Shown here: piece after piece, positions 1 through 64,000 of the stretch
Layout of the letters: every line of letters starts with the position of its first letter
How positions within the stretch are numbered: position 1 is the stretch's first letter
Source of the DNA: a virus
Direction: 5' to 3' (one strand)
Length of the DNA stretch: 64,000 bases
IMG/VR virus record: IMGVR_UViG_3300030116_007754
Location: 1-64,000 of that record
Made by a program: the position numbers and the translations under genes
The notes under the pieces: generated by a model
Databases searched by the model: none
The model's input: only the letters and a program-made list of their open reading frames with translations
What the model was told of the DNA's origin: nothing

Positions 1-277
1 TTACGAGTGAAATAAGTACTGGGTCAAATATGTCAACTGAACCTGCCGCTGCAGTTGAGCTTGATGCACCCATAGCGTTAGTAGGAGCGGCCTCGCCTAA
101 TAGGCTTGGTGATTGATAGCCCCCTGAACCTGCAGCTGATTCTCTAGCCGCATTTTCTTGGTTTTCTAGTAAAGTAGCAACAACCTGACGCTTGTGTGGA
201 TCTTTGATTTCAGGGAGATCCCCATGTTCAAGAACTGGCTGCCATTTTTTTACTAGCTCTTCTGTTATATAAGACAT
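1..277 (-). CDS. gp23: Major capsid protein gp23, N-terminal part (cut by window edge)
   Basis: This gene encodes the T4-type major head protein that builds the capsid lattice and is normally trimmed by the gp21 protease. Only the first 92 or so codons are inside the window. The translated start, MSYITEELVKKWQPVLEHG, with later KRQVVATLLENQE, is the characteristic gp23 opening of marine T4-like phages. The ATG at 275-277 has a strong GGGAGG ribosome site about 7 bases upstream, which fixes the start. It is the last head gene seen in the order gp67, gp68-like, gp21, gp22, gp23, as in T4. The rest of the protein lies outside the window, so the cleavage site and fold cannot be judged here. Confidence 0.93.
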   Translation of the reverse strand, partial: MSYITEELVKKWQPVLEHGDLPEIKDPHKRQVVATLLENQENAARESAAGSGGYQSPSLLGEAAPTNAMGASSSTAAAGSVDIFDPVLISLV

Positions 278-320
278 TTATTGTCCTCCCTTTTTAAGTT
301 AAGTTTTGAAGTCAGCCTTC

Positions 321-328
321 ATTTATAT
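321..328 (-). promoter_or_regulatory. Late promoter box variant before gp23
   Basis: The minus strand reads TATAAATG, one base off the T4 late box TATAAATA, 44 bases upstream of the gp23 start in the gp22-gp23 gap. It fits the late boxes before most other virion operons in this window. The variant last base makes it a moderate call. Confidence 0.5.
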
Positions 329-341
329 TATATAATGTAAA

Positions 342-1499
342 CTATTTCTTGATTGTTCTAGAAATAGCATTAACGTATCCTGCCATAGATCCTTTAGGTT
401 GTTTAATTTCCTCATCTAGTGGCTCTTCAGTATCACCTATTGGGCTAGTTACATCTTTTTGAGTTTCCTCAACGAAATAACTCTCCTTAATAGTTTCTAA
501 TTTTTTCTGATAAGTTTCCTTATCGGAAAATTCTATACCTTCAGCTAAAGTTTTAAACTTATCCTTTTGAGTTTCAGTTAAACCTTCGCTTACAGATGAA
601 ACCATTTTTTCTCTTGAATTTTCATCAAGGTCTTTTTTGATTTCAACATTTCTTTCAATTTCTGCATTAAGTTGAGATTGTAGCTCTTCGTTTTTAGCTG
701 CAAGCTCTTCTACTACATCAACTTTCTCTTCTGGAATATCAATGTAATGCTCTTCGAATAGACCTTTCAGACCTTTCATAAAGTCTTCAGTAAGTTCAGC
801 TTTTAGGCCTTGTTCAATAGCTAATTGATTTTCTTCAGACCATTGTTCTACTACGTAGTCCATATAACTGTCTAGTTTTTCAGCCATTTCTTCTTTAATA
901 GCTTTTACATCTTCTTCATATGAAGATTGAACAGTTGTGTTGTAGATATCAATATGCTCATTAATTTTTGTTACCACAGCAGTTTCAAAAATAGTAGCTG
1001 CTTTGTCTTTGAATTCCTCTGATAAATCTTCATTACCAAATAAGGCTTTAACATCATCTTTGATGTCAATGTCTTGAGGAGTTACTCTATATTCTTGATT
1101 TTCAGACTCTTCACCCATTGGTTTTTTCATAGCATTCATGTCTTTCATAGCATTCATATCTTTAGGATGCTTCATACTCATCATATTTCCATACATAGAG
1201 TTAATCGCAGATTTGTTCATACGAGACATTTTTTTAACCATGGCATTAATCATACCCATTTTTGTTCCAACCTCTTTAGGTTTCTCCATTTTAGAAGAAC
1301 CTTGTTTAGGTGGAGTTTTATCTCCTTGATCTTTACTTGGACCAGGAGCGGTTGCAGTTTTAGATGTTGGCTCAGGAACTTCTGAAGGATCACCCATAGA
1401 CGCTTTGAACTCATCAATCTGAGTTGAATCTTCTTTAGCTTCTGGAGCTTGAACTTCTTCTAATTCCTGATCTTTTGTTTTAAGATCTTGTTCAGACAT
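342..1499 (-). CDS. gp22: Prohead core scaffold protein gp22
   Basis: This is the likely main scaffold of the prohead core, around which gp23 assembles before gp21 degrades it. Evidence is position (between gp21 and gp23), size (385 residues, somewhat longer than T4 gp22) and composition: a highly charged, Glu/Lys-rich, cysteine-free protein with long helical coiled-coil stretches (about residues 145-350). Residues 81-128 are unusual, a Met/Lys/Asn-rich segment with repeats of KDMNAM. The C-terminal segment contains GSMAGYVNAISRTIKK, a short basic end as seen in marine gp22 proteins. A late promoter box lies 34 bases upstream and a TAAGGAGAAAATA ribosome site precedes the ATG. Function is by synteny and composition; the sequence of scaffolds is poorly conserved. 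Confidence 0.85.
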   Translation of the reverse strand: MSEQDLKTKDQELEEVQAPEAKEDSTQIDEFKASMGDPSEVPEPTSKTATAPGPSKDQGDKTPPKQGSSKMEKPKEVGTKMGMINAMVKKMSRMNKSAINSMYGNMMSMKHPKDMNAMKDMNAMKKPMGEESENQEYRVTPQDIDIKDDVKALFGNEDLSEEFKDKAATIFETAVVTKINEHIDIYNTTVQSSYEEDVKAIKEEMAEKLDSYMDYVVEQWSEENQLAIEQGLKAELTEDFMKGLKGLFEEHYIDIPEEKVDVVEELAAKNEELQSQLNAEIERNVEIKKDLDENSREKMVSSVSEGLTETQKDKFKTLAEGIEFSDKETYQKKLETIKESYFVEETQKDVTSPIGDTEEPLDEEIKQPKGSMAGYVNAISRTIKK

Positions 1500-1532
1500 T
1501 ATTTTCTCCTTAATTTAGTCTAATTTACTAAT

Positions 1533-1540
1533 TATTTATA
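1533..1540 (-). promoter_or_regulatory. T4-type late promoter box for gp22
   Basis: Exact TATAAATA on the minus strand, 34 bases before the gp22 ATG and in the gap after gp21. It matches the box recognised by gp55/gp33/gp45-dependent polymerase in T4; a gp33 homologue is encoded at 60576. Confidence 0.75.
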
Positions 1541-1543
1541 ATA

Positions 1544-2197
1544 TTATAGCTTTGAGATGAAATCACTAAACACTTGCATTTTAGCTTCTTCAAGGTTCTC
1601 TCTTGAAGTAGTACTAATTTGTTTTTCGTATTGAGCAATCTGTGCTTCTCTCAAAACTCCGTTATCCCAAATCCATTCTTTACCTTCCATAATACCTTCC
1701 ACGAAAGCATCAGGAGCAGAAGGATCAGCAACAATATCAGCAGCAGTAGCTAAATGATAGTCTTTTTGTACTACCTGACTTCCACCGTTGTTTTGTTTTA
1801 ATGAACCCATGCCTCTTGAACTTACTCCAATACTAGCACCTTCATCCATCAAATTCTTTACTATTTTACCATATGGTGTATCCATAATCTTAGCTTCGCC
1901 AATAAAATTATTTCCATCTTGATATAAGTCTGTAATCATGTGACTTACTCTTTCAAGATTTATTGTAGGACCACTTGGATGTCCTAACTCACCATATGCT
2001 CTATTCTTATCAATATAATTCTTTTTATACTTGTCTACTTGCTCAGATAAAACTTGAACAGGGTAGATTCTATTATTTCTATTCTTAATTTCACCCTGCA
2101 TGAAGACACCTCTAATTTTATAATTCTTAGTACCGTCTTCTTTTGCTTCAGCAATAAATTCTAAACTATCTTCTACTACTTCGCATATTAGTTTCAT
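1544..2197 (-). CDS. gp21: Prohead maturation protease gp21
   Basis: This serine protease cleaves gp22, gp23 and other core proteins during head maturation. The 217-residue length matches T4 gp21. The family catalytic residues are visible: His73 in GELGHPSGP and Ser126/127 in ASIGVSSRGMGSL, with the typical N-terminal motif GEIKNRNNRIYP at about residues 35-46. It lies directly upstream of gp22 as in T4 and follows the small gene at 2200 by two bases, so they are probably co-transcribed. The C-terminal tail (about 185-217) is helical and may be the self-processed autoinhibitory end known in T4; that is inferred. Confidence 0.92.
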   Translation of the reverse strand: MKLICEVVEDSLEFIAEAKEDGTKNYKIRGVFMQGEIKNRNNRIYPVQVLSEQVDKYKKNYIDKNRAYGELGHPSGPTINLERVSHMITDLYQDGNNFIGEAKIMDTPYGKIVKNLMDEGASIGVSSRGMGSLKQNNGGSQVVQKDYHLATAADIVADPSAPDAFVEGIMEGKEWIWDNGVLREAQIAQYEKQISTTSRENLEEAKMQVFSDFISKL

Positions 2198-2199
2198 CT

Positions 2200-2502
2200 T
2201 TACTCCTTTTTAGCTATTGCAAATGCTCTTACATCAGTACCAGCTGTTTGCTTAATAGTGTCTGTTGGTTTTTTATTAATAACAACATATTCACCACCTT
2301 TTAAATAAATTTCTGCTTGAGATGTAGTTGTAAAGGTTCCATATTTACCTCCACCAGTTGCAGCATTTTCTGTATTAGCAATAACTATTGTTCTATCTGT
2401 AGTTCCTGTTGTTACAACTACAACTGATGTTCCTTTGTGTACATCATTAGCTGCAGTAGATAAAGAAACAACATTTGAAATTGGTCTAAATGTATTTGCC
2501 AT
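2200..2502 (-). CDS. Small beta-rich protein between gp68-like gene and gp21
   Basis: I do not recognise this 100-residue protein. It is rich in Thr, Val and Gly, has no cysteine or membrane segment and looks all-beta (motifs TSVVVVTTGTTDRTIVIANTE and YLKGGEYVVINKK). Proteins of this size and composition in phage head operons are often decoration or head-fibre subunits, so a capsid-surface role is a reasonable guess. It sits inside the head module, touching the gp68-like gene (shared base at 2502) and two bases from gp21. T4 has no gene here. It resembles in general character the 114-residue protein at 31807. Confidence 0.6.
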   Translation of the reverse strand: MANTFRPISNVVSLSTAANDVHKGTSVVVVTTGTTDRTIVIANTENAATGGGKYGTFTTTSQAEIYLKGGEYVVINKKPTDTIKQTAGTDVRAFAIAKKE

Positions 2503-3119
2503 TATTTTGCCATCCTTTTAGCGAAGTCTAACATATTCATAAATCCAGCAACACCATTTTCCATTTTTGAAACCATTGAACCAGCATTTCTAGATGTTAA
2601 TTTTTTTAGAACTTCCATTATATCTTTTGCATCATTAGGTTCAACAGTCATTGTATCTTTATCATTGAAACTAACGGCACCTGGTTTATTTTTCTTAGTT
2701 ATTTCTTGTAATCTTTTAAGAAGTTTTGATTTTCTAATTAAACTGTTAATGTTTTCATCTATAAACTCAACTTCTTCTTTAATCTTCTTCATTGGATCGC
2801 TTTGAGACTTATCAGCTTTCCTTTTACTACTTCCAGTTCCTCTTAATTCTTTAAAAGTTTTCTTAGCTTTAACAACATTTTTTTCTCCTGGTGAACCTTC
2901 ATATCCTTTGTGGTCCCCAGAATGCTTCGTACCGCCTTTAAATTGATCTTCTGGTGCAACTGGATGATTTTTTGTATCTTTAGTATGTTTTCCAGCAAAG
3001 TCTTCTTCACCTTTTGATCTTGGCTTGTATGTTGTAGCCTCGTCATCATCATCCTGTTTATTCATTACAGTATAATCTGCAGCGGGACTATTTTCGTAAA
3101 GTTGTTTAAACTTCTTCAT
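2502..3119 (-). CDS. Prohead core protein, gp68-like
   Basis: A 205-residue, very hydrophilic, Lys/Asp-rich protein in the gene 68 position between gp67 and gp21. Residues after about 120 are helical and contain KEEVEFIDENINSLIRKSKLL, suggesting an internal core protein that packs in the prohead. The frame extends 11 codons further upstream (to 3152), but the ATG at 3117-3119 (MKKFKQLYE) is preferred: the upstream ATG has no ribosome site, whereas AGGAG and AAGGAAG precede MKKF. With this start it overlaps the end of the gp67 gene by 14 bases. The gp68 assignment rests on synteny; the sequence is too divergent to confirm by eye. Confidence 0.7.
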   Translation of the reverse strand: MKKFKQLYENSPAADYTVMNKQDDDDEATTYKPRSKGEEDFAGKHTKDTKNHPVAPEDQFKGGTKHSGDHKGYEGSPGEKNVVKAKKTFKELRGTGSSKRKADKSQSDPMKKIKEEVEFIDENINSLIRKSKLLKRLQEITKKNKPGAVSFNDKDTMTVEPNDAKDIMEVLKKLTSRNAGSMVSKMENGVAGFMNMLDFAKRMAK

Positions 3120-3402
3120 CTTCCTTTTTCTCCTGATCTGTTTCGTTATCATCTACTTCAACATCAGCAGTAACTTCTTCCTCTTCCTCAGCTTCTTGAG
3201 GTTTTAGAAAAGTTTGAGCAACATCTAGCTTTTTAACATCAAGGTAATCTTTTACCTTTGTTCCCAGCATATCGTTTACTGCATCTCTGAACTTATTTGT
3301 ATCCCCGGCTGCTAAAGCATTTACAGCATCACTCGCAGTTGTTTGTTTCATTGGTTCCACAGGATCTGTAGTTGGAACATCTATTGCATTATCTTGAGGC
3401 AT
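3106..3402 (-). CDS. gp67: Small acidic prohead core protein gp67
   Basis: This 98-residue protein matches the plan of T4 gp67: a short helical N-terminal half (FRDAVNDMLGTKVKDYLDVKK, then LDVAQTFLKP) followed by a run of acidic residues (EAEEEEEVTADVEVDDNET) to the end. T4 gp67 is a prohead core protein cut into internal peptides by gp21. It opens the head operon, with a late promoter box 19 bases upstream and a ribosome site AAGGAGAAAAT. In T4 the gene directly follows gp20; here nearly 9 kb of fibre cassettes lie between. Confidence 0.82.
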   Translation of the reverse strand: MPQDNAIDVPTTDPVEPMKQTTASDAVNALAAGDTNKFRDAVNDMLGTKVKDYLDVKKLDVAQTFLKPQEAEEEEEVTADVEVDDNETDQEKKEDEEV

Positions 3403-3420
3403 ATTTTCTCCTTTTTAATC

Positions 3421-3428
3421 TATTTATA
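3421..3428 (-). promoter_or_regulatory. T4-type late promoter box for gp67
   Basis: Exact TATAAATA on the minus strand, 19 bases before the gp67 start, in the short gap after fibre gene A1. This lets the head operon be transcribed apart from the fibre cassettes. Confidence 0.75.
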
Positions 3429-3440
3429 AAAAAACTATTG

Positions 3441-5828
3441 TTATCTTGCTGTTAACGGTGATTTGCTTCCGGATCCTAAAAATGGATTTTCAGCCCATGC
3501 GGCTACAAAAGTTAGAACACCACTATAATTATAACCATACCCTGATTCTTGTCTTACTTTAAAACCACTAGCACAGATATCTATTCCCCTACCTGAATTG
3601 GTACTTTGAACAGCAGTTGTAAATACAAGTCTTTCATCTGCAGGATTTTTTGGACTTCTTGCAATATCATAAACATACCAGTTTGCAGTATTGTTAGATT
3701 TTAACCAAATTAAAGATGGTTTAAAGTCAAGGTGTATATATGGTCCATCTGTTGTAGCATCACCAATGTAGCTTCCAAAATAAGAAAAGCCTGGTACACT
3801 ATGCCAACAGTATGCAATTATATTATCAGAACCCCATCCATGTGAAGTAAATACTTTATTTGTAGGTGGTGAACCATTACTTTGAGTTGCCCAAGATGTA
3901 TTAGTATCTAGTTTATTATAATGATAACTACCTATAGTGTACTGTGTAGTATAACACCACCAATTACTACCTCCATTATCTCTTCTTCTTTGAATAACAA
4001 ACTCTGGAGCTTGAGATAACCCATGCTCTACAGCTGTTTGACCTCCGTTCCCTTGAAACTTAACAATACTAAATCCTGCATCTTGATTTGTTTGAAAGGT
4101 ACACGATAATGCTGAACCAGAACCATCAGTGTTAGCTCCTTGTACTCCGTTGTTAGCAACCCAGTTCCATGCCACTACAGAACTACTAACTTTATTTACA
4201 GAAGTATTATCTTCAACTTCAAAGCCACCCTTTAAAAATTTTTGTAAAGAGTCTCCAATAAATGTTTCGGCTCCAGATGTTGAGGGTAACAAATAATATT
4301 TAGCTCCTCTAGTACTATCATACGATTGCCAATTTACAGCTTGATCAAAATCTTTTATAAAAACAAAATCAGGTATTCCTCTAACATTTTCAGGTAAGTT
4401 GTCTTGTTGCCATGCTGAAAAACCAGTTGGAGGTGTATATGAAAAGGTTCTTTGTCCAGCGTTCATTATAAATGTATGTGATGCACCACCAAGACCTGTA
4501 GATAGTGACCAAACACCCATTTTCCAATTTGAGTTTTTTGTATCTATGTTAGTTAATAAAGGGTTTGCACCTGTTGACGGATTACCACTATTTAACCAAG
4601 TATTATTTTTACCTATCCACAACTTTTCACCATCTCTTGCAAATTGAATTATATCACCAGAAGTAAACGTAGTAAGTTGTGAACTTACAGAATCTCCATC
4701 CCAAAGTTTACCATCAGCAGAACCACCATTCCTAATTGCTAACCACCTCATATCTATTGTGCTAGCACCTGCAGTTAGACTAACCGTATCTTTAAATAAA
4801 CCTACATATCTAGGTGAATCATTAATTGCATCAGCTTCAACCTCCCAATATATTTTACCTGAATTAGGAACATTCATACCACTCAAACACATTCTACCAG
4901 CACCAGTTGATGGTGTTCCTACAATTTTTAAATTACCTTCACTTAAAGTCCAATCCCCACCATTTCTTCCTGGATCAAATGTAGCATGATTTTGGGTAGG
5001 ACTGTCGGTAGTCTGGTCTGTAGTAGCTAAATTTGTAGCTGTAAAATCATTTGTATTTCCACTTGTATCATCTCCAAACGCTGAGTTTGTTCCAAACTCT
5101 AATCTGAACCCATTTGTACCATATGTAATACCACTTAATGTCTTAGGGATCCATCTTCCAGTTGAAGTATCTGTAATACCAAATGTATCTGGACCATAGC
5201 TTTGACCATCAGTAAAATTTACTTCTGCCAAATAACCATCCAAATATCTTGAATTATTATAATTATATCTACCAATGACCATTGGTCTAGATGTCTGACT
5301 AGTTCCAAACTCTGCATTCAAAGCAGGATAATTTGTTGTTTGCAATGTTTGTTCAGTTCCATCTACATAAATTTTTGATCTGTCGCTATCAGTTGATTGG
5401 GTAGTGTCCATTCTCACAACGATATGATACCATTTTGATGTATCTTCGAAAGTTGAATTTGTTCGAATACTTAAATCTAAACTACTACCACTATCATTAC
5501 CTTGTACATATATGGTACCGTCACTATAATGCATTATATAAAATAAACTTGCAGCATTTCCACTTGCAGAATTACCAAACAAATCTTTTGATGCACCTAA
5601 TTTCGAAGGTTTAAACCAACAACTAAATGTAAATATTTTAGCATTACCATTTGAACTCGGTGTTCTACTGAGATATTCACTATTCCCACTATCAAACAAA
5701 CAACTCTTAGCTATAGTACCATTATCAGTATATGGTACAAATTTACCTACACGTTGTCCAGTACCATTACCTTCATAAACTATAGGAAAACAATGTAGTT
5801 GTCCATTTGTAACTGTTGGTATTGCCAT
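3441..5828 (-). CDS. Fibre protein A1: LamG + SPRY-like + conserved C-terminal domain
   Basis: A 795-residue protein, the last gene of cassette 1. Residues about 15-45 (GTGQRVGKFVPYTDNGTIAKS) are conserved in all four A genes. Residues about 45-230 look like a LamG/concanavalin-type lectin fold (SCWFKP, FEDTSKWYHIVV, KIYVDGTEQT, YLDGYLAEVNF). DTSTGRWIPKTL and DDTSGNTNDFTATNL follow, then a SPRY/B30.2-like region (about 285-470; PNSGKIYWEVE, SYTPPTGFSAW). The last 320 residues carry another conserved domain (DSTRGAKY, LQKFLKGGFEVED, WNWVANNG, GFSYFGSYIGD), similar to the DUF7483-type ends of marine phage proteins. It shares one base with B1 (TAATG). Likely a receptor-binding or glycan-binding fibre; function is inferred from domains. 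Confidence 0.8.
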   Translation of the reverse strand: MAIPTVTNGQLHCFPIVYEGNGTGQRVGKFVPYTDNGTIAKSCLFDSGNSEYLSRTPSSNGNAKIFTFSCWFKPSKLGASKDLFGNSASGNAASLFYIMHYSDGTIYVQGNDSGSSLDLSIRTNSTFEDTSKWYHIVVRMDTTQSTDSDRSKIYVDGTEQTLQTTNYPALNAEFGTSQTSRPMVIGRYNYNNSRYLDGYLAEVNFTDGQSYGPDTFGITDTSTGRWIPKTLSGITYGTNGFRLEFGTNSAFGDDTSGNTNDFTATNLATTDQTTDSPTQNHATFDPGRNGGDWTLSEGNLKIVGTPSTGAGRMCLSGMNVPNSGKIYWEVEADAINDSPRYVGLFKDTVSLTAGASTIDMRWLAIRNGGSADGKLWDGDSVSSQLTTFTSGDIIQFARDGEKLWIGKNNTWLNSGNPSTGANPLLTNIDTKNSNWKMGVWSLSTGLGGASHTFIMNAGQRTFSYTPPTGFSAWQQDNLPENVRGIPDFVFIKDFDQAVNWQSYDSTRGAKYYLLPSTSGAETFIGDSLQKFLKGGFEVEDNTSVNKVSSSVVAWNWVANNGVQGANTDGSGSALSCTFQTNQDAGFSIVKFQGNGGQTAVEHGLSQAPEFVIQRRRDNGGSNWWCYTTQYTIGSYHYNKLDTNTSWATQSNGSPPTNKVFTSHGWGSDNIIAYCWHSVPGFSYFGSYIGDATTDGPYIHLDFKPSLIWLKSNNTANWYVYDIARSPKNPADERLVFTTAVQSTNSGRGIDICASGFKVRQESGYGYNYSGVLTFVAAWAENPFLGSGSKSPLTAR
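5107..5147. repeat. 41-base exact copy shared by fibre genes A1 and A2 (copy 1)
   Basis: These 41 bases are identical to 9699-9739 in fibre gene A2, in the same domain position (codons for TLSGITYGTNG and flanks). Identity across synonymous sites points to recent duplication or gene conversion between cassettes 1 and 2. Confidence 0.85.
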
Positions 5829-7288
5829 TACACTAATCCTGTTATTATGTTTCTAGTACAAATTGCTAAAGCACCTGTTGGTGGTTGTTTTTTAAAGTTT
5901 CCTAATCCGTTTGCATCTGTGTGTGTATTTCCAGCAAGTTGTCCACCAAATGTACTATCTTGCCCAAAATTAACTCTAGCTACAAAATTAGCTGTATATC
6001 CAGTTTGTAAAGGAGCAACACCTTGTTCTGATCCAACTGTGTTTGTACTAATAAATGGTAACCATCCTGAATATGTAGAAGCTATAGATACAGCTGAACC
6101 TATAGTTGATCCATCTTCGTAGAACTGTACTGTATAATTATCTAAATCTATCATTATTCCTGTAACTTCATTAGTAGTAGGAGTGCCTCCAAGAAGTTCA
6201 ACTGAAGGACCGTCTTTAAATATACGATTACCCCATCTCCCTACAGTGGATCCTCCACTATTAGGAACATTTGTTGGTGTATGTTTGCGATTAGTAACAT
6301 TTTGAGTTTTGAATCCAGCATATCCACCATATATGTTTGCAGCAATGACTATTTGTTCCCAGTACCATTTTCCAGAATTAGGTACCATTAAAGTTCCAGA
6401 ACCTCCATCATTATATTGATTACTATAATAATTGTGTCCAAGACCACCATTAAAAATACCTATACTTGGTGTTTTATTAACTGTACTAAGAACACACCAA
6501 TTGTTAGTTGGTGAGTCAGGCATTTGATCATGAGCTGCAAGTCCACTAGTTGTAAAATCATTATTGTTTCCACTTGAATCATTTCCTAAATCAGAAGAGT
6601 CTTCCCCTTTTATACTAAATCCATTAGTACCATAACTTCCATCATACTCTTTAGGGATCCAAATATTAGAACTGTTGAATTCTCCAAAGTATTCCGGACC
6701 ATATGCATAGCCATCTAAAAAATAAATTTCAGCTAGGTAACCATCTAAGTATTGATTAGAACTTCCTCGTTGGATAGCCCCTATTTCATGAGATAAATTA
6801 TTATTCCATTGACCTTCATAATTTAAAGATGGGTAAGTTTCAACATCAAAATTAGTTATTCTTTGACCATTAATATACATTCGAAGCCTTTCAGCTGATA
6901 TTGCATTTGTAGTATCCATTGAAAAAACTAAATGGTACCAAGCTGATGGATCCATTAAAAGTTGTGTTGACTGCAATCTCCAATTGGTTGCTCCATTTGT
7001 ATAATCAAAAATATCTAATTCATTTTGTGGGTTAAACCTTATAACCCCATAAGTTCCAGAACCACTATTACTTGTTTGCGGTCCAAAAATATTTTGATTA
7101 GTACTTAAATTACTTCTTTTTACCCAGCAACTAAATGTGAGTGTTCTACGATTACTTGCAGTGAAGGTCCTTGACATGTATGCAGTATCATCATCATTAA
7201 ATCTTATAGATTTTTCAACCTCATAAACATCTTCACCTTGATTAGCAGATGCTCCAAATCTAAATGAATGGTCCTTAAAAACAGGCAT
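5828..7288 (-). CDS. Fibre protein B1: LamG + SPRY-like
   Basis: A 486-residue protein, the middle gene of cassette 1. It starts MPVFKDHSFRFGASANQG and has a LamG-like region (about 25-215; RTLTFSCWVKRSN, DPSAWYHLVFSMD, LRMYINGQRI, YLDGYLAEIYFLDGYAYGP) and a SPRY-like region (about 265-450; VPNSGKWYWEQI). It ends with THTDANGLGNFKKQPPTGALAICTRNI. Its plan equals the first 470 residues of the A proteins without their C-terminal domain, so A and B are themselves related. It starts three bases after C1 and overlaps A1 by one base, which implies coupled translation. Probably a second fibre subunit of the same assembly; inferred. Confidence 0.78.
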   Translation of the reverse strand: MPVFKDHSFRFGASANQGEDVYEVEKSIRFNDDDTAYMSRTFTASNRRTLTFSCWVKRSNLSTNQNIFGPQTSNSGSGTYGVIRFNPQNELDIFDYTNGATNWRLQSTQLLMDPSAWYHLVFSMDTTNAISAERLRMYINGQRITNFDVETYPSLNYEGQWNNNLSHEIGAIQRGSSNQYLDGYLAEIYFLDGYAYGPEYFGEFNSSNIWIPKEYDGSYGTNGFSIKGEDSSDLGNDSSGNNNDFTTSGLAAHDQMPDSPTNNWCVLSTVNKTPSIGIFNGGLGHNYYSNQYNDGGSGTLMVPNSGKWYWEQIVIAANIYGGYAGFKTQNVTNRKHTPTNVPNSGGSTVGRWGNRIFKDGPSVELLGGTPTTNEVTGIMIDLDNYTVQFYEDGSTIGSAVSIASTYSGWLPFISTNTVGSEQGVAPLQTGYTANFVARVNFGQDSTFGGQLAGNTHTDANGLGNFKKQPPTGALAICTRNIITGLV

Positions 7289-7291
7289 AAA

Positions 7292-7939
7292 TTATCCCAT
7301 ATTCAATGTAGCTACAGCATGGATTGCATTAGCTGCAACTACGTAGTAATCAATACGATCCTCTGCACTTGCTGTTGTGGTTAATGTTGGGGCAGTTCCT
7401 CCTGGAAACTCCCATGCACTAGCATAGCTCAGTGTTCTGGATCCAGTACCATCTTGTTTGACTACAATTGTTCCTGCCTGTCCAACTGTTGGATTAGATG
7501 GTAAGTTTAGATGTGTATTAATACCTAGTGTTAAATTAAACATATTAGCATTTGCAAAATTAAGCTGTACATTAGCTGCACCTACTGTTACAGATTCAAC
7601 TCTTCCAGCTTGAGCTTTTTGAAAAGTATGAGTATTATGAGTAAATACTCCGTTTGCTGTAGCTATATCTCCTGCTACTGCATTTGCATTTAGTTCTGAG
7701 GATCCAATTGCATTGCTTTGTATTTTTGCACTACTTACTGAGTCAGCTGCTAAGTTAACAGCTGTAATAACTCCAGAACCAATCTTTGTGTTTGCTGATA
7801 CAGCTCCTGTAGCTATTTCTGTTGGTCCTACTGCTCCTGTAGCAATAAGATCTGCAGTTATAACACCAGAAGATAAAACTGTGTTAGCGTTGATAGCTCC
7901 TGCACCTATAAAACCTGTGTTAATTTTTGTTTGAGACAT
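7292..7939 (-). CDS. Fibre protein C1: repeat stalk plus conserved C-terminal domain
   Basis: A 215-residue protein, first gene of cassette 1. Residues 5-100 are short repeats of the form ANTVLSSGVITADLIATGAV and IATGAVSANTKIGSG, the low-complexity stalk type of trimeric phage fibres. Residues about 105-215 form a conserved domain found in all four C proteins (FTHNTHTFQKAQAGRVESV, FNLTLGINTHLNLPSNP, QDGTGSRTLSYA, WEFPGGTAPTL, AIHAVATLN). Unlike C3 and C4 it lacks the long N-terminal attachment-type domain. A late promoter box lies 18 bases upstream. Role: probable fibre stalk or base that organises A1 and B1; inferred. Confidence 0.75.
   Translation of the reverse strand: MSQTKINTGFIGAGAINANTVLSSGVITADLIATGAVGPTEIATGAVSANTKIGSGVITAVNLAADSVSSAKIQSNAIGSSELNANAVAGDIATANGVFTHNTHTFQKAQAGRVESVTVGAANVQLNFANANMFNLTLGINTHLNLPSNPTVGQAGTIVVKQDGTGSRTLSYASAWEFPGGTAPTLTTTASAEDRIDYYVVAANAIHAVATLNMG
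7849..7888. repeat. 40-base exact copy shared by fibre genes C1 and C2 (copy 1)
   Basis: Identical to 12340-12379 in C2, at the equivalent stalk repeat near the N-terminus. Like the A1/A2 identity it suggests recent exchange between cassettes 1 and 2. Confidence 0.85.
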
Positions 7940-7956
7940 ACTTTACCTTTTTATCT

Positions 7957-7964
7957 ATTTATAT
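7957..7964 (-). promoter_or_regulatory. T4-type late promoter box for cassette 1
   Basis: Exact TATAAATA on the minus strand, 18 bases before the C1 start and within the 27-base gap after A2. It should drive C1-B1-A1. Confidence 0.75.
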
Positions 7965-7966
7965 GT

Positions 7967-10450
7967 TTACTTAGCAGTTACTGGATTTGTTCCGTCACCA
8001 ATGAATGGGTGTTCAGCGAACGCTATATAAATAAACACTTCTCCAGATCTGTTACTACCTGCATTGTTACTTCTTAATTTAAATCCATTTGATAAAAAAT
8101 CTATTTGTTCTGATCCTGTTGTTTCAGCGTTAGTTAAGTCTGGATAAACAACACCATCCATTTGATTGAAAGGTGTACGTTTATTATCATACAAATACCA
8201 ACTTGTTGCTCTTTGACGATTTCTAAGTAACAACCATGACGGCTTAAACCCAGTGTATATAAATGGACCATTTGAGTTTGCATTTCCCTTGTATGATCCA
8301 AATTTTGAAAAACCTTCTACTTCATGAAAAGCATACGTAACATAAGATTCTCCATTGCCATTAATAATTGCTGATGTTCCTAAAGTAATAACTGTGGATG
8401 ATGGTGCCGTTGAATTGGTATAAGATGTGGATTGTATTTGTTGTTCAGCATTATTTAAGTCTACAAAATATGAGCCGTCTGTTAATTTATGATGCCAAAC
8501 CATCCAATCTCTATTATTAGTACTTGTATTTTTTGTTATTAGAAAAGTAGGTGCTTGTGATAGTCCGTGTCCAATAGTGGCTCCATTGGTACCATTACCA
8601 GTATGTTGAATTATGGAAAACCCAGCAGTTGAATTAACTTGAACGGTCGAATCAATTGATCCTGTATCATTAGTTGAAGTAGTTCCTCCGTTACATACCC
8701 AATTCCAACTAACATATTTTTCATCTTGTGTATTAATAGATACATCATCTTCTATTTGAAATCCACCTTTTAAAAACTTTTGTAATCCATCTGTTGTTGT
8801 ACTTTCTTGAGTTGTAGATATATTTAAATCTTTTTGTGGACCTCTATTACTATCATAAATTTGATGAGCGTCAGAAGCATCTCTGTTTTTAATCCAAACC
8901 CAATCTGGTTGATCTTTATTGGTTTCTGCCATATTATCTTGTCGTAACATTTTAAAACCACTTGGAACACTATGATAAAAGTTTCCATTACCATCTCCAT
9001 CTGAATTACCACCTGCTGTTTCATTACCATCAAAAGTAGGATTATCACCAAAGTTCCAATTAAAAGTATCACTGGATGTGACTGCCATAGCTGTAAACAT
9101 AATTCTGCCTGGTCGCAGTATAGAAGCACTTCCAAGTGAACTTCCACTATTTGAATACCAAGTGACTAAAGAATTATCTACATCAACTGCGATACCAATT
9201 ACATCACCAGCAGCAAGAGCAGTTCCAGTTAAATTTGTTTGAACTGACGAAGATAAAGTTGAACTTGTAAGCCATCTATTACCATCATTTCTTATTTGCA
9301 TGCCAACACCACAACCATCACCATTTGACAATTGTCCTCCTGGATAAAAGTTATATGTGTTATCCCAATAGTGCATATCTTCTTGGATGTAAATACCAAA
9401 TGTTATGACATTACCACCTCCATTACTAGATATTCGTGCTTCTGCATACCATTTTCCGGAATTTGGTCTTAGTGTTGAACACATAGGATAACCAGCATTA
9501 GTTCCTGTAGGTGTGTATTGTAAATTACCTTTTCTTTGTGTAGTGACGTAACTAGGGTTGTATGGTCTCATTGTAGGTAGATTATTTGTAGGTGTGTCAC
9601 TTCGTTGGTCTGAAGTAGTTAAATTTGAAGATGCATAATCATTAGTATTTCCACTTGTGTCATCTCCCAGAGATGAACTATCTTGGAACTTCATTCTAAA
9701 CCCATTTGTACCATATGTAATACCACTTAATGTCTTAGGAATCCATCTGCCAGTTGAAGTGTCAGTTAAACCAAAGGTTGTAGGAGCAACTATACTTCCA
9801 TCAACTAAATTAAATTCAGCTAAATATCCATCAAGATTGTTTGAAGTGGCTCCAGTAAATCTACCAACATTATGCAATACAGTTGAATTTACTAATGTAT
9901 CAAAATCTTGACTTGGTGCATTAGACCTATACCAACTTGTTACTTGATCACCGTCAATGTAAAGTTTTATTCTGTCAGTTGAATTAGATTGAGTCGTGTC
10001 TACTTGTAATAAAATATGATACCATTTACTCGTATCTTCGAATGTTCTATTTGTCCAATATTCTATTTGTTCAGCACTACTTGAATATTCTCTTATATGT
10101 AATCTGTTTGCACCCTCCGTATCTCCACTTCCTGACCATTTAATATCAAAAAAAGAACTTCCACTTGAACCAGCATTAAAAATTCTTTGACCATAAGTAT
10201 TGTTACCTACAGCATCACCTAATAGAGATCTTTTTGCCCATACTGAAACAGTAAATGTTTTTCTATTACCAGCACTACTTGGTGTTCTAGTTAGCGAAAC
10301 ATTTGAAGAAGAATCAAACATACAACTTTTATCAATTGTACCATTATCGGTATATGGTAAGAATGTACCTACTCTTTGACCCTGACCATTACCTGAGTAT
10401 ATAGTTGTAAAGAAATACTCTTCTCCTCTAATGATTGCAGGGATAGGCAT
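7967..10450 (-). CDS. Fibre protein A2: LamG + SPRY-like + conserved C-terminal domain
   Basis: An 827-residue paralogue of A1 and last gene of cassette 2. The N-terminal GQGQRVGTFLPYTDNGTIDKS, LamG signatures (FTVSVWAKRS, FEDTSKWYHILLQVD, IKLYIDGDQVT, NLDGYLAEFNLVDG), DTSTGRWIPKTL linker, SPRY-like region (about 300-490; RPNSGKWYAEARI) and C-terminal domain (WIKNRDASDAHQIYDSNRG, LQKFLKGGFQIEDD, WNWVCNGGT, GFSKFGSYKGN, AFAEHPFIGDG) are all present. It shares one base with B2. It differs from A1 mainly in loop lengths and in the predicted outer surfaces, as expected for a diversified host-binding protein. Function is inferred from domains and position. Confidence 0.8.
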   Translation of the reverse strand: MPIPAIIRGEEYFFTTIYSGNGQGQRVGTFLPYTDNGTIDKSCMFDSSSNVSLTRTPSSAGNRKTFTVSVWAKRSLLGDAVGNNTYGQRIFNAGSSGSSFFDIKWSGSGDTEGANRLHIREYSSSAEQIEYWTNRTFEDTSKWYHILLQVDTTQSNSTDRIKLYIDGDQVTSWYRSNAPSQDFDTLVNSTVLHNVGRFTGATSNNLDGYLAEFNLVDGSIVAPTTFGLTDTSTGRWIPKTLSGITYGTNGFRMKFQDSSSLGDDTSGNTNDYASSNLTTSDQRSDTPTNNLPTMRPYNPSYVTTQRKGNLQYTPTGTNAGYPMCSTLRPNSGKWYAEARISSNGGGNVITFGIYIQEDMHYWDNTYNFYPGGQLSNGDGCGVGMQIRNDGNRWLTSSTLSSSVQTNLTGTALAAGDVIGIAVDVDNSLVTWYSNSGSSLGSASILRPGRIMFTAMAVTSSDTFNWNFGDNPTFDGNETAGGNSDGDGNGNFYHSVPSGFKMLRQDNMAETNKDQPDWVWIKNRDASDAHQIYDSNRGPQKDLNISTTQESTTTDGLQKFLKGGFQIEDDVSINTQDEKYVSWNWVCNGGTTSTNDTGSIDSTVQVNSTAGFSIIQHTGNGTNGATIGHGLSQAPTFLITKNTSTNNRDWMVWHHKLTDGSYFVDLNNAEQQIQSTSYTNSTAPSSTVITLGTSAIINGNGESYVTYAFHEVEGFSKFGSYKGNANSNGPFIYTGFKPSWLLLRNRQRATSWYLYDNKRTPFNQMDGVVYPDLTNAETTGSEQIDFLSNGFKLRSNNAGSNRSGEVFIYIAFAEHPFIGDGTNPVTAK
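9699..9739. repeat. 41-base exact copy shared by fibre genes A1 and A2 (copy 2)
   Basis: Identical to 5107-5147; see that entry. It lies in the linker between the LamG-like and SPRY-like regions of A2. Confidence 0.85.
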
Positions 10451-11802
10451 TATGCTGCTCCTAAGTTAATTGAATTTATTGCATTAGACTCAGTAATACC
10501 AGATGGAGTTTGAGTCCATTCATTATACGCAAATCTAGCTGTACCATTTCTAGTACCATACAATAAAATATATGGACTTACAAATCCTGACGGTCCAGCA
10601 TTAAATGCTTCACTTAAATTACCTTGACTTACTCCATTTTTATAAAATGTTACATTGTTAGTTGAAGTATCTGTATCTATTTTACAACCTATAACATCTC
10701 CTGTTGTATATGTAGCTCCATAACTAACTGTTGAAGAAGCATTATTATAAGTTTTTCCATTAATTGCGTATGTGACCCAACCTTCTGTGTCACCATAACT
10801 ATTATCATCAGTCACACTTCTACTGGACTCAGACCAACCTATACTAAACTGGCCACTACTTGAACCTGCTGAATCAACATATAATTCATAATACCAAATA
10901 CCACTATTAAGAGGAACTTGAATAGTTGTAAAACCACCTTTCCATGCAGAACTAGAAGTTGCAGCGTTTAGGTTACCATTAGAATAAACTTGTGCTGAAC
11001 CTGTAATAGGGTTCCATGTACAATGATTATTTGTAGGAGAGTCAGTTTTTTGATCATTAGCAGCTAGGTTAGATGCACTAAAATCATTATCATTTCCAGA
11101 CTCATCATCTCCTAAATCAGAACTATCTCTACCATCAATTTTAAATCCATTAGTTCCATACGATCCAGAATATTCTTTTGGTATCCATATACCATTATTG
11201 TTTGTTTCACCAAAGTATTCGGGACCATAACCATAACCATCAATAAAATGTATCTCCGCCAAATAGCTATCAAGTCTATTTGTAGATGTATTTGCACCAC
11301 CAATATAATGAGCTTGGTTATTATTGAAATAACCTGAAGCATAATTTTCAGATGGATAATTTATAGTAGAAAAACTTGTTTGTCTTTCACCATTTACATA
11401 AAATCTCAATCTTTCAGTTGATACTGCTTGAGTTGAATCATGAACAAGTACAAAATGATACCATGCAGAATGATCTCTAAAAACTCGGTTTGTAATCATC
11501 ATGTTTCCTGTTGGTTGATTCCAAACATAAAATTTATCAGCATAAAAATAAATGTAATCAGCAGAATTTCCAAATGCAAGGTCTGTTCCAAATATAATTT
11601 CAGTTGAACTACCAGTTACTCCTCCTCGTTTTAGCCACCAACTAAAAGTATATGTTTTTCTATCACCAGCACCACTAAATGTTTTTGACAAATAAGCGTT
11701 ATCATTTCGATTAAATCTAATTGATTGGTCTATTGTGTAAGTTGCTACAGCTGTACTACCACTTGCTCCTTGTCTAATTAAGCCATCTTTGAATATCGAC
11801 AT
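10450..11802 (-). CDS. Fibre protein B2: LamG + SPRY-like
   Basis: A 450-residue paralogue of B1, middle gene of cassette 2. It starts MSIFKDGLIRQGASGSTA, then QSIRFNRNDNAYLSKTFSG and LamG signatures (YTFSWWLKRGG, DHSAWYHFVLVHD, LRFYVNGERQT, LDSYLAEIHFIDGYGYGPE), DDESGNDNDFSASNL, and a SPRY-like region (about 270-430; PLNSGIWYYELYVD). It is shorter than the other B proteins because the final GLG-type tail is reduced. It starts 13 bases after C2 ends and shares a base with A2. Likely a fibre subunit working with A2 and C2; inferred. Confidence 0.78.
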   Translation of the reverse strand: MSIFKDGLIRQGASGSTAVATYTIDQSIRFNRNDNAYLSKTFSGAGDRKTYTFSWWLKRGGVTGSSTEIIFGTDLAFGNSADYIYFYADKFYVWNQPTGNMMITNRVFRDHSAWYHFVLVHDSTQAVSTERLRFYVNGERQTSFSTINYPSENYASGYFNNNQAHYIGGANTSTNRLDSYLAEIHFIDGYGYGPEYFGETNNNGIWIPKEYSGSYGTNGFKIDGRDSSDLGDDESGNDNDFSASNLAANDQKTDSPTNNHCTWNPITGSAQVYSNGNLNAATSSSAWKGGFTTIQVPLNSGIWYYELYVDSAGSSSGQFSIGWSESSRSVTDDNSYGDTEGWVTYAINGKTYNNASSTVSYGATYTTGDVIGCKIDTDTSTNNVTFYKNGVSQGNLSEAFNAGPSGFVSPYILLYGTRNGTARFAYNEWTQTPSGITESNAINSINLGAA

Positions 11803-11815
11803 TCAATAGACTCCA

Positions 11816-12430
11816 TTATGTTACATTAAGTGACGCTACAGCATGAATAGCATTTGCAGCAACTACAAGATAATCTATTCTATCTTGAGCATTAGCTGTT
11901 GTTGTAAGAGTTGGAGCGGTACCTCCTGGAAACTCCCATGCACCAGCATAGCTTAATGTTCTAGATCCAGTTCCGTCCTGAGTTACTATAATACTTCCAC
12001 CCTGTCCAACAGTTGGGTTAGATGGTAAGTTTAAATGAGTATTAATATTTAATGTCAAGTTAAATATATTTGCATTGGCAAAGTTAAGTTGTACATTAGC
12101 TGCACCAACTGTTACTGATTCTACTCTACCAGATTGTGCTTTCTGATATGTATGGGTATTGTGTGTAAATACTCCATTTGAAGAGGCTATATCTCCAACA
12201 ACTGCATTTGCATTTAGTTGTATAGCACCAACTGCATTACCTCTTATCTTAGCAGATGTAACAGCATTGGAAGTTATTTTTGAATCTGTAATTGATAAAT
12301 TTGCTATTTCTGATGTTCCAACATTTCCTGTAGCAATGAGATCTGCAGTTATAACACCAGAAGATAAAACTGTGTTAGCAGTTATTGCTCCTGCTCCTAT
12401 TCCCGCTGTTCCTATTTTTGATAAAGCCAT
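11816..12430 (-). CDS. Fibre protein C2: repeat stalk plus conserved C-terminal domain
   Basis: A 204-residue paralogue of C1, first gene of cassette 2. It has the short stalk repeats (AITANTVLSSGVITADLIATG, then SKITSNAVTSAKIRGNAVG) over residues 10-90 and the shared C-terminal domain (FTHNTHTYQKAQSGRVESV, FNLTLNINTHLNLPSNP, QDGTGSRTLSYAGAWEFPGG). Like C1 it starts directly with stalk repeats and has no long N-terminal domain. The C-terminal 110 residues are very close to those of C1. A late box variant lies 16 bases upstream, inside the 3' end of gp20. Confidence 0.75.
   Translation of the reverse strand: MALSKIGTAGIGAGAITANTVLSSGVITADLIATGNVGTSEIANLSITDSKITSNAVTSAKIRGNAVGAIQLNANAVVGDIASSNGVFTHNTHTYQKAQSGRVESVTVGAANVQLNFANANIFNLTLNINTHLNLPSNPTVGQGGSIIVTQDGTGSRTLSYAGAWEFPGGTAPTLTTTANAQDRIDYLVVAANAIHAVASLNVT
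12340..12379. repeat. 40-base exact copy shared by fibre genes C1 and C2 (copy 2)
   Basis: Identical to 7849-7888; see that entry. Confidence 0.85.
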
Positions 12431-12444
12431 ATTTAATCCTCTTA

Positions 12445-14064
12445 TTATTTATCTTCAATTTCTGGATTTGCATATTTAGTCATGTTATCAACTAGAGATT
12501 TTTCTTCTTCTGAAATAGTGTTTGCAGCTACAAAACTTTCTTGTTGTTCTTGTTCATTATCTTGCTGCTCATCACCTGACACATCATCTTCTGGTTCTTG
12601 TCTTTCTTCAACATCCATTTGTTTATCTTCATCTGCAATCTCATCCTCTGTCATTCTAAGTACATGAGATCTAACATACTGTTTACTAAAATATTTTCCT
12701 ACAAATGAATCTACTTCTCCTAACAATCTTAATCTATCGCCCATAATCTCACTATACTTTAATTCTGCAAAATGGTTATCTTCTAAGAAATCATAATGAA
12801 TATGTTCTCTCATTTCTTTCCATTCTGATCTTGAAGTAACACCAGTAAGAATTAGTTGAGTTTCAAGAATATTATCAAATAGTTGTGTAAATCTATTTCT
12901 TAATCTAGCAACAAACTTTGTAAACTTTAACTCATCTCTAGTTATTTCAGATGCTCTACCTAAATTAAAATTACTTTCAGGTTCCATTCTACTAATAGGA
13001 ACATTTAACGCTTTATATAACTTCTTTTTAAAATATTCTACATCTTCCATTTCACCCAAGTTTTGTCCACCAGGTAAAGTTGTAATCTCAGTACTTCTAC
13101 CACCTTCTCTTCTTGGTAACCAAAAGTCTTCCAACATAGTCATAAATTTTCTGTCATCTCTTACTTCACCAGTTTGAGCATCATAAACTAATTTATTTTT
13201 ATGTTTAACCATCATATCTCTAAGATATTGTTCTGCTTTCATCTTAGGTAAGTTTCCAACATCAATATAAAATATTCTTCTTTCAGGTGCTCTTGCTAAT
13301 CTATAGATAACAGTTGCATCTTCTAACATTCTTAACTGATTTAATGGTTTGATAGCTTTATGTAAATGACCAAGTATCATAGCCATTCTGTTATCTAATA
13401 ATCCTGTATGACAGAATATTATACTATCTTTACTAATCTTTAATCCTTGATTACTTCTATTAATACCTCTTGGATGGTAGATATAATATTCAAGATAACC
13501 TTTTGTAAGGATGGCATTCATTTTATCATCCTTAGATTTAATAGGCTGTTTAACTTTTCTTATTTTTCTTGGATCAACTTGTCTAAGTTCTTGAATACCA
13601 TCTCTTGGATTTTTTTCATCAATAACTACATGATAATATAATCTTCCATCTATATACCATCTTCTAAATAAATCATAAGCATTGGTGGTAAAATGTAACA
13701 ATCTTAATACTTTATCAAATTCTTCTCTTATTCTATTTTTAATTCCAACACTTGCTTTAAGATCATCCAACACTATACTTACGGCTGGATCCTTTTCATT
13801 GTAAACTATAGCTTCATTTACTATATCATCAATAGCCAGATCAGCTTCTGGTTGTGTTGACATCTCTCTATATCTGGTAACAAGCTCTGCTTCAGACTTG
13901 GCAGTGCCTTCTAAATCTACATATGTTCCGTAAACACCACCGGGCGCTATCTCTAGCGCACCGTCATTATCCTGTGGTGGAACAAACGACTTGAAATTAT
14001 CGTTTTTTAATTTTTCTATCTCTGCTTTTCGGCCTATGGTAAAGCCAAATAAATCTATTGCCAT
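12445..14064 (-). CDS. gp20: Portal vertex protein gp20
   Basis: The dodecameric portal through which DNA is packaged and to which the neck attaches. The 539-residue length and sequence fit T4-like gp20: EAELVTRYREMSTQPEADLAI DDIVNEAI near residues 55-85, YYHVVIDEKNPRDGIQELRQVDP, YRLARAPERRIFYIDVGNLPK and GRASEITRDELKFTKFVARLR. The acidic, Gln/Glu-rich C-terminus (about 480-539) is typical of marine homologues. It has its own late promoter box 30 bases upstream. In T4 the next gene is 67; here two fibre cassettes intervene. Confidence 0.95.
   Translation of the reverse strand: MAIDLFGFTIGRKAEIEKLKNDNFKSFVPPQDNDGALEIAPGGVYGTYVDLEGTAKSEAELVTRYREMSTQPEADLAIDDIVNEAIVYNEKDPAVSIVLDDLKASVGIKNRIREEFDKVLRLLHFTTNAYDLFRRWYIDGRLYYHVVIDEKNPRDGIQELRQVDPRKIRKVKQPIKSKDDKMNAILTKGYLEYYIYHPRGINRSNQGLKISKDSIIFCHTGLLDNRMAMILGHLHKAIKPLNQLRMLEDATVIYRLARAPERRIFYIDVGNLPKMKAEQYLRDMMVKHKNKLVYDAQTGEVRDDRKFMTMLEDFWLPRREGGRSTEITTLPGGQNLGEMEDVEYFKKKLYKALNVPISRMEPESNFNLGRASEITRDELKFTKFVARLRNRFTQLFDNILETQLILTGVTSRSEWKEMREHIHYDFLEDNHFAELKYSEIMGDRLRLLGEVDSFVGKYFSKQYVRSHVLRMTEDEIADEDKQMDVEERQEPEDDVSGDEQQDNEQEQQESFVAANTISEEEKSLVDNMTKYANPEIEDK
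12446..12453 (-). promoter_or_regulatory. Possible late promoter box variant for cassette 2
   Basis: The minus strand reads GATAAATA, one base off the late box, 16 bases before the C2 start. The spacing matches the exact boxes before C1 and C3 (17-18 bases). It lies inside the last codons of gp20. Confidence 0.4.
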
Positions 14065-14093
14065 GACTACCCTTTAGTATTGTACTATAATAC

Positions 14094-14101
14094 TATTTAT
14101 A
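14094..14101 (-). promoter_or_regulatory. T4-type late promoter box for gp20
   Basis: The minus strand reads CTATAAATAG; the box lies 30 bases before the gp20 start in the gap after gp19. Confidence 0.75.
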
Positions 14102-14128
14102 GGTCAATACCTTTTTCAATCAATATTA

Positions 14129-14677
14129 CTAGTTGCCGCCAGCGTTACCAGTAACTCCACCAGAAACTTCCCAATAATCATATGTGAAAGTAACTGTGAA
14201 CTCACTAATAGCATCAGCAGCCCAATCCATTTCAATAGCAGCAACTTCTGTTGGAAAAATACCTACAAAGTTGTATACTCTTAATGGAACACCAGTTTTA
14301 CTGAACTGAGTCACTTGAGCATTTGACTTATAAAGTGTTGGTGACGAAGCACCAAAGTTTCTAAGGTTTCCTTGAAAACTATTAATAGTATTAGACCACT
14401 GTTCCATTGCATTTCTTATTGCAAAGTCTTCATCATTGATAACTGTAACCGTCCAGTCAGCAAATGTTCTATTTCCAGCTATTCTTAACTGTCTACCAAA
14501 ATAAGGAACATCATTAATACCTAAGGTAGCAGCTGGAATCTGAGCAGCTCTACACAATAATGGTGTTTGGATATCTGCAGCAGCATTAGCCGGGTTAGTA
14601 ATGTTGACTTGAAATAAGGATGGTCTAGCACCACCAAATTTAAGAGCACCTGCGAATAAGTTTATGTTGAATGCCAT
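14129..14677 (-). CDS. gp19: Tail tube protein gp19
   Basis: The inner tail tube subunit. At 182 residues it is close to T4 gp19 (163). Recognisable family features are MAFNINLF near the start, ARPSLFQVNITNP, the IPAATLGINDVPYFGRQLRIAG segment (read as two motifs around residues 48-72), FADWTVTVINDEDF and the end segment MDWAADAISEFTVTFTYDYWE. It lies between sheath and portal as in T4. Its late box overlaps the last codons of gp18, so tube protein can be made independently and in quantity. Confidence 0.95.
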   Translation of the reverse strand: MAFNINLFAGALKFGGARPSLFQVNITNPANAAADIQTPLLCRAAQIPAATLGINDVPYFGRQLRIAGNRTFADWTVTVINDEDFAIRNAMEQWSNTINSFQGNLRNFGASSPTLYKSNAQVTQFSKTGVPLRVYNFVGIFPTEVAAIEMDWAADAISEFTVTFTYDYWEVSGGVTGNAGGN

Positions 14678-14696
14678 TTGTTTTTTCTCCTACTCT

Positions 14697-14704
14697 TATT
14701 TATA
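14697..14704 (-). promoter_or_regulatory. T4-type late promoter box for gp19
   Basis: Exact TATAAATA on the minus strand, 20 bases before the gp19 start and just past the gp18 stop codon. Confidence 0.75.
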
Positions 14705-14705
14705 C

Positions 14706-16667
14706 TTATACTTGACCAACTATTTCACTAAACTCTACTCCAGATCTTACTGCAACAAAATTAAGTTGAATAAAATTAATTGCTCTACTTGGTTTGATGA
14801 AAATATCTCCTACAAACTCATTTCGATCAATTATTTCTGGTGTATTGTTTGTTTCATCACAGACTACTCTAAAGTCTTGGACACCTCTTCTTGCTTGTAC
14901 ATCTCTCAAGAAAGGATCTACCAAATTAACAAACTGTGATCTTGTGAAAGCATCATTGAACTCAAATAGAGTAAATTTAGCAGCAGTAGATATTGCTTTT
15001 TCTAAAACAATAAACAATCTTCTGACATTTATTCTATCAAATGCACTTGGTTTAGCTAATAATGTTTTATCACCAAATAAAACTGTTCCTTGACCTGGGA
15101 ATGTAACAACTGGGTTGATACCATTCTTATAAAGTAGATCTCTTTCAGCTTTATTAGGATTAAATGCTAATCTAGTAACATTCTTCATGACACCTCTGTT
15201 AAATCCAGCTGGTGAATACCAAGGATCTCTTGTAAGATCTGATCTTACCATTATCCCTGCTGTATCTCCATTTGCTGGAACATATCTTTGGATATCGTTA
15301 AACTTATCATACTGATACTTCCATCCACTATCCATTACTACATAACTTGAAGATGTTAAAGTATCTCTAAATGATATTATATCTTCAGCTTGTTTTCCTG
15401 AAAAACTATCATTTCCTACTACATCACCTCTTTCAGGTGACATAACTGCTATACAATCTTTTCTAGATTCAACAATGTTACCAATAATATGTTCTAGTAC
15501 AGTTCCGTTATTATCACCACCTAAAACAATAGAAATATCAACGTCTTCTGCACTTTTAAATTTATTGTATCCATTAATGTGATCTGTATTTCTAGGTGCA
15601 GCACCATCTCTACCATAAATTAAACTATCTGTAGCTGGAAGCGGTGCACCACTAAATGATGATCCTTTTTTAGAACCTGAATTAGTATGAGCAGAGTTAT
15701 GAGCAGCCCACCAAACATACTTAGAGTTGTTGTTAATTACATCTACATAGTAATTGGTTGAACCGTCTTCGTTTTTAGCATCAGATGCTAAACTTACTCT
15801 TTCATATTTTTCTAATACAGTATTAAGTGTACCAGTCCATTCTCCGTCTTCATCAGCAACAACAATGTGTGCTTCATCACCATTTCCTCCAGCTGTGTTA
15901 GCTGAATCAGATGTTCCTGGTGCTTTATCAAAGAAACCATGATATTCCCATCTTCTTTCTGGTGTAACAACAGAAGCATTATGTGAACTGTTTGAAGAAG
16001 CAGCACCAACTGAATTACCTGTATATTTTTCAGTTAGTGTTAGTGAAGTATTACTTGCAATTGAAGCAACTTTTCTAAGTTCTTTATCAGGACCTAGAAC
16101 TAAGATATCACCAACAGCTACTTGTGTTTGGAATAATGTTCCTAAACCAGCTAGTGTTTTAGAACCATTTACTGGTTGTACGTTACCAGTTAATGTTGAA
16201 CTAAATGCATTTGAACTTGCACATACACTTACCTTTAAACTGTTTCCTAACTCTCCTGGAAATCTTCCAATCCAATTACCAACACCACTTATTCCTGATG
16301 AATAGTTATCATCATAATCTTGATCATTTTTAATCAAAGTATTTTTAGTGTTAGCAGCATTACTTATTGAATTTCTTGCAGCATCTGCACTATTAGATCC
16401 TGTCTCGTTAATAACCCTTACAGTAAATAAAGCATTACCATAAGCTAAAAAATTTGATGCAACAAAGAAATCTGTTGCTGTGTTACTTGTTAATGGTTTT
16501 TGAAAATTACTTATTAAATCGTCTTCTGATGTAATTAATACTCTTTCTCCTACTGGTCCCCATCTAAAATGGCCTGCGTAACCAGCCTCTGTAGTAGAGA
16601 CAGCAGGGATTACAGTAGTAAGATCAACTTCTGATACATTAACACCTGGTGAAACTTGAAACGCCAT
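14706..16667 (-). CDS. gp18: Contractile tail sheath protein gp18
   Basis: The contractile sheath subunit. It is 653 residues, near the T4 length (659). Diagnostic motifs are SPGVNVSEVDLTTVIPAV and GHFRWGPVGERVLI at the N-terminus and, at the C-terminus, GINPVVTFPGQGTVLFGDKT, RINVRRLFIVLEKAI and DVQARRGVQDFRVVCDETNN, the conserved sheath core. A longer late leader (box 52 bases upstream) and AGGAG site precede it. The central region (about 160-260) contains an insertion with a short beta-rich domain (TLAGLGTLFQTQVAVGDIL), variable among T4-like sheaths. Confidence 0.96.
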   Translation of the reverse strand: MAFQVSPGVNVSEVDLTTVIPAVSTTEAGYAGHFRWGPVGERVLITSEDDLISNFQKPLTSNTATDFFVASNFLAYGNALFTVRVINETGSNSADAARNSISNAANTKNTLIKNDQDYDDNYSSGISGVGNWIGRFPGELGNSLKVSVCASSNAFSSTLTGNVQPVNGSKTLAGLGTLFQTQVAVGDILVLGPDKELRKVASIASNTSLTLTEKYTGNSVGAASSNSSHNASVVTPERRWEYHGFFDKAPGTSDSANTAGGNGDEAHIVVADEDGEWTGTLNTVLEKYERVSLASDAKNEDGSTNYYVDVINNNSKYVWWAAHNSAHTNSGSKKGSSFSGAPLPATDSLIYGRDGAAPRNTDHINGYNKFKSAEDVDISIVLGGDNNGTVLEHIIGNIVESRKDCIAVMSPERGDVVGNDSFSGKQAEDIISFRDTLTSSSYVVMDSGWKYQYDKFNDIQRYVPANGDTAGIMVRSDLTRDPWYSPAGFNRGVMKNVTRLAFNPNKAERDLLYKNGINPVVTFPGQGTVLFGDKTLLAKPSAFDRINVRRLFIVLEKAISTAAKFTLFEFNDAFTRSQFVNLVDPFLRDVQARRGVQDFRVVCDETNNTPEIIDRNEFVGDIFIKPSRAINFIQLNFVAVRSGVEFSEIVGQV

Positions 16668-16718
16668 TTTTTAATTCTCCTACTAAATTTTAGTTTTATA
16701 ATGAACTCTTTTATGAAT

Positions 16719-16726
16719 TATTTATA
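16719..16726 (-). promoter_or_regulatory. T4-type late promoter box for gp18
   Basis: Exact TATAAATA on the minus strand, 52 bases before the gp18 start, in the 70-base gap after gp17. Confidence 0.75.
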
Positions 16727-16737
16727 ATTTTTTAGAT

Positions 16738-18381
16738 TTAACTAAAATTGTCTATTTTTACACTAACCCAACGATCATGTGGATTTTGTAATGAATCATC
16801 CTTATCTAAAACTTCACTTTCACCATCTTCTCTAAAACCAAATGGTAACATTTGATCTTCGATCATTTTCATCTTTTCCTTATATAGTTTTTCTCTAATA
16901 TCAGTATCTGTAATTTCTTTGAAATATTCTTGTCTTGCTATCCAACTGAACAATACTGTACACATAACTAAGTCATCATGTTGTCCATCTTCAGCTTCAA
17001 AACTAGCTCCTTTACCAACAAAACTACTTAATTCACTAATAAGATCAAAGTCTGGTATAATTAACTGATCATTTTCTATAAGATCTTTTAAGTTACTACA
17101 TCCTATCCTTTTTACTTGTTTTGTTGTTTTAACTCCTAATGTTCTACCACTATGACTACCAAATCCACTTGATACTTGTTGTCCAGCTCTACCCATATGA
17201 ACAGTAGACATTAAATTTTCATATAACAAATCATTATGTAATATATCCACTACTTGTTGACCTATATCGTTTGTTTCAACTAATATGAATGCATTATTGT
17301 AATGTTTACCAGTATTCTCAATAGTATTTGGATATAATAATGGACTTACAGTCTTATCCCTAAACTTAGCAACTACTTTAAATGGTTGTTTAGTTACATC
17401 AAATACTACAAATGCACTGTAATCTAATCCAACACCTCTTGCAACATCAACTGTAATAACATATGTATGTCCAGGTTTAGATTCTTCATATATACTCATA
17501 GTTTCTGTTGTTTTGATAGGATAGTCAAACCTCATTGCTCTTAGTTTGGTTGAACTAATAAGAGTATTCATAGATCCTATAAATTCACATTCAAACTCTT
17601 GCCTAAATTGTTCTTCACTTGTATTGCTTATAGTTTGTTGTTTCCATTTTTCATCTCTACCTGGTATTTCATTCCATCCAACTTCTATAGGAGTATAACC
17701 ATTTTTTTTATCTATAGCATCAGACCATAATTTGTAGAAGTGGTTTAATCCATTAGGTGTACTAACTATGAATACTTTGGTTGTTTTACCAGATGATATT
17801 GTAGGATAAACTGATGCAAAGAAGTTTGTTGCTATATTGTTACTAACAAATGCAAACTCATCTAAGAAAATTAAGTTGTATGATCCACCTCTTATTGCAC
17901 TACTACTCGTTGCACTAGCTACTATTTTGGATCCATTCTCTAATTCAATATTACCTTTATTCCAAACTATAATTCCTTGTTGTAACCATTTTGGTAAATG
18001 CTCATATGCTAGTTGAATCTTTCCTAATAAATCTCTGGCTAATGAACCTTTGTTTGCTAATATAGCTATACTTTGATTATCTGTAAATAAAACTAACCAT
18101 AACATATAAGCTGTTACAGTAGTTGATTTACCAGACTGTCTTGGAAGTTTATTTACAACAAATCTATCTTTGTTGAATGTATTGACCATTTTAGTTTGAA
18201 AGTCATACATTTTAAAAGGTACTAGACCTTTATCAACATTTACTATTTTTATATATTTTTCAATGAAATATACAGAATCTTTTGCACATTTGATATATTC
18301 TTCTATCTGATCAGGAGAATATTCAATGTTAACATTGCCTCTCTTTAGATTAGGATTACCTAAGTAATTTTCACTATTCAC
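16738..18381 (-). CDS. gp17: Terminase large subunit gp17
   Basis: The ATP-driven DNA packaging motor and nuclease. The 547-residue protein shows Walker A (PRQSGKST, residues 80-87), Walker B with catalytic Glu (LIFLDEF, about 170-176), the coupling motif STPNG (about 207-211), and nuclease acidic residues in ITVDVARG (Asp312) and DGQHDDLVM near residue 455. It begins with GTG and overlaps gp16 by 8 bases (stop codon at 18374-18376), with only a weak upstream ribosome site, consistent with translational coupling. Order gp16-gp17-gp18 follows T4. Confidence 0.97.
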   Translation of the reverse strand: MNSENYLGNPNLKRGNVNIEYSPDQIEEYIKCAKDSVYFIEKYIKIVNVDKGLVPFKMYDFQTKMVNTFNKDRFVVNKLPRQSGKSTTVTAYMLWLVLFTDNQSIAILANKGSLARDLLGKIQLAYEHLPKWLQQGIIVWNKGNIELENGSKIVASATSSSAIRGGSYNLIFLDEFAFVSNNIATNFFASVYPTISSGKTTKVFIVSTPNGLNHFYKLWSDAIDKKNGYTPIEVGWNEIPGRDEKWKQQTISNTSEEQFRQEFECEFIGSMNTLISSTKLRAMRFDYPIKTTETMSIYEESKPGHTYVITVDVARGVGLDYSAFVVFDVTKQPFKVVAKFRDKTVSPLLYPNTIENTGKHYNNAFILVETNDIGQQVVDILHNDLLYENLMSTVHMGRAGQQVSSGFGSHSGRTLGVKTTKQVKRIGCSNLKDLIENDQLIIPDFDLISELSSFVGKGASFEAEDGQHDDLVMCTVLFSWIARQEYFKEITDTDIREKLYKEKMKMIEDQMLPFGFREDGESEVLDKDDSLQNPHDRWVSVKIDNFS

Positions 18382-18787
18382 TGTTTTTTCTTTTGTTTAT
18401 AAATTTTTGTAAATCAGCTGTATTTCCTACATACAGTGAGTTGTTAACAGTTTTAGGTCCTTCTTGTATATCTTTATTAATAACTTTTATTTTTTTTTGT
18501 AACTCTAATAAATCTTTATTTGTATCACTTAATGTTTTTACTAGTTGACTTACCACTTCAAATGCTCTAGGATGTTGTGATTGCTGAGCAACATCTACTA
18601 ATGTATTCAATGATTCTTGTCCTTTTTCAATTATAGTATATAAATTTTCTCTTGCATATTTGTAATCAATATCTGCTTCACTTTCTTCTTTATTTGTGTC
18701 AACTTTTTTTGGTATTGTTACTTCAGTTTCTTTTTTTGTTTCTGGTAAGTTAAAAATACCTTCCATATTTTTTTCAAATTGAGTCAT
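18374..18787 (-). CDS. gp16: Terminase small subunit gp16
   Basis: The small packaging subunit that regulates gp17 and recognises DNA. The 137-residue size and position before gp17 fit T4-like gp16. The centre is helical coiled coil (YARENLYTIIEKGQESLNTL and AFEVVSQLVKTLSDTNKDLL), the region that forms the ring in T4 gp16, followed by ELQKKIKVINKD and a conserved NNSLYVGNTADLQKFI end. It overlaps gp15 by one base and gp17 by eight. Confidence 0.9.
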   Translation of the reverse strand: MTQFEKNMEGIFNLPETKKETEVTIPKKVDTNKEESEADIDYKYARENLYTIIEKGQESLNTLVDVAQQSQHPRAFEVVSQLVKTLSDTNKDLLELQKKIKVINKDIQEGPKTVNNSLYVGNTADLQKFINKRKNSE

Positions 18788-19620
18788 TATTCTTCTCCAT
18801 CCAGATCAGTCTCAAAGTCTATTGCAAAACCATAGTTGTCGTTTGCACTTATATTATCTATACTGATACTTTGTGAACTATTAGCAGTTGGATTTCCATT
18901 AGCATCTAATCCAGGAGTTACAGTAATTTTTTCAATTCTTTTACCTTGCTGTAACTCAGTGTTAGCTGAATTAATAAAATCAACCATAGTTCTTTTAATA
19001 ATACCAGATTTCTTAACAGGACCATAGATATATCCTTTAACTAAAAAATCTAAGTTATATATCAAACTTCTTCTAGTCTCAAAATCACCTTCATAAGCAT
19101 CTTCTGTTGTAACACTTTGTAATACAGTAGGTACATCATGTTTAATATTCATCTCTGGAATTATTTTAAGTGTTGTTGTCCATTCTGGTGTAAAGAACGG
19201 AAGTATCTGTTCTAATATTTGTACACCATCATCAGCATTCTTAACAAATACACTAAGACTAAAATTAAAGTCATAAGGCACAGGAGTGTAAACTGTTTTG
19301 ATACTATTATTAGAACCAGTAGTACCAATTGTATTTACTCTTCGTTGTGTACTACTTAATTTTCTTTCTGGCATGTATGACATACCAGTCATTTCAAAAC
19401 CCATTCTTGGTAAACTAATTTGTGATTGATTTGTAAGTTCTGGATCTTGAGTTATTCTAACTAAGAATTTTTCTTTAGGTCCATACGCTATTGGAACTTT
19501 AAGAGCTTGTATTCTTTGTCCAGCTTTGTTAAATCTTTGTACAATAATATCGTTAAATAATGTACCAAACATTACAACATATCTTCTTATTACTTGGTTA
19601 TAATACTGATGTCCAAACAT
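18787..19620 (-). CDS. gp15: Tail completion and sheath stabiliser gp15
   Basis: Caps the tail and joins it to the head neck. The 277-residue length agrees with T4 gp15 (272). The N-terminus MFGHQYYNQVIRRYVVMFGTLF and the segments RPRLGFEMTG-like (ISLPRMGFEMTGMSYMPERK) and VQILEQILPFFTPEWTTTLK are conserved in the family. It lies between gp14 and gp16 as in T4, with single-base overlaps on both sides. Confidence rests on motif memory plus strict synteny. Confidence 0.92.
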   Translation of the reverse strand: MFGHQYYNQVIRRYVVMFGTLFNDIIVQRFNKAGQRIQALKVPIAYGPKEKFLVRITQDPELTNQSQISLPRMGFEMTGMSYMPERKLSSTQRRVNTIGTTGSNNSIKTVYTPVPYDFNFSLSVFVKNADDGVQILEQILPFFTPEWTTTLKIIPEMNIKHDVPTVLQSVTTEDAYEGDFETRRSLIYNLDFLVKGYIYGPVKKSGIIKRTMVDFINSANTELQQGKRIEKITVTPGLDANGNPTANSSQSISIDNISANDNYGFAIDFETDLDGEE

Positions 19621-20486
19621 TAATACCTATCTACTTCTGAGAATGGATTACCTTCACTAAAGTCAATAATACTATCTCCTTCAAACTGAAAGAATGAGTT
19701 ATTAGCAGATACATCAGTTGTTTCAACTGTAAACTCTTGTAATAAACTACCACCACCTTCAATTAATAACATATTGTCATCTTCAAGTTTAAATTGATAA
19801 GCAAGAGTACTAAGACTTTGTTTTGTTTCAATACTATCTATTTCAGTATTACCAGTTCTAATTCTTTCACTACTATATTTGAATAATTCGCATCTAAGAT
19901 CATAAGTTTGTAATCTACCAGTTTGGTAAAATATTTGTTCATGCTCAACAAACTTAATTTCAAATAATTTATTTACTAACGGAAAGAATATAAGATCTCC
20001 TTCTTGAGGTCGTTCACTTGATATTTGATAATTGTTAACTCCAGTTGTTCCTGTTTCTAATATAATAGATTCTGTATTACTTGCTGCTGTGTTAGATAGA
20101 AACTGTCTTGATGGAGCATCTGTATTTGCTGATTCTTGTAGATAATTATAACCTACTTCAGTAGTTAATTTTTCTGTCTTTATTTGATCAAATCTTTTTC
20201 TTGCAACTGTAAGTGTAAGTTGATCATTTATTTGCAAACCAAACTTACTCATGAAATCTCCTTCACCTTCAAACCCTTCAACATTCTTAACATACATTTC
20301 AATATCAGCTGCAGTTTCATATTTAAGTAGTTTATCTTCTCCAAAGAGATGATCTATCTCTTGGATACTCTTTGGCATATACTTTACGTTATGACCATAT
20401 ATTTTAATTGATTCGATTGTAAGATCTTCTACTAGATCTTGTTCTCTTGCGTATGCGAAGTTGTTAAAATATACATTAGTTGCCAC
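19620..20486 (-). CDS. gp14: Neck protein gp14
   Basis: Head-completion/neck protein that forms the gate between portal and tail. It is 288 residues (T4 gp14 is 256). The N-terminus ATNVYFNNFAYAREQDLVEDL and later SIKIYGHNVKYMPKSI with DHLFGEDKL are typical of T4-like gp14. It is two bases from gp13 and overlaps gp15 by one base, so gp13-14-15-16-17 form one tightly packed operon. Confidence 0.92.
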   Translation of the reverse strand: MATNVYFNNFAYAREQDLVEDLTIESIKIYGHNVKYMPKSIQEIDHLFGEDKLLKYETAADIEMYVKNVEGFEGEGDFMSKFGLQINDQLTLTVARKRFDQIKTEKLTTEVGYNYLQESANTDAPSRQFLSNTAASNTESIILETGTTGVNNYQISSERPQEGDLIFFPLVNKLFEIKFVEHEQIFYQTGRLQTYDLRCELFKYSSERIRTGNTEIDSIETKQSLSTLAYQFKLEDDNMLLIEGGGSLLQEFTVETTDVSANNSFFQFEGDSIIDFSEGNPFSEVDRY

Positions 20487-20487
20487 A

Positions 20488-21237
20488 CTATCCCTCCATA
20501 TCCATTACTGGAAGTGAATAGCTTGATATTACTTCTTCTTCTAATTTTCTTTGTTCTTCTGTTGCTTCTTCCCATATTTTTTGACCATTGAATGTCAAAC
20601 CACCTGGAAGTTGTATTCCTTCAAACTTTTTTAAGTTTTCACCCCATTGTCTTTTTATTAAACAAGTTGCATATCTTCTTAACCACCAATCATTCCACAT
20701 ATCAGTATGAACATCTGGGTCTATAACTGCATAAGCATCCATTAATACAAACTCTCCAACAACTAAATCTTCTTTAGCTATATCAATGTTTACTTTATTC
20801 TTATGTCTGTTAAATCTTATAGGCTGACTACCTACAAATATTTCTTCCAAATTTTCTACGTGTCTCATTGCTGTAACATAAGGAAGATATGTAGTTGATG
20901 TAAAGTCAAATAAATCGTTTAGATGAATTTGATATCTTATGTTAAATAAATTACTTGACTGTGTACTATCTCCAATATCAAATAATCTTGTTACACCAAT
21001 TATTTCTGGATCTTCATTAGTTAAATCTATTTGTTTATTATCTTTGATTGTTTGAGTTATTTCTATTGGTTTAATAACTCTTTCTGTACCATCAAAATGG
21101 TAATCTCTATAATATGCTAAAGCATCATCAATTCTATCTTCAACCTGTGTATCATCAATATTAATATCAACTACAGGTTTACCTAATGATCTCAGACAAT
21201 ACTCTTTGAATGTGTTTCTAGAATTTGGAACGGCCAT
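20488..21237 (-). CDS. gp13: Neck protein gp13
   Basis: Head-completion protein binding the portal and gp14. The 249-residue protein has the family start TFKEYCLRSLGKPVVDINID, followed by QVEDRIDDALAYYRDYHFDG, and the WNDWWLRRYATCLIKRQWG segment near residue 190 common to T4-like gp13. It heads the neck-terminase operon with a late box 19 bases upstream. Confidence 0.93.
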   Translation of the reverse strand: MAVPNSRNTFKEYCLRSLGKPVVDINIDDTQVEDRIDDALAYYRDYHFDGTERVIKPIEITQTIKDNKQIDLTNEDPEIIGVTRLFDIGDSTQSSNLFNIRYQIHLNDLFDFTSTTYLPYVTAMRHVENLEEIFVGSQPIRFNRHKNKVNIDIAKEDLVVGEFVLMDAYAVIDPDVHTDMWNDWWLRRYATCLIKRQWGENLKKFEGIQLPGGLTFNGQKIWEEATEEQRKLEEEVISSYSLPVMDMEG

Positions 21238-21255
21238 AGTATCTCCTATTGATAC

Positions 21256-21263
21256 TATTTATA
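21256..21263 (-). promoter_or_regulatory. T4-type late promoter box for the gp13-gp17 operon
   Basis: Exact TATAAATA on the minus strand, 19 bases before the gp13 start. Confidence 0.75.
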
Positions 21264-21268
21264 AACAA

Positions 21269-21895
21269 TTAATCGTTTGGATCCGTTGGCCACTTTTGTA
21301 GATCAGCCTCATAGTTTATATCACCATTTGCATGATATGTAGAAGTATTTAACGATATCAAAGCATCTACATCTGAAGCAGAATTAATTTTGGCTTCCAT
21401 TATCCCTGAATTTGCTCTTACTGAGTTAATATAAGTATTAACAGTTTTTGGAATAGCGGTTCCAGCTTGTGCTAACCTCAGAGTATACCAATCATATTTT
21501 GATATCAAATTTTGAGCTGTTTCTTTTATTTGATTCTTCCAAAGTGATTTAAGACCTAATGATTTAACATCTCCAACATCTTTTCCTTCTGGGATAACTC
21601 CATCTGTTTTGTCTTGACTAGTGTATGTTGAATCAGCCAAATCTTTAGCAGTTGATGAATAAGTGCCTACTACTGTCCCTGCACTATCATTTACTGTATA
21701 AGAGATACCACCCATGTTATAATAGAATGTATCTTTTTGACCAGTTTCTGAATATGAATATAGTCCTATTGCTTTTAGTGCTGCAGGTGTCCAAATTCTA
21801 AAAATAGATGCTGGATACTGCGTTCCGTTAATAGTCATAGCCTTTGGACCATTAATGATCTCTATTACTTGACTTGCTTTAACTCTTGCCCACAT
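21269..21895 (-). CDS. Possible fibre-associated or fibre-assembly protein
   Basis: I do not recognise this 208-residue protein with certainty. The start (MWARVKASQVIEIINGPKA, then FRIWTPAALKAIGLYSY) resembles small proteins that follow phage tail-fibre genes, and the second half contains DWYTLRLAQAGTAIPKTVNTY, a helical pattern seen in the DUF4376-type assembly proteins; the end, LQKWPTDPND, is also typical of that group. It follows fibre gene A3 and has its own late box 23 bases upstream. A chaperone or cap for cassettes 3 and 4 is therefore plausible, but this is inference from position and short motifs. Confidence 0.5.
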   Translation of the reverse strand: MWARVKASQVIEIINGPKAMTINGTQYPASIFRIWTPAALKAIGLYSYSETGQKDTFYYNMGGISYTVNDSAGTVVGTYSSTAKDLADSTYTSQDKTDGVIPEGKDVGDVKSLGLKSLWKNQIKETAQNLISKYDWYTLRLAQAGTAIPKTVNTYINSVRANSGIMEAKINSASDVDALISLNTSTYHANGDINYEADLQKWPTDPND

Positions 21896-21917
21896 GTTTA
21901 TATCTCCTTATGTTATT

Positions 21918-21925
21918 TATTTATA
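21918..21925 (-). promoter_or_regulatory. T4-type late promoter box
   Basis: Exact TATAAATA on the minus strand, 23 bases before the 208-residue gene, in the gap after fibre gene A3. Confidence 0.7.
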
Positions 21926-21948
21926 AAAGTTTTTGTTTAATCCATTAA

Positions 21949-24303
21949 TTATCTTGCTGTTGGGATTGTAATACCATCTGCTCCATGAAATGGGTGTTCT
22001 GCAAACGCCATGTAGACGTAAGTACCACCACTTCTGTTAATTTGAGAATTAGTTGTTCTGCATTTAAATCCATTTGATACAACATCTAAATCGATTGATG
22101 AACCATTATCTCCTTGAGTTAAATCAGCAAACAAAGAATTATTTGTAGGATTACGTGTGAACCTGGAATTATCCCATATTGGCCAATTGTTTGAAGAACT
22201 GTTTTCTTTGATCATAATCCATGCCGGCTTGAACCCGGTAAAGATAAAAGTACCATCCGCATTTCCATTTCCCGTGTATGATCCAAATTTTGAGAATCCT
22301 TCAACACTTCTCCAGACATATGCAACCACATCAGACCCATTATTATTACTATTAGAATTACTACCAAGTTGAATATACGTACTACTAACACCAGTAAATT
22401 GTGTAGTAGCTGCACCAGAATCAACCATAGCATCAGGTTCATTTAAATGTAAATATTTATTAATACCATTATACACATGATATACCGAGGTAGCTGCTCC
22501 AGCACCCGCATCCAATCTTTTTACAATAAACCATTCAGGAGTAGCTGATAATCCATGAGCAAATCTTAATGTACTCCCTGTTCCTTGAAATCTACAAATA
22601 CTAAAACCAGCTGTATCATTTGCTTGGACAGTAGTTGCAACTGTTGCACCTGATCCGTCTGTATTGGCAACTTCAGTACCACTATTACCAACCCAATTCC
22701 ATGCAACATAACTTTCACCATTAGTATTAAGAGCATCATTATCTTCAGTTGCAAATCCACCTATCAAAAATTTTTGTAATCCATCAGTTACAGTAGCTTC
22801 ATTTGATTCAGAATTTTCCCATTCTTTTTGTGGTCCTCTTGATGAGTCATAGAAAGCATGAGCATCTGAAGCATCTCTATTTTTGATCCAAACAAAATCT
22901 GAGAGTCCTGCTTTTGTTGACGTAGGAAGGTTGTCTTGTTGTAAAGCCACAAAGCCAGTTGGTGGGGTGTAGCTGAAAGATTTTTGACCAAAGTTTGCTG
23001 TCCAACCACCATTATAACCAGTTGCTCCATCACCAACTGCAAAAGTATAATTACTATTAGGTATACTTAATGTACCTTGACTTGCGTTATTTTTAAAAAA
23101 CTGAACAGTAAGATTATCTAAATCCAAAGCTATTCCAATAACATCATTTGTTGTATATGTTGCATAAGTTACATCATAACTATTACTGGAATTGTAATAC
23201 ACTCTTCCGTTATATCCATAATACATATATCCTGCTAAACTTCCATCAGGTGGTTCAGGTAATCGTGTTGAGTTTGATCCGTATGGAAGTAATAAAGTAG
23301 AAGCTACTCCAACTTCAGCACGAGAAGCAACATCAACTGTAAATTCAGCATAATATTTACCACTACTTGGTTTAAGTGTAGCATTATGATGTGAGAAATC
23401 AGAATTACCAGTAACAAGTTTTAAGTTACCCTCACTTAAAGTACCACCAGTTCCTTCTAATGTAGCATGATTCTGAGTAGGACTGTCTGTTACAATATCA
23501 CTAGCAACTAAATTTGTAACTGTAAAATCATTTCCATTACCACTAGTATCATCACCTATTGTTTGTCCTGCTGTGTTAGCAAATTGCATTCTATATCCGT
23601 TTGTACCATATGTGATTCCGGTTAATGTTTTTGGTATCCATCTTCCTGTTGAAGTATCAGTTAGACCAAAGGTTGAAGGTGTTAATGCTGTACCATCAAC
23701 AAAATTAAATTCTGCAATATAAGCACCTATAAAGGCATTTGTTGTACTCGTGGTTGTTTGTCCTCCAATGTTATGTTTTATTTGTGTATTAATAATTGAA
23801 TTTGTAGGCACACTTGACCTATTATCAGTAGCAAATGAAGTTATTTGATCTCCATCAACATATAGCTTTATCTTATCAGTTCCACTTTGCGAGGAATCAT
23901 TAGCAACTAAAATATGATAAAACTTAGATGTATCTTCAAAAGTTCTATTTGTTGTAAAAATACTTGTACCACTACTATAAAATCTAAGTTTAAAATCTTC
24001 CATAAAAAGCCCAGCACTTGATGCTGAGTTCCATGCATCATCAGAAGAACTAGCATATAACAAAATTCCATAATTTGACGTTGTTGGTTTAAACCATAGT
24101 GAGATAGTAAAGACACCCTTATTACCATCACTAGATGGAGTTCTTATTAATGATCCTGTGCTCGATTTATCAAATATACAACTCTTTGCAATGGTACCAT
24201 CATCATCAAAAGGTACAAACTTACCAACACGTTGACCTTTTCCATTACCTTCGTATATGGTTGTAAAGAAATGATCGGATCCTCTTATAATAGTTGCTGC
24301 CAC
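21949..24303 (-). CDS. Fibre protein A3: LamG + SPRY-like + conserved C-terminal domain
   Basis: A 784-residue member of the A family, last gene of cassette 3. It has GKGQRVGKFVPFDDDGTIAKS, LamG-type signatures (FTISLWFKPT, FEDTSKFYHILVAND, IKLYVDGDQIT, FIGAYIAEFNFVDG), the DTSTGRWIPKTL linker, a SPRY-like region (about 275-450; SSGKYYAEFTVD, FSYTPPTGFVAL) and the conserved end (WIKNRDASDAHAFYDSSRG, LQKFLIGGFATEDN, WNWVGNSGT, GFSKFGSYTGNGNADG, AFAEHPFHGAD). It starts two bases after B3 ends. Presumed host-recognition fibre. Confidence 0.8.
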   Translation of the reverse strand: MAATIIRGSDHFFTTIYEGNGKGQRVGKFVPFDDDGTIAKSCIFDKSSTGSLIRTPSSDGNKGVFTISLWFKPTTSNYGILLYASSSDDAWNSASSAGLFMEDFKLRFYSSGTSIFTTNRTFEDTSKFYHILVANDSSQSGTDKIKLYVDGDQITSFATDNRSSVPTNSIINTQIKHNIGGQTTTSTTNAFIGAYIAEFNFVDGTALTPSTFGLTDTSTGRWIPKTLTGITYGTNGYRMQFANTAGQTIGDDTSGNGNDFTVTNLVASDIVTDSPTQNHATLEGTGGTLSEGNLKLVTGNSDFSHHNATLKPSSGKYYAEFTVDVASRAEVGVASTLLLPYGSNSTRLPEPPDGSLAGYMYYGYNGRVYYNSSNSYDVTYATYTTNDVIGIALDLDNLTVQFFKNNASQGTLSIPNSNYTFAVGDGATGYNGGWTANFGQKSFSYTPPTGFVALQQDNLPTSTKAGLSDFVWIKNRDASDAHAFYDSSRGPQKEWENSESNEATVTDGLQKFLIGGFATEDNDALNTNGESYVAWNWVGNSGTEVANTDGSGATVATTVQANDTAGFSICRFQGTGSTLRFAHGLSATPEWFIVKRLDAGAGAATSVYHVYNGINKYLHLNEPDAMVDSGAATTQFTGVSSTYIQLGSNSNSNNNGSDVVAYVWRSVEGFSKFGSYTGNGNADGTFIFTGFKPAWIMIKENSSSNNWPIWDNSRFTRNPTNNSLFADLTQGDNGSSIDLDVVSNGFKCRTTNSQINRSGGTYVYMAFAEHPFHGADGITIPTAR

Positions 24304-24304
24304 A

Positions 24305-25831
24305 TTAAGCTCCTAAATTTTGTGAACAGATTGCTAAATATCCTGATAAAGGCGTATAATAGAATTTGCCTAATCCGTTACTATCAGATGCAGCGTTACT
24401 ACCTGAAGTTTTATTACCATTAAAAGAATCATCCTGACCAAAATTGACATTTATTTTTGCAACTTGATCATTTGCAAGTGTAAATCTTGGTACCCAATCT
24501 ATTCCTTCTAGTGTTAAATTATCTGTTGGTGAAGTTGAATCAAAATCAACTGAACCATACAAAGATCCATCTACATAAACTTTAAACTCATTATTATCAA
24601 AATCTGTATAAACTCCTATAATTTTACCATTCTGAAAAGGTGTCAATCCAGTTGCAACACTACTACTTGTACCCCAAAACCATGTTGAATACGCGCTTCC
24701 AGTATGTCTCTGATTTAATCCAAAATCTCTAGTTGGAGAAGCGGTAGCTGTAGCACAATCTTCTACATCAGCATATCCTAAACCAAATGCTTCAGTAGAA
24801 GGATAAGTTGTTGTATACAATTCATAATACCACTTACCAGTTTTAACTGTCATATTACCAGCTCCAAAACCGTTTTGGTTTCCAGCAGGTTTAGAAACAA
24901 AAGATAATCCTTGATCTCTAACTCCTCTTACTGTCTGACCACTATCATAAGAATATTTGTCAAGGGAATTAAGAATACAAAAATTATTTGTTGGAGTATC
25001 TTTTACAATATCATGACTATCCATGTTGTTACCAGTAAAATTATTTCCATTACCACTCTGATCATCAGTAGGTGTTCCAGATGCTCCATTAAGATAAACC
25101 CCTGGAGTTCCAAAACTTATAGAACTTGTATCAATTTCAATAGGTCTCCATATTCCGTTAGAATCAAATTCTCCAAATGTTTCAGGTCCATATGCTGTAC
25201 CAGAAATAAGACATATGTCTGACATATACCCATCAAAATAAAAGTTTTGTGCGTAACTATTTACACTACTATAAGCTCCAAATGCATATGTACATCCTGT
25301 ACCACCAAACCAATAAGTTCTATCTTTAGATCCTGGAGTAAATGAAGAAAAATCTTCTTCTCTTTCTCCGTTGATATACAGTCTAACTCTTTCATTTGCT
25401 TCGTCTTGTGTTGTATCATGTACTAGAACTAAATGATACCATGCACTAATATCTCTAAATGAACGATTAGTTTTAAATACTAACACATAAGATGGTGATG
25501 GAGATATAGATGTACTTGCACCATTTAATTGTGCATAATATTGTAACTTACCATCTGTGGTAAAGGTCACTGAACCATATCTACCATTACTTCCATAAAA
25601 AGCTCCGAACATATAATTTGTAGTACCAGCACCAATAGCATAACCACCTAGTTTAAACCACATACTGATTGTAGAAGTAGTAACTCCAGCAGAACTTCCT
25701 GGAACGCTCCTATGCATAAGAGATTTAGCTTCTTGATTAAATCTAATTGATTGTGATACTTGATGAGCTGCATCAGCTGTTCCAGCTCCTGAAGCTCCGG
25801 ATAAAATACTTGATTCAGATAATGAAGACAT
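24305..25831 (-). CDS. Fibre protein B3: LamG + SPRY-like
   Basis: A 508-residue B-family protein, the most divergent of the four. It keeps the opening SSILSGASGAGTADAAHQVSQ and SIRFN, LamG signatures (TSTISMWFKLGG, DISAWYHLVLVHD, VRLYINGEREE, YFDGYMSDICLI) and the SPRY-like half (about 300-480; TVKTGKWYYELYT), ending KFYYTPLSGYLAICSQNLGA. Loops are longer than in B1 and B2, suggesting independent diversification. It is 10 bases after C3. Confidence 0.77.
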   Translation of the reverse strand: MSSLSESSILSGASGAGTADAAHQVSQSIRFNQEAKSLMHRSVPGSSAGVTTSTISMWFKLGGYAIGAGTTNYMFGAFYGSNGRYGSVTFTTDGKLQYYAQLNGASTSISPSPSYVLVFKTNRSFRDISAWYHLVLVHDTTQDEANERVRLYINGEREEDFSSFTPGSKDRTYWFGGTGCTYAFGAYSSVNSYAQNFYFDGYMSDICLISGTAYGPETFGEFDSNGIWRPIEIDTSSISFGTPGVYLNGASGTPTDDQSGNGNNFTGNNMDSHDIVKDTPTNNFCILNSLDKYSYDSGQTVRGVRDQGLSFVSKPAGNQNGFGAGNMTVKTGKWYYELYTTTYPSTEAFGLGYADVEDCATATASPTRDFGLNQRHTGSAYSTWFWGTSSSVATGLTPFQNGKIIGVYTDFDNNEFKVYVDGSLYGSVDFDSTSPTDNLTLEGIDWVPRFTLANDQVAKINVNFGQDDSFNGNKTSGSNAASDSNGLGKFYYTPLSGYLAICSQNLGA

Positions 25832-25840
25832 TATAAACTC

Positions 25841-26821
25841 CTATGAAACATTTAATGAAGCAACGGCATGGATTGCGTTACTAGCCCTCACTATGTAATC
25901 AATTCTGTCTTCTGCAGATGCTGTTGTTGATAGAGTTGGAGCAGTACCTCCTGGAAACTCCCATGCTCCTGCATAACTTAATGTACGTGATCCTGTACCA
26001 TCCTGAACTACAAAGATACTTCCTGTTTGACCTGCAACTAAATTAGTTGGTAAATTTAAATGACTATTGTTAGCTAATGTAACTGCAAAATGGTTGTTGA
26101 GTGAAAAGTCAAGACTAATGTTAGCTGCTAAAATAGTTGATGAAGTAATAGATCCTCTTTGTGCTTTAGTAAAAGTTTGATTTTCTCCTGTAAATACAAC
26201 ACCTTCTCCTTGAACACTTGTCTTGTTTAACTCAGCCGCTCCAACTGCATTAGTTTGTATATGAACATTACTTACTGAATCAGCGGCAAGGTTAACAGCT
26301 GTTATAGCACCAGAACCTATTTTTGTATTTGCACTAACAGCACCAGTAGCTAATTCTGTTGGACCTACTGCACCTGTAGCTATAAGATCAGCAGTAATAG
26401 ATCCTGTAGATACTATTACATTAGCACTAATAGCACCATTGGCTATAGCATGTCTTGTAATAACACCAGTTCCAAATAAAGTGTTTGAATTGATAGCACC
26501 AGTTTTAAGATGTCTACCTTCTATACTTGCTGTAGATGGAACTAATCCGTTAAATGTTTCTCCTAGTAGTATAGCAAAAAACGAAGCACCATTAGGAGGT
26601 GCTGAAGTAAAAACTATTTGATTTTGTCTTACTTCATAATCTTTTTCTGGTTCTTGTAATACACCACCAACACTTACTAATACTTGGGCAGCAGAAGCTA
26701 TATTTGGTTGATCTGAACCAATACTAAATGTAAAAGTATTAGCAGAGCCATTAAAACCTGAACTTATATCATCTAATTTAGCAAATCTTCCGGCTGCTGG
26801 TATTCTACCTAAATATCCCAT
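25841..26821 (-). CDS. Fibre protein C3: attachment-type N-domain, repeat stalk, C-domain
   Basis: A 326-residue C-family protein opening cassette 3. Unlike C1 and C2 it has an extra N-terminal domain of about 95 residues (MGYLGRIPAAGRF, FNGSANTFTF, QVLVSVGGVLQEPEKDYEV) common at the start of marine T4-like fibre and baseplate-attached proteins, which suggests direct attachment to the virion. Stalk repeats (IATGAVGPTELATGAVSANTK) follow, then the shared C-terminal domain (FNLTL replaced by FAVTLANNSHLNLP, QDGTGSRTLSYAGAWEFPGG). A late box lies 17 bases upstream. Confidence 0.77.
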   Translation of the reverse strand: MGYLGRIPAAGRFAKLDDISSGFNGSANTFTFSIGSDQPNIASAAQVLVSVGGVLQEPEKDYEVRQNQIVFTSAPPNGASFFAILLGETFNGLVPSTASIEGRHLKTGAINSNTLFGTGVITRHAIANGAISANVIVSTGSITADLIATGAVGPTELATGAVSANTKIGSGAITAVNLAADSVSNVHIQTNAVGAAELNKTSVQGEGVVFTGENQTFTKAQRGSITSSTILAANISLDFSLNNHFAVTLANNSHLNLPTNLVAGQTGSIFVVQDGTGSRTLSYAGAWEFPGGTAPTLSTTASAEDRIDYIVRASNAIHAVASLNVS

Positions 26822-26837
26822 TTTTTATCCTTAATCC

Positions 26838-26845
26838 TATTTATA
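26838..26845 (-). promoter_or_regulatory. T4-type late promoter box for cassette 3
   Basis: Exact TATAAATA on the minus strand, 17 bases before C3; an AAGGA ribosome site lies between box and ATG, so the leader must be very short. Confidence 0.75.
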
Positions 26846-26870
26846 CAATATCCTTAAAGTTTTGTCAACT

Positions 26871-29267
26871 CTAGATACTAGTTGCTAATGAAGTTCCATC
26901 ATGTATTGGATGTTCTGCAAACGCCATATAAATATGAGTTCCATTGTTAATATCTGTTGAAGTCATTCTTAATTTAAATCCACTAGCTAAAAAATCACAC
27001 TGTACAGTTGATTCAACAGCATTTGATTCCCATCTAACATAATTTTTATTAGTAGTATTGTTAACATTTCTTTCTCTATCCATCACTAACCATTTACCAG
27101 TGCTACTTATTCTCTTAATCATCAGAAATTTTGGTTTGAACCCAGTAAAAATGTAAGGACCATCAGCATTTGCATTTCCCGTATAGGATCCAATATGTGA
27201 ATAGCCAGGAACACTATGCCAGCAATATGCAATAGCATCTCTATTATTAATAGTTGTTAAATTTTTTGCAAATGTAGTGGAAGTAATACTTCCCCATAAA
27301 TTAGAACTATAGTTTGTTTGTGCATTAGTTAAATTTAATGTTAAATAATAATTTACTGATGTTAAATCTTTGTGCCAAACAAACCAATTGTTATTGTTAG
27401 GTGAAATTTCCTTATAGATAATAAATTCTGGAGTCTGAGATAATCCATGTGCTAATGATCCGTCAAAATATTTACCTGTTACAATACTAAAACCAGCTGT
27501 TTGATTAGCTTGTATTGAAGAGGCTTGTGTCGCTCCAGAACCATCAGTGTTAGCAGAAGTAGTTCCTCCATTAGCTACCCAGTTCCAAGATATATACGAT
27601 TCATTTACTGAATTAATTGAAGCATCATCTTCAATTGAAACACCACCTTTCAAAAACTTTTGTACACCATCAGGAATATCTTGTGAAATACTCATTTGAC
27701 TAGATTGTAAATTTTTCCTTACTCCTCTTGAACTATCATACAACTGAGGATGATCAGTTGCATCTCTATTTTTAACCCAGAATAAATCTGGTATACCTTT
27801 TCCGGTCTCAGGCAAGTTGTCTTGTTGCATTGCATTATATCCTGTTGGAGGAGTATATGCAAATGTTTTTTGACCAAAGTTATAAGTCAATGTTGTTCCA
27901 TTATGTGTATATTGTAATGGTACAAGTGGTCCTGGCATTCCAAATCTAAGTGCTTTAGAAACATCTGAATTAGCTATTTCTGATGCAGTAGCTGAGTTCA
28001 TCCAAGTTCCATTTTTTGAAAACCATACTGCTCCTTTATCAGCATCTATAGCAAAACCTATAACATCATTTGTTGTAAATGAACTTCCATAAGTACCAGG
28101 AGAATAAGTACCAACATCACCTACAGTTGTATATCCTTGACCAGTATCACTTCTTATATAAGCTCCTTCTATTTTTTGAAGTGGGTTGTCTTGAGTGTAA
28201 TGGTCTCTATAATCTGATTCTTTTCCAACACCTATAAGAAATAGTGTTGGACCAGCTGTTGTTATAGTTATTTCACAATAATATTTTCCTGAAGATAATG
28301 GCATATTTGAAGCTATAGAATTACCTTGAGATCCTCCTGTTTGGGCTGCTTTTAGATTACCTTCAGAAGTTTGTATATATGTGTTTTTGATAACATTGTG
28401 TAAAGTTGCATGGTTTTGAGTAGGGCTATCTGTAGTAACATCGTTACCATCTAAATTTGTAACTGTAAAATCATTTCCATTACCACTTGTATCATCACCA
28501 ATAGTTAAACCAGCAGTATTTGCAAATGTTAATCTGTATCCTTGTGAACCATATGTAATCCCAGATAAAGTTTTAGGAACCCATCTTCCAGTCGAAGTGT
28601 CTGTTTGACCAAAAGTGTCAGGTGTTAATGCAGCTCCATCAACCATATTTACTTCTGCCAAATAACCAAGACCTCTTACAATACTTGCTTGATTCGTATT
28701 TCCTAAAGTATTTTCAAAGGTTGTCTGGTTCCAATAACCAGTTTTATTAGAACCGGCTTGGGTTGGTGTTGAATTCCAAGTTGTTACTCTTTCTCCGTCA
28801 ACATAAATTTTAATTCTATCAGCTTGAGTTGAATCAGTTGTATCTCTTACTACCATAATATGGTACCACTTACTAGTATCTTCAAATGTTCTACTTGTTT
28901 GATAACTCCAATCATACGAACCTGGAGAAGATTTGATACAGTAATAATATAACTGATCACCAGTAGTAAATTCAAGTGCCTCTCCAACTGAAGAATAGTT
29001 ATTACATATTAGGATTTGTCTTATTGTGCCTCCAGTAACACCTCTTTTAACCCAACATGAGAAACTTAATGTTGTATCATTTCCATTTGATCCTGGTGTT
29101 CTACCTAACCTAGCTTGAGCAGTGTTATGATTAATAATAACACTCTTATCTATAGTACCACTATCTGTGAATGGAACAAAGTTTCCAACTCTTTGTCCAG
29201 TACCAGTACCTTCGTACTTGTTTACAAAAAAATGTTCTTCTGGTTTTACTATAGTCGGTGTACCCAT
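26871..29267 (-). CDS. Fibre protein A4: LamG + SPRY-like + conserved C-terminal domain
   Basis: A 798-residue A-family protein, last gene of cassette 4. Motifs: GTGQRVGNFVPFTDSGTIDKS, LamG signatures (LSFSCWVKRGV, FEDTSKWYHIMVVRD, IKIYVDGERVT, GLGYLAEVNMVDG), DTSTGRWVPKTL, DDTSGNGNDFTVTNL, SPRY-like region (about 290-480; LSSGKYYCEITI, FAYTPPTGYNAM) and C-terminal domain (WVKNRDATDHPQLYDSSRG, VQKFLKGGVSIEDD, WNWVANGGT, GYSHIGSYTGNANADG, AFAEHPIHDG). It follows B4 after nine bases. The proposed role is glycan or receptor binding. Confidence 0.8.
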   Translation of the reverse strand: MGTPTIVKPEEHFFVNKYEGTGTGQRVGNFVPFTDSGTIDKSVIINHNTAQARLGRTPGSNGNDTTLSFSCWVKRGVTGGTIRQILICNNYSSVGEALEFTTGDQLYYYCIKSSPGSYDWSYQTSRTFEDTSKWYHIMVVRDTTDSTQADRIKIYVDGERVTTWNSTPTQAGSNKTGYWNQTTFENTLGNTNQASIVRGLGYLAEVNMVDGAALTPDTFGQTDTSTGRWVPKTLSGITYGSQGYRLTFANTAGLTIGDDTSGNGNDFTVTNLDGNDVTTDSPTQNHATLHNVIKNTYIQTSEGNLKAAQTGGSQGNSIASNMPLSSGKYYCEITITTAGPTLFLIGVGKESDYRDHYTQDNPLQKIEGAYIRSDTGQGYTTVGDVGTYSPGTYGSSFTTNDVIGFAIDADKGAVWFSKNGTWMNSATASEIANSDVSKALRFGMPGPLVPLQYTHNGTTLTYNFGQKTFAYTPPTGYNAMQQDNLPETGKGIPDLFWVKNRDATDHPQLYDSSRGVRKNLQSSQMSISQDIPDGVQKFLKGGVSIEDDASINSVNESYISWNWVANGGTTSANTDGSGATQASSIQANQTAGFSIVTGKYFDGSLAHGLSQTPEFIIYKEISPNNNNWFVWHKDLTSVNYYLTLNLTNAQTNYSSNLWGSITSTTFAKNLTTINNRDAIAYCWHSVPGYSHIGSYTGNANADGPYIFTGFKPKFLMIKRISSTGKWLVMDRERNVNNTTNKNYVRWESNAVESTVQCDFLASGFKLRMTSTDINNGTHIYMAFAEHPIHDGTSLATSI

Positions 29268-29276
29268 ATTTTTTTC

Positions 29277-30755
29277 CTAAAAAAGATTTTTTGTCCTTAA
29301 TGCTTTGAATCCTGAAGGGACTGAATACTTAAAGTTACCATTACCATCTCCATCAGTATTGTTTCCAGCTGTAACATTACCTGCGAAAGTTCCTTCTTGT
29401 CCAAAATTTATTATTGTTGTTGCATGTGTATAGTTTCCAATAAATGGTACAAAAAAACCAGTTGAAGGCGATCTAGAGCTAAAATCAAATCCTTGATTTC
29501 CAGCTTCAACCTCTGATTGATCGATTGTAGCACCACTTGCTTGGTTAGCTCTATACCACTGTCCATTTTTTGACCACCAGATTAATTGATTATCAATATC
29601 AACAGCAACTCCAACTATATCTCCATTATTAGAAATAAAAGCATCATTTCCAGAGTTGCTATCATCTAAATGTATTGTAGCAGCCGTATCTCCAACTACT
29701 AAAGCAACTGCTTTTTCTGCATATCCAGTTGCTGAAACACCACCATCTTGTACACCAAGATAAGCATAGTCTTCATCTTCAATATATACTTCCCAATACC
29801 ATTTACCAGAACTCATTCCTATAGTTCCTGTTACATTATCATATGTTGCAACTCCAGCATATCTTAAATCTCCATTTGATAATATTCCACTGCCTCGTTC
29901 ATCTAATGGATTTAGTGTGCAAAAATTATCTGTTGGAGTGTCTGTAACTTGATCATGAGCCGCAAGTCCACTAGATGCAAACGCACCAAAAGTATTTGCT
30001 GTTGCTTCATTTTTACCAAGATTACTAGAATCAGAGCCAGTAATATAAAAACCATTGGTTCCATATGACCCAGAATATCGTTTAGGAATCCAGATTCCAT
30101 TAGAGTTAAATTCTCCATAGTATTCAGGTCCGTAATCATATCCATCTATATGGTTTATTTCAGTCATGTATCCATCAAATCTTGTATTTGTATTTCCACC
30201 TCTACTACCTATATAATGTGTTACACTTGTTGAATTATTCCAAACTGGTTCAACACCAGAGCTTGGATAAGTAGCTGAACCAAAATCTGTTACTCTTAAT
30301 CCATTAATAAATAATCTAAATCTATTTGATGCTATATCATTATCAGTATCTGATACTACAACAAAGTGATACCACGCTGTTGGATCTCTAAATAGTTGAC
30401 TTGTTCTAAGATCCCAACATGCAGCTCCTCCTGTAGTTGTACTATATGTCCTGAATGTATGAACAACACCACTTGCTCTTGCTGCTGATTGAATAGAAAA
30501 ATCAGTTTGATATCCACTACTGTGATATGCTATAAAAAACATTTGGCTTTCTGAAGTAGCATTGATTGTTCTAAAACTTAGCTTTGTCCACCAACTTAAA
30601 CTAAATTTTTTTGGAGAACCTTTACTAGCAAACGTTTTACTTAGATATGGATTATCTAATGCATTAAATCTTATTGATTGAGGTATAGAATATGTTGTAT
30701 CCCCTGTTTGTCCAGATGCTCCAGCTATAGGTAAAAAGTCTTTTGAAACAGACAT
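29277..30755 (-). CDS. Fibre protein B4: LamG + SPRY-like
   Basis: A 492-residue B-family protein of cassette 4. It starts MSVSKDFLPIAGASGQTG, then QSIRFNALDNPYLSKTF; LamG signatures are FSLSWWTKLS, DPTAWYHFVVVSD, FRLFINGLRVT and RFDGYMTEINHIDGYDYGPE. The SPRY-like half (about 285-460) includes SSGKWYWEVYIEDEDYAYLG and NQLIWWSKNGQWY. It ends GDGNGNFKYSVPSGFKALRTKNLF. The gene begins six bases after C4 ends. Confidence 0.78.
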   Translation of the reverse strand: MSVSKDFLPIAGASGQTGDTTYSIPQSIRFNALDNPYLSKTFASKGSPKKFSLSWWTKLSFRTINATSESQMFFIAYHSSGYQTDFSIQSAARASGVVHTFRTYSTTTGGAACWDLRTSQLFRDPTAWYHFVVVSDTDNDIASNRFRLFINGLRVTDFGSATYPSSGVEPVWNNSTSVTHYIGSRGGNTNTRFDGYMTEINHIDGYDYGPEYYGEFNSNGIWIPKRYSGSYGTNGFYITGSDSSNLGKNEATANTFGAFASSGLAAHDQVTDTPTDNFCTLNPLDERGSGILSNGDLRYAGVATYDNVTGTIGMSSGKWYWEVYIEDEDYAYLGVQDGGVSATGYAEKAVALVVGDTAATIHLDDSNSGNDAFISNNGDIVGVAVDIDNQLIWWSKNGQWYRANQASGATIDQSEVEAGNQGFDFSSRSPSTGFFVPFIGNYTHATTIINFGQEGTFAGNVTAGNNTDGDGNGNFKYSVPSGFKALRTKNLF

Positions 30756-30761
30756 AAGTAC

Positions 30762-31805
30762 CTACCCGTAGTTTAGTGTAGCCACCGCATGAATTGCATT
30801 TGCTGCCACCACAACGTAATCAATTCTATCTTCAGCGCTTGCAGTTGTTGTTAATGTTGGAGCTGTACCTGATGGAAATTCCCAAGCACCAGCGTAACTA
30901 AGTGTTCTTGATCCTGTACCATCTTGTTTAACAATAATGGTTCCTGCTTGACCAGCAGTCACGTTACTAGGTAGATTCAAATGAGTATTAATATTTAATG
31001 TTAGATTAAATATGTTAGCATTAGCAAAGTTAAGAGTTACATTTGCTGCAGCAACAGTTACAGATTCAACTCTTGCTCTTTGTGCCTTTTGAAATGTATG
31101 ATTATTATGTGTAAACACACCATTTGATGAAGCTATATCACCAACAACTGCGTTAGCATTTAACTGTAATGCTCCAACTGCATTTCCTTCAATTTCAGTC
31201 GTACCTACTGCTCCTGTAGCTATTGCATGTGCAGTTACAACACCAGCATTCAATTGTGTATTTGCAGTTACTCCTGAAAAAGCAGTTATAGCTGATCCGT
31301 CATCCTTGATAGATCCAATTACATTTATACCTGAACTATTTGCATCTAATACTACTGTACCACCAACTTTAAGTTGAACATTGGTTGCATTAGCAGAAAA
31401 CATATCTTTACCATTTTGAGTTAAGGCAACTGTATTAGAAGCAGGAAAATATAATCCTGTGTTGATTTGTCTATCTCTAAAAAGAGAAGGTGCACCTGAT
31501 ACACCATCTTTTAAACTTATATTTTGTCTTGGTGGTACTTCAGTTGTATTGATTGCTCCACCAATATAAACAACATAAATGTTTCCAGTACCTGTTGGAG
31601 GTGTACCAGTAAAAGTTAATGTGTTTCCAGAAACTGTATAGGCACTGTGAGGATCTTGTCTAACATTCTCAACAAAAACTTCTATATGTTCTGGTTGACT
31701 AACTTTATGTCGTAATGTAAATTGAGTGTTAGAGTTATTTCCATTGAAACTCTGTTTATCAATTTTACTGAAACCAGTTCCTTCTAAGTTACCTAGATAT
31801 GCCAT
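30762..31805 (-). CDS. Fibre protein C4: attachment-type N-domain, repeat stalk, C-domain
   Basis: A 347-residue C-family protein opening cassette 4. The N-terminal domain (MAYLGNLEGTGFSKIDKQS, FNGNNSNTQFTL, VFVENVRQDPHSAYTV) is of the marine fibre attachment type also seen in C3 but divergent, and is followed by a segment common in marine fibre proteins (PSLFRDRQINTGLYFPASN, LKVGGTVVLDANSSGINV). Stalk repeats and the shared C-terminal domain (FTHNNHTFQKAQRARVESV, FNLTLNINTHLNLPSN, QDGTGSRTLSYAGAWEF) close it. No late box precedes it; it is read from the upstream virion operon. Confidence 0.78.
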   Translation of the reverse strand: MAYLGNLEGTGFSKIDKQSFNGNNSNTQFTLRHKVSQPEHIEVFVENVRQDPHSAYTVSGNTLTFTGTPPTGTGNIYVVYIGGAINTTEVPPRQNISLKDGVSGAPSLFRDRQINTGLYFPASNTVALTQNGKDMFSANATNVQLKVGGTVVLDANSSGINVIGSIKDDGSAITAFSGVTANTQLNAGVVTAHAIATGAVGTTEIEGNAVGALQLNANAVVGDIASSNGVFTHNNHTFQKAQRARVESVTVAAANVTLNFANANIFNLTLNINTHLNLPSNVTAGQAGTIIVKQDGTGSRTLSYAGAWEFPSGTAPTLTTTASAEDRIDYVVVAANAIHAVATLNYG

Positions 31806-31806
31806 T

Positions 31807-32151
31807 CTATGACACCTCTAAAACTGACATTACTGCATCAACAGAACTTGCTGTATTAGAACTAACAAAAATGCTATGTAAGTTAGCTAACACAACTTTT
31901 TGATCACCACCTACAATCACTAATGATGATCCAGCTGGGATTGGAGCGTTCTTAATTAAGTGAGTATTTGCTCCTCCTGTACCAGCAGCATCATTATGAA
32001 ATGCAGATACAGTGATGGCTGTATTAGTAACATTAGCTAATGTTAATCCAATAACAGTAGTTGCGACTCCAGCTCCTGGTGCATAAGAACCAATCTTGGT
32101 AGCTGTAAGTCCAATTGCTCTTGATGTTTTTACTGTAAATGTACTTGCCAT
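31807..32151 (-). CDS. Small beta-rich virion-type protein
   Basis: A 114-residue protein I do not recognise. It is Val/Ala/Thr-rich with alternating beta patterns (ATKIGSYAPGAGVATTVIG, AITVSAFHNDA, APIPAGSSLVIVGGDQKVVL). Similar small proteins in marine phages are annotated as structural or decoration-like. It lies one base from C4 and six bases from the next gene, in the fibre/baseplate operon. Role inferred only from context. Confidence 0.6.
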   Translation of the reverse strand: MASTFTVKTSRAIGLTATKIGSYAPGAGVATTVIGLTLANVTNTAITVSAFHNDAAGTGGANTHLIKNAPIPAGSSLVIVGGDQKVVLANLHSIFVSSNTASSVDAVMSVLEVS

Positions 32152-32157
32152 ATCTCC

Positions 32158-32514
32158 TTATCCTAACGCTATTGAAAATGCTAATATATTATCATTCGTT
32201 TCATTTATTGCAGCAGCAACAGTATTCGCTGTTGTTCCTGTAAGTCCATTTAACTCTATTGTTCCACTATGAAAAGTATTAGCTGTGATTAATAGTTTAC
32301 CTCCAGTAATATTTGTATTAGTAGAACTCAATGTGGTCAAACCTGTACTAATTAAATTACCTGATGCTGTAAAAGAAACATTACTAACTATAACATTTGC
32401 TGATAACTGACTAGTGTTGTTAGCAAAATTATTAAGCCTTTTTATAACATCATTAAGTCTTCTTCTTTGACCATTAAATGTATCTGTTAATTCTACATTA
32501 GCAATAGCAGGCAT
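32158..32514 (-). CDS. Small fibre-like structural protein
   Basis: A 118-residue protein with a basic N-terminal helix (FNGQRRRLNDVIKRLNNFAN) followed by Asn/Thr/Ser-rich beta repeats (NVIVSNVSFTASGNLISTG, SSTNTNITGGKLLITANTF) like the stalks of nearby fibre proteins. It shares a base with the next gene upstream. Probably a minor fibre or connector subunit; no firm family assignment. Confidence 0.6.
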   Translation of the reverse strand: MPAIANVELTDTFNGQRRRLNDVIKRLNNFANNTSQLSANVIVSNVSFTASGNLISTGLTTLSSTNTNITGGKLLITANTFHSGTIELNGLTGTTANTVAAAINETNDNILAFSIALG

Positions 32515-32720
32515 TACTTATCCTTTAAAATTCTAGTTAATAATGATTTAATCTCTTGCATATCTTCCTTTAACTTATTTATCTCTTCAACGTGAGTAGT
32601 CATTTGTCTTCTATTTTTATATGCTGTTAAACCAGCATTATCAATGTTTAAGATAGCACCTGTCTCTGGATCTCTTGCAAAAGACTCATCTTCTTTAACT
32701 TTACTTAATTTAGTTTTCAT
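32514..32720 (-). CDS. Small conserved coiled-coil protein
   Basis: A 68-residue charged protein (MKTKLSKVKEDESFARDPE, ETGAILNID, HVEEINKLKEDMQEIKSLL) with a C-terminal coiled coil. Similar small proteins occur beside baseplate genes in marine T4-like phages; function unknown. The ATG at 32718-32720 is chosen over an upstream TTG because AGAGG sits four bases before it, and it then follows the stop of the 2143-residue gene by one base. Confidence 0.65.
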   Translation of the reverse strand: MKTKLSKVKEDESFARDPETGAILNIDNAGLTAYKNRRQMTTHVEEINKLKEDMQEIKSLLTRILKDK

Positions 32721-32721
32721 A

Positions 32722-35700
32722 TTACCTCTGTAATGCAAGTACTCTTAGATCTCTAACCCTAGGTGGATTACTTGGATCAGTTGTTAGTAATACTATTTTT
32801 ATTTTAAACTTCTTAAACCCTGTAAATGTTACTCCGTTTGAGTTAGTGTATTGAATTGAACTATTGATACCTGTCATAACATCATTAGTTGGTGTATATT
32901 GATATTCTTTAAAATCGTTTTGATTTTCAGAACTACTATAAACTGTTGATACAGTATTCTGTGACATTTGAACATAACTTACATCTAGTGCTAAAGAATC
33001 TTCATCATCTGCATGTAGTATTTTATAATATACATTTATATTAGCTGTTTCAGGTTTGTAAGCATCAAATATAACTCTAATATCTTCTGCATCTTGTCCT
33101 TCGTTTAGTTCTACAGTTTTAGTAATATATCTTGCATCTGCTCCTCCACCTTGAACTAATGTTTCTCCAGTAGAATCATTATTAATAATATTTTCCATTG
33201 CACAGAAGTTTCCTAATTGTAAATCTATAGCTGGGCTCATTCTTTTGTCTGAGCTGTTAGACATAGCATATCTAATCTCAACTGATTTTTGACCACTTAG
33301 ATTAGAAACTTCTCTTGATCTACTAAACACAAACTTTCTATCTCCTAATCTTGTTAGTTCGTTAACCTCATAATCAGAAAATTCTGAATCTAATGTTGTT
33401 TCTGTAGTACCCATTTTACCAGTAGCTGAAATAGAACATCCTGGTAGATCCATTTGAGTACTTTGTAAGAATTGAATATCACTTGGTACTACTTGAATCT
33501 CATCTATATGTCCTTTAATATTTCCATTTGTTGAGATAAAGAATGTATTGGCTCTAAAGTCACCAGTACTATTGTTTAACACTAAAATTCTACTGTTAGC
33601 ACTTGTAAACTCATCTAAGTTGTAAACAGTACCAATAGGAGTTGTAAATGAACTTGTATTAACTGTACTTGTATTGCCTATAATAGTTCCAGTTAATGAG
33701 TCTCCACTTCTGAATCTTAAAAATTTACCAGAACCCATTCTTGCAAAAGGTGGTCTTGGTGGAACTACGTCTATACTATCTAACTGAATTGAAATAGTTT
33801 TAGAAGAAGTGTTTACTGATCTTACTTTACCAGTTTCTCTAATAGTTAGCGAGTTTGTAACATCAGCTAAGTTAGTTAATGGATTGTATCTAAAATTACC
33901 AATACTTCTGTTAGAATCAACTTCAACATTAGCAAAGAAATTCCTAGCTGGATCAACAAGTAGTTTTGTATTAGCAAGAGTTCCATATGTTACAACTGTT
34001 TCTCCATAACATGCATCCTGTAAGTTAATAAACCTTGAAGTTGTATTAGAAACCTTAAAGTATTCAACATCTTTATTTTTAAGTACAGCAGTACCACTCT
34101 GATTAGTTCCAAAATCAGCAACATACAGATTCATTTTTAAATCTTCTTCTTGTTGTTGTCTCCAAGTTAGTTCGTTTGCTGAAACAAAAAGTATTCCATT
34201 ATGTGGTTGTGTTGTAATTCTTGATTCTGTTTTTCTATCAAGTTCACCAAGCCTAGCAGTCCAAACTTTACAATCTAAGTTTCTAGGTTCAGGTCTAACT
34301 ACTAAACAATAAGAATAATTAGTTTTTAAGAATATAGGTGTATCAAAAAATACTGGAGTTGGTATAGATCCATCACTACTAGTATTGATTTCATATGGAT
34401 CTAATGTAACTGTACTATGAGGTACAACATCTTGTGTAGGTTGATTAGTAGAAGGATCCATTACTCTTATTTCAACATCAACTGTATGAGTAGGTGATTT
34501 TGTTTCAAAATAAATTTCAGCTTTTGTTAAGAAAACACCTGGAGAACTTATTTCTTCTGTAATTAAGTCGTTTCCTATAACATCCTTTTCAATAAAGAAA
34601 GACTGTGCTAATGGATCAACCCAAGTTCTTCTTCTAGTCTCAACTCTTCTATTTGATTGTTGACTAACTCCTATAGATCTAGTACTTAATGTAGTAGCAG
34701 ATTTAGTAACTGTTAAACCAGATGCTTGCAATGTTGCTTCTGCAGATGAGTTAACTATTCCAAGTTCGTTTGAATTTGTTGAAGAATCAGTAATCCTTAA
34801 TGGTATTCTACTACCAGTTCTAAATCTAAGTTCATCAGTAGCTGGTAAATGGAATGAGAAGTTCATATCTCCATTTGCAGAAGTTACCATTGAATGTGGA
34901 CTTCCTCTTGATGTTACATTTGCAAAACAAAATCCTCCATTAGCATGTAATGTATCAGGATCAATTTTTGAAATATATTCAGATACATCTGTACCATCAA
35001 AGAATGCAAAATGTTTAGTTCTTGGTTTTAATCCGTGTACAGCTACATCAATTCTAGCAGCTTTTATAAATGGTTGTATACTAACATCCTGAACCATATC
35101 AAAAGTACTTTCTTGTGTTTCACCAAAATCAAAATCTGTAACAGTAGTATCAATCTGTCTTGTTACAGTATCAGTGATAGCTCTACCTCTTCTTTCTCTT
35201 GTTGAGCTTAAAATTGTTACATCAGTAACATTAGAATATCCATTTCTTGTATTTGGATGTAATCTTCTAAGTTCAGCGTCTATATGTCTTATAGCTTCAA
35301 TAGCTCCATTATCTAAATCTATTCTAACTTCAGGACCTAAATTTTGATCTGCCCAAATCAATCTATCTGGGTTAAGTGTCATAGTTCCAACATAGTTATG
35401 AGATAAACCTTGAGCATTTCTTCCTTGAGATGCATAAGGTTGACTAATTATTAATTCATCACTATAAGGTAATGTTAATAAATGTCCAATTGGTCTTAAT
35501 CCTAAACCAGGAAAGTTTCCACCTTGTTGGTTATGAGGTACTCCATGTGTTTCAGCTTGTTGTCTTGAATATAAATATGATCCTCTGTATCTGTTAAAAA
35601 ATAGACGTTGCCAAAAACTAAGACTACCATATCTCACAACTGTGCTTCTAGTAACTCCTGATGTTCCACCAGTAATAGTTACATTGTTAGCTATGGATAC

Positions 35701-38700
35701 AGATCCATTCCAGTCTCTAATGTATAATTTTTGATTGTTATTGTTGTCTCCATTAATAGTGTTTGAAGTTCCTGTAATTTTATGGATTATTCCTGAGGCC
35801 GAACCAATAGATACTGTTTCTCCTTCTATAAAATTATCAACACTACCATTAATTCCAACTACAATATTTTTAGATCTAGCAGTTACATTTGAACTATTTG
35901 AAAAAGCCCAGTTTAACTCCATATTCTTCATTGCAACTTTAGGTGAAAGCTCATGTGCTTCTTGATCAATACCAATATTATAATCAGCATTTCTTACATC
36001 TCCAACATTATGTGTTTGGAAATTATCAACCAAGAAACCATTTTTAAATCTAGCAAAACCTGTATCATCTTTTACATCAAACTGACGTGCTTTAGCTTCT
36101 AATAATGATAAAGAAGTATAATACTCTAAAGTTCTAATTCTATCATCTAACACACCGATATCAGCCATAGTATATCTTCTTGTTGCAACTTCTCTTATTT
36201 CACTAGCTAAATCAGGTCTTTTAAATCTGAGTGCTGATTGAAAAGGTAATGATGGATATGGTTTTTGTGTTATATAAGCTAATGGCATCATATCCGGATT
36301 GAATGTGTTTGGAAAGAATGGTCTTTCTCTAGGAACACCTTTATCAACTCTTAAATCTCCATTACCATCTATCAATACTATATCTCTTCTTCCAAGATAA
36401 ATTTGAAGATCAACATCAAAGTTACTTGCTGGAATAGGATAGTGTAATCCACCTGATGTTTCAACTATAGTTGTTCTTGTAGATGGATTAGTTGTTGCAC
36501 TTGCTAGTGCTGTTGTATCTGTAGCTGAATCTTGAATTCTAGGACGAACATCAATATGACCTCTCAAATCATATTGTCTTCCAGTTACTGGTGAAGTATA
36601 TACTGGAATCTCAGCTGTTGCTATTGCAACATTACTTGAAGTATTAGCATCATTAATAGGATAACTATCAACTGAAAAATAACCTGTTCCTTGAGAACTA
36701 TCATGTGCAAAATAATCTAAACTAACTAAAAGATGATCAGTATTAGATATTTGCAATGCAGAATCTGGAGCTTTTTTAATTTTACCATGATCATAAAAAT
36801 TATCTCTTTGTCCAAAATCTAATAAAAAGTCAGATGTTACATCAGTTCCTTGAGTTGCAGATGTAAAAGCTGATGAACTTTTTCTAATAAAATTAATATT
36901 AAATACATCTGAAAATCCTAAATTGTATGGACCTTCAAAATTATTGGATCCACTAGCAGTGTTAGCTAATGCATTGTTTCCAACAAATATTTTGACTAAT
37001 CTTTTGGTTCTTAATAATTTAGATTTTTCTTTACCATTTTGTTTTCTTAATTTAGTAGTAATTCTAGCATTAACAGAAGTTCTTAATTCTTCCTTCAAAG
37101 CAAAATTAACTGATGTTGAAGATGCTACTGTTGCAGTTCTATCTGCTCCAGCACTAGAACCATTGTTAGCTCCTTTACCACTTAAATTAATTACAGTGCC
37201 TGCTGGAAATACTTTTTCATAACCTCTGGCTGAAATAGTTCCACTTGAAGTTTCTAATGTTTTAATAGTTGTTGAATTTGTTATTTCACTTACTGTAAAT
37301 ATATCGGTTTGACCAAAAGGTCTAATTTTATCTCCAATTGCAAACATTGTATCAAAACTAGTACCAGTACCATTTAATGTATTTGAAGTTCCTGTTACTG
37401 ATACTTGTCCAGTAAGTCCACCTGTGTTAGCTCCAGAATCTAGAACTACATGAAAATTTTGTTGTTTTTGTGTTGTACTTAAAGCACCAGTTCCTAAAAT
37501 AAATGTTTCATCTGCATCAGATGATACTGAAAAAGTTCCATCTGTTCCAATAGTTGCTGTAAATGTTTTGTAGAAATCAAACTCAGTATCAACTGATCCT
37601 GATGAATCTCTAACAGTTTTTATGAACATTGATGGTAGTTCAAAAACACCTCTATTGAAACCAGAATCTGTAAGTACTGTATTTGAATTTACTTGAACTG
37701 CATCAGCTTTAGCTATTGGTCCTGATCCTGTTGGCGGATCATAATAAAAACTTTTAACATTGTTAAATGTGTTTGCAGTCATTTTGATATCATAAAGATA
37801 CATTTTATACAATGCGTTTTGTGAACCTCTTAATCCAGATGAATGTTCTAAACCTCTTATTCTTGCTTCACCAATTTTATTTCCTTCTTTTCCTGTAACA
37901 CCTAATGAAGTATTAGATACACTATGTTGAACTTTGTCATATAATTCAACTCTATCATGACCACTAACATCCCAAGAACCACTTAACTCTCTTACATTTA
38001 CAAAGTTACCATAGTTTGCAGATACTAGTACATCATCTTTTTGTTTATGTGTGATAGCTTTATCAAGTGCTAAGTGTTTAGTAACTATATCTTCATTTCT
38101 AAATCCTGCAACATAAGAAACACCAGATGTCTTTTCAATAGCTACTTGCTGAGTATTACCACCAGCTGATGAAGTTAAAAATCCTTGGTTATTTCCTTCT
38201 CTAAGATGTTCTTTGAGTGTAATTTTATTACCAGTAATATTATAGTTACCACTCTCTTCATGAGTCCTTTCAGCCATTGCATCACCAAGCTCATTATATC
38301 TTGGTTCATTGCCTAACATAGTCATGTAGCCATTTTTAAATCTAACTAATTCAACAAAGTCTGATGCAGTTTCACTATCTAAATATTTAACTAACGAAGG
38401 AGTAATAGTTAATCTGTTAGCACCTGGAGCTGTATAGTTATATGCTCCTTGAGCTGGATCTAATAATGTTGTATCTGTATTACTTGTAGTAATACTTTCT
38501 GTTAATTTAAATCCTACTCTAAAATTAGCTGTATTAGAATTATACTCACCAACCACTATAGAAGTAGCAGGAACAGCTATGAAATGATCTTTAGCAAATA
38601 TAACACCTTGTCCAAAAGTAACTCTACTACCAAAACCATCTGCTGCTGATGCTAAAACTCTAGCTGTCTGTCCTGTATTAGAAGTTAAAACTTCACCAGC

Positions 38701-39153
38701 TGTAAAAGTAGTTTGTGTTGTTGTATTACCACCATCTGTGTATTGTAAATAAAGTGTTTTTGTACCTGGAGTATTTGCTTCACTACCAAACTTTGTATCA
38801 ACTACTAACGCTTTAACACCACTAGTATTACCAGTAACTTCAGTATTAAGTAATAAACTTAAATTAGCTACACCACCAGTTGCATTATTATCTCTAATTC
38901 TAATAAATGGTACTCTTTCATCATAAGCAACTTCAACTCCTCTTACTACTGATCCTTCTTTAAATACATGTTCTGCAAATCTATCAATTTGATTCTGTAA
39001 TAGAGTTTGCATCTGAGTTAGCTCTCTAGCTTGTACAGCTAATCCAGGTCTAAATAAAAGTCTATAAAAATTCTTATCTTCTTTGAAATCGTCGTAATAT
39101 GGATCTACATTTAGACTTGTTCTTAATGATTGTGTGTTACTTATTCCTACCAT
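32722..39153 (-). CDS. Giant DUF4815-type baseplate/tail structural protein
   Basis: A 2143-residue protein, the largest in the window. The N-terminus (LNVDPYYDDFKEDKNFYRLLF, RPGLAVQARELTQMQTLLQNQ, FAEHVFKEGSVVRG) is the DUF4815-type domain common in marine T4-like phages; DIGVLDDRIRTLEYYTSLSLL near residue 1000 is another conserved motif. The middle is beta-rich; the C-terminal third has regions like VDVEIRVMDPSTNQPTQDV and LDCKVWTARLGELDRKTES. It lies next to gp8, where T4 has gp10 and gp9, so it may be the functional equivalent of gp10 or a short-fibre anchor; that is inference from synteny. No enzyme motif is evident. Confidence 0.85.
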   Translation of the reverse strand: MVGISNTQSLRTSLNVDPYYDDFKEDKNFYRLLFRPGLAVQARELTQMQTLLQNQIDRFAEHVFKEGSVVRGVEVAYDERVPFIRIRDNNATGGVANLSLLLNTEVTGNTSGVKALVVDTKFGSEANTPGTKTLYLQYTDGGNTTTQTTFTAGEVLTSNTGQTARVLASAADGFGSRVTFGQGVIFAKDHFIAVPATSIVVGEYNSNTANFRVGFKLTESITTSNTDTTLLDPAQGAYNYTAPGANRLTITPSLVKYLDSETASDFVELVRFKNGYMTMLGNEPRYNELGDAMAERTHEESGNYNITGNKITLKEHLREGNNQGFLTSSAGGNTQQVAIEKTSGVSYVAGFRNEDIVTKHLALDKAITHKQKDDVLVSANYGNFVNVRELSGSWDVSGHDRVELYDKVQHSVSNTSLGVTGKEGNKIGEARIRGLEHSSGLRGSQNALYKMYLYDIKMTANTFNNVKSFYYDPPTGSGPIAKADAVQVNSNTVLTDSGFNRGVFELPSMFIKTVRDSSGSVDTEFDFYKTFTATIGTDGTFSVSSDADETFILGTGALSTTQKQQNFHVVLDSGANTGGLTGQVSVTGTSNTLNGTGTSFDTMFAIGDKIRPFGQTDIFTVSEITNSTTIKTLETSSGTISARGYEKVFPAGTVINLSGKGANNGSSAGADRTATVASSTSVNFALKEELRTSVNARITTKLRKQNGKEKSKLLRTKRLVKIFVGNNALANTASGSNNFEGPYNLGFSDVFNINFIRKSSSAFTSATQGTDVTSDFLLDFGQRDNFYDHGKIKKAPDSALQISNTDHLLVSLDYFAHDSSQGTGYFSVDSYPINDANTSSNVAIATAEIPVYTSPVTGRQYDLRGHIDVRPRIQDSATDTTALASATTNPSTRTTIVETSGGLHYPIPASNFDVDLQIYLGRRDIVLIDGNGDLRVDKGVPRERPFFPNTFNPDMMPLAYITQKPYPSLPFQSALRFKRPDLASEIREVATRRYTMADIGVLDDRIRTLEYYTSLSLLEAKARQFDVKDDTGFARFKNGFLVDNFQTHNVGDVRNADYNIGIDQEAHELSPKVAMKNMELNWAFSNSSNVTARSKNIVVGINGSVDNFIEGETVSIGSASGIIHKITGTSNTINGDNNNNQKLYIRDWNGSVSIANNVTITGGTSGVTRSTVVRYGSLSFWQRLFFNRYRGSYLYSRQQAETHGVPHNQQGGNFPGLGLRPIGHLLTLPYSDELIISQPYASQGRNAQGLSHNYVGTMTLNPDRLIWADQNLGPEVRIDLDNGAIEAIRHIDAELRRLHPNTRNGYSNVTDVTILSSTRERRGRAITDTVTRQIDTTVTDFDFGETQESTFDMVQDVSIQPFIKAARIDVAVHGLKPRTKHFAFFDGTDVSEYISKIDPDTLHANGGFCFANVTSRGSPHSMVTSANGDMNFSFHLPATDELRFRTGSRIPLRITDSSTNSNELGIVNSSAEATLQASGLTVTKSATTLSTRSIGVSQQSNRRVETRRRTWVDPLAQSFFIEKDVIGNDLITEEISSPGVFLTKAEIYFETKSPTHTVDVEIRVMDPSTNQPTQDVVPHSTVTLDPYEINTSSDGSIPTPVFFDTPIFLKTNYSYCLVVRPEPRNLDCKVWTARLGELDRKTESRITTQPHNGILFVSANELTWRQQQEEDLKMNLYVADFGTNQSGTAVLKNKDVEYFKVSNTTSRFINLQDACYGETVVTYGTLANTKLLVDPARNFFANVEVDSNRSIGNFRYNPLTNLADVTNSLTIRETGKVRSVNTSSKTISIQLDSIDVVPPRPPFARMGSGKFLRFRSGDSLTGTIIGNTSTVNTSSFTTPIGTVYNLDEFTSANSRILVLNNSTGDFRANTFFISTNGNIKGHIDEIQVVPSDIQFLQSTQMDLPGCSISATGKMGTTETTLDSEFSDYEVNELTRLGDRKFVFSRSREVSNLSGQKSVEIRYAMSNSSDKRMSPAIDLQLGNFCAMENIINNDSTGETLVQGGGADARYITKTVELNEGQDAEDIRVIFDAYKPETANINVYYKILHADDEDSLALDVSYVQMSQNTVSTVYSSSENQNDFKEYQYTPTNDVMTGINSSIQYTNSNGVTFTGFKKFKIKIVLLTTDPSNPPRVRDLRVLALQR

Positions 39154-40698
39154 TTAAAATCCCATTATTATTTTAAAGTTTTCAATTTGTTCAGTTGCTC
39201 TAGTTATTGGCGTTCTGTTCTCAACATATAATACATCTCCATTGTAAAATAATAAATCACTATTAGAAGACGGTCTTATAGTTGCAGTTTTGCCAGAAGT
39301 AGATCCAGTTATTTGTTCATTATTCTGAAACCTTCCTGTTATATTTATCACTCTAAGCGTGCCTGCTGTGTTAGCTGCATTACTATTTGCAAAACTAACT
39401 ACATTTCCTGTAGCACCACTTGTTCCACCAGTAATTAATTCATCTGCATTAAAATCTCCAGTTGCACCAGAAAGTGTCATTCTGGTTGTCATATCAAAGT
39501 TAATTGTGTTAGCAACGGATCCGTTAGCTAATATTGGATCCTTAATTAAACCAAAAGTTCTAATATTATTCTCTAAAGGTAGTGTACCTGATTCAGTTCC
39601 ACTAAATTCTGAAGTAAGCATAACAAAACTTCCTCCTAATTCCTCTCTTGCATTTTTTCCATGTCCATTTCTTGGACTAATAATCGCTCTTCCTGTTGCA
39701 CTATTACCATGGTTAGTATTAGCAGAAATAGTTACAGTTGCATTAGAATAATTAACTCCTGAATTAATAATGTTAATGTAATTAACTGCTCCATTACTAG
39801 CTACAACATTAGAATAAGCAAGTGTTCCTGATCCATCACCAGATACAGTCACTTTTGGACTTACAATGTATCCACTTGAAGTGTTAGGAGCAGTTGTAAA
39901 TGCATTATTAACAGTAACTGTTCTAGATACACCCTCGTATCTAACAACATCTCTAATGAGTCCAGCACCTTTACCAGATGTAATATAAATTGAACTTCCA
40001 ACATATACTGAATCATTAGCACTTGCAGTGTTAGCTAATGAAAATGAAGTACCATTTGCAATACTAGCAAACTGTCCATTAGTGGTAAAGTAACCTCTAC
40101 CTCCAGCTGTTACCTTTATAATGTTTATTGCACCATTAACAGACGCTTGTTGTGTTGAAAACTGAGCAGATCCATCATTAGCTGTCAATACTTTAACTGG
40201 AATGAATTGATCTGTAACAAACTTACCATTATCTGCACCTGATACTGTATACATATACTTCCATTGATAACCATCAGCTGTTTCTATAATTCCAGTTGAT
40301 GTACCTGTAGGTTGTACTGTTGAATTTGCATTTTTGTTATTGAATAAACATTTGTATACGTTTCTATCAGTAGTATAAACATAAAAAGTATTTGCATACA
40401 AATTAGAGTCTTCATTATCATATGCAGCATATAATACATTATTAGACCAGTTGTATCTTTTTAGTGCATATGTGATATCGGTTGTAGCTAACTTTTTAGC
40501 AGCTAACATTTGTTTGTAAATATTATAATCGTTATTCTGTGTATCGTTTATTGGTGCTGTAACTATAGAATCGTTTGCATAAGGACCAGGTCTTCCAACA
40601 AACATGTAAAGTCTTGATGGTGATGTCTCACTAACTGATTCGAATACTTGATCTGCAAGGTAATAAGCAAATCTTTTTGTCACATGCGCAGTCGTCAT
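39154..40698 (-). CDS. gp8: Baseplate wedge protein gp8
   Basis: Baseplate wedge subunit. It is 514 residues, longer than T4 gp8 (334). The N-terminal part (LYMFVGRPGPYANDSIV, DITYALKRYNWSNNVLYAAYD, TYVYTTDRNVYKCLFNN-like, IETADGYQWKYMYTVSG) and the C-terminal end (GDVLYVENRTPITRATEQIE, then NFKIIMGF) both align with T4 gp8. The extra length lies between, a beta-rich insertion (about 185-480) with two ITGSTSG/ITGGTSG repeats. It is one base from the 2143-residue gene. Confidence 0.85.
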   Translation of the reverse strand: MTTAHVTKRFAYYLADQVFESVSETSPSRLYMFVGRPGPYANDSIVTAPINDTQNNDYNIYKQMLAAKKLATTDITYALKRYNWSNNVLYAAYDNEDSNLYANTFYVYTTDRNVYKCLFNNKNANSTVQPTGTSTGIIETADGYQWKYMYTVSGADNGKFVTDQFIPVKVLTANDGSAQFSTQQASVNGAINIIKVTAGGRGYFTTNGQFASIANGTSFSLANTASANDSVYVGSSIYITSGKGAGLIRDVVRYEGVSRTVTVNNAFTTAPNTSSGYIVSPKVTVSGDGSGTLAYSNVVASNGAVNYINIINSGVNYSNATVTISANTNHGNSATGRAIISPRNGHGKNAREELGGSFVMLTSEFSGTESGTLPLENNIRTFGLIKDPILANGSVANTINFDMTTRMTLSGATGDFNADELITGGTSGATGNVVSFANSNAANTAGTLRVINITGRFQNNEQITGSTSGKTATIRPSSNSDLLFYNGDVLYVENRTPITRATEQIENFKIIMGF

Positions 40699-40707
40699 TT
40701 AATCTCC

Positions 40708-41586
40708 TTAGATGGCGCCACTATCTTTAATATTAACATTACCATACATTGCACCTGCATGTGAAGAACAATAATATTGATAAGAGTCTCTTCCAGAAGA
40801 AACTATATCATGTGGTATTTGCCAATATAAAACTCCAGTATTCTTACCTTGAGCACTTGCACCAGTACTTATTGTACCATCAACTGCAACATGGATCAAC
40901 GTATTTGAAAAATTATTTGTACCAGAGTTACCACTTCTTATATGAAAAGGATGAGCTCCAGCTAAACCATTTAAATCAAATGCAATTGTAGTTTCATTTC
41001 TTACAGTAAGCTCAGGATTATTAAATGCAGCTCCACCTTTACCAAAACCCATATTAGAAACAATATAAGCACTGGATCCATTTGCAGATATATCATATGT
41101 TACTGCTGCACCATAGTTTGGTACTGTTGAATAACTTTTACCACTACTGAATACAGAAAATACATTTGATACTTGAGTTCTATCTGAAACTAATGTTCTT
41201 ATAGCATTATTTGTTTGTACTAAGTTCGTGTTTATTAATGTTAATCTTGAGTTGGTATTAGCTAGTGCTGCTAAACTAACAACGTTTGCTACTTGTGCTC
41301 GTTGAGCAATAGCACTATTAGTATTTGCTAAAGCAGCCAAAGAAGCAACGTTTGCTACTTTTGCGTATAAATTTAATCTTGTATTGATAGCAGAATTAGC
41401 TGCATATGTAGCTATTGCATAAGCATTTGAAACTAAAGTTCCTGTATTGGCAGCTATGGTTGTTCCATCACCTAATGCGTTATAAACTTCTGTAAAATTA
41501 TCGTTGACTTTATCACCACCAGCACGTAATGTATCACCACTTCCATCATTAGCACTTGATCCTAGTCCAATTGATTGTTTTGCCAT
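40708..41586 (-). CDS. Virion fibre-like protein with cupredoxin-like C-terminal domain
   Basis: A 292-residue protein. Residues 1-45 (SIGLGSSANDGSGDTLRAGG, then DKVNDNFTEVYNALGDG) are a start common to marine phage fibre proteins. Residues 75-125 carry two repeats of VANVxSLAALANTNS. Residues about 160-292 look like a cupredoxin: HPFHI (His212/His215) and, near the end, YYCSSHAGAMYG with Cys273, His276 and Met280 in the C-x2-H-x3-M spacing of type 1 copper sites. If real, the domain binds copper or uses the fold for display on the virion. A late box lies 17 bases upstream and gp8 follows, so it is a virion-operon gene. Confidence 0.72.
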   Translation of the reverse strand: MAKQSIGLGSSANDGSGDTLRAGGDKVNDNFTEVYNALGDGTTIAANTGTLVSNAYAIATYAANSAINTRLNLYAKVANVASLAALANTNSAIAQRAQVANVVSLAALANTNSRLTLINTNLVQTNNAIRTLVSDRTQVSNVFSVFSSGKSYSTVPNYGAAVTYDISANGSSAYIVSNMGFGKGGAAFNNPELTVRNETTIAFDLNGLAGAHPFHIRSGNSGTNNFSNTLIHVAVDGTISTGASAQGKNTGVLYWQIPHDIVSSGRDSYQYYCSSHAGAMYGNVNIKDSGAI

Positions 41587-41602
41587 CTCTTATCCTTAAT
41601 CC

Positions 41603-41610
41603 TATTTATA
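41603..41610 (-). promoter_or_regulatory. T4-type late promoter box for the cupredoxin-gp8 operon
   Basis: Exact TATAAATA on the minus strand, 17 bases before the 292-residue gene and in the gap after the gp7-position gene. It probably drives transcription through gp8, the giant gene and cassette 4. Confidence 0.75.
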
Positions 41611-43314
41611 TTAAATTGCATCAAAACTTGTATTAGCTGAGTCAAAGGTTAATGTTGTACTATCAAAGTTTACAACTGCACTTGAAGTTGTTGTAACATT
41701 ACTACTTAGAGCTGTAACCTGAGAAATAATACTTTTTTGACTAACTTCTCCAAATAATTTAGTTCCAACAGGATGTACTAAATCATCAACAAACTGTTTA
41801 TATTGTCTTACCATATTATTGGATCTTATAACATAACTATACACCTGATAAAAGAAGTTATCTTGTAATCTGTTATTCCATGATAAGAAACCTTTTGTAT
41901 CTATATACTTACCTTCATATGATCTTAAACCAGTAATCTCAGCTGTACCAGTTGCATTAGCTGTAGGCACTCTACTATTATTAAATATGTTCAACACTTC
42001 ATACTTGTTAAAACCAGAACCTTTATTGGATCCAACTGTTACTCTCCTTATACCACCAGGTATATGTTGAACTGTAAATACTGCATTTTCACCTTTTATA
42101 CCACCAGCACCATCAGATATTCTTGCACTAGCTACATCTCTATTGAAAGCTGATACAGATGGTAAAGGATTATAATTATAACCATATGATGTTTGATAAA
42201 TTGAATTGATTGTTCCAACTGTAACATTTGCAAAAGTTAATGCATCTACTAATCTACTAAAACAGTTAGCTTGAGCTAAGTTAGCATTTAATGATGTAGT
42301 ATTTCCTCCTAGTGCTGCAAAAGCGGTATTAGTAGTAGAATTAGAAACTCCACCTGTCACATTTAGTGGAACATCTTTTAATGAATTTATTTTTTCTGTA
42401 TTAATACTTAATACTTCAGTATCTTTAATAGTTTGTACATAAGCACCTGCACCAACACCCCCAGATGCTGTATTAGGTGATACTGATATTGGAGTGTTTG
42501 CAAAGTAACCTGATCCTCCATTAGCTAGATTAATCTGTATTGCACTAAAATTATCTGTTTCTGAAACAATACCTTCAGCATCAGTTAAGTTAACTGGACT
42601 GGTTAATCTAACATTATCACCTAACTGATAACCAGCTCCTTTATTTAAAACTTCAACAGAAACTAATGGACCTGTTACGTTATAAATTGTAGCATTAACT
42701 GAGTTAGCTGTATTTCTTACTAATTCTAAATCTTCAAATGTTCCATCAATATTACTAAGAAACATTTCTTTAACTAAAAAACCAGATTCAAACGTCTGTG
42801 TAATTCTTTCTACTTTAGCTGTTGCACCTGATGATATACCTGTAATATTTTGTCCTAATAATAATTCAGTATTACCTACTACTGGATCACCAACTCTAAT
42901 GCTGTTTTCTTGGATCCATCTACCATCAGAAGCTCTAAGAATACTATCACCTGGATCATAAATTGTAATATCTTCATTATATAATGCTCTAAATAAAAGT
43001 TGATAACTTTTTTCACTTCCTCTTGATCTATAGAAATCTTTAGCTCTTTTAACTAATATTTTTTGATCTGCAGTTAAAGTTTTTGGAAAAGATGGTAATA
43101 ATTCTCTTTTAATATATTCAATATATTTTTGAACTGAAGTATCAATATCTTGATAACTTTCAAGACTTCTTGTAACTTGAATAACATTATTACCTTGCTC
43201 TAAAAACTCGTAATAACCTTCAACAAATTTTTGAAATAAAGGAGCATCTTCCCTGATAAAATCAGGTAGTTGAGTCTTTACTAATGGTGAGACTTTTTTT
43301 GAGATAGAAGACAT
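41611..43314 (-). CDS. Baseplate wedge-type protein in gp7 position
   Basis: A 567-residue protein overlapping gp6 by one base. The N-terminal third is helical (LVKTQLPDFIREDAPLFQKF, VEGYYEFLEQGNNV) and contains KRAKDFYRSRGSEKSYQLLF, RALYNEDITIYDPGDS, a motif shared with tail protein I-type wedge proteins that pair with gp6/gpJ. The remainder is beta-rich with repeated GxGY segments (NKGAGYQLGDNVRL, NGGSGYFANTPISV, KGSGFNKYEVLNIF). In T4 the gene next to gp6 is gp7, so this is the likely equivalent; by sequence I cannot confirm homology to T4 gp7. Confidence 0.75.
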   Translation of the reverse strand: MSSISKKVSPLVKTQLPDFIREDAPLFQKFVEGYYEFLEQGNNVIQVTRSLESYQDIDTSVQKYIEYIKRELLPSFPKTLTADQKILVKRAKDFYRSRGSEKSYQLLFRALYNEDITIYDPGDSILRASDGRWIQENSIRVGDPVVGNTELLLGQNITGISSGATAKVERITQTFESGFLVKEMFLSNIDGTFEDLELVRNTANSVNATIYNVTGPLVSVEVLNKGAGYQLGDNVRLTSPVNLTDAEGIVSETDNFSAIQINLANGGSGYFANTPISVSPNTASGGVGAGAYVQTIKDTEVLSINTEKINSLKDVPLNVTGGVSNSTTNTAFAALGGNTTSLNANLAQANCFSRLVDALTFANVTVGTINSIYQTSYGYNYNPLPSVSAFNRDVASARISDGAGGIKGENAVFTVQHIPGGIRRVTVGSNKGSGFNKYEVLNIFNNSRVPTANATGTAEITGLRSYEGKYIDTKGFLSWNNRLQDNFFYQVYSYVIRSNNMVRQYKQFVDDLVHPVGTKLFGEVSQKSIISQVTALSSNVTTTSSAVVNFDSTTLTFDSANTSFDAI

Positions 43315-45194
43315 TAGTAGTATGTTCCTGATACACCTGAAGTTGTTCCTGTTTGAGTTGTTCCTGTGTAAGATGTAGTAATAGTTGTAGTTGATCCTGA
43401 AGTAGTAACAGAAGACTGTCTACTCTCTACTGCTCCAGTTTCATTATTTACTACAGTAACACTTGTTCCTGATAATAATAAAATATTATTTCTCACTGTA
43501 TTAATATCATTGATAGCTGGCTTAGCTGTCAATTCAATACTTGATGTACTTGTAATATTAACATTACTTAATGTAATTAATCCTGTTGCATAATTTACAG
43601 TTCCTGCATCATTGCTAACATATTGTCTAATATTATTATCACCAAGATAGTATAATCTTAAAATTCCAAATCCATCATCATCAATAAATGTTGTTTGTCC
43701 GTTGAATGTAAAACCTGTACTACTAATCGCATATAAATGACCAGAATGAGGATGGTGAATAGCATTGTTAAATGCAAAGTTATATGTTGTTGCTGTACCA
43801 CTGTTAGGTGTAAATCTCTTCATCATAGTAAAGGTTGTTCTGGTACTAACTATACTAACATCAGCATCTGTTATGGATTTTACAAAAGTACTTTCTCTGA
43901 AGTTTTTGTCAAACAAACTAAGTTGACTATTTTCAAAGTTATTAACTGCTGTAATAACTCTGTTACTTATAGCACCAGCATCTAATGAAGTTAATGCTTT
44001 GTCATAACTTACATTGATAGTTGGAACTACATATAAGAAAGTAGCATCAACAAATTCAGGTTCAACTGAAACCATGTTTCTTGTTCTTAAAATATCTTTT
44101 AGTTCATTCTTTCTTTGATCTGATAATAAATTACCTTCTGTTGGTTTTGCTGCTATGTAGACTTTACCATAGATTGGTGGATTGTTTTCTTCACCTCCCC
44201 AAACACTAACAGCTTGAAGGTCAGGTGCTTCAGCTAATAATAATCTTGAATAATCAGCTTTTACTACAGCTCTTCCTTGTCTTTGATAATTTTTTGGAGC
44301 ATTAAATTTAATACTTTCAATATTTTCAGCATTGGATCCTTGTCTAGCTGCTGTAGCAACTGTGACACTAAAATTAGTTTGTCCTCCTAATGTTGAAGGT
44401 GAAGTAAAATTATTTGCACCATTTGTAATTGAACCATTAACTACTCTATAATTAACAATAACAATATTACCATTATCTAACTGTTTACCAAGTACATTAT
44501 CTCCAAAAAGTAATTCATATCTACCATCTTCATTTTCTTGTATAAAATAAACTAAACTTGTAGCTGAAACATCTGTTAAATCACTTGCCTGAGCAAATGT
44601 TCTTAATGATGAATTTGAGCTACTTGTCTGTATACTAACTTTTAAACTATTAGTGTCTATATTATCATTACCTAAAATAAATCTTTGATTAACAGAAGTA
44701 TCAACTGCTATCCTTTCTTGTACTGGCTCACCTTCTTTAATTACAATATTGTTTGCTTGATATCCTTCAGATTGTAGAAGTGTATAAGCTCTATCTGTTG
44801 TAAACTTATAATCTATTCCATCTAAAGAAGAAACAAATAAAGTGTTTGAAGAAATAGTAACACTTGCTACGTTTGTAGATGGTGTTATAGTTACATCTAA
44901 AGTAGCTTCTGCACCTTTAGCAGAAGTTGGAGTATAACCTAACATTTTAGCTCTAGCTACAACATTATTTCTTATTTGTGCACTATCTAAAAACATTTCA
45001 TTAGTTGTCATGTTAGTATAGACAGCATTATAGTATGTATTATAAGCAAGAAGATCAACTAAATGATTCAATGCACTACCTTCGAAATCATAATCAGCAA
45101 ATTCAGGTTTAGCTTTCATAAAAGTAATTAAGTTACTTTTGATTGTGTTAAAATTTAATTCAGTAGCTCTTAAAACACTATTTGCAACTGCCAT
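43314..45194 (-). CDS. gp6: Baseplate wedge protein gp6
   Basis: Core wedge protein forming the baseplate inner ring. It is 626 residues (T4 gp6 660). Family features include the N-terminal FNTIKSNLITFMKAKPEFAD, YDFEGSALNHLVDLLAYNT and NVVARAKMLGYTPTSAKGAE; the gpJ-like core GRAVVKADYSRLLLAEAPDL, VSVWGGEENNPPIYGKVYIA and SDQRKNELKDIL; and DKNFRESTFVKSI. The C-terminal 50 residues are a Thr/Ser/Gly-rich tail. It shares a base with gp25 and with the gp7-position gene, matching the T4-like wedge order gp25-gp6-gp7. Confidence 0.94.
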   Translation of the reverse strand: MAVANSVLRATELNFNTIKSNLITFMKAKPEFADYDFEGSALNHLVDLLAYNTYYNAVYTNMTTNEMFLDSAQIRNNVVARAKMLGYTPTSAKGAEATLDVTITPSTNVASVTISSNTLFVSSLDGIDYKFTTDRAYTLLQSEGYQANNIVIKEGEPVQERIAVDTSVNQRFILGNDNIDTNSLKVSIQTSSSNSSLRTFAQASDLTDVSATSLVYFIQENEDGRYELLFGDNVLGKQLDNGNIVIVNYRVVNGSITNGANNFTSPSTLGGQTNFSVTVATAARQGSNAENIESIKFNAPKNYQRQGRAVVKADYSRLLLAEAPDLQAVSVWGGEENNPPIYGKVYIAAKPTEGNLLSDQRKNELKDILRTRNMVSVEPEFVDATFLYVVPTINVSYDKALTSLDAGAISNRVITAVNNFENSQLSLFDKNFRESTFVKSITDADVSIVSTRTTFTMMKRFTPNSGTATTYNFAFNNAIHHPHSGHLYAISSTGFTFNGQTTFIDDDGFGILRLYYLGDNNIRQYVSNDAGTVNYATGLITLSNVNITSTSSIELTAKPAINDINTVRNNILLLSGTSVTVVNNETGAVESRQSSVTTSGSTTTITTSYTGTTQTGTTSGVSGTYY

Positions 45195-45589
45195 TATCTT
45201 ACTCTTTCTATGAATAATTCAAGCTGATCAACATCAACTTGATTTCTTGCTCTAAATTTAATTGTTATTGTAATTCCATGTTGTTCTGGAACTTCTCTTA
45301 CTAATACATCAATAAGTTGAACTCTAGGTTCAAAGTTAGCTACTGCAAACTCTATATCATTAGCTATATCATCAGCAATATTAGTATCAAATTGTTCAAA
45401 CAATCTTGATTTAATATCACTTCCAAAATTAGGACTATATGCTCTTTCAAACTTATTAGTAAGTATTATGTTCTTTAAGGACCTTTTGACTGCATCATTA
45501 TTAGTAAGTGTATTTAACTTTCTAGTCACTGGGTGTCTATCGAAAATTATATCAAAGTCTTTATAAACTACACTTTTTGGTAATGGCAT
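45194..45589 (-). CDS. gp25: Baseplate wedge protein gp25
   Basis: Small wedge protein of the gp25/VgrG-associated lysozyme-like family that nucleates sheath assembly. The 131-residue length equals T4 gp25 (132). Conserved segments are DIIFDRHPVTRKLNTLTNND, VKRSLKNIILTNKFERAY, PNFGSDIKSRLFEQFD and EPRVQLIDVLVREVPEQHGI. It is directly upstream of gp6. A late box variant lies 17 bases before its start. Confidence 0.95.
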   Translation of the reverse strand: MPLPKSVVYKDFDIIFDRHPVTRKLNTLTNNDAVKRSLKNIILTNKFERAYSPNFGSDIKSRLFEQFDTNIADDIANDIEFAVANFEPRVQLIDVLVREVPEQHGITITIKFRARNQVDVDQLELFIERVR

Positions 45590-45605
45590 TTTTGTTCCTC
45601 TTAAC

Positions 45606-45613
45606 TATTTATG
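45606..45613 (-). promoter_or_regulatory. Late promoter box variant for gp25-gp6
   Basis: The minus strand reads CATAAATA, one base off the late box, 17 bases before the gp25 ATG, the same spacing as exact boxes elsewhere. Confidence 0.5.
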
Positions 45614-45615
45614 AG

Positions 45616-45783
45616 CTATTTTTTCAATTCTTGTAGCTCTTTACGTCTTTCCTTACACAATTTAGATATTTCACTAAGTGCCTTTCTAGCTCTTGTACCA
45701 GCACTTTTATTTCCTGATACTGCTTTCTCATTTTCGTTTGTGTAAGTATTAAAAAGACTTGTCAAAGTTTCATGTATATCCAT
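45616..45783 (-). CDS. Small basic Hc1/histone H1-like protein
   Basis: A 55-residue gene not in larger ORF size classes. The translation contains SGNKSAGTRARKALSEISKL and CKERRKELQELKK, which resemble the Hc1 histone H1-like family pattern GNKAAAxRVRxxSxxLxKxxKxFRKxS. Hc1-type proteins bind DNA or nucleoid in chlamydiae, and small relatives occur in marine phages and bacteria of unknown role. The ATG has a good AAGGA site six bases upstream. It lies between gp25 and a lipoprotein gene in the baseplate operon, so it may be a DNA-binding or internal virion protein; function is not established. Confidence 0.65.
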   Translation of the reverse strand: MDIHETLTSLFNTYTNENEKAVSGNKSAGTRARKALSEISKLCKERRKELQELKK

Positions 45784-45792
45784 TTTATATCC

Positions 45793-45942
45793 TTATTTTA
45801 ATTTAATATCACATTTACCTAAACATTCAATATGATCGTGATTAGGTAAGTCTTTGTATTCGTCATTGGACATTAATGATGAGCAACTAGATAATATAAG
45901 TGCTAGTGCTGTAAGTAATCCTAATAAAAATCCTTTAATCAT
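45793..45942 (-). CDS. Small predicted lipoprotein
   Basis: A 49-residue protein: basic start MIKGF, hydrophobic segment LLGLLTALALIL, then lipobox LSSC with Cys20 as the lipidated residue, followed by a short hydrophilic tail with two more cysteines (HIECLGKCDIK). The ATG has a strong AGGAG site six bases upstream. Phage lipoproteins of this size are usually outer spanins for lysis or superinfection-exclusion factors; the first often need an inner partner, none of which I can identify next to it. A late box variant lies 17 bases upstream. Confidence 0.75.
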   Translation of the reverse strand: MIKGFLLGLLTALALILSSCSSLMSNDEYKDLPNHDHIECLGKCDIKLK

Positions 45943-45958
45943 TTTTTCTCCTTTCTGT

Positions 45959-45966
45959 TATTTATG
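45959..45966 (-). promoter_or_regulatory. Late promoter box variant for the lipoprotein gene
   Basis: The minus strand reads CATAAATA, 17 bases before the lipoprotein ATG, close to the end of the PAAR gene. Confidence 0.5.
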
Positions 45967-45968
45967 TG

Positions 45969-46259
45969 TTAACCGGCAAAAACGTTAGTACTACCTTGAG
46001 CAATAGAAGTACATTTCACTAATCCATCACCTACTCTTCCAGCTCCTCTGCCGTTAATAAAAACTGAACTTGATCCAGATTTAACTGCACCAACGTGTGG
46101 TGGACATTTATCTCCTTTTGGAAATACATGAACTGTGTTTATATCTCCTTTCCTTACAGCAGGCCTTGTATTAACAAAAACATCTGAAGACCCTGTAGCT
46201 CTAACCATACCACTACAATGTGGTACATCTAAATCTCCTATTCTTGATATTGCTGGCAT
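45969..46259 (-). CDS. PAAR-motif tail spike tip protein
   Basis: A 96-residue PAAR-domain protein forming the sharp metal-bound tip of the central spike, equivalent to T4 gp5.4. PAAR features include ISRIGDLDVPHCSG at the start, TRPAVRKGDINTVHVFPKGD, KCPPHVGAVKSGSSSVFING and GRGAGRVGDGLVKCTSIAQG. His14, His44, His55 and Cys83 are candidate zinc or iron ligands. It lies a few genes downstream of gp5 in the same operon, consistent with capping the gp5 beta-helix. Confidence 0.92.
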   Translation of the reverse strand: MPAISRIGDLDVPHCSGMVRATGSSDVFVNTRPAVRKGDINTVHVFPKGDKCPPHVGAVKSGSSSVFINGRGAGRVGDGLVKCTSIAQGSTNVFAG

Positions 46260-46268
46260 TTTATTCTC

Positions 46269-46808
46269 CTATGCTGTGTTACTAAAAAATGGTCTATTTT
46301 CATAATATTGTTGAACAAAAACTCTCATTCTTTCAAAATCATTTATAATATCTTGTTCAACTACAAATACAAAACTATTAGAATATGCTAGTGATGCATT
46401 GCCACTTGGAGCAGTATTTGTATAATTAACAGTTACTTTATATTCTTTTGTAACTTTTTCTCTTAAATCTTGAACCAAATCAAAAAAATCTTGGTCTCTT
46501 GGTAAAAGGGTAGTGCCTACAATTGACTTAGCACTTTCATAATTTGTACTTCTTCCTCTATTTACATATTGAAAAATATCTGTAAAAGGAGTTACATATA
46601 CTCCATTAGCTTGACATTGATTAGATGATAAACCAAAGAAACCACTGTTTGCTAAAAATACTGACTTAGTATTAGCTGATATAACTTCGATAGTAGTGTT
46701 TGATATATTGATAGATCCATTTGCACCTGATGCAGTTATTACTTGTGAAAAAGTTACATCAGGAAATACATTTGGAAGTTTGTCTGGAGAGAGAACAACA
46801 TCAGCCAT
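46269..46808 (-). CDS. Unknown baseplate-operon protein
   Basis: A 179-residue protein I cannot assign. The first half is beta-rich (VTFSQVITASGANGSINIS, TIEVISANTKSVFLANSGFF); the second is partly helical (RDQDFFDLVQDLREKVTKEY, NDFERMRVFVQQYYENRPFF). It lies between PAAR and gp5-associated genes, overlaps the 70-residue gene by one base and is presumably a virion or baseplate assembly protein. Confidence 0.6.
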   Translation of the reverse strand: MADVVLSPDKLPNVFPDVTFSQVITASGANGSINISNTTIEVISANTKSVFLANSGFFGLSSNQCQANGVYVTPFTDIFQYVNRGRSTNYESAKSIVGTTLLPRDQDFFDLVQDLREKVTKEYKVTVNYTNTAPSGNASLAYSNSFVFVVEQDIINDFERMRVFVQQYYENRPFFSNTA

Positions 46809-47020
46809 TATTTTTTCTCTCTTTTCATTAGTTCTTGAAATACTGTATTAAATGAGTCATGATATTTATGAACTTCATCAGTGTGTGGTCCTTCTAACCA
46901 ATCCGGTTGGAAAAGTATCATATTATCAAACTCAGGTGGTATATCTTTCCAATTTGAATATGTTTTAACCTCAGTTCCAATTAAAACTTTATATGTTCCT
47001 TTCCCCTCAACAATAGACAT
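46808..47020 (-). CDS. Small conserved unknown protein after gp5
   Basis: A 70-residue protein with no membrane segment: KGTYKVLIGTEVKTYSNWKD, IPPEFDNMILFQPDWLEGPH, then a charged helix HKYHDSFNTVFQELMKREKK. It begins directly after the gp5 stop codon and overlaps the next gene by one base, so it is co-translated with gp5. Possibly an assembly helper for the spike; no family recognised. Confidence 0.55.
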   Translation of the reverse strand: MSIVEGKGTYKVLIGTEVKTYSNWKDIPPEFDNMILFQPDWLEGPHTDEVHKYHDSFNTVFQELMKREKK

Positions 47021-49240
47021 CTAAGTTCCATTCTTATCAGCAGCTCTTGCTATTTCAAGGAAGTCTGCAATTCCTTCTCTAATATTACTTGGTGTGATTG
47101 GAGTTCCATCTGTTCTAGTCAATCCTGTTCTAAATACTTCAACTGTTTGTTTGTCACGAGTTGTAAATAAACCATCTGTTGTATTGATAGGCGATACTCT
47201 TTCTGTTGCAGCTTTAAGTGTATCTAGTGCTGTACCATTATTAGTAACTCCTTGAATAAGGTCAGGAGTATCTACACTTCTTATACTATTGAATACTCTA
47301 TTTTCCAAATCAAATAATGTTTCTTGTTTTAAACCATCAACTGAAAGTAGTTGTTTAGAAGAAAAAGATTCTAAAAAACCTTCTTGACTTCCTATTGTTG
47401 CTTCAACAATATTATCCAATTCTAAAGCACTTGAAATTTTATCTGTGAGTTCCAAGTTTCCAAAACTAGGATCAGCTACAGATTTTAGTAAAGATTGTGC
47501 ATTAAATAAACCTTGAACTGAAACATCAAACTGTTTATTTAATAAGTTTTGTGGTACTAAATTACTATCTCCAAGTAATGACTGTGTAACGCCACTTAAT
47601 GTTTTACCTTCAAAAATATCTTTAGTAAAACCATTTAAGTCACTTGCTGGATCAAAAACATCACCAATAGCTTTACTAATAGACTCAGCACCTACACTTC
47701 CTAAGATATTATTAACATTAAAATTACTAGTTAATTGATTTTGAAAATCTCCAATACTATCAAAAGTTTTATTAAGGTCTCCCGTAAGAGTGCTAGAAAG
47801 CTCACCTGGTAAATTACCTAAAAAATTACTTGGATCAATATTTGAAGCAGCAGCTCCTATCACAGAAGTAAGCGCTCCTTTGACTGGATTTAAGATATCT
47901 GCTCCTCTAGTTAAAGTGGAGAAAGCTGTTTCTGTTAAATTTGAAACAGCGCTTGGTACAACTGACGACAATGTACTTTTTAACGCACCACCAAGATCAA
48001 AACCTTTTGATAGTGCACCTCCAATATCAAAACCTCCAACACTACCACCAGTAACTACACCTCCTAAGGCTCCACCAAAAGATGTTAAAGATCTGCCAGC
48101 ACCTTTCATAAAATCAGCTGTTCCAGGTATGAAACCAGTTCCGTCACCTAATTCACTTAATGCATCAACACTAACAACATCTCCTAAATTACCAAGACTT
48201 TCCATTAAACTTCCACCAAGATTACTAAGAAGATTTCCAGCAGCAAAACCAGCTAACCCACCAACTAAGCCTCCAAATAGACCACCCTCACCTTTGTTTA
48301 AATCTATTCTAGCTCCTAACATATCCATGTTGCCACCAGCTTTCATGTTAGCATCACCACCAGTTGTTAATTCTAAATCTTCTCCAATTTGTTCAGTTAA
48401 ATTTCCACCAATAATTTCTTTTTTGTATCCACCAACGTAGATATCCCAGTCACCTTCTATATGAGTATGACAGTTACCATCAACAGTTAAGTTAGCATCA
48501 CCTTTTACATATATTGAATTCTTACCTAAAATAATTTCAAAGTTATCACCAACTATTCTTTGATGATGATTACCAACTGCATTATATTCAGAAAAACTTC
48601 CTGATGGATGATAGTGATGTATTCTTTCATTACCTGGTGTGTTGTCATATTCCCTGATTACTCCACCCGATCCTTCATAAACATCATTCTTAGGATACTC
48701 TGCACTATATGCAGATGAAGGTTCATCCCAAGTTGTTCCTTTGTTAGCTATCTTAACACCAGTTTTTTTAGATTCATCTTTAGTTTTAACATTTGGATGT
48801 TTATACTCTTCTTTTTCATCATTTCTAGCTAACCTATTTGTATCTGGTTGTTGTGGGAGTGTTGGATATGTTCCATCTGGATCATTAAAACCAAGTTTTG
48901 GATTTGCATCTGACATTGGTATACCTGGAATTGTTCCCATAACCATTGGACGTTGTCCATGTTTTCCATCTAAGAAAAATCCTACTACCCAACTACCATT
49001 TTGTATACCTGTAGGTGATTGTCCAACACCTGAATTACTTGAACTATTTACTGGCATCATAACTTGAGCCCAAGGTAAGTCGTCTGTTGGAACTAAATTT
49101 TTATCTTCTGAATGCCATTCTAAACATCTTACCTTAATACGTCCTGCTTTAAGTGGATCATTGTTATCTTCAACAACTCCCATCCACCATACGAATCCAT
49201 TAAAACCAAGATATTCATTATTGTAAGTATTGCTTGACAT
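47021..49240 (-). CDS. gp5: Baseplate central spike gp5 (no lysozyme domain)
   Basis: The central spike protein of the baseplate hub. The 739-residue protein has an N-terminal OB-fold (about 1-115: FNGFVWWMGVVEDNNDPLKA, GRIKVRCLEWHSED, WVVGFFLDGKHGQRPMVMG) and a beta-helix repeat region (about 210-325: NHHQRIVGDNFEIILGKNSI, NLTVDGNCHTHIEGDWDIYV, DANMKAGGNMDML). The segment between them (about 115-210) is a hydrophilic linker and shows no T4-type lysozyme domain. Residues about 330-739 are a Gly/Ser/Leu-rich helical extension with GGLVGGLAGFAAGNLLSNLG-type repeats. It overlaps the gp27-like hub gene by one base. Confidence 0.9.
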   Translation of the reverse strand: MSSNTYNNEYLGFNGFVWWMGVVEDNNDPLKAGRIKVRCLEWHSEDKNLVPTDDLPWAQVMMPVNSSSNSGVGQSPTGIQNGSWVVGFFLDGKHGQRPMVMGTIPGIPMSDANPKLGFNDPDGTYPTLPQQPDTNRLARNDEKEEYKHPNVKTKDESKKTGVKIANKGTTWDEPSSAYSAEYPKNDVYEGSGGVIREYDNTPGNERIHHYHPSGSFSEYNAVGNHHQRIVGDNFEIILGKNSIYVKGDANLTVDGNCHTHIEGDWDIYVGGYKKEIIGGNLTEQIGEDLELTTGGDANMKAGGNMDMLGARIDLNKGEGGLFGGLVGGLAGFAAGNLLSNLGGSLMESLGNLGDVVSVDALSELGDGTGFIPGTADFMKGAGRSLTSFGGALGGVVTGGSVGGFDIGGALSKGFDLGGALKSTLSSVVPSAVSNLTETAFSTLTRGADILNPVKGALTSVIGAAASNIDPSNFLGNLPGELSSTLTGDLNKTFDSIGDFQNQLTSNFNVNNILGSVGAESISKAIGDVFDPASDLNGFTKDIFEGKTLSGVTQSLLGDSNLVPQNLLNKQFDVSVQGLFNAQSLLKSVADPSFGNLELTDKISSALELDNIVEATIGSQEGFLESFSSKQLLSVDGLKQETLFDLENRVFNSIRSVDTPDLIQGVTNNGTALDTLKAATERVSPINTTDGLFTTRDKQTVEVFRTGLTRTDGTPITPSNIREGIADFLEIARAADKNGT

Positions 49241-50760
49241 TATTGCATATCTCCTTTAGATTTTGCATAGACCTTTTCAGGTTTTTGTGCATATGAATCT
49301 TTCATTAATTCTAATCCTGTTTGGTAGTTTTGTGTTTCATTATCATAATTTTGTCTTACAGCAGTAACTAAAAATCTTGGTGTAAATCTTTTATCTTCTT
49401 CACTTTGACCAAAAAATAAATTAAAATTAAATTTATTACTTTCTGTAGAAGTTGTTTGAGGAACATAAATTTCAACCATATCACCAGGTTTTATAACACT
49501 ATTGCCAGGAATAAGAGCATCTAATATTATTGCATCCATTGTTGCTCTTTCAGCTATTCTTAATCCAAGTTTTCTTTGTTTGATTTGTGGATTACTTACT
49601 AATGGATCTTTGGATATTAAAGTTTGTTTGTCAACTTCATTGATATATGGATGATCCATATAACTACTAACATCACCATGTGCAATCCCATTACTAAATT
49701 GACCTGGTCTTGGAGAAAAGGCTGGTGGTATTGATGTATTTAAACTTGTAGTATTCAACTCAGCTGCAAAATATCTAGTATGAGTTGAGCTATCAACAAA
49801 TCTGTATTGACTTTCTTCAGTAATAACTCTACCTCCAAATTCATGAATTTTATTTAATAATCCAAATTCATTATAGTATATAAAGGTTCTAGAGTCAAAT
49901 TTTTTTGTTAATGGATCAACAACTGCTATTCTATTTCTAAATAAACCAGTTCCTAAATCTTGAATCCTATCAAATGATTTTTTAGCTTTAAGTTCTGTTA
50001 TGATCTGTGATTCTCCAAACTCTGCTTCATCTTTAACAAATGCTTGATCACCAAGTAAGAATTTTTGACTAGTATCTTGATCCTTCAACTCTTTCATAGT
50101 AGTAAAATGAAATCCATTATAATCTTCAAAAAACACATAATCTGAATTATTATTTTTAACAGGATGTCTACATTCATCCATTAGATATTTGATACATTCA
50201 AAAGGTGTTATTCCAGGAGGTATAAAACTTGTTGTAGATTCAGATTCAACTATACTATCTTTATTCAGACCATATAAGATTTTTGCTCCAAGTATAGAAG
50301 CACCATCTGCTCCACCTGTAGCTCTAAAACCATTAGCAAACGCATCTTGTATAGCATCAGAAGTTTTTCTACCTTTAAAACTTTTATCTATACTTCTCAT
50401 TTCATTAAAAATAGAATATTCACTTATACCATGAATAAGATAGTTCTCTTGTCTTTGAGCTCCTTCTACTCTTTTACCAATCTTATAAATCTTAAATGAT
50501 CTTGAAACAATTTTATCTGAAGTACTAGATCTGTAAGTAATAATAATATGCTCATCACCAACAAGAGGTAATCTTTGTGTAAAACCAACAGCATCTGAAA
50601 TAATTATATCACAACTATTTGTCATTGAAAAAAGATTTTCGTAAATATTCATAGCACTAACAACAGGTGTTACCTCTGTCAATTCACCAAAAAAGTTTCT
50701 AAGGTAAACTTTATAATCTATTATCTGTTGTGGATTTTTTTTGGATTCTGGTTCAGCCAT
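49240..50760 (-). CDS. Baseplate hub protein, gp27-like
   Basis: A 506-residue protein adjacent to gp5 with features of the gpD/gp27 hub family: VYLRNFFGELTEVTPVVSAM, YENLFSMTNSCDIIISDAVG, LVGDEHIIITYRSSTSDKIV, SFKIYKIGKRVEGAQRQENY and KRFTPRFLVTAVRQNYDNET. In T4, gp27 is the trimeric hub to which gp5 binds; the two-domain start (two tube-like barrels) is expected here. It lies between gp53 and gp5, and the order differs from T4, but the pairing with gp5 by overlap supports the call. Confidence 0.72.
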   Translation of the reverse strand: MAEPESKKNPQQIIDYKVYLRNFFGELTEVTPVVSAMNIYENLFSMTNSCDIIISDAVGFTQRLPLVGDEHIIITYRSSTSDKIVSRSFKIYKIGKRVEGAQRQENYLIHGISEYSIFNEMRSIDKSFKGRKTSDAIQDAFANGFRATGGADGASILGAKILYGLNKDSIVESESTTSFIPPGITPFECIKYLMDECRHPVKNNNSDYVFFEDYNGFHFTTMKELKDQDTSQKFLLGDQAFVKDEAEFGESQIITELKAKKSFDRIQDLGTGLFRNRIAVVDPLTKKFDSRTFIYYNEFGLLNKIHEFGGRVITEESQYRFVDSSTHTRYFAAELNTTSLNTSIPPAFSPRPGQFSNGIAHGDVSSYMDHPYINEVDKQTLISKDPLVSNPQIKQRKLGLRIAERATMDAIILDALIPGNSVIKPGDMVEIYVPQTTSTESNKFNFNLFFGQSEEDKRFTPRFLVTAVRQNYDNETQNYQTGLELMKDSYAQKPEKVYAKSKGDMQ

Positions 50761-50761
50761 T

Positions 50762-51337
50762 TTAATCTAAGTCACTAAAAATAAGATCAACCTCTCTTAC
50801 TAATGTAGAAACAAATTGTTTATCTAGTATTTTAATTTTTCTTTTTTCAGCATTTTGTTCAAAATAATAGTCATATGCAGTAATCTGTTCTCTATCTGTG
50901 GCTACTAAACTATTATATGTGTTTTCATCAACAACAACAGTTCTTTTAGGAACAATCTTTCCATCAAATCTTACTGATTGGTTATTAATAATTTTTCTAT
51001 ATTCATATATTGTAGTTTTAGCTTTAGCAGTACTTCCATACAATGTTCTCATATAACTATCAAAACTTTCATCATTTAATGGCCAATCATAATATGGATC
51101 AACTATATCATTTACTAAAAATATAATCCAATCTAGAGTTGGATCATCATAATATTTTGAAGCAATTATATCTGGTCTATCACTATCTTTAACTACATAG
51201 TCGAAATAAATTGCAGTTCTATTTTTTATTATATCTCTTACTTTAAACCTTAATGTGATATTAGTCAACAGTTCGAAGTTTTTATTTTTTTTGAGACTAT
51301 AGTTTACTTGAGGAAAAGATCTAAACAAATAAGGCAT
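50762..51337 (-). CDS. gp53: Baseplate wedge protein gp53
   Basis: LysM-fold wedge protein that links wedges to the hub. The 191-residue length matches T4 gp53 (196). Shared features include the start PYLFRSFPQVNYSL, a middle segment DRPDIIASKYYDDPTLDWII, LVNDIVDPYYDWPLNDESF, and the C-terminal EKRKIKILDKQFVSTLVREV. It sits between gp48 and the hub gene with one-base contacts. Confidence 0.92.
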   Translation of the reverse strand: MPYLFRSFPQVNYSLKKNKNFELLTNITLRFKVRDIIKNRTAIYFDYVVKDSDRPDIIASKYYDDPTLDWIIFLVNDIVDPYYDWPLNDESFDSYMRTLYGSTAKAKTTIYEYRKIINNQSVRFDGKIVPKRTVVVDENTYNSLVATDREQITAYDYYFEQNAEKRKIKILDKQFVSTLVREVDLIFSDLD

Positions 51338-52425
51338 TACATACCATCCTCAATATCACGTTTAGTAAGAATTTTAGTTTCTGTAAATGTAAGATCTAAT
51401 TTAACTGCTGCAGGTGCTTTCTGCGAATTTCCTTTTCCTCCTGTATCGTAATATAGTGGTGTTCCTTCACCATGATACTCAACATTCATATTTGTTAATA
51501 CTAAACTTCTTGTTCTAAATAAAAATCCGTCTTTCTTAAATCTTATACCCATTTGTTCTGGATAATTAAAAAAATGTTCTTTATTAGTTTTTTCTGGATG
51601 AGAATGAAACTTTAACTTATGAATTATCTCATTAATAATTAAACTTTCTCTTTGATTTTTAGGTTTAAGATCAAATGAGAATTGAAAGTTTCTAAAGTTT
51701 GGAGCTTCAAATAAAACAGCCATATGAGGATTTCTAGCTATACCAGCAGCTGCAGTTGCTCCTTGAACTACTTTACTTAATGAATCTCCAACTACTGCAC
51801 CAGCTATTCCACTTATCTGTGCTCCAACTACTCCAGCAACATCATCAGATATTCCTAAACCAAGTGCAGCAAGACCTTCTACTCCAACTCTTTTAGATAC
51901 CTTGTCTAAAGCATTCAATAAAGTTTCTCCTGATGGTCTATTTCCTGCTGCTATATCTTTAGCAAGACCAGATACTTCAGCTGCAGCAGCAGCTCCAATT
52001 GGTCCTAACCCTTCTTGCTTGTAACCTTGAGCATAAGCAGTTTGTAATGATGAAGGTAATGGAAGTTTGATGGTTAATAATTTTTCTCTATTTTTTTTTC
52101 TTTGTACACCAAGTGCAGCTTCAAATATTCTTTCTTTGAATATGTCTATATTCATAAAATTTCCAACACTTTCAATCTTTTCTGGAAAGGAAAAGGTTTT
52201 AAGACCAGATGAGCCAGCACCTTCTTCTAATTCTTTTAAAGGACCAGATACATCTACATTATTTAAATCAATTCCAATAGCAGCTCCTGCTCTTCCTACA
52301 AGATCTTGAACAGTCATATCAAGATATCCAGATGCAGCTAGTTGACCTCTAACATTTTCAATCTCATCAATTAATGGATTGGATCCATTAAAGTTAAAAT
52401 TAGGAATTTTAGGAAATGCTACCAT
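51337..52425 (-). CDS. gp48: Baseplate tail-tube cap protein gp48
   Basis: Caps the baseplate hub and begins the tail tube together with gp54. The 362-residue length matches T4 gp48 (364). The C-terminal half has the tube-like fold pattern: NPHMAVLFEAPNFRNFQFSF, DLKPKNQRESLIINEIIHKL, FHSHPEKTNKEHFFNYPEQM, and the end DLTFTETKILTKRDIED. The middle is Ala/Gly-rich helix. It starts the minus-strand baseplate hub operon; the opposite gene gp4 starts 36 bases away. The gp4 promoter -35 box overlaps its ATG on the other strand. Confidence 0.9.
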   Translation of the reverse strand: MVAFPKIPNFNFNGSNPLIDEIENVRGQLAASGYLDMTVQDLVGRAGAAIGIDLNNVDVSGPLKELEEGAGSSGLKTFSFPEKIESVGNFMNIDIFKERIFEAALGVQRKKNREKLLTIKLPLPSSLQTAYAQGYKQEGLGPIGAAAAAEVSGLAKDIAAGNRPSGETLLNALDKVSKRVGVEGLAALGLGISDDVAGVVGAQISGIAGAVVGDSLSKVVQGATAAAGIARNPHMAVLFEAPNFRNFQFSFDLKPKNQRESLIINEIIHKLKFHSHPEKTNKEHFFNYPEQMGIRFKKDGFLFRTRSLVLTNMNVEYHGEGTPLYYDTGGKGNSQKAPAAVKLDLTFTETKILTKRDIEDGM

Positions 52426-52453
52426 TGACTTTTTACTTTCTTTAACGTATAAT
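52425..52453 (+). promoter_or_regulatory. Sigma-70-like promoter for the plus-strand gp4-to-tape-measure operon
   Basis: TTGACT at 52425-52430, a 17-base spacer and TATAAT at 52448-52453 on the plus strand. The -10 box ends seven bases before the gp4 ATG, so the start of transcription would fall on or next to the start codon. No late box is present in this divergent gap. Confidence 0.75.
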
Positions 52454-52460
52454 TAGTAAT

Positions 52461-52913
52461 ATGATCTTTTCCAAGTATAAGGGTTTATTTAAACCTATAA
52501 ACCCAAAAAAATATAAAGGTGATCCTACTAATATTATTTATCGTAGTTCGTGGGAAAAACAGTGCATGATATACTTTGATAACAAAGATGAAATATATCA
52601 ATGGCAAAGTGAAGAGTTGTATATACCGTATAAACACCCAATTGATGGTAAATATCATAGATATTATCCAGATTTCAAGATATGGAGTAGAACTAAAGAG
52701 GGAAAAGAAGAAGTTTCTATTATTGAAGTTAAACCTTACAAACAAACACAAGAACCAGCTGTACAAACAAGAAAGACTCGTAAGTATATTAATGAAGTTA
52801 AAACTTATGCAATAAATACTTATAAATGGAAATTTGCCAAACAATATTGTGAAGATAGAAACTGGCGATTCATTATTATAACAGAAAAAGAGTTAGGAAT
52901 TAGAAGTTGGTAG
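52461..52913 (+). CDS. gp4: Head completion protein gp4
   Basis: Head-completion protein required to make the filled head joinable to the tail. The 150-residue length equals T4 gp4. Motifs NPKKYKGDPTNIIYRSSWEK, GKYHRYYPDFKIW and VSIIEVKPYKQ are conserved. Asp71 with Glu89-x-Lys91 resembles the PD-(D/E)xK nuclease signature reported for this family. It is the first gene of the plus-strand operon, and no Shine-Dalgarno lies before the ATG, consistent with a leaderless transcript from the promoter at 52425-52453. Confidence 0.9.
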   Translation: MIFSKYKGLFKPINPKKYKGDPTNIIYRSSWEKQCMIYFDNKDEIYQWQSEELYIPYKHPIDGKYHRYYPDFKIWSRTKEGKEEVSIIEVKPYKQTQEPAVQTRKTRKYINEVKTYAINTYKWKFAKQYCEDRNWRFIIITEKELGIRSW

Positions 52914-53530
52914 CTTACATATTTAATCAAATGCTTGATGAAGGTGTTAAAGCAGGAAAAGTTCCTGCTTTAACTAGAACTTCAAGAAATTGGTTTAGGG
53001 ATCTTGCTAGAAATAAAAGATCAGTAACTCCTCAAAAAATTATTTCAACTGCTCCAAAAGCTCAATTGACAAGATTTCCTCAAATAGGTTTTATGTATCA
53101 TTTTTTTTATAATCCTAAGACAAAAGATAAGTTACCATATTATGATACCTTTCCATTAATCTTTCCACTACAAAATGTATTTAATAGAAAAAGAGCTACT
53201 AGTGGTGGTAAGTTTTATGGAATTAATTTACATTATCTTCATCCAAGATTAAGAGCAAGATTAATGGATGCATTATATACTGTAACTACTGATCGTAATT
53301 ATGATGAAGAGACTAGAATAAAAGCTGGGTTTAAACTACTAAATAGGGCTAGCAAGTTTAGATTTTTTAAACCATGTGTTAAGAGTTATTTGATGACTAA
53401 TGTAAGAGGTAGACTTGTTAAGATTAATGCTAATGCTTGGGACTTAGCTTTATTCTTACCAACAGAGAGATTTAGAAAGGCAACTAAACAAAAAGTGTTT
53501 AGAGAGAGTAGGAAACAGATCCGTGTTTAA
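52907..53530 (+). CDS. Conserved T4-like protein after gp4 (virion assembly, function unclear)
   Basis: A 207-residue protein conserved next to gp4 in marine T4-like phages. Features are VAYIFNQMLDEGVKAGKVPA, FPQIGFMYHFFYNPKTKDKL, PYYDTFPLIFPLQNVF, FYGINLHYLHPRLRARLMDA and FKPCVKSYLMTNVRGRL. I recall relatives being annotated variously as DNA end protector or baseplate protein, but I cannot verify either. The start is TTG at 52907-52909, overlapping the gp4 stop by seven bases with AGGA nine bases upstream; downstream ATG codons would cut a conserved start. Confidence 0.7.
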   Translation: MVAYIFNQMLDEGVKAGKVPALTRTSRNWFRDLARNKRSVTPQKIISTAPKAQLTRFPQIGFMYHFFYNPKTKDKLPYYDTFPLIFPLQNVFNRKRATSGGKFYGINLHYLHPRLRARLMDALYTVTTDRNYDEETRIKAGFKLLNRASKFRFFKPCVKSYLMTNVRGRLVKINANAWDLALFLPTERFRKATKQKVFRESRKQIRV

Positions 53531-54479
53531 TATAGAAAACTTTTCAGCTTCAATTGGAAGAACAGGAGTAGCTAGAGCTTCTCACTTTATGTTTATTATT
53601 AATGTACCTTCAAATCAAAATAAATCATTATTAACACAGAATTTAATTGGACAAACTTTTTTACAAGAAGTTAGAAAACTTGGAACTGCTTGGGAAAATT
53701 ATGGAACTACTCATTTAGCATTTAGATGTGATAGAGTTAGTATGCCTGGTAGAATTGTTATTAGTTCACCATACAAAGAAGCTAACTATGGATTAATTAG
53801 AGAATATCCTACTAATGTAGTTTATCAACCAGTAGATGCCTCATTTATACTTTCTAAAAATTTACAAGAGAAAGTATTTTTTGAATTGTGGCAAGACCTT
53901 ATAGTTGGTCACCACAGAACCAAAGGTGATGAAAATGATGCAGGTGAACATACTAAAGATTTAAATTATCTTTCTAATTTTACTACTAGTTGTACAATAA
54001 TGCAGTTTGAAGAATTACCAAGATCAGAAGCAAGTGGATCTGGTGGAGATGCAACTGGATTGAATCCTATCTATTCTCAAGAGTTAGTTGAAGTTTATCC
54101 AAGAACTATTCAAGATATGCAAGCAGATTGGGGTTCACAAGAAATACAAAGATTAAATGTAGTGTTTGATTACAAGTATTATAAAGATAAAATTCATTAT
54201 GAAGTTGATAAAAGATTTGCTACTGATGGAAGAAGAAGATTTGGAAGAGCAACTGTTAGAACTGGTATAGAGCAAGGAGCTGCTGTATTGGCTGGTCAAG
54301 TTGCAGCAAGATCTGGATTAACACAAAGACAACAAGCATTTTTAACTGGAGCTACTACAGCTGCTTTAAATATATTTAAGGTTGGTGGTAACTTAGCAGG
54401 TGGTGGTGGAGCAGTTAGTAGATCTAAAATTACCAGAGATATTATCAACCAAAACAAAGTTGACGTTTTTACAATTTAA
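53523..54479 (+). CDS. gp54: Baseplate tail-tube initiator gp54
   Basis: Sits on gp48 and starts tail-tube polymerisation. The 318-residue length matches T4 gp54 (320). It has the tube-fold pattern (ARASHFMFIINVPSN, FRCDRVSMPGRIVISSPYKE, TNVVYQPVDASFILSKNLQE, VEVYPRTIQDMQADWGSQEI, QRLNVVFDYKYYKDKI) and a Gly/Ala/Thr-rich C-terminal extension. The start is GTG at 53523, overlapping the previous stop codon by eight bases, with AGGA nine bases before it. Confidence 0.8.
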   Translation: MFNIENFSASIGRTGVARASHFMFIINVPSNQNKSLLTQNLIGQTFLQEVRKLGTAWENYGTTHLAFRCDRVSMPGRIVISSPYKEANYGLIREYPTNVVYQPVDASFILSKNLQEKVFFELWQDLIVGHHRTKGDENDAGEHTKDLNYLSNFTTSCTIMQFEELPRSEASGSGGDATGLNPIYSQELVEVYPRTIQDMQADWGSQEIQRLNVVFDYKYYKDKIHYEVDKRFATDGRRRFGRATVRTGIEQGAAVLAGQVAARSGLTQRQQAFLTGATTAALNIFKVGGNLAGGGGAVSRSKITRDIINQNKVDVFTI

Positions 54480-54488
54480 ACTTATATA
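54460..54488 (+). promoter_or_regulatory. Sigma-70-like promoter before gp26
   Basis: TTGACG at 54460-54465, 17-base spacer, TATATA at 54483-54488 (an overlapping TATAAT lies at 54487-54492). It overlaps the gp54 stop and precedes the gp26 gene, suggesting a second start for the tail-chaperone and tape-measure genes. Confidence 0.55.
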
Positions 54489-54506
54489 TAATAGTAGGAT
54501 TTTATT

Positions 54507-55214
54507 ATGGCTTTACCAAATATTGTAACACCTGAATTTGAAACTAAACTTCCTTCAAATAATCAGACAGTTAAATTTAGACCATTCTTAGTCAAAGAAG
54601 AAAAAGTACTTCTTATGGCTGGTGAAGGAAAAGATCAAAAAGAAATTTTAGCAACAGTTATTAATATACTTCAAAATTGTATAGTTTCATCTAATGTTAA
54701 TGTTTTAACTTTACCATTATTTGATATAGAATGGTTATTTTTACAACTAAGAGCAAAAAGCGTTGGAGAAGTTATTGAGTTAAGAATGAGACATATCCAA
54801 GATCCAGACTGTAAAGGTGAAACTGATATTCAGATTAATGTTGAAGATATAGAAGTTACAAAACATAAAGATCATAATACAGTTATTAATATTGATAGTA
54901 ATATTGGCATTACTATGAAATATCCTTCTCTAGCTGAAGTTGGAAATAATTTAGAAAATGTTACTGCTGAACAAACATTTGAAATAATTGAGAAATGTGT
55001 TAAGAATGTATTCGATAGTAACAAAGTTTATAATGATTTTACACCTAATGAATTGAAAGAATTTATTGGTAAATTAGATCAAAAACAATTTAAAAAGATT
55101 ATAGAATTTTTTAATACTTTTCCCAAACTTGAACACAAGGTCAAGTATAAATGTGCCAAATGTGGCAAAGAAGTTGAATATACATTAACAGGGTTGATGG
55201 ATTTTTTTTTATAA
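54507..55214 (+). CDS. gp26: Baseplate hub protein gp26 / tail assembly chaperone (G-like)
   Basis: A 235-residue protein matching T4 gp26 in size (208) and ending (KYKCAKCGKEVEYTLTGLMD, with a CxxC pair and FF). In T4 gp26 is needed for hub assembly; by position before the tape measure it acts as a tail assembly chaperone comparable to lambda gpG. Motifs: FRPFLVKEEKVLLMAGEGKD, ILATVINILQNCIV, LPLFDIEWLFLQLRAKSVGE. The last codons run through nine T residues just before the stop, the likely -1 slip site to the following frame. An AGGA site and a sigma-70-like promoter lie upstream. Confidence 0.87.
   Translation: MALPNIVTPEFETKLPSNNQTVKFRPFLVKEEKVLLMAGEGKDQKEILATVINILQNCIVSSNVNVLTLPLFDIEWLFLQLRAKSVGEVIELRMRHIQDPDCKGETDIQINVEDIEVTKHKDHNTVINIDSNIGITMKYPSLAEVGNNLENVTAEQTFEIIEKCVKNVFDSNKVYNDFTPNELKEFIGKLDQKQFKKIIEFFNTFPKLEHKVKYKCAKCGKEVEYTLTGLMDFFL
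55202..55210 (+). promoter_or_regulatory. Candidate -1 ribosomal frameshift slippery run
   Basis: Nine T residues end the gp26 gene, two codons before its stop. Slipping back one base bypasses the stop and enters the -1 frame, which is open (codons for F, I, S, M) into the next ORF at 55217. This is the geometry of the lambda G/GT frameshift. Confidence 0.7.
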
Positions 55215-55216
55215 GC

Positions 55217-55417
55217 ATGTCCCATGACACGCTAAAAAACTATTACACAACTAACTTTGCACTGATCCAACACCATAAATATTCATTAGAAGAGCTTGAA
55301 AATATGATTCGCTTTGAAAGAGACATTTATATTTCTTTATTAGCAGAACATATTGAAAAAGAAAATGAAAAAATAAGGCAACAAAATGCCAAAAGTCAAA
55401 TGAGGAAACATGGATAA
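55217..55417 (+). CDS. T-like extension of gp26 (probably made by -1 frameshift)
   Basis: A 66-codon frame: SHDTLKNYYTTNFALIQHHK, YSLEELENMIRFERDIYISL, LAEHIEKENEKIRQQNAKSQ, short, helical and highly charged, as expected for the T part of GT-type tail chaperones (the YSLEELENMIRFERD motif is typical). It lies in the -1 frame of gp26 and is continuous with it across the T run at 55202-55210. Its own ATG at 55217 has no ribosome site; only T residues and ATAAGC precede it. The most likely product is therefore a gp26-T fusion that recruits the tape measure. Independent translation cannot be excluded. Confidence 0.78.
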   Translation: MSHDTLKNYYTTNFALIQHHKYSLEELENMIRFERDIYISLLAEHIEKENEKIRQQNAKSQMRKHG

Positions 55418-55649
55418 AAATAGATTTGATTGGTTAATAGATTTAGCAAAAGCAGTTGACTCTTGGAGAATCTTTCCGAGAATATTCATAACAGTGTATA
55501 TTGTATTACTATACCAAGTAGTACATTGGTTTATGAGTTTAAGTGATCCAAATACTCAACAAGCTGGATTAGTAAGTATTGTTGTAGGTGCTGGTGCAGC
55601 ATGGTTTGGATTGTATACTGGATCAAGTAAGAAGTTCGATAAAAAATGA
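55410..55649 (+). CDS. Small membrane protein before tape measure (possible holin)
   Basis: A 79-residue protein with two predicted membrane segments: IFITVYIVLLYQVVHWFMSL (about 26-45) and GLVSIVVGAGAAWFGLYTGS (about 53-72), ending with basic KKFDKK. The pattern VVGAGAAWFGLY resembles small marine phage membrane proteins that have been compared to holins, but no experiment supports that here. Start ATG at 55410 with GAGGAA upstream, overlapping the previous stop by eight bases; its own stop overlaps the tape-measure ATG (ATGA). Confidence 0.7.
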   Translation: MDKNRFDWLIDLAKAVDSWRIFPRIFITVYIVLLYQVVHWFMSLSDPNTQQAGLVSIVVGAGAAWFGLYTGSSKKFDKK

Positions 55650-57229
55650 GTTTAGGAGAGTTACAAGTTCAAACATCAGGTCCACCAGTTGGATTAAACA
55701 CGTTAAGTGGTGAAGATAAAGGATCCATTTTAATGCAAGCATTAACTGATGCTTTTATGAACGCTATCTCTCCATTACAAAATTCTTTACAACAAATGGT
55801 TGGTTTACTTCAAGGAATACTTGATGTAAATGTTGAACATCTTAATGTTATCAAAGGTCAGATAGAAGGAAATGAAGCACGAGCAGCTGAAGCTGCTGCA
55901 GAAGGAGCTAGATCAGCTAGTACTAGTGCTACTGGTTTACCTGAAGAAGAAGGGTTTGATTTTGCTGGAGCAGTTAAAAGTAGTGGTTTTTTGAAATTGA
56001 TTGGTGTTGGTTTATTAGCAGCAGCAACTGCATTTCAAGATCAAATACAAGGATTAATTAGATCTGTTAAACTACCAGCTATCTTCAGAGGATTATCTAA
56101 AACTATAAAATTTTTTACATTAGGTTTTGTAAACATAGGTAAGACTTTAAAAGATATTACAACAGCTGGTTTTATGAGTAAAGCATCACCAATACAAAAG
56201 TTTTTTCAAAGTATAAGAAACTTCTTTGGTAAGTTTGCTAATCTTATTAAACCAATAGTTCCAGCTCTTAAATTTATTGCATTGCCTATTACTGTATTAT
56301 TTGGAATAATAGATGCTATCAAAGGTTTTGCTGAAGGTTATAAAGATGGTGGTATTATAGATGGTGTACTAACTGCACTAGGAAATGTACTTGGAGGTCT
56401 AATTGGAGCACCATTAGACTTGTTAAAAAATATAGCTGCTTTTGTAATGGAAAAACTTGGTTTTGAAGGTATAGCTGAAACATTGAGAGACTTTAGTTTT
56501 AAAGACTTAATTAAAAATGCGTTTGGAGGCATTGTACAATTTTTCGAGAATCTACCTAATATAATAAATTCAGCTTTGAGAGCTTTACCAGGAGGAGACT
56601 TTATAGCAGATAAATTAGGACTAGGTACTGAAGAGCAAAAGAGAGAAGCTATTACTGGTGAAGAAGGTCAAGCAGATATTAGGGAAGAAGCAATCAAACA
56701 AATGACAAAAGAAGGTACAGTTGAAAAAGAAGGATTTTTAAACAGAAAAGAATATGAAGATTTGACACCAAATGAAAAAAGAAATGTCGATCTTAGAGTT
56801 GAAGAATTAACTAGAAAAAAATTAGAAGCAGCAGGATTAACAGAAACTGAAAAAGCAGTAGTTCCAACTGATAGAAGTATTCCAGGTGAAACAACTACAG
56901 AACAAGTAAAAGAACTTATTAAACAAGGTGTAGTACCTCCTAGTGGAGAACTAGCTGTTGAAAAAGAAATAGTTGATGGTAAAGTTGCAACTGTATCTGC
57001 TAAAGGTGATGTTGTAATTCCAGAAAAAAAATTAGGTGATTTATTAAATCAAGAAGGAGCTCAAAGCGTAGCTCCAGTTGTTGCTCCAACAATAAACAAA
57101 GGTGGTGATAATAACAGCACTACTAATATTACTAATGTAAATGGAGGATCCGGTGGTGGAGGAGATTTCTCCATGCACAACCAAGATCCTTCATCATTCA
57201 GACTACAATCTGCTCAAGCCGAGCTTTAA
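55646..57229 (+). CDS. gp29: Tape measure / baseplate hub protein, gp29-like
   Basis: A 527-residue protein in the tape-measure position after gp26 and the T-like frame. It has an N-terminal coiled coil (LQNSLQQMVGLLQGILDVNV), a hydrophobic Gly/Phe-rich middle (about 115-300; FLKLIGVGLLAAATAFQDQI, GLIGAPLDLLKNIAAFVMEK) and a charged helical end (KREAITGEEGQADIREEAIK, NEKRNVDLRVEELTRKKLEA) with a Gly/Asn tail. This is the usual plan of T4-like gp29 (590 residues), which sets tail length. It is the last gene of the plus-strand operon and its stop overlaps that of gp32 (TTAA, 57226-57229). Confidence 0.82.
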   Translation: MSLGELQVQTSGPPVGLNTLSGEDKGSILMQALTDAFMNAISPLQNSLQQMVGLLQGILDVNVEHLNVIKGQIEGNEARAAEAAAEGARSASTSATGLPEEEGFDFAGAVKSSGFLKLIGVGLLAAATAFQDQIQGLIRSVKLPAIFRGLSKTIKFFTLGFVNIGKTLKDITTAGFMSKASPIQKFFQSIRNFFGKFANLIKPIVPALKFIALPITVLFGIIDAIKGFAEGYKDGGIIDGVLTALGNVLGGLIGAPLDLLKNIAAFVMEKLGFEGIAETLRDFSFKDLIKNAFGGIVQFFENLPNIINSALRALPGGDFIADKLGLGTEEQKREAITGEEGQADIREEAIKQMTKEGTVEKEGFLNRKEYEDLTPNEKRNVDLRVEELTRKKLEAAGLTETEKAVVPTDRSIPGETTTEQVKELIKQGVVPPSGELAVEKEIVDGKVATVSAKGDVVIPEKKLGDLLNQEGAQSVAPVVAPTINKGGDNNSTTNITNVNGGSGGGGDFSMHNQDPSSFRLQSAQAEL

Positions 57230-58116
57230 TCTTCGTCTGCTAACTTCTGAAAGAAGTCTAAGTTATCATCTTCATCTGCTTTAGGTGGAGGAGATGATTT
57301 TCCTGCACTTGGTGCTGGTGCTGTATCTAATTGAGTAGTTTCAGCTGTTGAAGAAGGCTGACTGCCCCCGGATAAAGCTAACACTTTATCTAGTTTTTCT
57401 TTAAGTTCATCATACGTTTTAAACTTAGATGGATCAGAAAATTCTTGCAACTTATACTCACTATTCCAGATACCTTCTAACTTACTGTCATCAGTAAGCA
57501 ATGGTCCTGCTTCACCAAAGACACTCTTGTCATAGTTTCTATAACCATCAACATTACGTATCTTTAGAATAAAACTAGCACCTTCCCATAAATCAAATGG
57601 ATTCAAAGGCTTCTCATCTTCAAACTCAGGATTCATAGCTTCATTAAGTTTATCAAATATCTTTTTACCATATCTGAATAATTTTACTTGACCTTCATTT
57701 TCAGGATGAGCTTTGTCTTGTATAATATAAACATTACTAATGTATAGTAATCTTCTTTTCTGTTTACGAGCTTGTTCTTTACCAGCATCATCACCTCTGT
57801 TCCATAACATACTATTATATTCTGAAACTGGATCCTTTTTATTTAATGTTGTTAAAGAGTTCTCAATATACCAACCACCTGGACCTTGAAAGCCATGGTT
57901 GAATATTCTAACCCAAGGAATATCTTCTCCTTTTGGAGCAGGCAAGAATCTAATGATAGCTTGACCAGCACCTGATTTATCTACTTCAGGTTGCCAGAAC
58001 CTAGCATCAGCTCCACCTTTATTATTCTCGTTACTTGTTAGTTTATTTGTCTCTTTGAGTAAAGCATCAAGACTCGTTGTTGTTGAGCGTTTAAGCTCAG
58101 CGAATGATTGCGACAT
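57226..58116 (-). CDS. gp32: Single-stranded DNA-binding protein gp32
   Basis: Replication and recombination ssDNA-binding protein. It is 296 residues (T4 gp32 301). Motifs: N-terminal LKRSTTTS matching the T4 LAST-type basic segment, RFWQPEVDKSGAGQAIIRFL, PAPKGEDIPWVRIFNHGFQG, PGGWYIENSLTTLNKKDPVS, QKRRLLYISNVYIIQD and FDLWEGASFILKIRNVDGYR. The C-terminus is acidic (ADEDDNLDFFQKLADED), the protein-interaction tail. The T4 zinc-binding cysteines are absent; the protein has no cysteine. A GGAGATACA ribosome site precedes it. It shares its stop codon bases with gp29 on the other strand. Confidence 0.97.
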   Translation of the reverse strand: MSQSFAELKRSTTTSLDALLKETNKLTSNENNKGGADARFWQPEVDKSGAGQAIIRFLPAPKGEDIPWVRIFNHGFQGPGGWYIENSLTTLNKKDPVSEYNSMLWNRGDDAGKEQARKQKRRLLYISNVYIIQDKAHPENEGQVKLFRYGKKIFDKLNEAMNPEFEDEKPLNPFDLWEGASFILKIRNVDGYRNYDKSVFGEAGPLLTDDSKLEGIWNSEYKLQEFSDPSKFKTYDELKEKLDKVLALSGGSQPSSTAETTQLDTAPAPSAGKSSPPPKADEDDNLDFFQKLADED

Positions 58117-58184
58117 TGTATCTCCTTGTATTGCAATGTATTATTATTGTCCACAAAATGCATAATATAAAAACTTAGTATATC

Positions 58185-58322
58185 TTATTTAGCTGTTTCA
58201 GTCAACAGTCTTTTATTTTCGTTTACAGTAGTTTGGAGCTCGTTAATAATCCTTTTTTGTTTCTTAACTAAAGCTCTCAACTCCTGCAACTCGCCCACAT
58301 AGGCTTCCACTTCATTATTCAT
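58185..58322 (-). CDS. 45-residue coiled-coil protein
   Basis: A short gene between pstS and gp32: MNNEVEAYVGELQELRALVK, KQKRIINELQTTVNENKRLL, TETAK. It is a continuous amphipathic helix with heptad spacing of Leu/Ile/Val, so probably a coiled coil. The ATG lies three bases after the pstS stop with AAGGA about 10 bases upstream, an operon-like arrangement. No family recognised. It could be a replication helper, by its position upstream of gp32. Confidence 0.6.
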   Translation of the reverse strand: MNNEVEAYVGELQELRALVKKQKRIINELQTTVNENKRLLTETAK

Positions 58323-58325
58323 TGA

Positions 58326-59372
58326 TTATTTTTCCTTCTTTAACCAATTTGGATCAAACTTAGTAAGTTCTTTTCCATGTTTGAAGTATTTAGCCTGTTC
58401 AGCTGATGGTAATGGAATTAATCCTTTTGAGACCAAATAACCATCTTCACCAGTAGCTCTATTTGATGTGAATTCCAGTACATACTCTTTTATTCCTGGT
58501 ATCACAGCAGCGTGGACATTCTTTACATAAAACCATAATGATCTTGAAACTGGATATGTACCATTACTAATTAATTCAAATTCTGGTAACACACCATTAA
58601 CAGTTGATGCTTTTACTTTATCTCTATTTTCATCTAAAAATGAATAACCAAATATACCTAATGAGTTAGGATTTGTTATCAATTTTTCGATTATTAAATT
58701 ATCATTCTCACCAGCTTCTATATAAGGACCATCTGTTCTTATTGAACGACATTCTGCTTTATATAATTTCTTATTATTTTCTTTAAGTTTTTTTCTACCT
58801 GGATAACTTTTACAACCTTTTTCTATAGCAAGTTCATTAAGTGCATCTCTAGTACCTGATGTTGGTGGAGGACCATAAACAAGAATAGGTAAATCTGGGT
58901 ATGTAGGATTTATTTCATTCCATTTTTTATATGGATTTGGTTTTACAGTTTTACCAGTTGGATCCGCTGGTACATCTTTTGCAAGTGCAAGATATAAATC
59001 TCTTGTTGATAAATGAAAGTCAACACCTTTTTTAGAATTTGCAACAACTATACCATCATAACCTATTTTTACTTCTGTAATATCTTCTATACCATTTTTT
59101 TTACAATTGTTTACTTCAGTTTGTTTTATTCTTCTTGAAGCATTTGTAATATCAGGATGTTCTGTACCAACACCTGCACAAAACAATTTCAATCCACCAC
59201 CTGAACCAGTTGATTCTATTACTGGTGTCTTATAACCACTTGTTTTACCAAATCGTTCTGCTACTACTGTTGCAAATGGATATACAGTTGAACTACCAAC
59301 TACTTTAATTTGATCTCTTGCAAATACTGAACCTGCAAAAAGTATTGTAAATAAAAAACATATTTTCTTCAT
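58326..59372 (-). CDS. pstS: Periplasmic phosphate-binding protein PstS
   Basis: Substrate-binding protein of the Pst phosphate ABC transporter, an auxiliary metabolic gene in marine phages. The 348-residue protein begins with a signal peptide (MKKICFLFTILFAGSVFA, cleaved about residue 18) and then IKVVGSSTVYPFATVVAERF, ESTGSGGGLKLFCAGVG, HPDITNASRRIKQTE, YGPPPTSGTRDALNELAIEK: the GSSTVYP, GSGGG and SGTRD motifs contact phosphate in PstS. It is read from the accessory operon. A direct repeat like a Pho box lies 44-61 bases upstream. Confidence 0.95.
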   Translation of the reverse strand: MKKICFLFTILFAGSVFARDQIKVVGSSTVYPFATVVAERFGKTSGYKTPVIESTGSGGGLKLFCAGVGTEHPDITNASRRIKQTEVNNCKKNGIEDITEVKIGYDGIVVANSKKGVDFHLSTRDLYLALAKDVPADPTGKTVKPNPYKKWNEINPTYPDLPILVYGPPPTSGTRDALNELAIEKGCKSYPGRKKLKENNKKLYKAECRSIRTDGPYIEAGENDNLIIEKLITNPNSLGIFGYSFLDENRDKVKASTVNGVLPEFELISNGTYPVSRSLWFYVKNVHAAVIPGIKEYVLEFTSNRATGEDGYLVSKGLIPLPSAEQAKYFKHGKELTKFDPNWLKKEK

Positions 59373-59415
59373 TCAATTCTCCTTAAAATTTTTATTTATT
59401 TTACAAAAATTAAAG

Positions 59416-59433
59416 TTCATAAAAACTTCATAA
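59416..59433. promoter_or_regulatory. Pho-box-like direct repeat upstream of pstS
   Basis: Two copies of TTCATAA (59416-59422 and 59427-59433) repeat with an 11-base period, the spacing of PhoB boxes (CTGTCAT-N4-CTGTCAT). The stretch TCATAAAAACTTCAT matches the E. coli core at 12 of 15 bases. It reads on the plus strand, opposite to the usual orientation relative to pstS. Confidence 0.35.
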
Positions 59434-59447
59434 TTATCTGTACATCT

Positions 59448-59981
59448 TTATTTTTCTTTATAATCTTCACCTTTAAGATAACTTAAAATGTTCTGAGGTG
59501 ATGTAACTCCATATGGATCACCAGGACAGTTATCTTCTCTTCCAGGTTCTTCAAATATCTTTTCAACACTACCAGCTGAAATAACAGCTGCATATCTCCA
59601 AGATCTTTTACCAAAACCTAGATTGGACTTTTCAACTAACATTCCCATACCAGAAGTAAATTCACAATTACCATCAGGTAAAACTTTTACATTTTGAATA
59701 TTATGATGTTTAGCCCAAGCATTCATAACAAAAGAATCATTTACTGAAATACAATAAATGTTATCAATACCTTCATTCTTAAACTGATCATACAATCTGT
59801 TAAAATCAGGTAATTGATATGTTGAACAAGTTGGAGTAAATGCTCCAGGTAAAGAAAACAATATATGTTTTCCCTTACCAAAATAATAATCAGTAGATCG
59901 TTCAACCCATTTAAAAGGATTATCGCCCTCTATGTTATCGTCTCTCTCTCTGACTTTAAATATTACGTGTGGTAAAATCAT
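59448..59981 (-). CDS. Peroxiredoxin, Prx5-like
   Basis: A 177-residue thiol peroxidase of the Prx5 type. The peroxidatic site is PGAFTPTCS with Cys52 and Thr49; other family motifs are NDSFVMNAWAKHHNIQNVKV and LPDGNCEFTSGMGM. Extra cysteines at about 77, 106 and near residue 152 (EDNCPGDPYGVTSPQNIL) may resolve the disulphide. Such enzymes reduce hydrogen or alkyl peroxides with glutaredoxin or glutathione. Probably host-derived, carried by the phage to limit oxidative damage during infection. Its start overlaps the gp59 stop by four bases (ATGA). Confidence 0.9.
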   Translation of the reverse strand: MILPHVIFKVRERDDNIEGDNPFKWVERSTDYYFGKGKHILFSLPGAFTPTCSTYQLPDFNRLYDQFKNEGIDNIYCISVNDSFVMNAWAKHHNIQNVKVLPDGNCEFTSGMGMLVEKSNLGFGKRSWRYAAVISAGSVEKIFEEPGREDNCPGDPYGVTSPQNILSYLKGEDYKEK

Positions 59982-60583
59982 AAGAATACCTTTCTTAATA
60001 TTTCCTTTCCTTTTTTGGGATCAAAGTTTACAAAAGGACGATATTTTTCCATCCTTTTTTTAAATTCAATCCAAACTGGATCTGTTAAAACTTTGTTCCA
60101 TTTCTTTGTATAATTTAGTACGCTATCTACAATAACCATAGTTTCAACATAGATATCATTTCTTAAAACACACTGTAAGAGAATCGGATGTCCGTTCTCC
60201 ATAACAAATAGACTTTGAAAATTAAGTTTTCTTTCATCATAATAATCTTTTAAAAATAAAAGATCTTGCTCAAAGATATAACTTAGACTCTCTTGTCTTT
60301 TTTTCCAATTATTATACACCTCTTCTGCTTTCAAAGTCAACACATTTCCTACCCAGAAATCTTCACCATCAGCAAAGTTTGATACAAATAATTCTCTTAT
60401 TTGATCAGGTGTATATTTTCTTTCAAGTTTATTAAAGAAAAACTTATCTCTTCTCTTTAAAAAACTATCAGTTTTTGCATTCACTTTACCATTATATTTA
60501 AAATAATCATACGAAGTTGTAAAGTGATTCTTTACAGCAAGATATGTCTTATAAGCATTGAATCCTTCGTATATATTATTCAT
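59978..60583 (-). CDS. gp59: Replicative helicase loader gp59
   Basis: Loads the gp41 helicase on gp32-coated forked DNA. The 201-residue protein aligns with T4 gp59 (217) through YKTYLAVKNHFTTSYDYFKY, the FLKRRDKFFFNKLERKYTPD segment, IRELFVSNFADGEDFWVGNV, FEQDLLFLKDYYDERKL, and the end FKKRMEKYRPFVNFDPKKGK. It overlaps gp33 by eight bases. The gp59-gp33 pairing is as in T4, but pstS, the peroxiredoxin and a small gene separate it from gp32. Confidence 0.92.
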   Translation of the reverse strand: MNNIYEGFNAYKTYLAVKNHFTTSYDYFKYNGKVNAKTDSFLKRRDKFFFNKLERKYTPDQIRELFVSNFADGEDFWVGNVLTLKAEEVYNNWKKRQESLSYIFEQDLLFLKDYYDERKLNFQSLFVMENGHPILLQCVLRNDIYVETMVIVDSVLNYTKKWNKVLTDPVWIEFKKRMEKYRPFVNFDPKKGKEILRKVFL

Positions 60584-60785
60584 TGGCTTTTATTAACTTT
60601 AACTCTCTTGCTTCTTCTTTCAATCTTGTTTTTATTTTTTGATTAACTAATTTAGCTGCTGATTCAATCTCTAAATTATTCTTTTGACAATAATCAGTTA
60701 TAGCATCTAAATAAGAAATCTCTTTTGTTTCTACTACTTCAATAATTATCTTACTAAACTTAGCAGTTGTTAATATATTAATCAT
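60576..60785 (-). CDS. gp33: Late transcription co-activator gp33
   Basis: Connects polymerase to the sliding clamp in late transcription. At 69 residues it is shorter than T4 gp33 (112) but typical of marine T4-like phages. Motifs SYLDAITDYCQKNNLEIESA and LVNQKIKTRLKEEARELKLI match the cyanophage gp33 pattern. It lies directly before gp59 as in T4, and overlaps the cupin gene stop (ATGA). It would act on the TATAAATA boxes seen throughout the window. Confidence 0.82.
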   Translation of the reverse strand: MINILTTAKFSKIIIEVVETKEISYLDAITDYCQKNNLEIESAAKLVNQKIKTRLKEEARELKLIKANE

Positions 60786-61129
60786 TTGTTCATTTTCCCA
60801 ACACTCTTTCTTTGAATATCTTCAGACAAAAGCTCGGGCCAATAAATCTCAAAAGCGATAGTATCTTTATTAGCTTTAAATAAATGATACTCTCCAGGTT
60901 TAACTGACATAAAATCTCCTGGTCCTAAAACCGTCTTGTCAATTAAATCATAGTCGTTCTTTATTACATGGATTTCAAGTTCTCCTTCTTCTACAAAAAA
61001 TCCATTCCACTTATGTGAATGTTTATGTGTACTACATTCACCACCTTTATTAACTTCTATTCGGTGAAACTCTACTACAGGATTTTGTAGTAGAGATTCC
61101 GTTACTCCCCATACTTTACCAGCTTTCAA
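60782..61129 (-). CDS. Cupin-domain protein
   Basis: A small single-domain cupin (about 115 residues). Motif 1 is CSTHKHSHKWNGFFVEEGEL (His-x-His and Glu), motif 2 is LGPGDFMSVKPGEYHLFKAN; these residues normally bind a metal. The opening KAGKVWGVTESLL resembles mannose-6-phosphate isomerase-type cupins. The frame is open up to 61234, but TTG at 61127-61129 is preferred: it follows the SleB stop (TAA, 61131-61133) by one base and has AGAAAGGA just before it, whereas the ATG at 61165 lacks a ribosome site. Role unknown; perhaps sugar or small-molecule modification. Confidence 0.75.
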   Translation of the reverse strand: MKAGKVWGVTESLLQNPVVEFHRIEVNKGGECSTHKHSHKWNGFFVEEGELEIHVIKNDYDLIDKTVLGPGDFMSVKPGEYHLFKANKDTIAFEIYWPELLSEDIQRKSVGKMNK

Positions 61130-61130
61130 T

Positions 61131-61799
61131 TTAGTTCCTTTCTGTATAAAAAATATGGTCTTCATGTTTAACTGTATACAACTTTTCTTTAGCCCAATAA
61201 GGTCTAACATAAGTTGCATGATACCATAAAGCACCTTTTGTTACATCAACCATATCATACCCCGATAAAACTTGATGGGCAACAGCTAATGCTAATTCGT
61301 AAGCATCTTGGTCTCTAATGATATCAGCTTTACCATCACAGTACCAACTAAACTGACATCTATCTTTTAGCGGTACTTCTTTGTTTAATTTTTCCTTGTA
61401 CCATTTACTTAATTGTGCCTCATACACAACACCACAAACAGTGTTAGGAAAGTCTTCATGTTGTACTCTATTCATTACAACTTGACTTACAGCTATTTGA
61501 GAAAGTATAGATTGATTTCTAGCTTCAAAGTAAGCATTCTTTGCTAAACAAACAACACTTTCAATATCTTTCTCAGCAGTTTTGTCTCCAGAATAATATT
61601 CATTCATTATTCTAAGACGAGTTTCAAGGCCCATTCCAGGTTTGTGAACCTCTTCCCAGTCTGTCAACAGCCTAGGTGGACCTTCGTCTAATTTCTCTTT
61701 TACCTCTTCAGGTGTATCCAATGTAGCAATTGAAAAGATTATATAACAAAATCCTACAATCAAAAACCACGTTGGGATTCTAAAGTTTGGTAATCTCAT
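61131..61799 (-). CDS. Membrane-anchored SleB-type cell-wall hydrolase (endolysin)
   Basis: A 222-residue SleB/Hydrolase_2 family enzyme, likely the endolysin. An N-terminal membrane segment (WFLIVGFCYIIFSIATL, about 11-27) precedes a linker and the catalytic domain (about 82-222): CLAKNAYFEARNQSILSQIA with the conserved Glu, VVMNRVQHEDFPNTVCGVVY, CQFSWYCDGK, and TKGALWYHATYVRPYW. The hydrophobic anchor suggests a signal-anchor or SAR-type endolysin that does not need a large holin to cross the membrane. A strong sigma-70-like promoter and AAAGGAGG site precede it, so it heads the operon that also contains gp33, gp59 and gp32. Confidence 0.88.
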   Translation of the reverse strand: MRLPNFRIPTWFLIVGFCYIIFSIATLDTPEEVKEKLDEGPPRLLTDWEEVHKPGMGLETRLRIMNEYYSGDKTAEKDIESVVCLAKNAYFEARNQSILSQIAVSQVVMNRVQHEDFPNTVCGVVYEAQLSKWYKEKLNKEVPLKDRCQFSWYCDGKADIIRDQDAYELALAVAHQVLSGYDMVDVTKGALWYHATYVRPYWAKEKLYTVKHEDHIFYTERN

Positions 61800-61829
61800 A
61801 AAACCTCCTTTATTAGACGTTAAATATAA

Positions 61830-61858
61830 ATTATAATGGAATGTTTAAAATAAGTCAA
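61830..61858 (-). promoter_or_regulatory. Strong sigma-70-like promoter for the SleB-to-gp32 operon
   Basis: On the minus strand TTGACT (61858-61853), a 17-base spacer and TATAAT (61835-61830), 30 bases before the SleB ATG, with AAAGGAGG in the leader. It is the best consensus promoter in the window. Confidence 0.8.
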
Positions 61859-61899
61859 CTAACTTTTAAATTTGAAAAACGCACGAATATTTATGATAT

Positions 61900-62292
61900 C
61901 TACTCTTTGCAACTACACTTTACTTCATAATCTTTGATCGCAGCTTTGATAGCGTCTTCTGCAAGAACAGAACAATGGATTTTAACTGGTGGTAACGCCA
62001 AAGTTGTTGCAATGTCAGTATTCCTAATTTTCGTTGCTTCATCTGTATTTTTTCCTTTTACCATTTCAGTTATAAGTGAACTAGATGCGATAGCTGAACC
62101 ACATCCAAATGTTTTAAATTTAGCATCAGTAATAGTTTTAGTTTCTGGATCCACTTTTATCTGTAGTTTCATAACATCACCACAAGCTGGTGCACCTACT
62201 AATCCTGTTCCAACATTTGGATCCTCTTTATCCATAGACCCAACGTTTCTTGGATTCTCATAATGATCTATTAATTGTTTACTATATGCCAT
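61900..62292 (-). CDS. iscU: Iron-sulphur cluster scaffold IscU
   Basis: A 130-residue IscU/NifU-N type scaffold on which Fe-S clusters are built. The ligand residues are present: Cys37 and Asp39 in GAPACGDVMKL, Cys64 in FGCGSAIASSS and His106-Cys107 in LPPVKIHCSVLAEDAI, the last containing the LPPVK motif bound by HscA. The length equals bacterial IscU (128). The C-terminal KCSCKE adds two cysteines. No clear ribosome site precedes the ATG. An IscA-like gene is at the window end. Probably host-derived and used to supply Fe-S enzymes during infection. Confidence 0.93.
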   Translation of the reverse strand: MAYSKQLIDHYENPRNVGSMDKEDPNVGTGLVGAPACGDVMKLQIKVDPETKTITDAKFKTFGCGSAIASSSLITEMVKGKNTDEATKIRNTDIATTLALPPVKIHCSVLAEDAIKAAIKDYEVKCSCKE

Positions 62293-62300
62293 ACTAATAT

Positions 62301-63239
62301 TTATATAACTTTGAGCTCTTCAGTTATTCTCTTTATATAATGATCTCTAACCATATCACCTTCGTGAACAAATAACATACAAGAGCAATATGCACAGTTT
62401 CTTCCTTGTAAAAGATACTCTAATATAATATGTTTATAATCCTTTATTTTATTATTATGTTTAATCAATGGAATAGTATCAATATTATTCCTATCTAATA
62501 ATTCAACTGAATTATATATAAAGTCTGTTGTATCTTCATGTTTCAAATTATTTAACTTTAAAAAATTAGCATATTTTATTTTATCTCTATTATATAAACT
62601 AAACAATAAAGAATATACTGTACCAAATTGATGTTTCAATTCATCAGACTCAAATAGATCAGCTGTATCACTTATCAATCCATCAGGAGTAACATCACTA
62701 ATAGCTGCCTTATCCCACAAGAAGTTCCATTCACTATCTAACATATATTCTAATAATTCTGTTAACTTTTTTGGATCACCGTTGTCTTCAATGTATTCTT
62801 TTCGATTACATTTGTAATCCATTTTAAAATAATACTGTTTGTTGAAAGGATCATAATTAATTACATCTATTATATCAACTGAAGATCTTTTAAATATTCT
62901 AGAATTATCAACTATAGTTTTTTCTTTAACACTACATCCACCAATATAGTCAGGAAAAAAAGGTTGATATCTTGACTGAAAAATTCCTGTTTTATTCTTC
63001 CATACTTTTTTAGTTACTTGGTAACCCATATAAAAGATATCTGTCTTTATAATATCTTCATAGTCGTTATCATTTTCAACATCTAATATATGATGAAATT
63101 TATAAGGTATGCCTGTACCTTTATAATAATGTTTGGATCCTTTCCATACACGACCTCTAACATAAGTCAGATCATCATCTATAACTATTTGATTTGTTTT
63201 GTTACCTTGTTGATTATAGATTGGTACGATAGTAGTCAT
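62301..63239 (-). CDS. Unknown 312-residue protein
   Basis: I do not recognise this protein. It is hydrophilic, Asp/Tyr/Lys-rich and has no signal or membrane segment. Notable parts are VRGRVWKGSKHYYKGTGIPY near residue 30, RKEYIEDNGDPKKLTELLEY in the middle and a cysteine cluster near the end (GRNCAYCSCMLFVHEGDMVR). The cluster could bind zinc or a metal; this is speculative. Neighbours are iscU (downstream) and the PqqA-like gene (upstream). A sigma-70-like promoter ends five bases before the ATG, which lacks a well-placed ribosome site. Confidence 0.75.
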   Translation of the reverse strand: MTTIVPIYNQQGNKTNQIVIDDDLTYVRGRVWKGSKHYYKGTGIPYKFHHILDVENDNDYEDIIKTDIFYMGYQVTKKVWKNKTGIFQSRYQPFFPDYIGGCSVKEKTIVDNSRIFKRSSVDIIDVINYDPFNKQYYFKMDYKCNRKEYIEDNGDPKKLTELLEYMLDSEWNFLWDKAAISDVTPDGLISDTADLFESDELKHQFGTVYSLLFSLYNRDKIKYANFLKLNNLKHEDTTDFIYNSVELLDRNNIDTIPLIKHNNKIKDYKHIILEYLLQGRNCAYCSCMLFVHEGDMVRDHYIKRITEELKVI

Positions 63240-63244
63240 AATAC

Positions 63245-63273
63245 ATTGTACCTTAGTTGAGAAAAAAAGTCAA
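63245..63273 (-). promoter_or_regulatory. Sigma-70-like promoter overlapping a terminator
   Basis: On the minus strand TTGACT (63273-63268), 17-base spacer, TACAAT (63250-63245). Its -35 box and spacer include the T tract of the terminator at 63262-63304, and its -10 ends five bases before the 312-residue gene. Confidence 0.55.
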
Positions 63274-63304
63274 TGGGCTAGTTTCTATGAAAGACTTAGC
63301 CCAT
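63262..63304 (-). terminator. Rho-independent terminator after the PqqA-like gene
   Basis: On the minus strand ATGGGCTA (63304-63297) pairs with TAGCCCAT (63280-63273) as an 8-base stem extended by AGT/ACT pairs, followed by TGACTTTTTTT, a run of seven T. It lies 12 bases after the stop codon of the 25-residue gene. Confidence 0.85.
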
Positions 63305-63315
63305 GACAAAAGAAA

Positions 63316-63393
63316 TTACTTCTCTGCGCAAGCGTAAGAGTTAATTTCAAGACCTACAGAGATTTCTGTAATTTGAGGTTTTGTCCAAGACAT
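63316..63393 (-). CDS. pqqA: PqqA-like pyrroloquinoline quinone precursor peptide
   Basis: A 25-residue peptide reading MSWTKPQITEISVGLEINSY then ACAEK. It matches the PqqA family: Trp-x-Lys-Pro near the start, Val-Gly-x-Glu in the middle and the diagnostic Glu16-x3-Tyr20 pair (E-I-N-S-Y) that the radical-SAM enzyme PqqE crosslinks to make PQQ. An excellent AAGGAG site lies six bases before the ATG and a strong terminator follows 12 bases after the stop, so this is a real expressed gene. No pqqB, C, D or E is in the window; host enzymes would have to process it. IscA and IscU genes flank it at a short distance. Confidence 0.82.
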   Translation of the reverse strand: MSWTKPQITEISVGLEINSYACAEK

Positions 63394-63556
63394 GTTTGCT
63401 CCTTATATTAATATTAATATTTGTTTGAGCCGGTTGCCGAACGACCGCGGTCCTCATACATTATTTAGAATACCATACTACATTGTATCTGAACCTACGA
63501 TTAACAACTCGTTAAGAAAACTATATTTTTTGATTTTTTTTTATAATAATAATCAA
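63394..63556. other. Longest non-coding gap (163 bases)
   Basis: Besides the GC-rich inverted repeat this holds an AT-rich stretch with repeated TATTAATAT before the PqqA ribosome site, a small inverted repeat TTAAC/GTTAA near 63500, and a possible -10 (TACAAT) without a clear -35. I see no complete tRNA. Confidence 0.5.
63426..63456. other. GC-rich inverted repeat in the PqqA leader region
   Basis: A 31-base segment, 21 of them G or C in otherwise very AT-rich DNA. TGAG/CTCA ends enclose CCGGTTG and CGACCG arms around a CCGAA loop; inside lies the perfect palindrome GACCGCGGTC (63443-63452). The fold is slightly better on the plus strand (a G-U pair replaces a mismatch). No T tract follows on either side. 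It may be a transcribed structure or a protein site. Confidence 0.55.
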
Positions 63557-63700
63557 TTAGAAGTATTCACGAATCTTATCGAGAGGTTTTTTAAGTGGCT
63601 TATATACACTCATTATAAGTTCTACATGATTGTCTAACTTTTTTTCTATCCTATCAATTTGTTTTTGAATTTTGTCAAGTTTTTTTTCAAGATCAGACAC
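63557..63700 (-). CDS. 47-residue coiled-coil protein
   Basis: A short gene starting with GTG at 63698-63700: VSDLEKKLDKIQKQIDRIEK, KLDNHVELIMSVYKPLKKPL, DKIREYF. The first half is a heptad coiled coil. The GTG overlaps the IscA stop by eight bases with GGAGA eight bases upstream, so it is probably translated with iscA. No family recognised; it could be an accessory to IscA or an independent oligomeric regulator. Confidence 0.6.
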   Translation of the reverse strand: MSDLEKKLDKIQKQIDRIEKKLDNHVELIMSVYKPLKKPLDKIREYF

Positions 63701-64000
63701 TGAAAGATTCTCCACAACCACAAGATGATTTAGTAAGTGGATTATTTATTTTAAGAAAACTTCCCATAAGTTCTTGAACATAATCAATCTCACTTCCCAT
63801 AATATACATTTCTGCAACCTTATCTATAGCAAGTACAACATTATCTCTAATTGGGTATATAGAGTGAGAATTATCGTAACTATCAAGATAATCCCACTTA
63901 TAACTGAATCCAGCACATCCTCCTCCTGAAACTCCAAATGATATTATATCTTTGTTATTTTTCTTAGCAATAGAATACAAATATTCTTTTGCACTATCTG
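63693..64000 (-). CDS. iscA: A-type Fe-S cluster carrier IscA/HesB-like (5' end outside window)
   Basis: The frame runs off the right edge of the window; the visible part is about 102 residues. It shows the IscA/HesB plan: VSGGGCAGFSYKWDYLD with the first cysteine, a middle acidic-hydrophobic segment (NVVLAIDKVAEMYIMGSEID), YVQELMGSFLKINNP and the C-terminal SSCGCGESF pair. These three cysteines bind iron or a cluster. With iscU at 61900 it gives the phage two Fe-S assembly factors. The TTG at 63978-63980 is probably not the true start because the frame continues in DSAKEYL, which fits the family start. Confidence 0.9.
   Translation of the reverse strand, partial: DSAKEYLYSIAKKNNKDIISFGVSGGGCAGFSYKWDYLDSYDNSHSIYPIRDNVVLAIDKVAEMYIMGSEIDYVQELMGSFLKINNPLTKSSCGCGESFSV

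Follow-up and report, generated by a model that had tools for sequence, protein, structure and literature searches.

A stand-alone pqqA gene behind a structured RNA leader in a T4-like marine phage: a probable precursor supply to host PQQ synthesis

Overview

PqqA is the peptide from which PqqE and its partners make the redox cofactor PQQ, and a gene for it is carried by the phage DNA analyzed here (the window: 64,000 nucleotides, positions 1 to 64,000 of IMG/VR record IMGVR_UViG_3300030116_007754, a linear record of 69,051 bases that is itself incomplete). The gene is conserved in many other viruses, is under purifying selection, lies behind a structured RNA leader and has a quinoprotein-associated carrier gene close by. 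The role that appears probable from these sequences is stand-alone precursor supply to the PQQ pathway of the host, under RNA-level control, which would sustain alcohol oxidation by a XoxF-type dehydrogenase.

The pqqA gene and its signals

63316–63393, minus strand: pqqA, 25 codons, encoding MSWTKPQITEISVGLEINSYACAEK followed by a stop; matches PF08042 and TIGR02107
63399–63404, minus strand: Shine-Dalgarno sequence AAGGAG, 5 nt 5' of the pqqA ATG and kept in relatives
63274–63303, minus strand: hairpin TGGGCTA...TAGCCCA with T-rich sequence after it, which probably acts as the terminator or as an attenuator of pqqA

The original prediction of a 25-codon PqqA-like precursor gene is borne out, with MSWTKPQITEISVGLEINSYACAEK exceeding the curated cut-offs of both Pfam PF08042 (35.1 bits, cut-off 21.1) and NCBIfam TIGR02107 (39.6 bits, cut-off 20). 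Its claimed motifs W-T-K-P, V-G-L-E and E-x3-Y are all present, the last as E16-x3-Y20, numbering that coincides with the crosslinked Glu16/Tyr20 pair of Methylorubrum PqqA (PMC10906245), and the Shine-Dalgarno sequence it named was likewise found. The PqqA pattern has one match in the window versus none in 100 shuffles. Based on sequence, the product is well supported as a genuine PqqA precursor peptide whose processing is predicted. The claim that the gene has its own terminator is plausible: the downstream hairpin (7 bp, G+C-rich, z −2.6) was not called by a strict terminator scan, but a terminator is nonetheless likely because the hairpin has a T-rich tail and a strong hairpin occupies the same place 3' of pqqA in the relatives compared.

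Spread and selection among viruses

The pattern W-T-K-P...E-x3-Y was found in 111 IMG/VR stretches, all of them ATG-started open reading frames of 23–26 codons and nearly all preceded by a Shine-Dalgarno sequence. Three patterns together give at least about 275 distinct stretches with a PqqA-like frame, although the scans are ascertained and the sequences counted do not each represent an independent event. The viral peptides are of three types, GLEINS, GLEINC and GFEVT, and in one large phage group pqqA lies between the portal and the GroES/capsid genes. When E and Y were left free in the pattern, both were kept in 154/154 of the matches listed; a relaxed search yielded 149 distinct viral peptides among the matches listed, E-x3-Y being present in 149/149, and no match in 4.1 Mb of reversed sequence. 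These open reading frames are not chance occurrences. The pN/pS ratio is 0.075 for the window lineage (14 sequences) and 0.17–0.25 in broader groups, and phage pqqA is under strong purifying selection.

The retention of both crosslink residues bears on the suggestion, also raised in the original prediction, that the peptide occupies the host PQQ enzymes, flooding PqqD/PqqE as a decoy that blocks or diverts host PQQ synthesis. PqqA binds PqqD tightly, with a Kd of 0.39 uM (PMC10906245), and a surplus could occupy this chaperone; however, an inhibitor does not need both crosslink residues, and since every viral copy keeps them a decoy is disfavored. The phage furthermore brings a gene of the quinoprotein system, and presumed hosts of the HIMB59 type themselves have extra pqqA copies, making a decoy very unlikely.

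Cultured phages also carry the gene. A tblastn search with a GFEVT-type peptide found it in Venkman, four Melnitz isolates, P19250A, MEP301, MEP401 and MEP402, amounting to six cultured phage kinds, all of which infect Methylophilales. In the five cultured-phage regions opened, pqqA is led by a Shine-Dalgarno sequence, has 23–24 codons and is without annotation, and in Melnitz it is overlapped by an antisense hypothetical gene; the five peptides scored reach 34–41 bits against TIGR02107. Short frames such as pqqA are thus routinely missed in phage annotation. The recurrence of pqqA in many viruses, cultured ones included, suggests that viruses feed the PQQ-dependent alcohol oxidation of their hosts while infecting them. 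As pqqA is present in phages whose hosts are also in culture, namely Venkman and Melnitz (host Methylophilales H5P1) and P19250A (host IMCC19250), a phage push on methanol oxidation through PQQ is testable now.

Two sets of matches were set aside. Those labeled 'Acinetobacter phage MD-2021a' (CAKLQF020000010.1, CAKLQH020000055.1) were rejected; the one examined, CAKLQF020000010.1, contains a bacterial pqqABCDE operon. A 'Maricaulis' metagenome-assembled pqqA contig (NZMJ01000006.1) was rejected as cellular, as the surrounding genes are those of a phage; it is phage DNA with pqqA, which probably entered the bin through misbinning or an infecting phage.

The phage contig and the neighbors of pqqA

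63693–64000 (to 64016 on the contig), minus strand: IscA/SufA-like Fe-S protein (PF01521, 49.6 bits; TIGR00049)
62301–63239, minus strand: 312-aa protein between pqqA and iscU, no family matched
61900–62292, minus strand: IscU Fe-S scaffold (TIGR01999, 215.7 bits)
Contig 63994–64764 (L002:14095-14865), last bases 63994–64000 in the window, minus strand: SoxYZ-like carrier, quinoprotein dehydrogenase-associated (TIGR04557)

Genes for a tail sheath, a gp32-like SSB, a gp59 loader, a late-transcription coactivator and a baseplate lie on the pqqA contig, and its nearest named DNA matches are marine cyanophages; judged by gene content, it is a bona fide viral contig from a T4-like phage. The motif recurs with the same neighbors in other phages, as the original prediction had proposed to check: 11 related contigs have pqqA in the same slot between the IscA-like gene and iscU, and the 312-aa gene is missing from the pqqA–iscU interval in several relatives. 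Fe-S supply to PqqE was considered as the reason for this neighborhood but is not supported as a specific one; pqqA lies within 4 kb in only 2/80 viral iscU loci, so its position beside iscU is not specific.

The SoxYZ-like gene adjoins the IscA-like gene just past the window end. Its product scores 143.2 bits against TIGR04557, a narrow margin over the cut-off of 140, and stays below the cut-offs of true SoxY and SoxZ (TIGR04488, 30.5 versus 125 bits; TIGR04490, 29.2 versus 76 bits). It has the GGC carrier arm KAAGGCSAP in common with host homologues. Used as the sole query, the gene retrieved 12 contigs, with pqqA in 11/12 and the twelfth stopping short of the slot, and related carriers also occur on pqqA contigs of other phage groups (e.g., L284, L291).

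Several further genes were observed in these regions. A 113-aa, probably exported protein of no known family (L002:14862-15203, motif YKWSGKGxLYDxRNQY) is found near pqqA in two phage groups; among the 47 viral contigs that carry it, 18 have pqqA within reach. Possible further auxiliary genes of the window encode a PstS-like phosphate-binding protein (58326–59372), a peroxiredoxin-like protein with a weak AhpC match (59448–59981) and a cupin (60782–61234). On several contigs, permuted tmRNA genes of alphaproteobacterial type (tags such as ANDNFASQEYALAA) lie directly 5' of phage pqqA (L303:4603-4935, L310:1031-1363, L328:3757-4089, L350:2284-2608, L098:546-842).

As originally stated, there is no other pqq gene in the window, which lacks pqqBCDE as well as XoxF. 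Among 50 viral records, neither a pqqE above cut-off nor a PQQ-dependent alcohol dehydrogenase was found, and queries with host PqqB/C/D/E and XoxF gave no match either in the window or in 589 viral loci, with controls detected. Many viral records are fragments, so this absence is not proof, and as the window contig is incomplete (69 kb) a phage dehydrogenase could lie elsewhere in the genome. Viral contigs without a modifying enzyme of the pathway, together with processing that is not evident from sequence, might instead point to a PqqA-like peptide with another function, such as a regulatory or antimicrobial RiPP. This is hardly credible given that two curated cut-offs are exceeded, that motif and length are those of cellular PqqA, that the peptide types track the presumed host type and that a quinoprotein gene lies in the same neighborhood.

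A structured RNA leader in front of viral pqqA

63426–63456, minus strand: structured RNA leader, UGAG-GA-CCG-CG-GUC-GUUC-GGC-AAC-CGG-CUCA, with a 5' bulge between P1 and P2 and the internal loop CG/AAC between P2 and P3
63457–63556, minus strand: upstream block conserved in the alignment (TTCTTAAC..., TTAATCGTA, TAAATAAT-like), possibly a promoter

In the window lineage the block CCGCGGTC...CAACCGG is conserved 5' of pqqA, and other phage groups have AGTGGACTGCGGTC...CAACCAGCACT at the equivalent place; one hairpin fits both sequence types. P1 occurs as UGAG/CUCA, AGUG/CACU or GAAG/CUUC and is followed by a 5' bulge G-N, P2 as CCG/CGG, CUG/CAG or UCG/CGA and is followed by the internal loop CG/AAC, and P3 as GUC/GAC, GUC/GGC or GCC/GGC. 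Two-sided changes are seen in 9/12 pairs among 47 distinct sequences, which were picked by pqqA and a short anchor and not by pairing; this covariation partly reflects a few lineages, although several pairs show at least three pair types. The covariation score is 0.323, versus 0.145 ± 0.013 for shuffled and at most 0.074 for slid alignments, and RNAalifold, unaided, returns the same fold.

The element was found almost exclusively in front of viral pqqA. Its anchor is present in 57/68 distinct upstream regions of the GLEINS type, 2/83 of the GLEINC type and 0/45 of the GFEVT type. When IMG/VR was scanned for the element only, pqqA alone was found downstream among the low-G+C matches listed, some encoding an ITVVS variant and one contig ending too early to show its downstream gene; matches in high-G+C coding sequence were regarded as background and not counted. 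A covariance model of the leader has a single match in the window (63421–63459, 45.5 bits, E 7e-10) and none across the viral loci (659 kb) that had been selected via other genes. Rfam 15 has no match to the leader, a candidate new RNA family.

Among cellular genomes, the leader was found in 1/32 of the HIMB59 type and 1/385 Alphaproteobacteria, both being the same genome (G006), where it lies 5' of the heat-shock sigma factor gene rpoH, adjoining a gene for an RluA-family pseudouridine synthase. This copy (L729, G006:C2:10941-10982) includes the GGAGTTGAT ribosome-binding region, and rpoH of relatives is without the leader. Inheritance of the leader from host pqqA is not supported, as host pqqA genes have no match and any match at all is seen in 1/385 Alphaproteobacteria; a PQQ-specific riboswitch, weakened by the rpoH copy, was dropped as the main claim. 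The element, occurring before both viral pqqA and the rpoH of G006, is thus a portable phage leader that is not strictly bound to PQQ and probably has a regulatory role. A bolder and rather doubtful proposal is that it represents a new ligand- or signal-responsive RNA class (responding, e.g., to PQQ itself, to an intermediate of its synthesis or to a metabolite linked to infection), that phages shuttle a 'pqqA cassette' with its own regulation between unrelated genomes and that one host captured the same control for rpoH.

As leader and pqqA occur together in phage groups with little else in common, the cassette moves, and it could be thought of as a selfish or neutral unit that hitch-hikes between phages with no effect on fitness. 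Such a reading is highly improbable in view of the pN/pS of 0.075 in the window lineage, the fixed slot in 11 relatives and the compensatory changes in the leader.

The likely host

The host is likely a HIMB59-type marine alphaproteobacterium, judging by peptide similarity, G+C and gene content. The closest cellular peptides, MAWTKP[MTI]ISEISVGLEINSYACAEK, come from streamlined marine Alphaproteobacteria, one of which is labeled HIMB59, and the HIMB59-type PqqA MAWTKPTISEISVGLEINSYACAEK is identical to the window peptide in 22/25 residues. The G+C contents are consistent (window 0.326, host loci 0.27–0.36), and IscU identity was discarded as a guide, being 77–81% to several lineages and therefore not discriminating.

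Host lineages lacking PQQ genes had been named as evidence that would speak against the original prediction; in this presumed host lineage the genes are present. The HIMB59-type family has pqqA in 31/32 genomes, mostly in 2–5 copies. A pqqE scoring 568–575 bits is found in 7/7 genomes examined, and 10/10 candidate genomes have pqqE, which is adjoined by pqqB/C/D at the loci read. One PQQ alcohol dehydrogenase per genome exceeds the TIGR03075 cut-off (7/7); it is of XoxF type, nearest to the lanthanide-dependent XoxF 6oc5 (880 bits) and with WDYDG kept. In the same cluster, about 8 kb or less from the operon pqqA, lies a SoxYZ-like gene (7/7) whose product has 30–37% identity to the phage protein. 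Separately, both operon and orphan pqqA of the HIMB59 type have a conserved leader of their own (ATTAAC...ATGAAT...CTCAG...TTAAG) about 120 nt upstream (L115-L226), which may represent a regulator site or a different RNA.

Proposed role of the phage peptide

PqqA is consumed in PQQ synthesis, while the enzymes are not. As it is the sole pathway component used one-for-one with the product, a 75-bp gene would buy flux without whole enzymes. In the proposed mechanism, expression of the phage gene would be set by the structured leader 5' of the ribosome-binding site, and the stand-alone peptide would be taken by host PqqD/PqqE and the later enzymes to more PQQ during infection. The extra PQQ would load the host XoxF-type dehydrogenase, with periplasmic alcohol (methanol) oxidation passing electrons to cytochrome c during phage replication, and the phage may also add its own quinoprotein-associated SoxYZ-like carrier. 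In PQQ synthesis, PqqE acts together with PqqD to introduce the crosslink into PqqA, and the peptide is subsequently cut and oxidized to PQQ (PMC10906245). An association of SoxYZ-like carriers with dehydrogenases that depend on PQQ and lanthanides has also been described (PMC12997753). Overexpression of parts of the pqq cluster gives more PQQ; in Acetobacter, however, PQQ rose by 29% with pqqAB versus eightfold with the whole operon (PMC7936290), and precursor supply alone may therefore give little.

The original prediction of a supply boost that would raise PQQ-dependent dehydrogenase activity is the best-supported mechanism, in line with pqqE, XoxF and multiplied pqqA in the host lineage and the carrier gene of the phage. 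The peptide might also feed the host pathway for a benefit other than XoxF energy, through another quinoprotein or through redox or stress protection; the peroxiredoxin-like gene near pqqA and the position of the sole host leader copy before rpoH would fit. This version is unlikely, as the single dehydrogenase above the TIGR03075 cut-off in each HIMB59-type genome is XoxF-like and the SoxYZ-like carrier is a member of the XoxF cluster. Supply of precursor for XoxF-dependent alcohol oxidation thus remains the preferred reading, and it would make the provision of a RiPP precursor instead of an enzyme a common viral supply strategy.

Comparison with known systems

Phage PqqA has a precedent, reported in 2020 for VP_266, a population of T4-like methylophages from Lake Baikal (Coutinho 2020, PMC7678222), and viral pqqA is also listed in PMC13188868. 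VP_266 shares with the window phage a PqqA encoded by a T4-like phage and the same proposed logic; its host, however, is a freshwater member of the Methylophilaceae, and a methanol dehydrogenase is reported in those phages (PMC7678222), whereas in the phages described here no dehydrogenase was found, and they are of a marine alphaproteobacterial type with an RNA leader and a SoxYZ-like carrier. New relative to the literature searched, in which PqqA, OM43 and phage are nowhere mentioned together, are the breadth of the distribution, the unannotated cultured carriers, viral contigs with no other PQQ genes, the quinoprotein carrier and the leader. The original prediction was right about the gene but missed its minus strand, the leader, the SoxYZ-like neighbor, its presence in cultured phages and the precedent from 2020. 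Those phages of Methylophilales in culture (Venkman, Melnitz, P19250A, MEP301, MEP401, MEP402) resemble the window phage in their stand-alone pqqA led by a Shine-Dalgarno sequence, and differ in having a GFEVTMY-type peptide, other neighbors and no RNA element.

In comparison with cellular PqqA (PF08042/TIGR02107), the phage peptide is alike in length, in W-x2-P and G-x-E-x3-Y and in exceeding both cut-offs; the phage gene, unlike its cellular counterparts, is viral, lies between Fe-S genes without pqqBCDE and follows an RNA leader that host pqqA genes lack. Extra orphan pqqA copies without other pqq genes are likewise known from methylotrophs, one of which is described as having five pqqA copies (PMC9851590; see also Ge 2015, cited there), but these are chromosomal and not viral. 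Like cis-regulatory leaders and riboswitches, the phage element is a conserved hairpin with an invariant internal loop 6–40 nt before the start codon; it is unlike the known classes in having no Rfam match and one host copy before rpoH.

Phage soxYZ genes have been described as sulfur auxiliary metabolic genes and interpreted as serving thiosulfate oxidation (Kieft 2021, PMC8190135). As here, those genes encode a fused SoxYZ that bears GGCS and CC motifs, and they include a Methylophilales-like clade and marine phages; the protein described here departs from that reading by scoring as a quinoprotein-associated carrier and by co-occurring with pqqA. By this comparison, some of the phage soxYZ genes in PMC8190135 may belong to quinoprotein alcohol oxidation and not to thiosulfate oxidation, which is a reason to recheck the phage 'soxYZ' counted in sulfur cycling for a role in alcohol oxidation.
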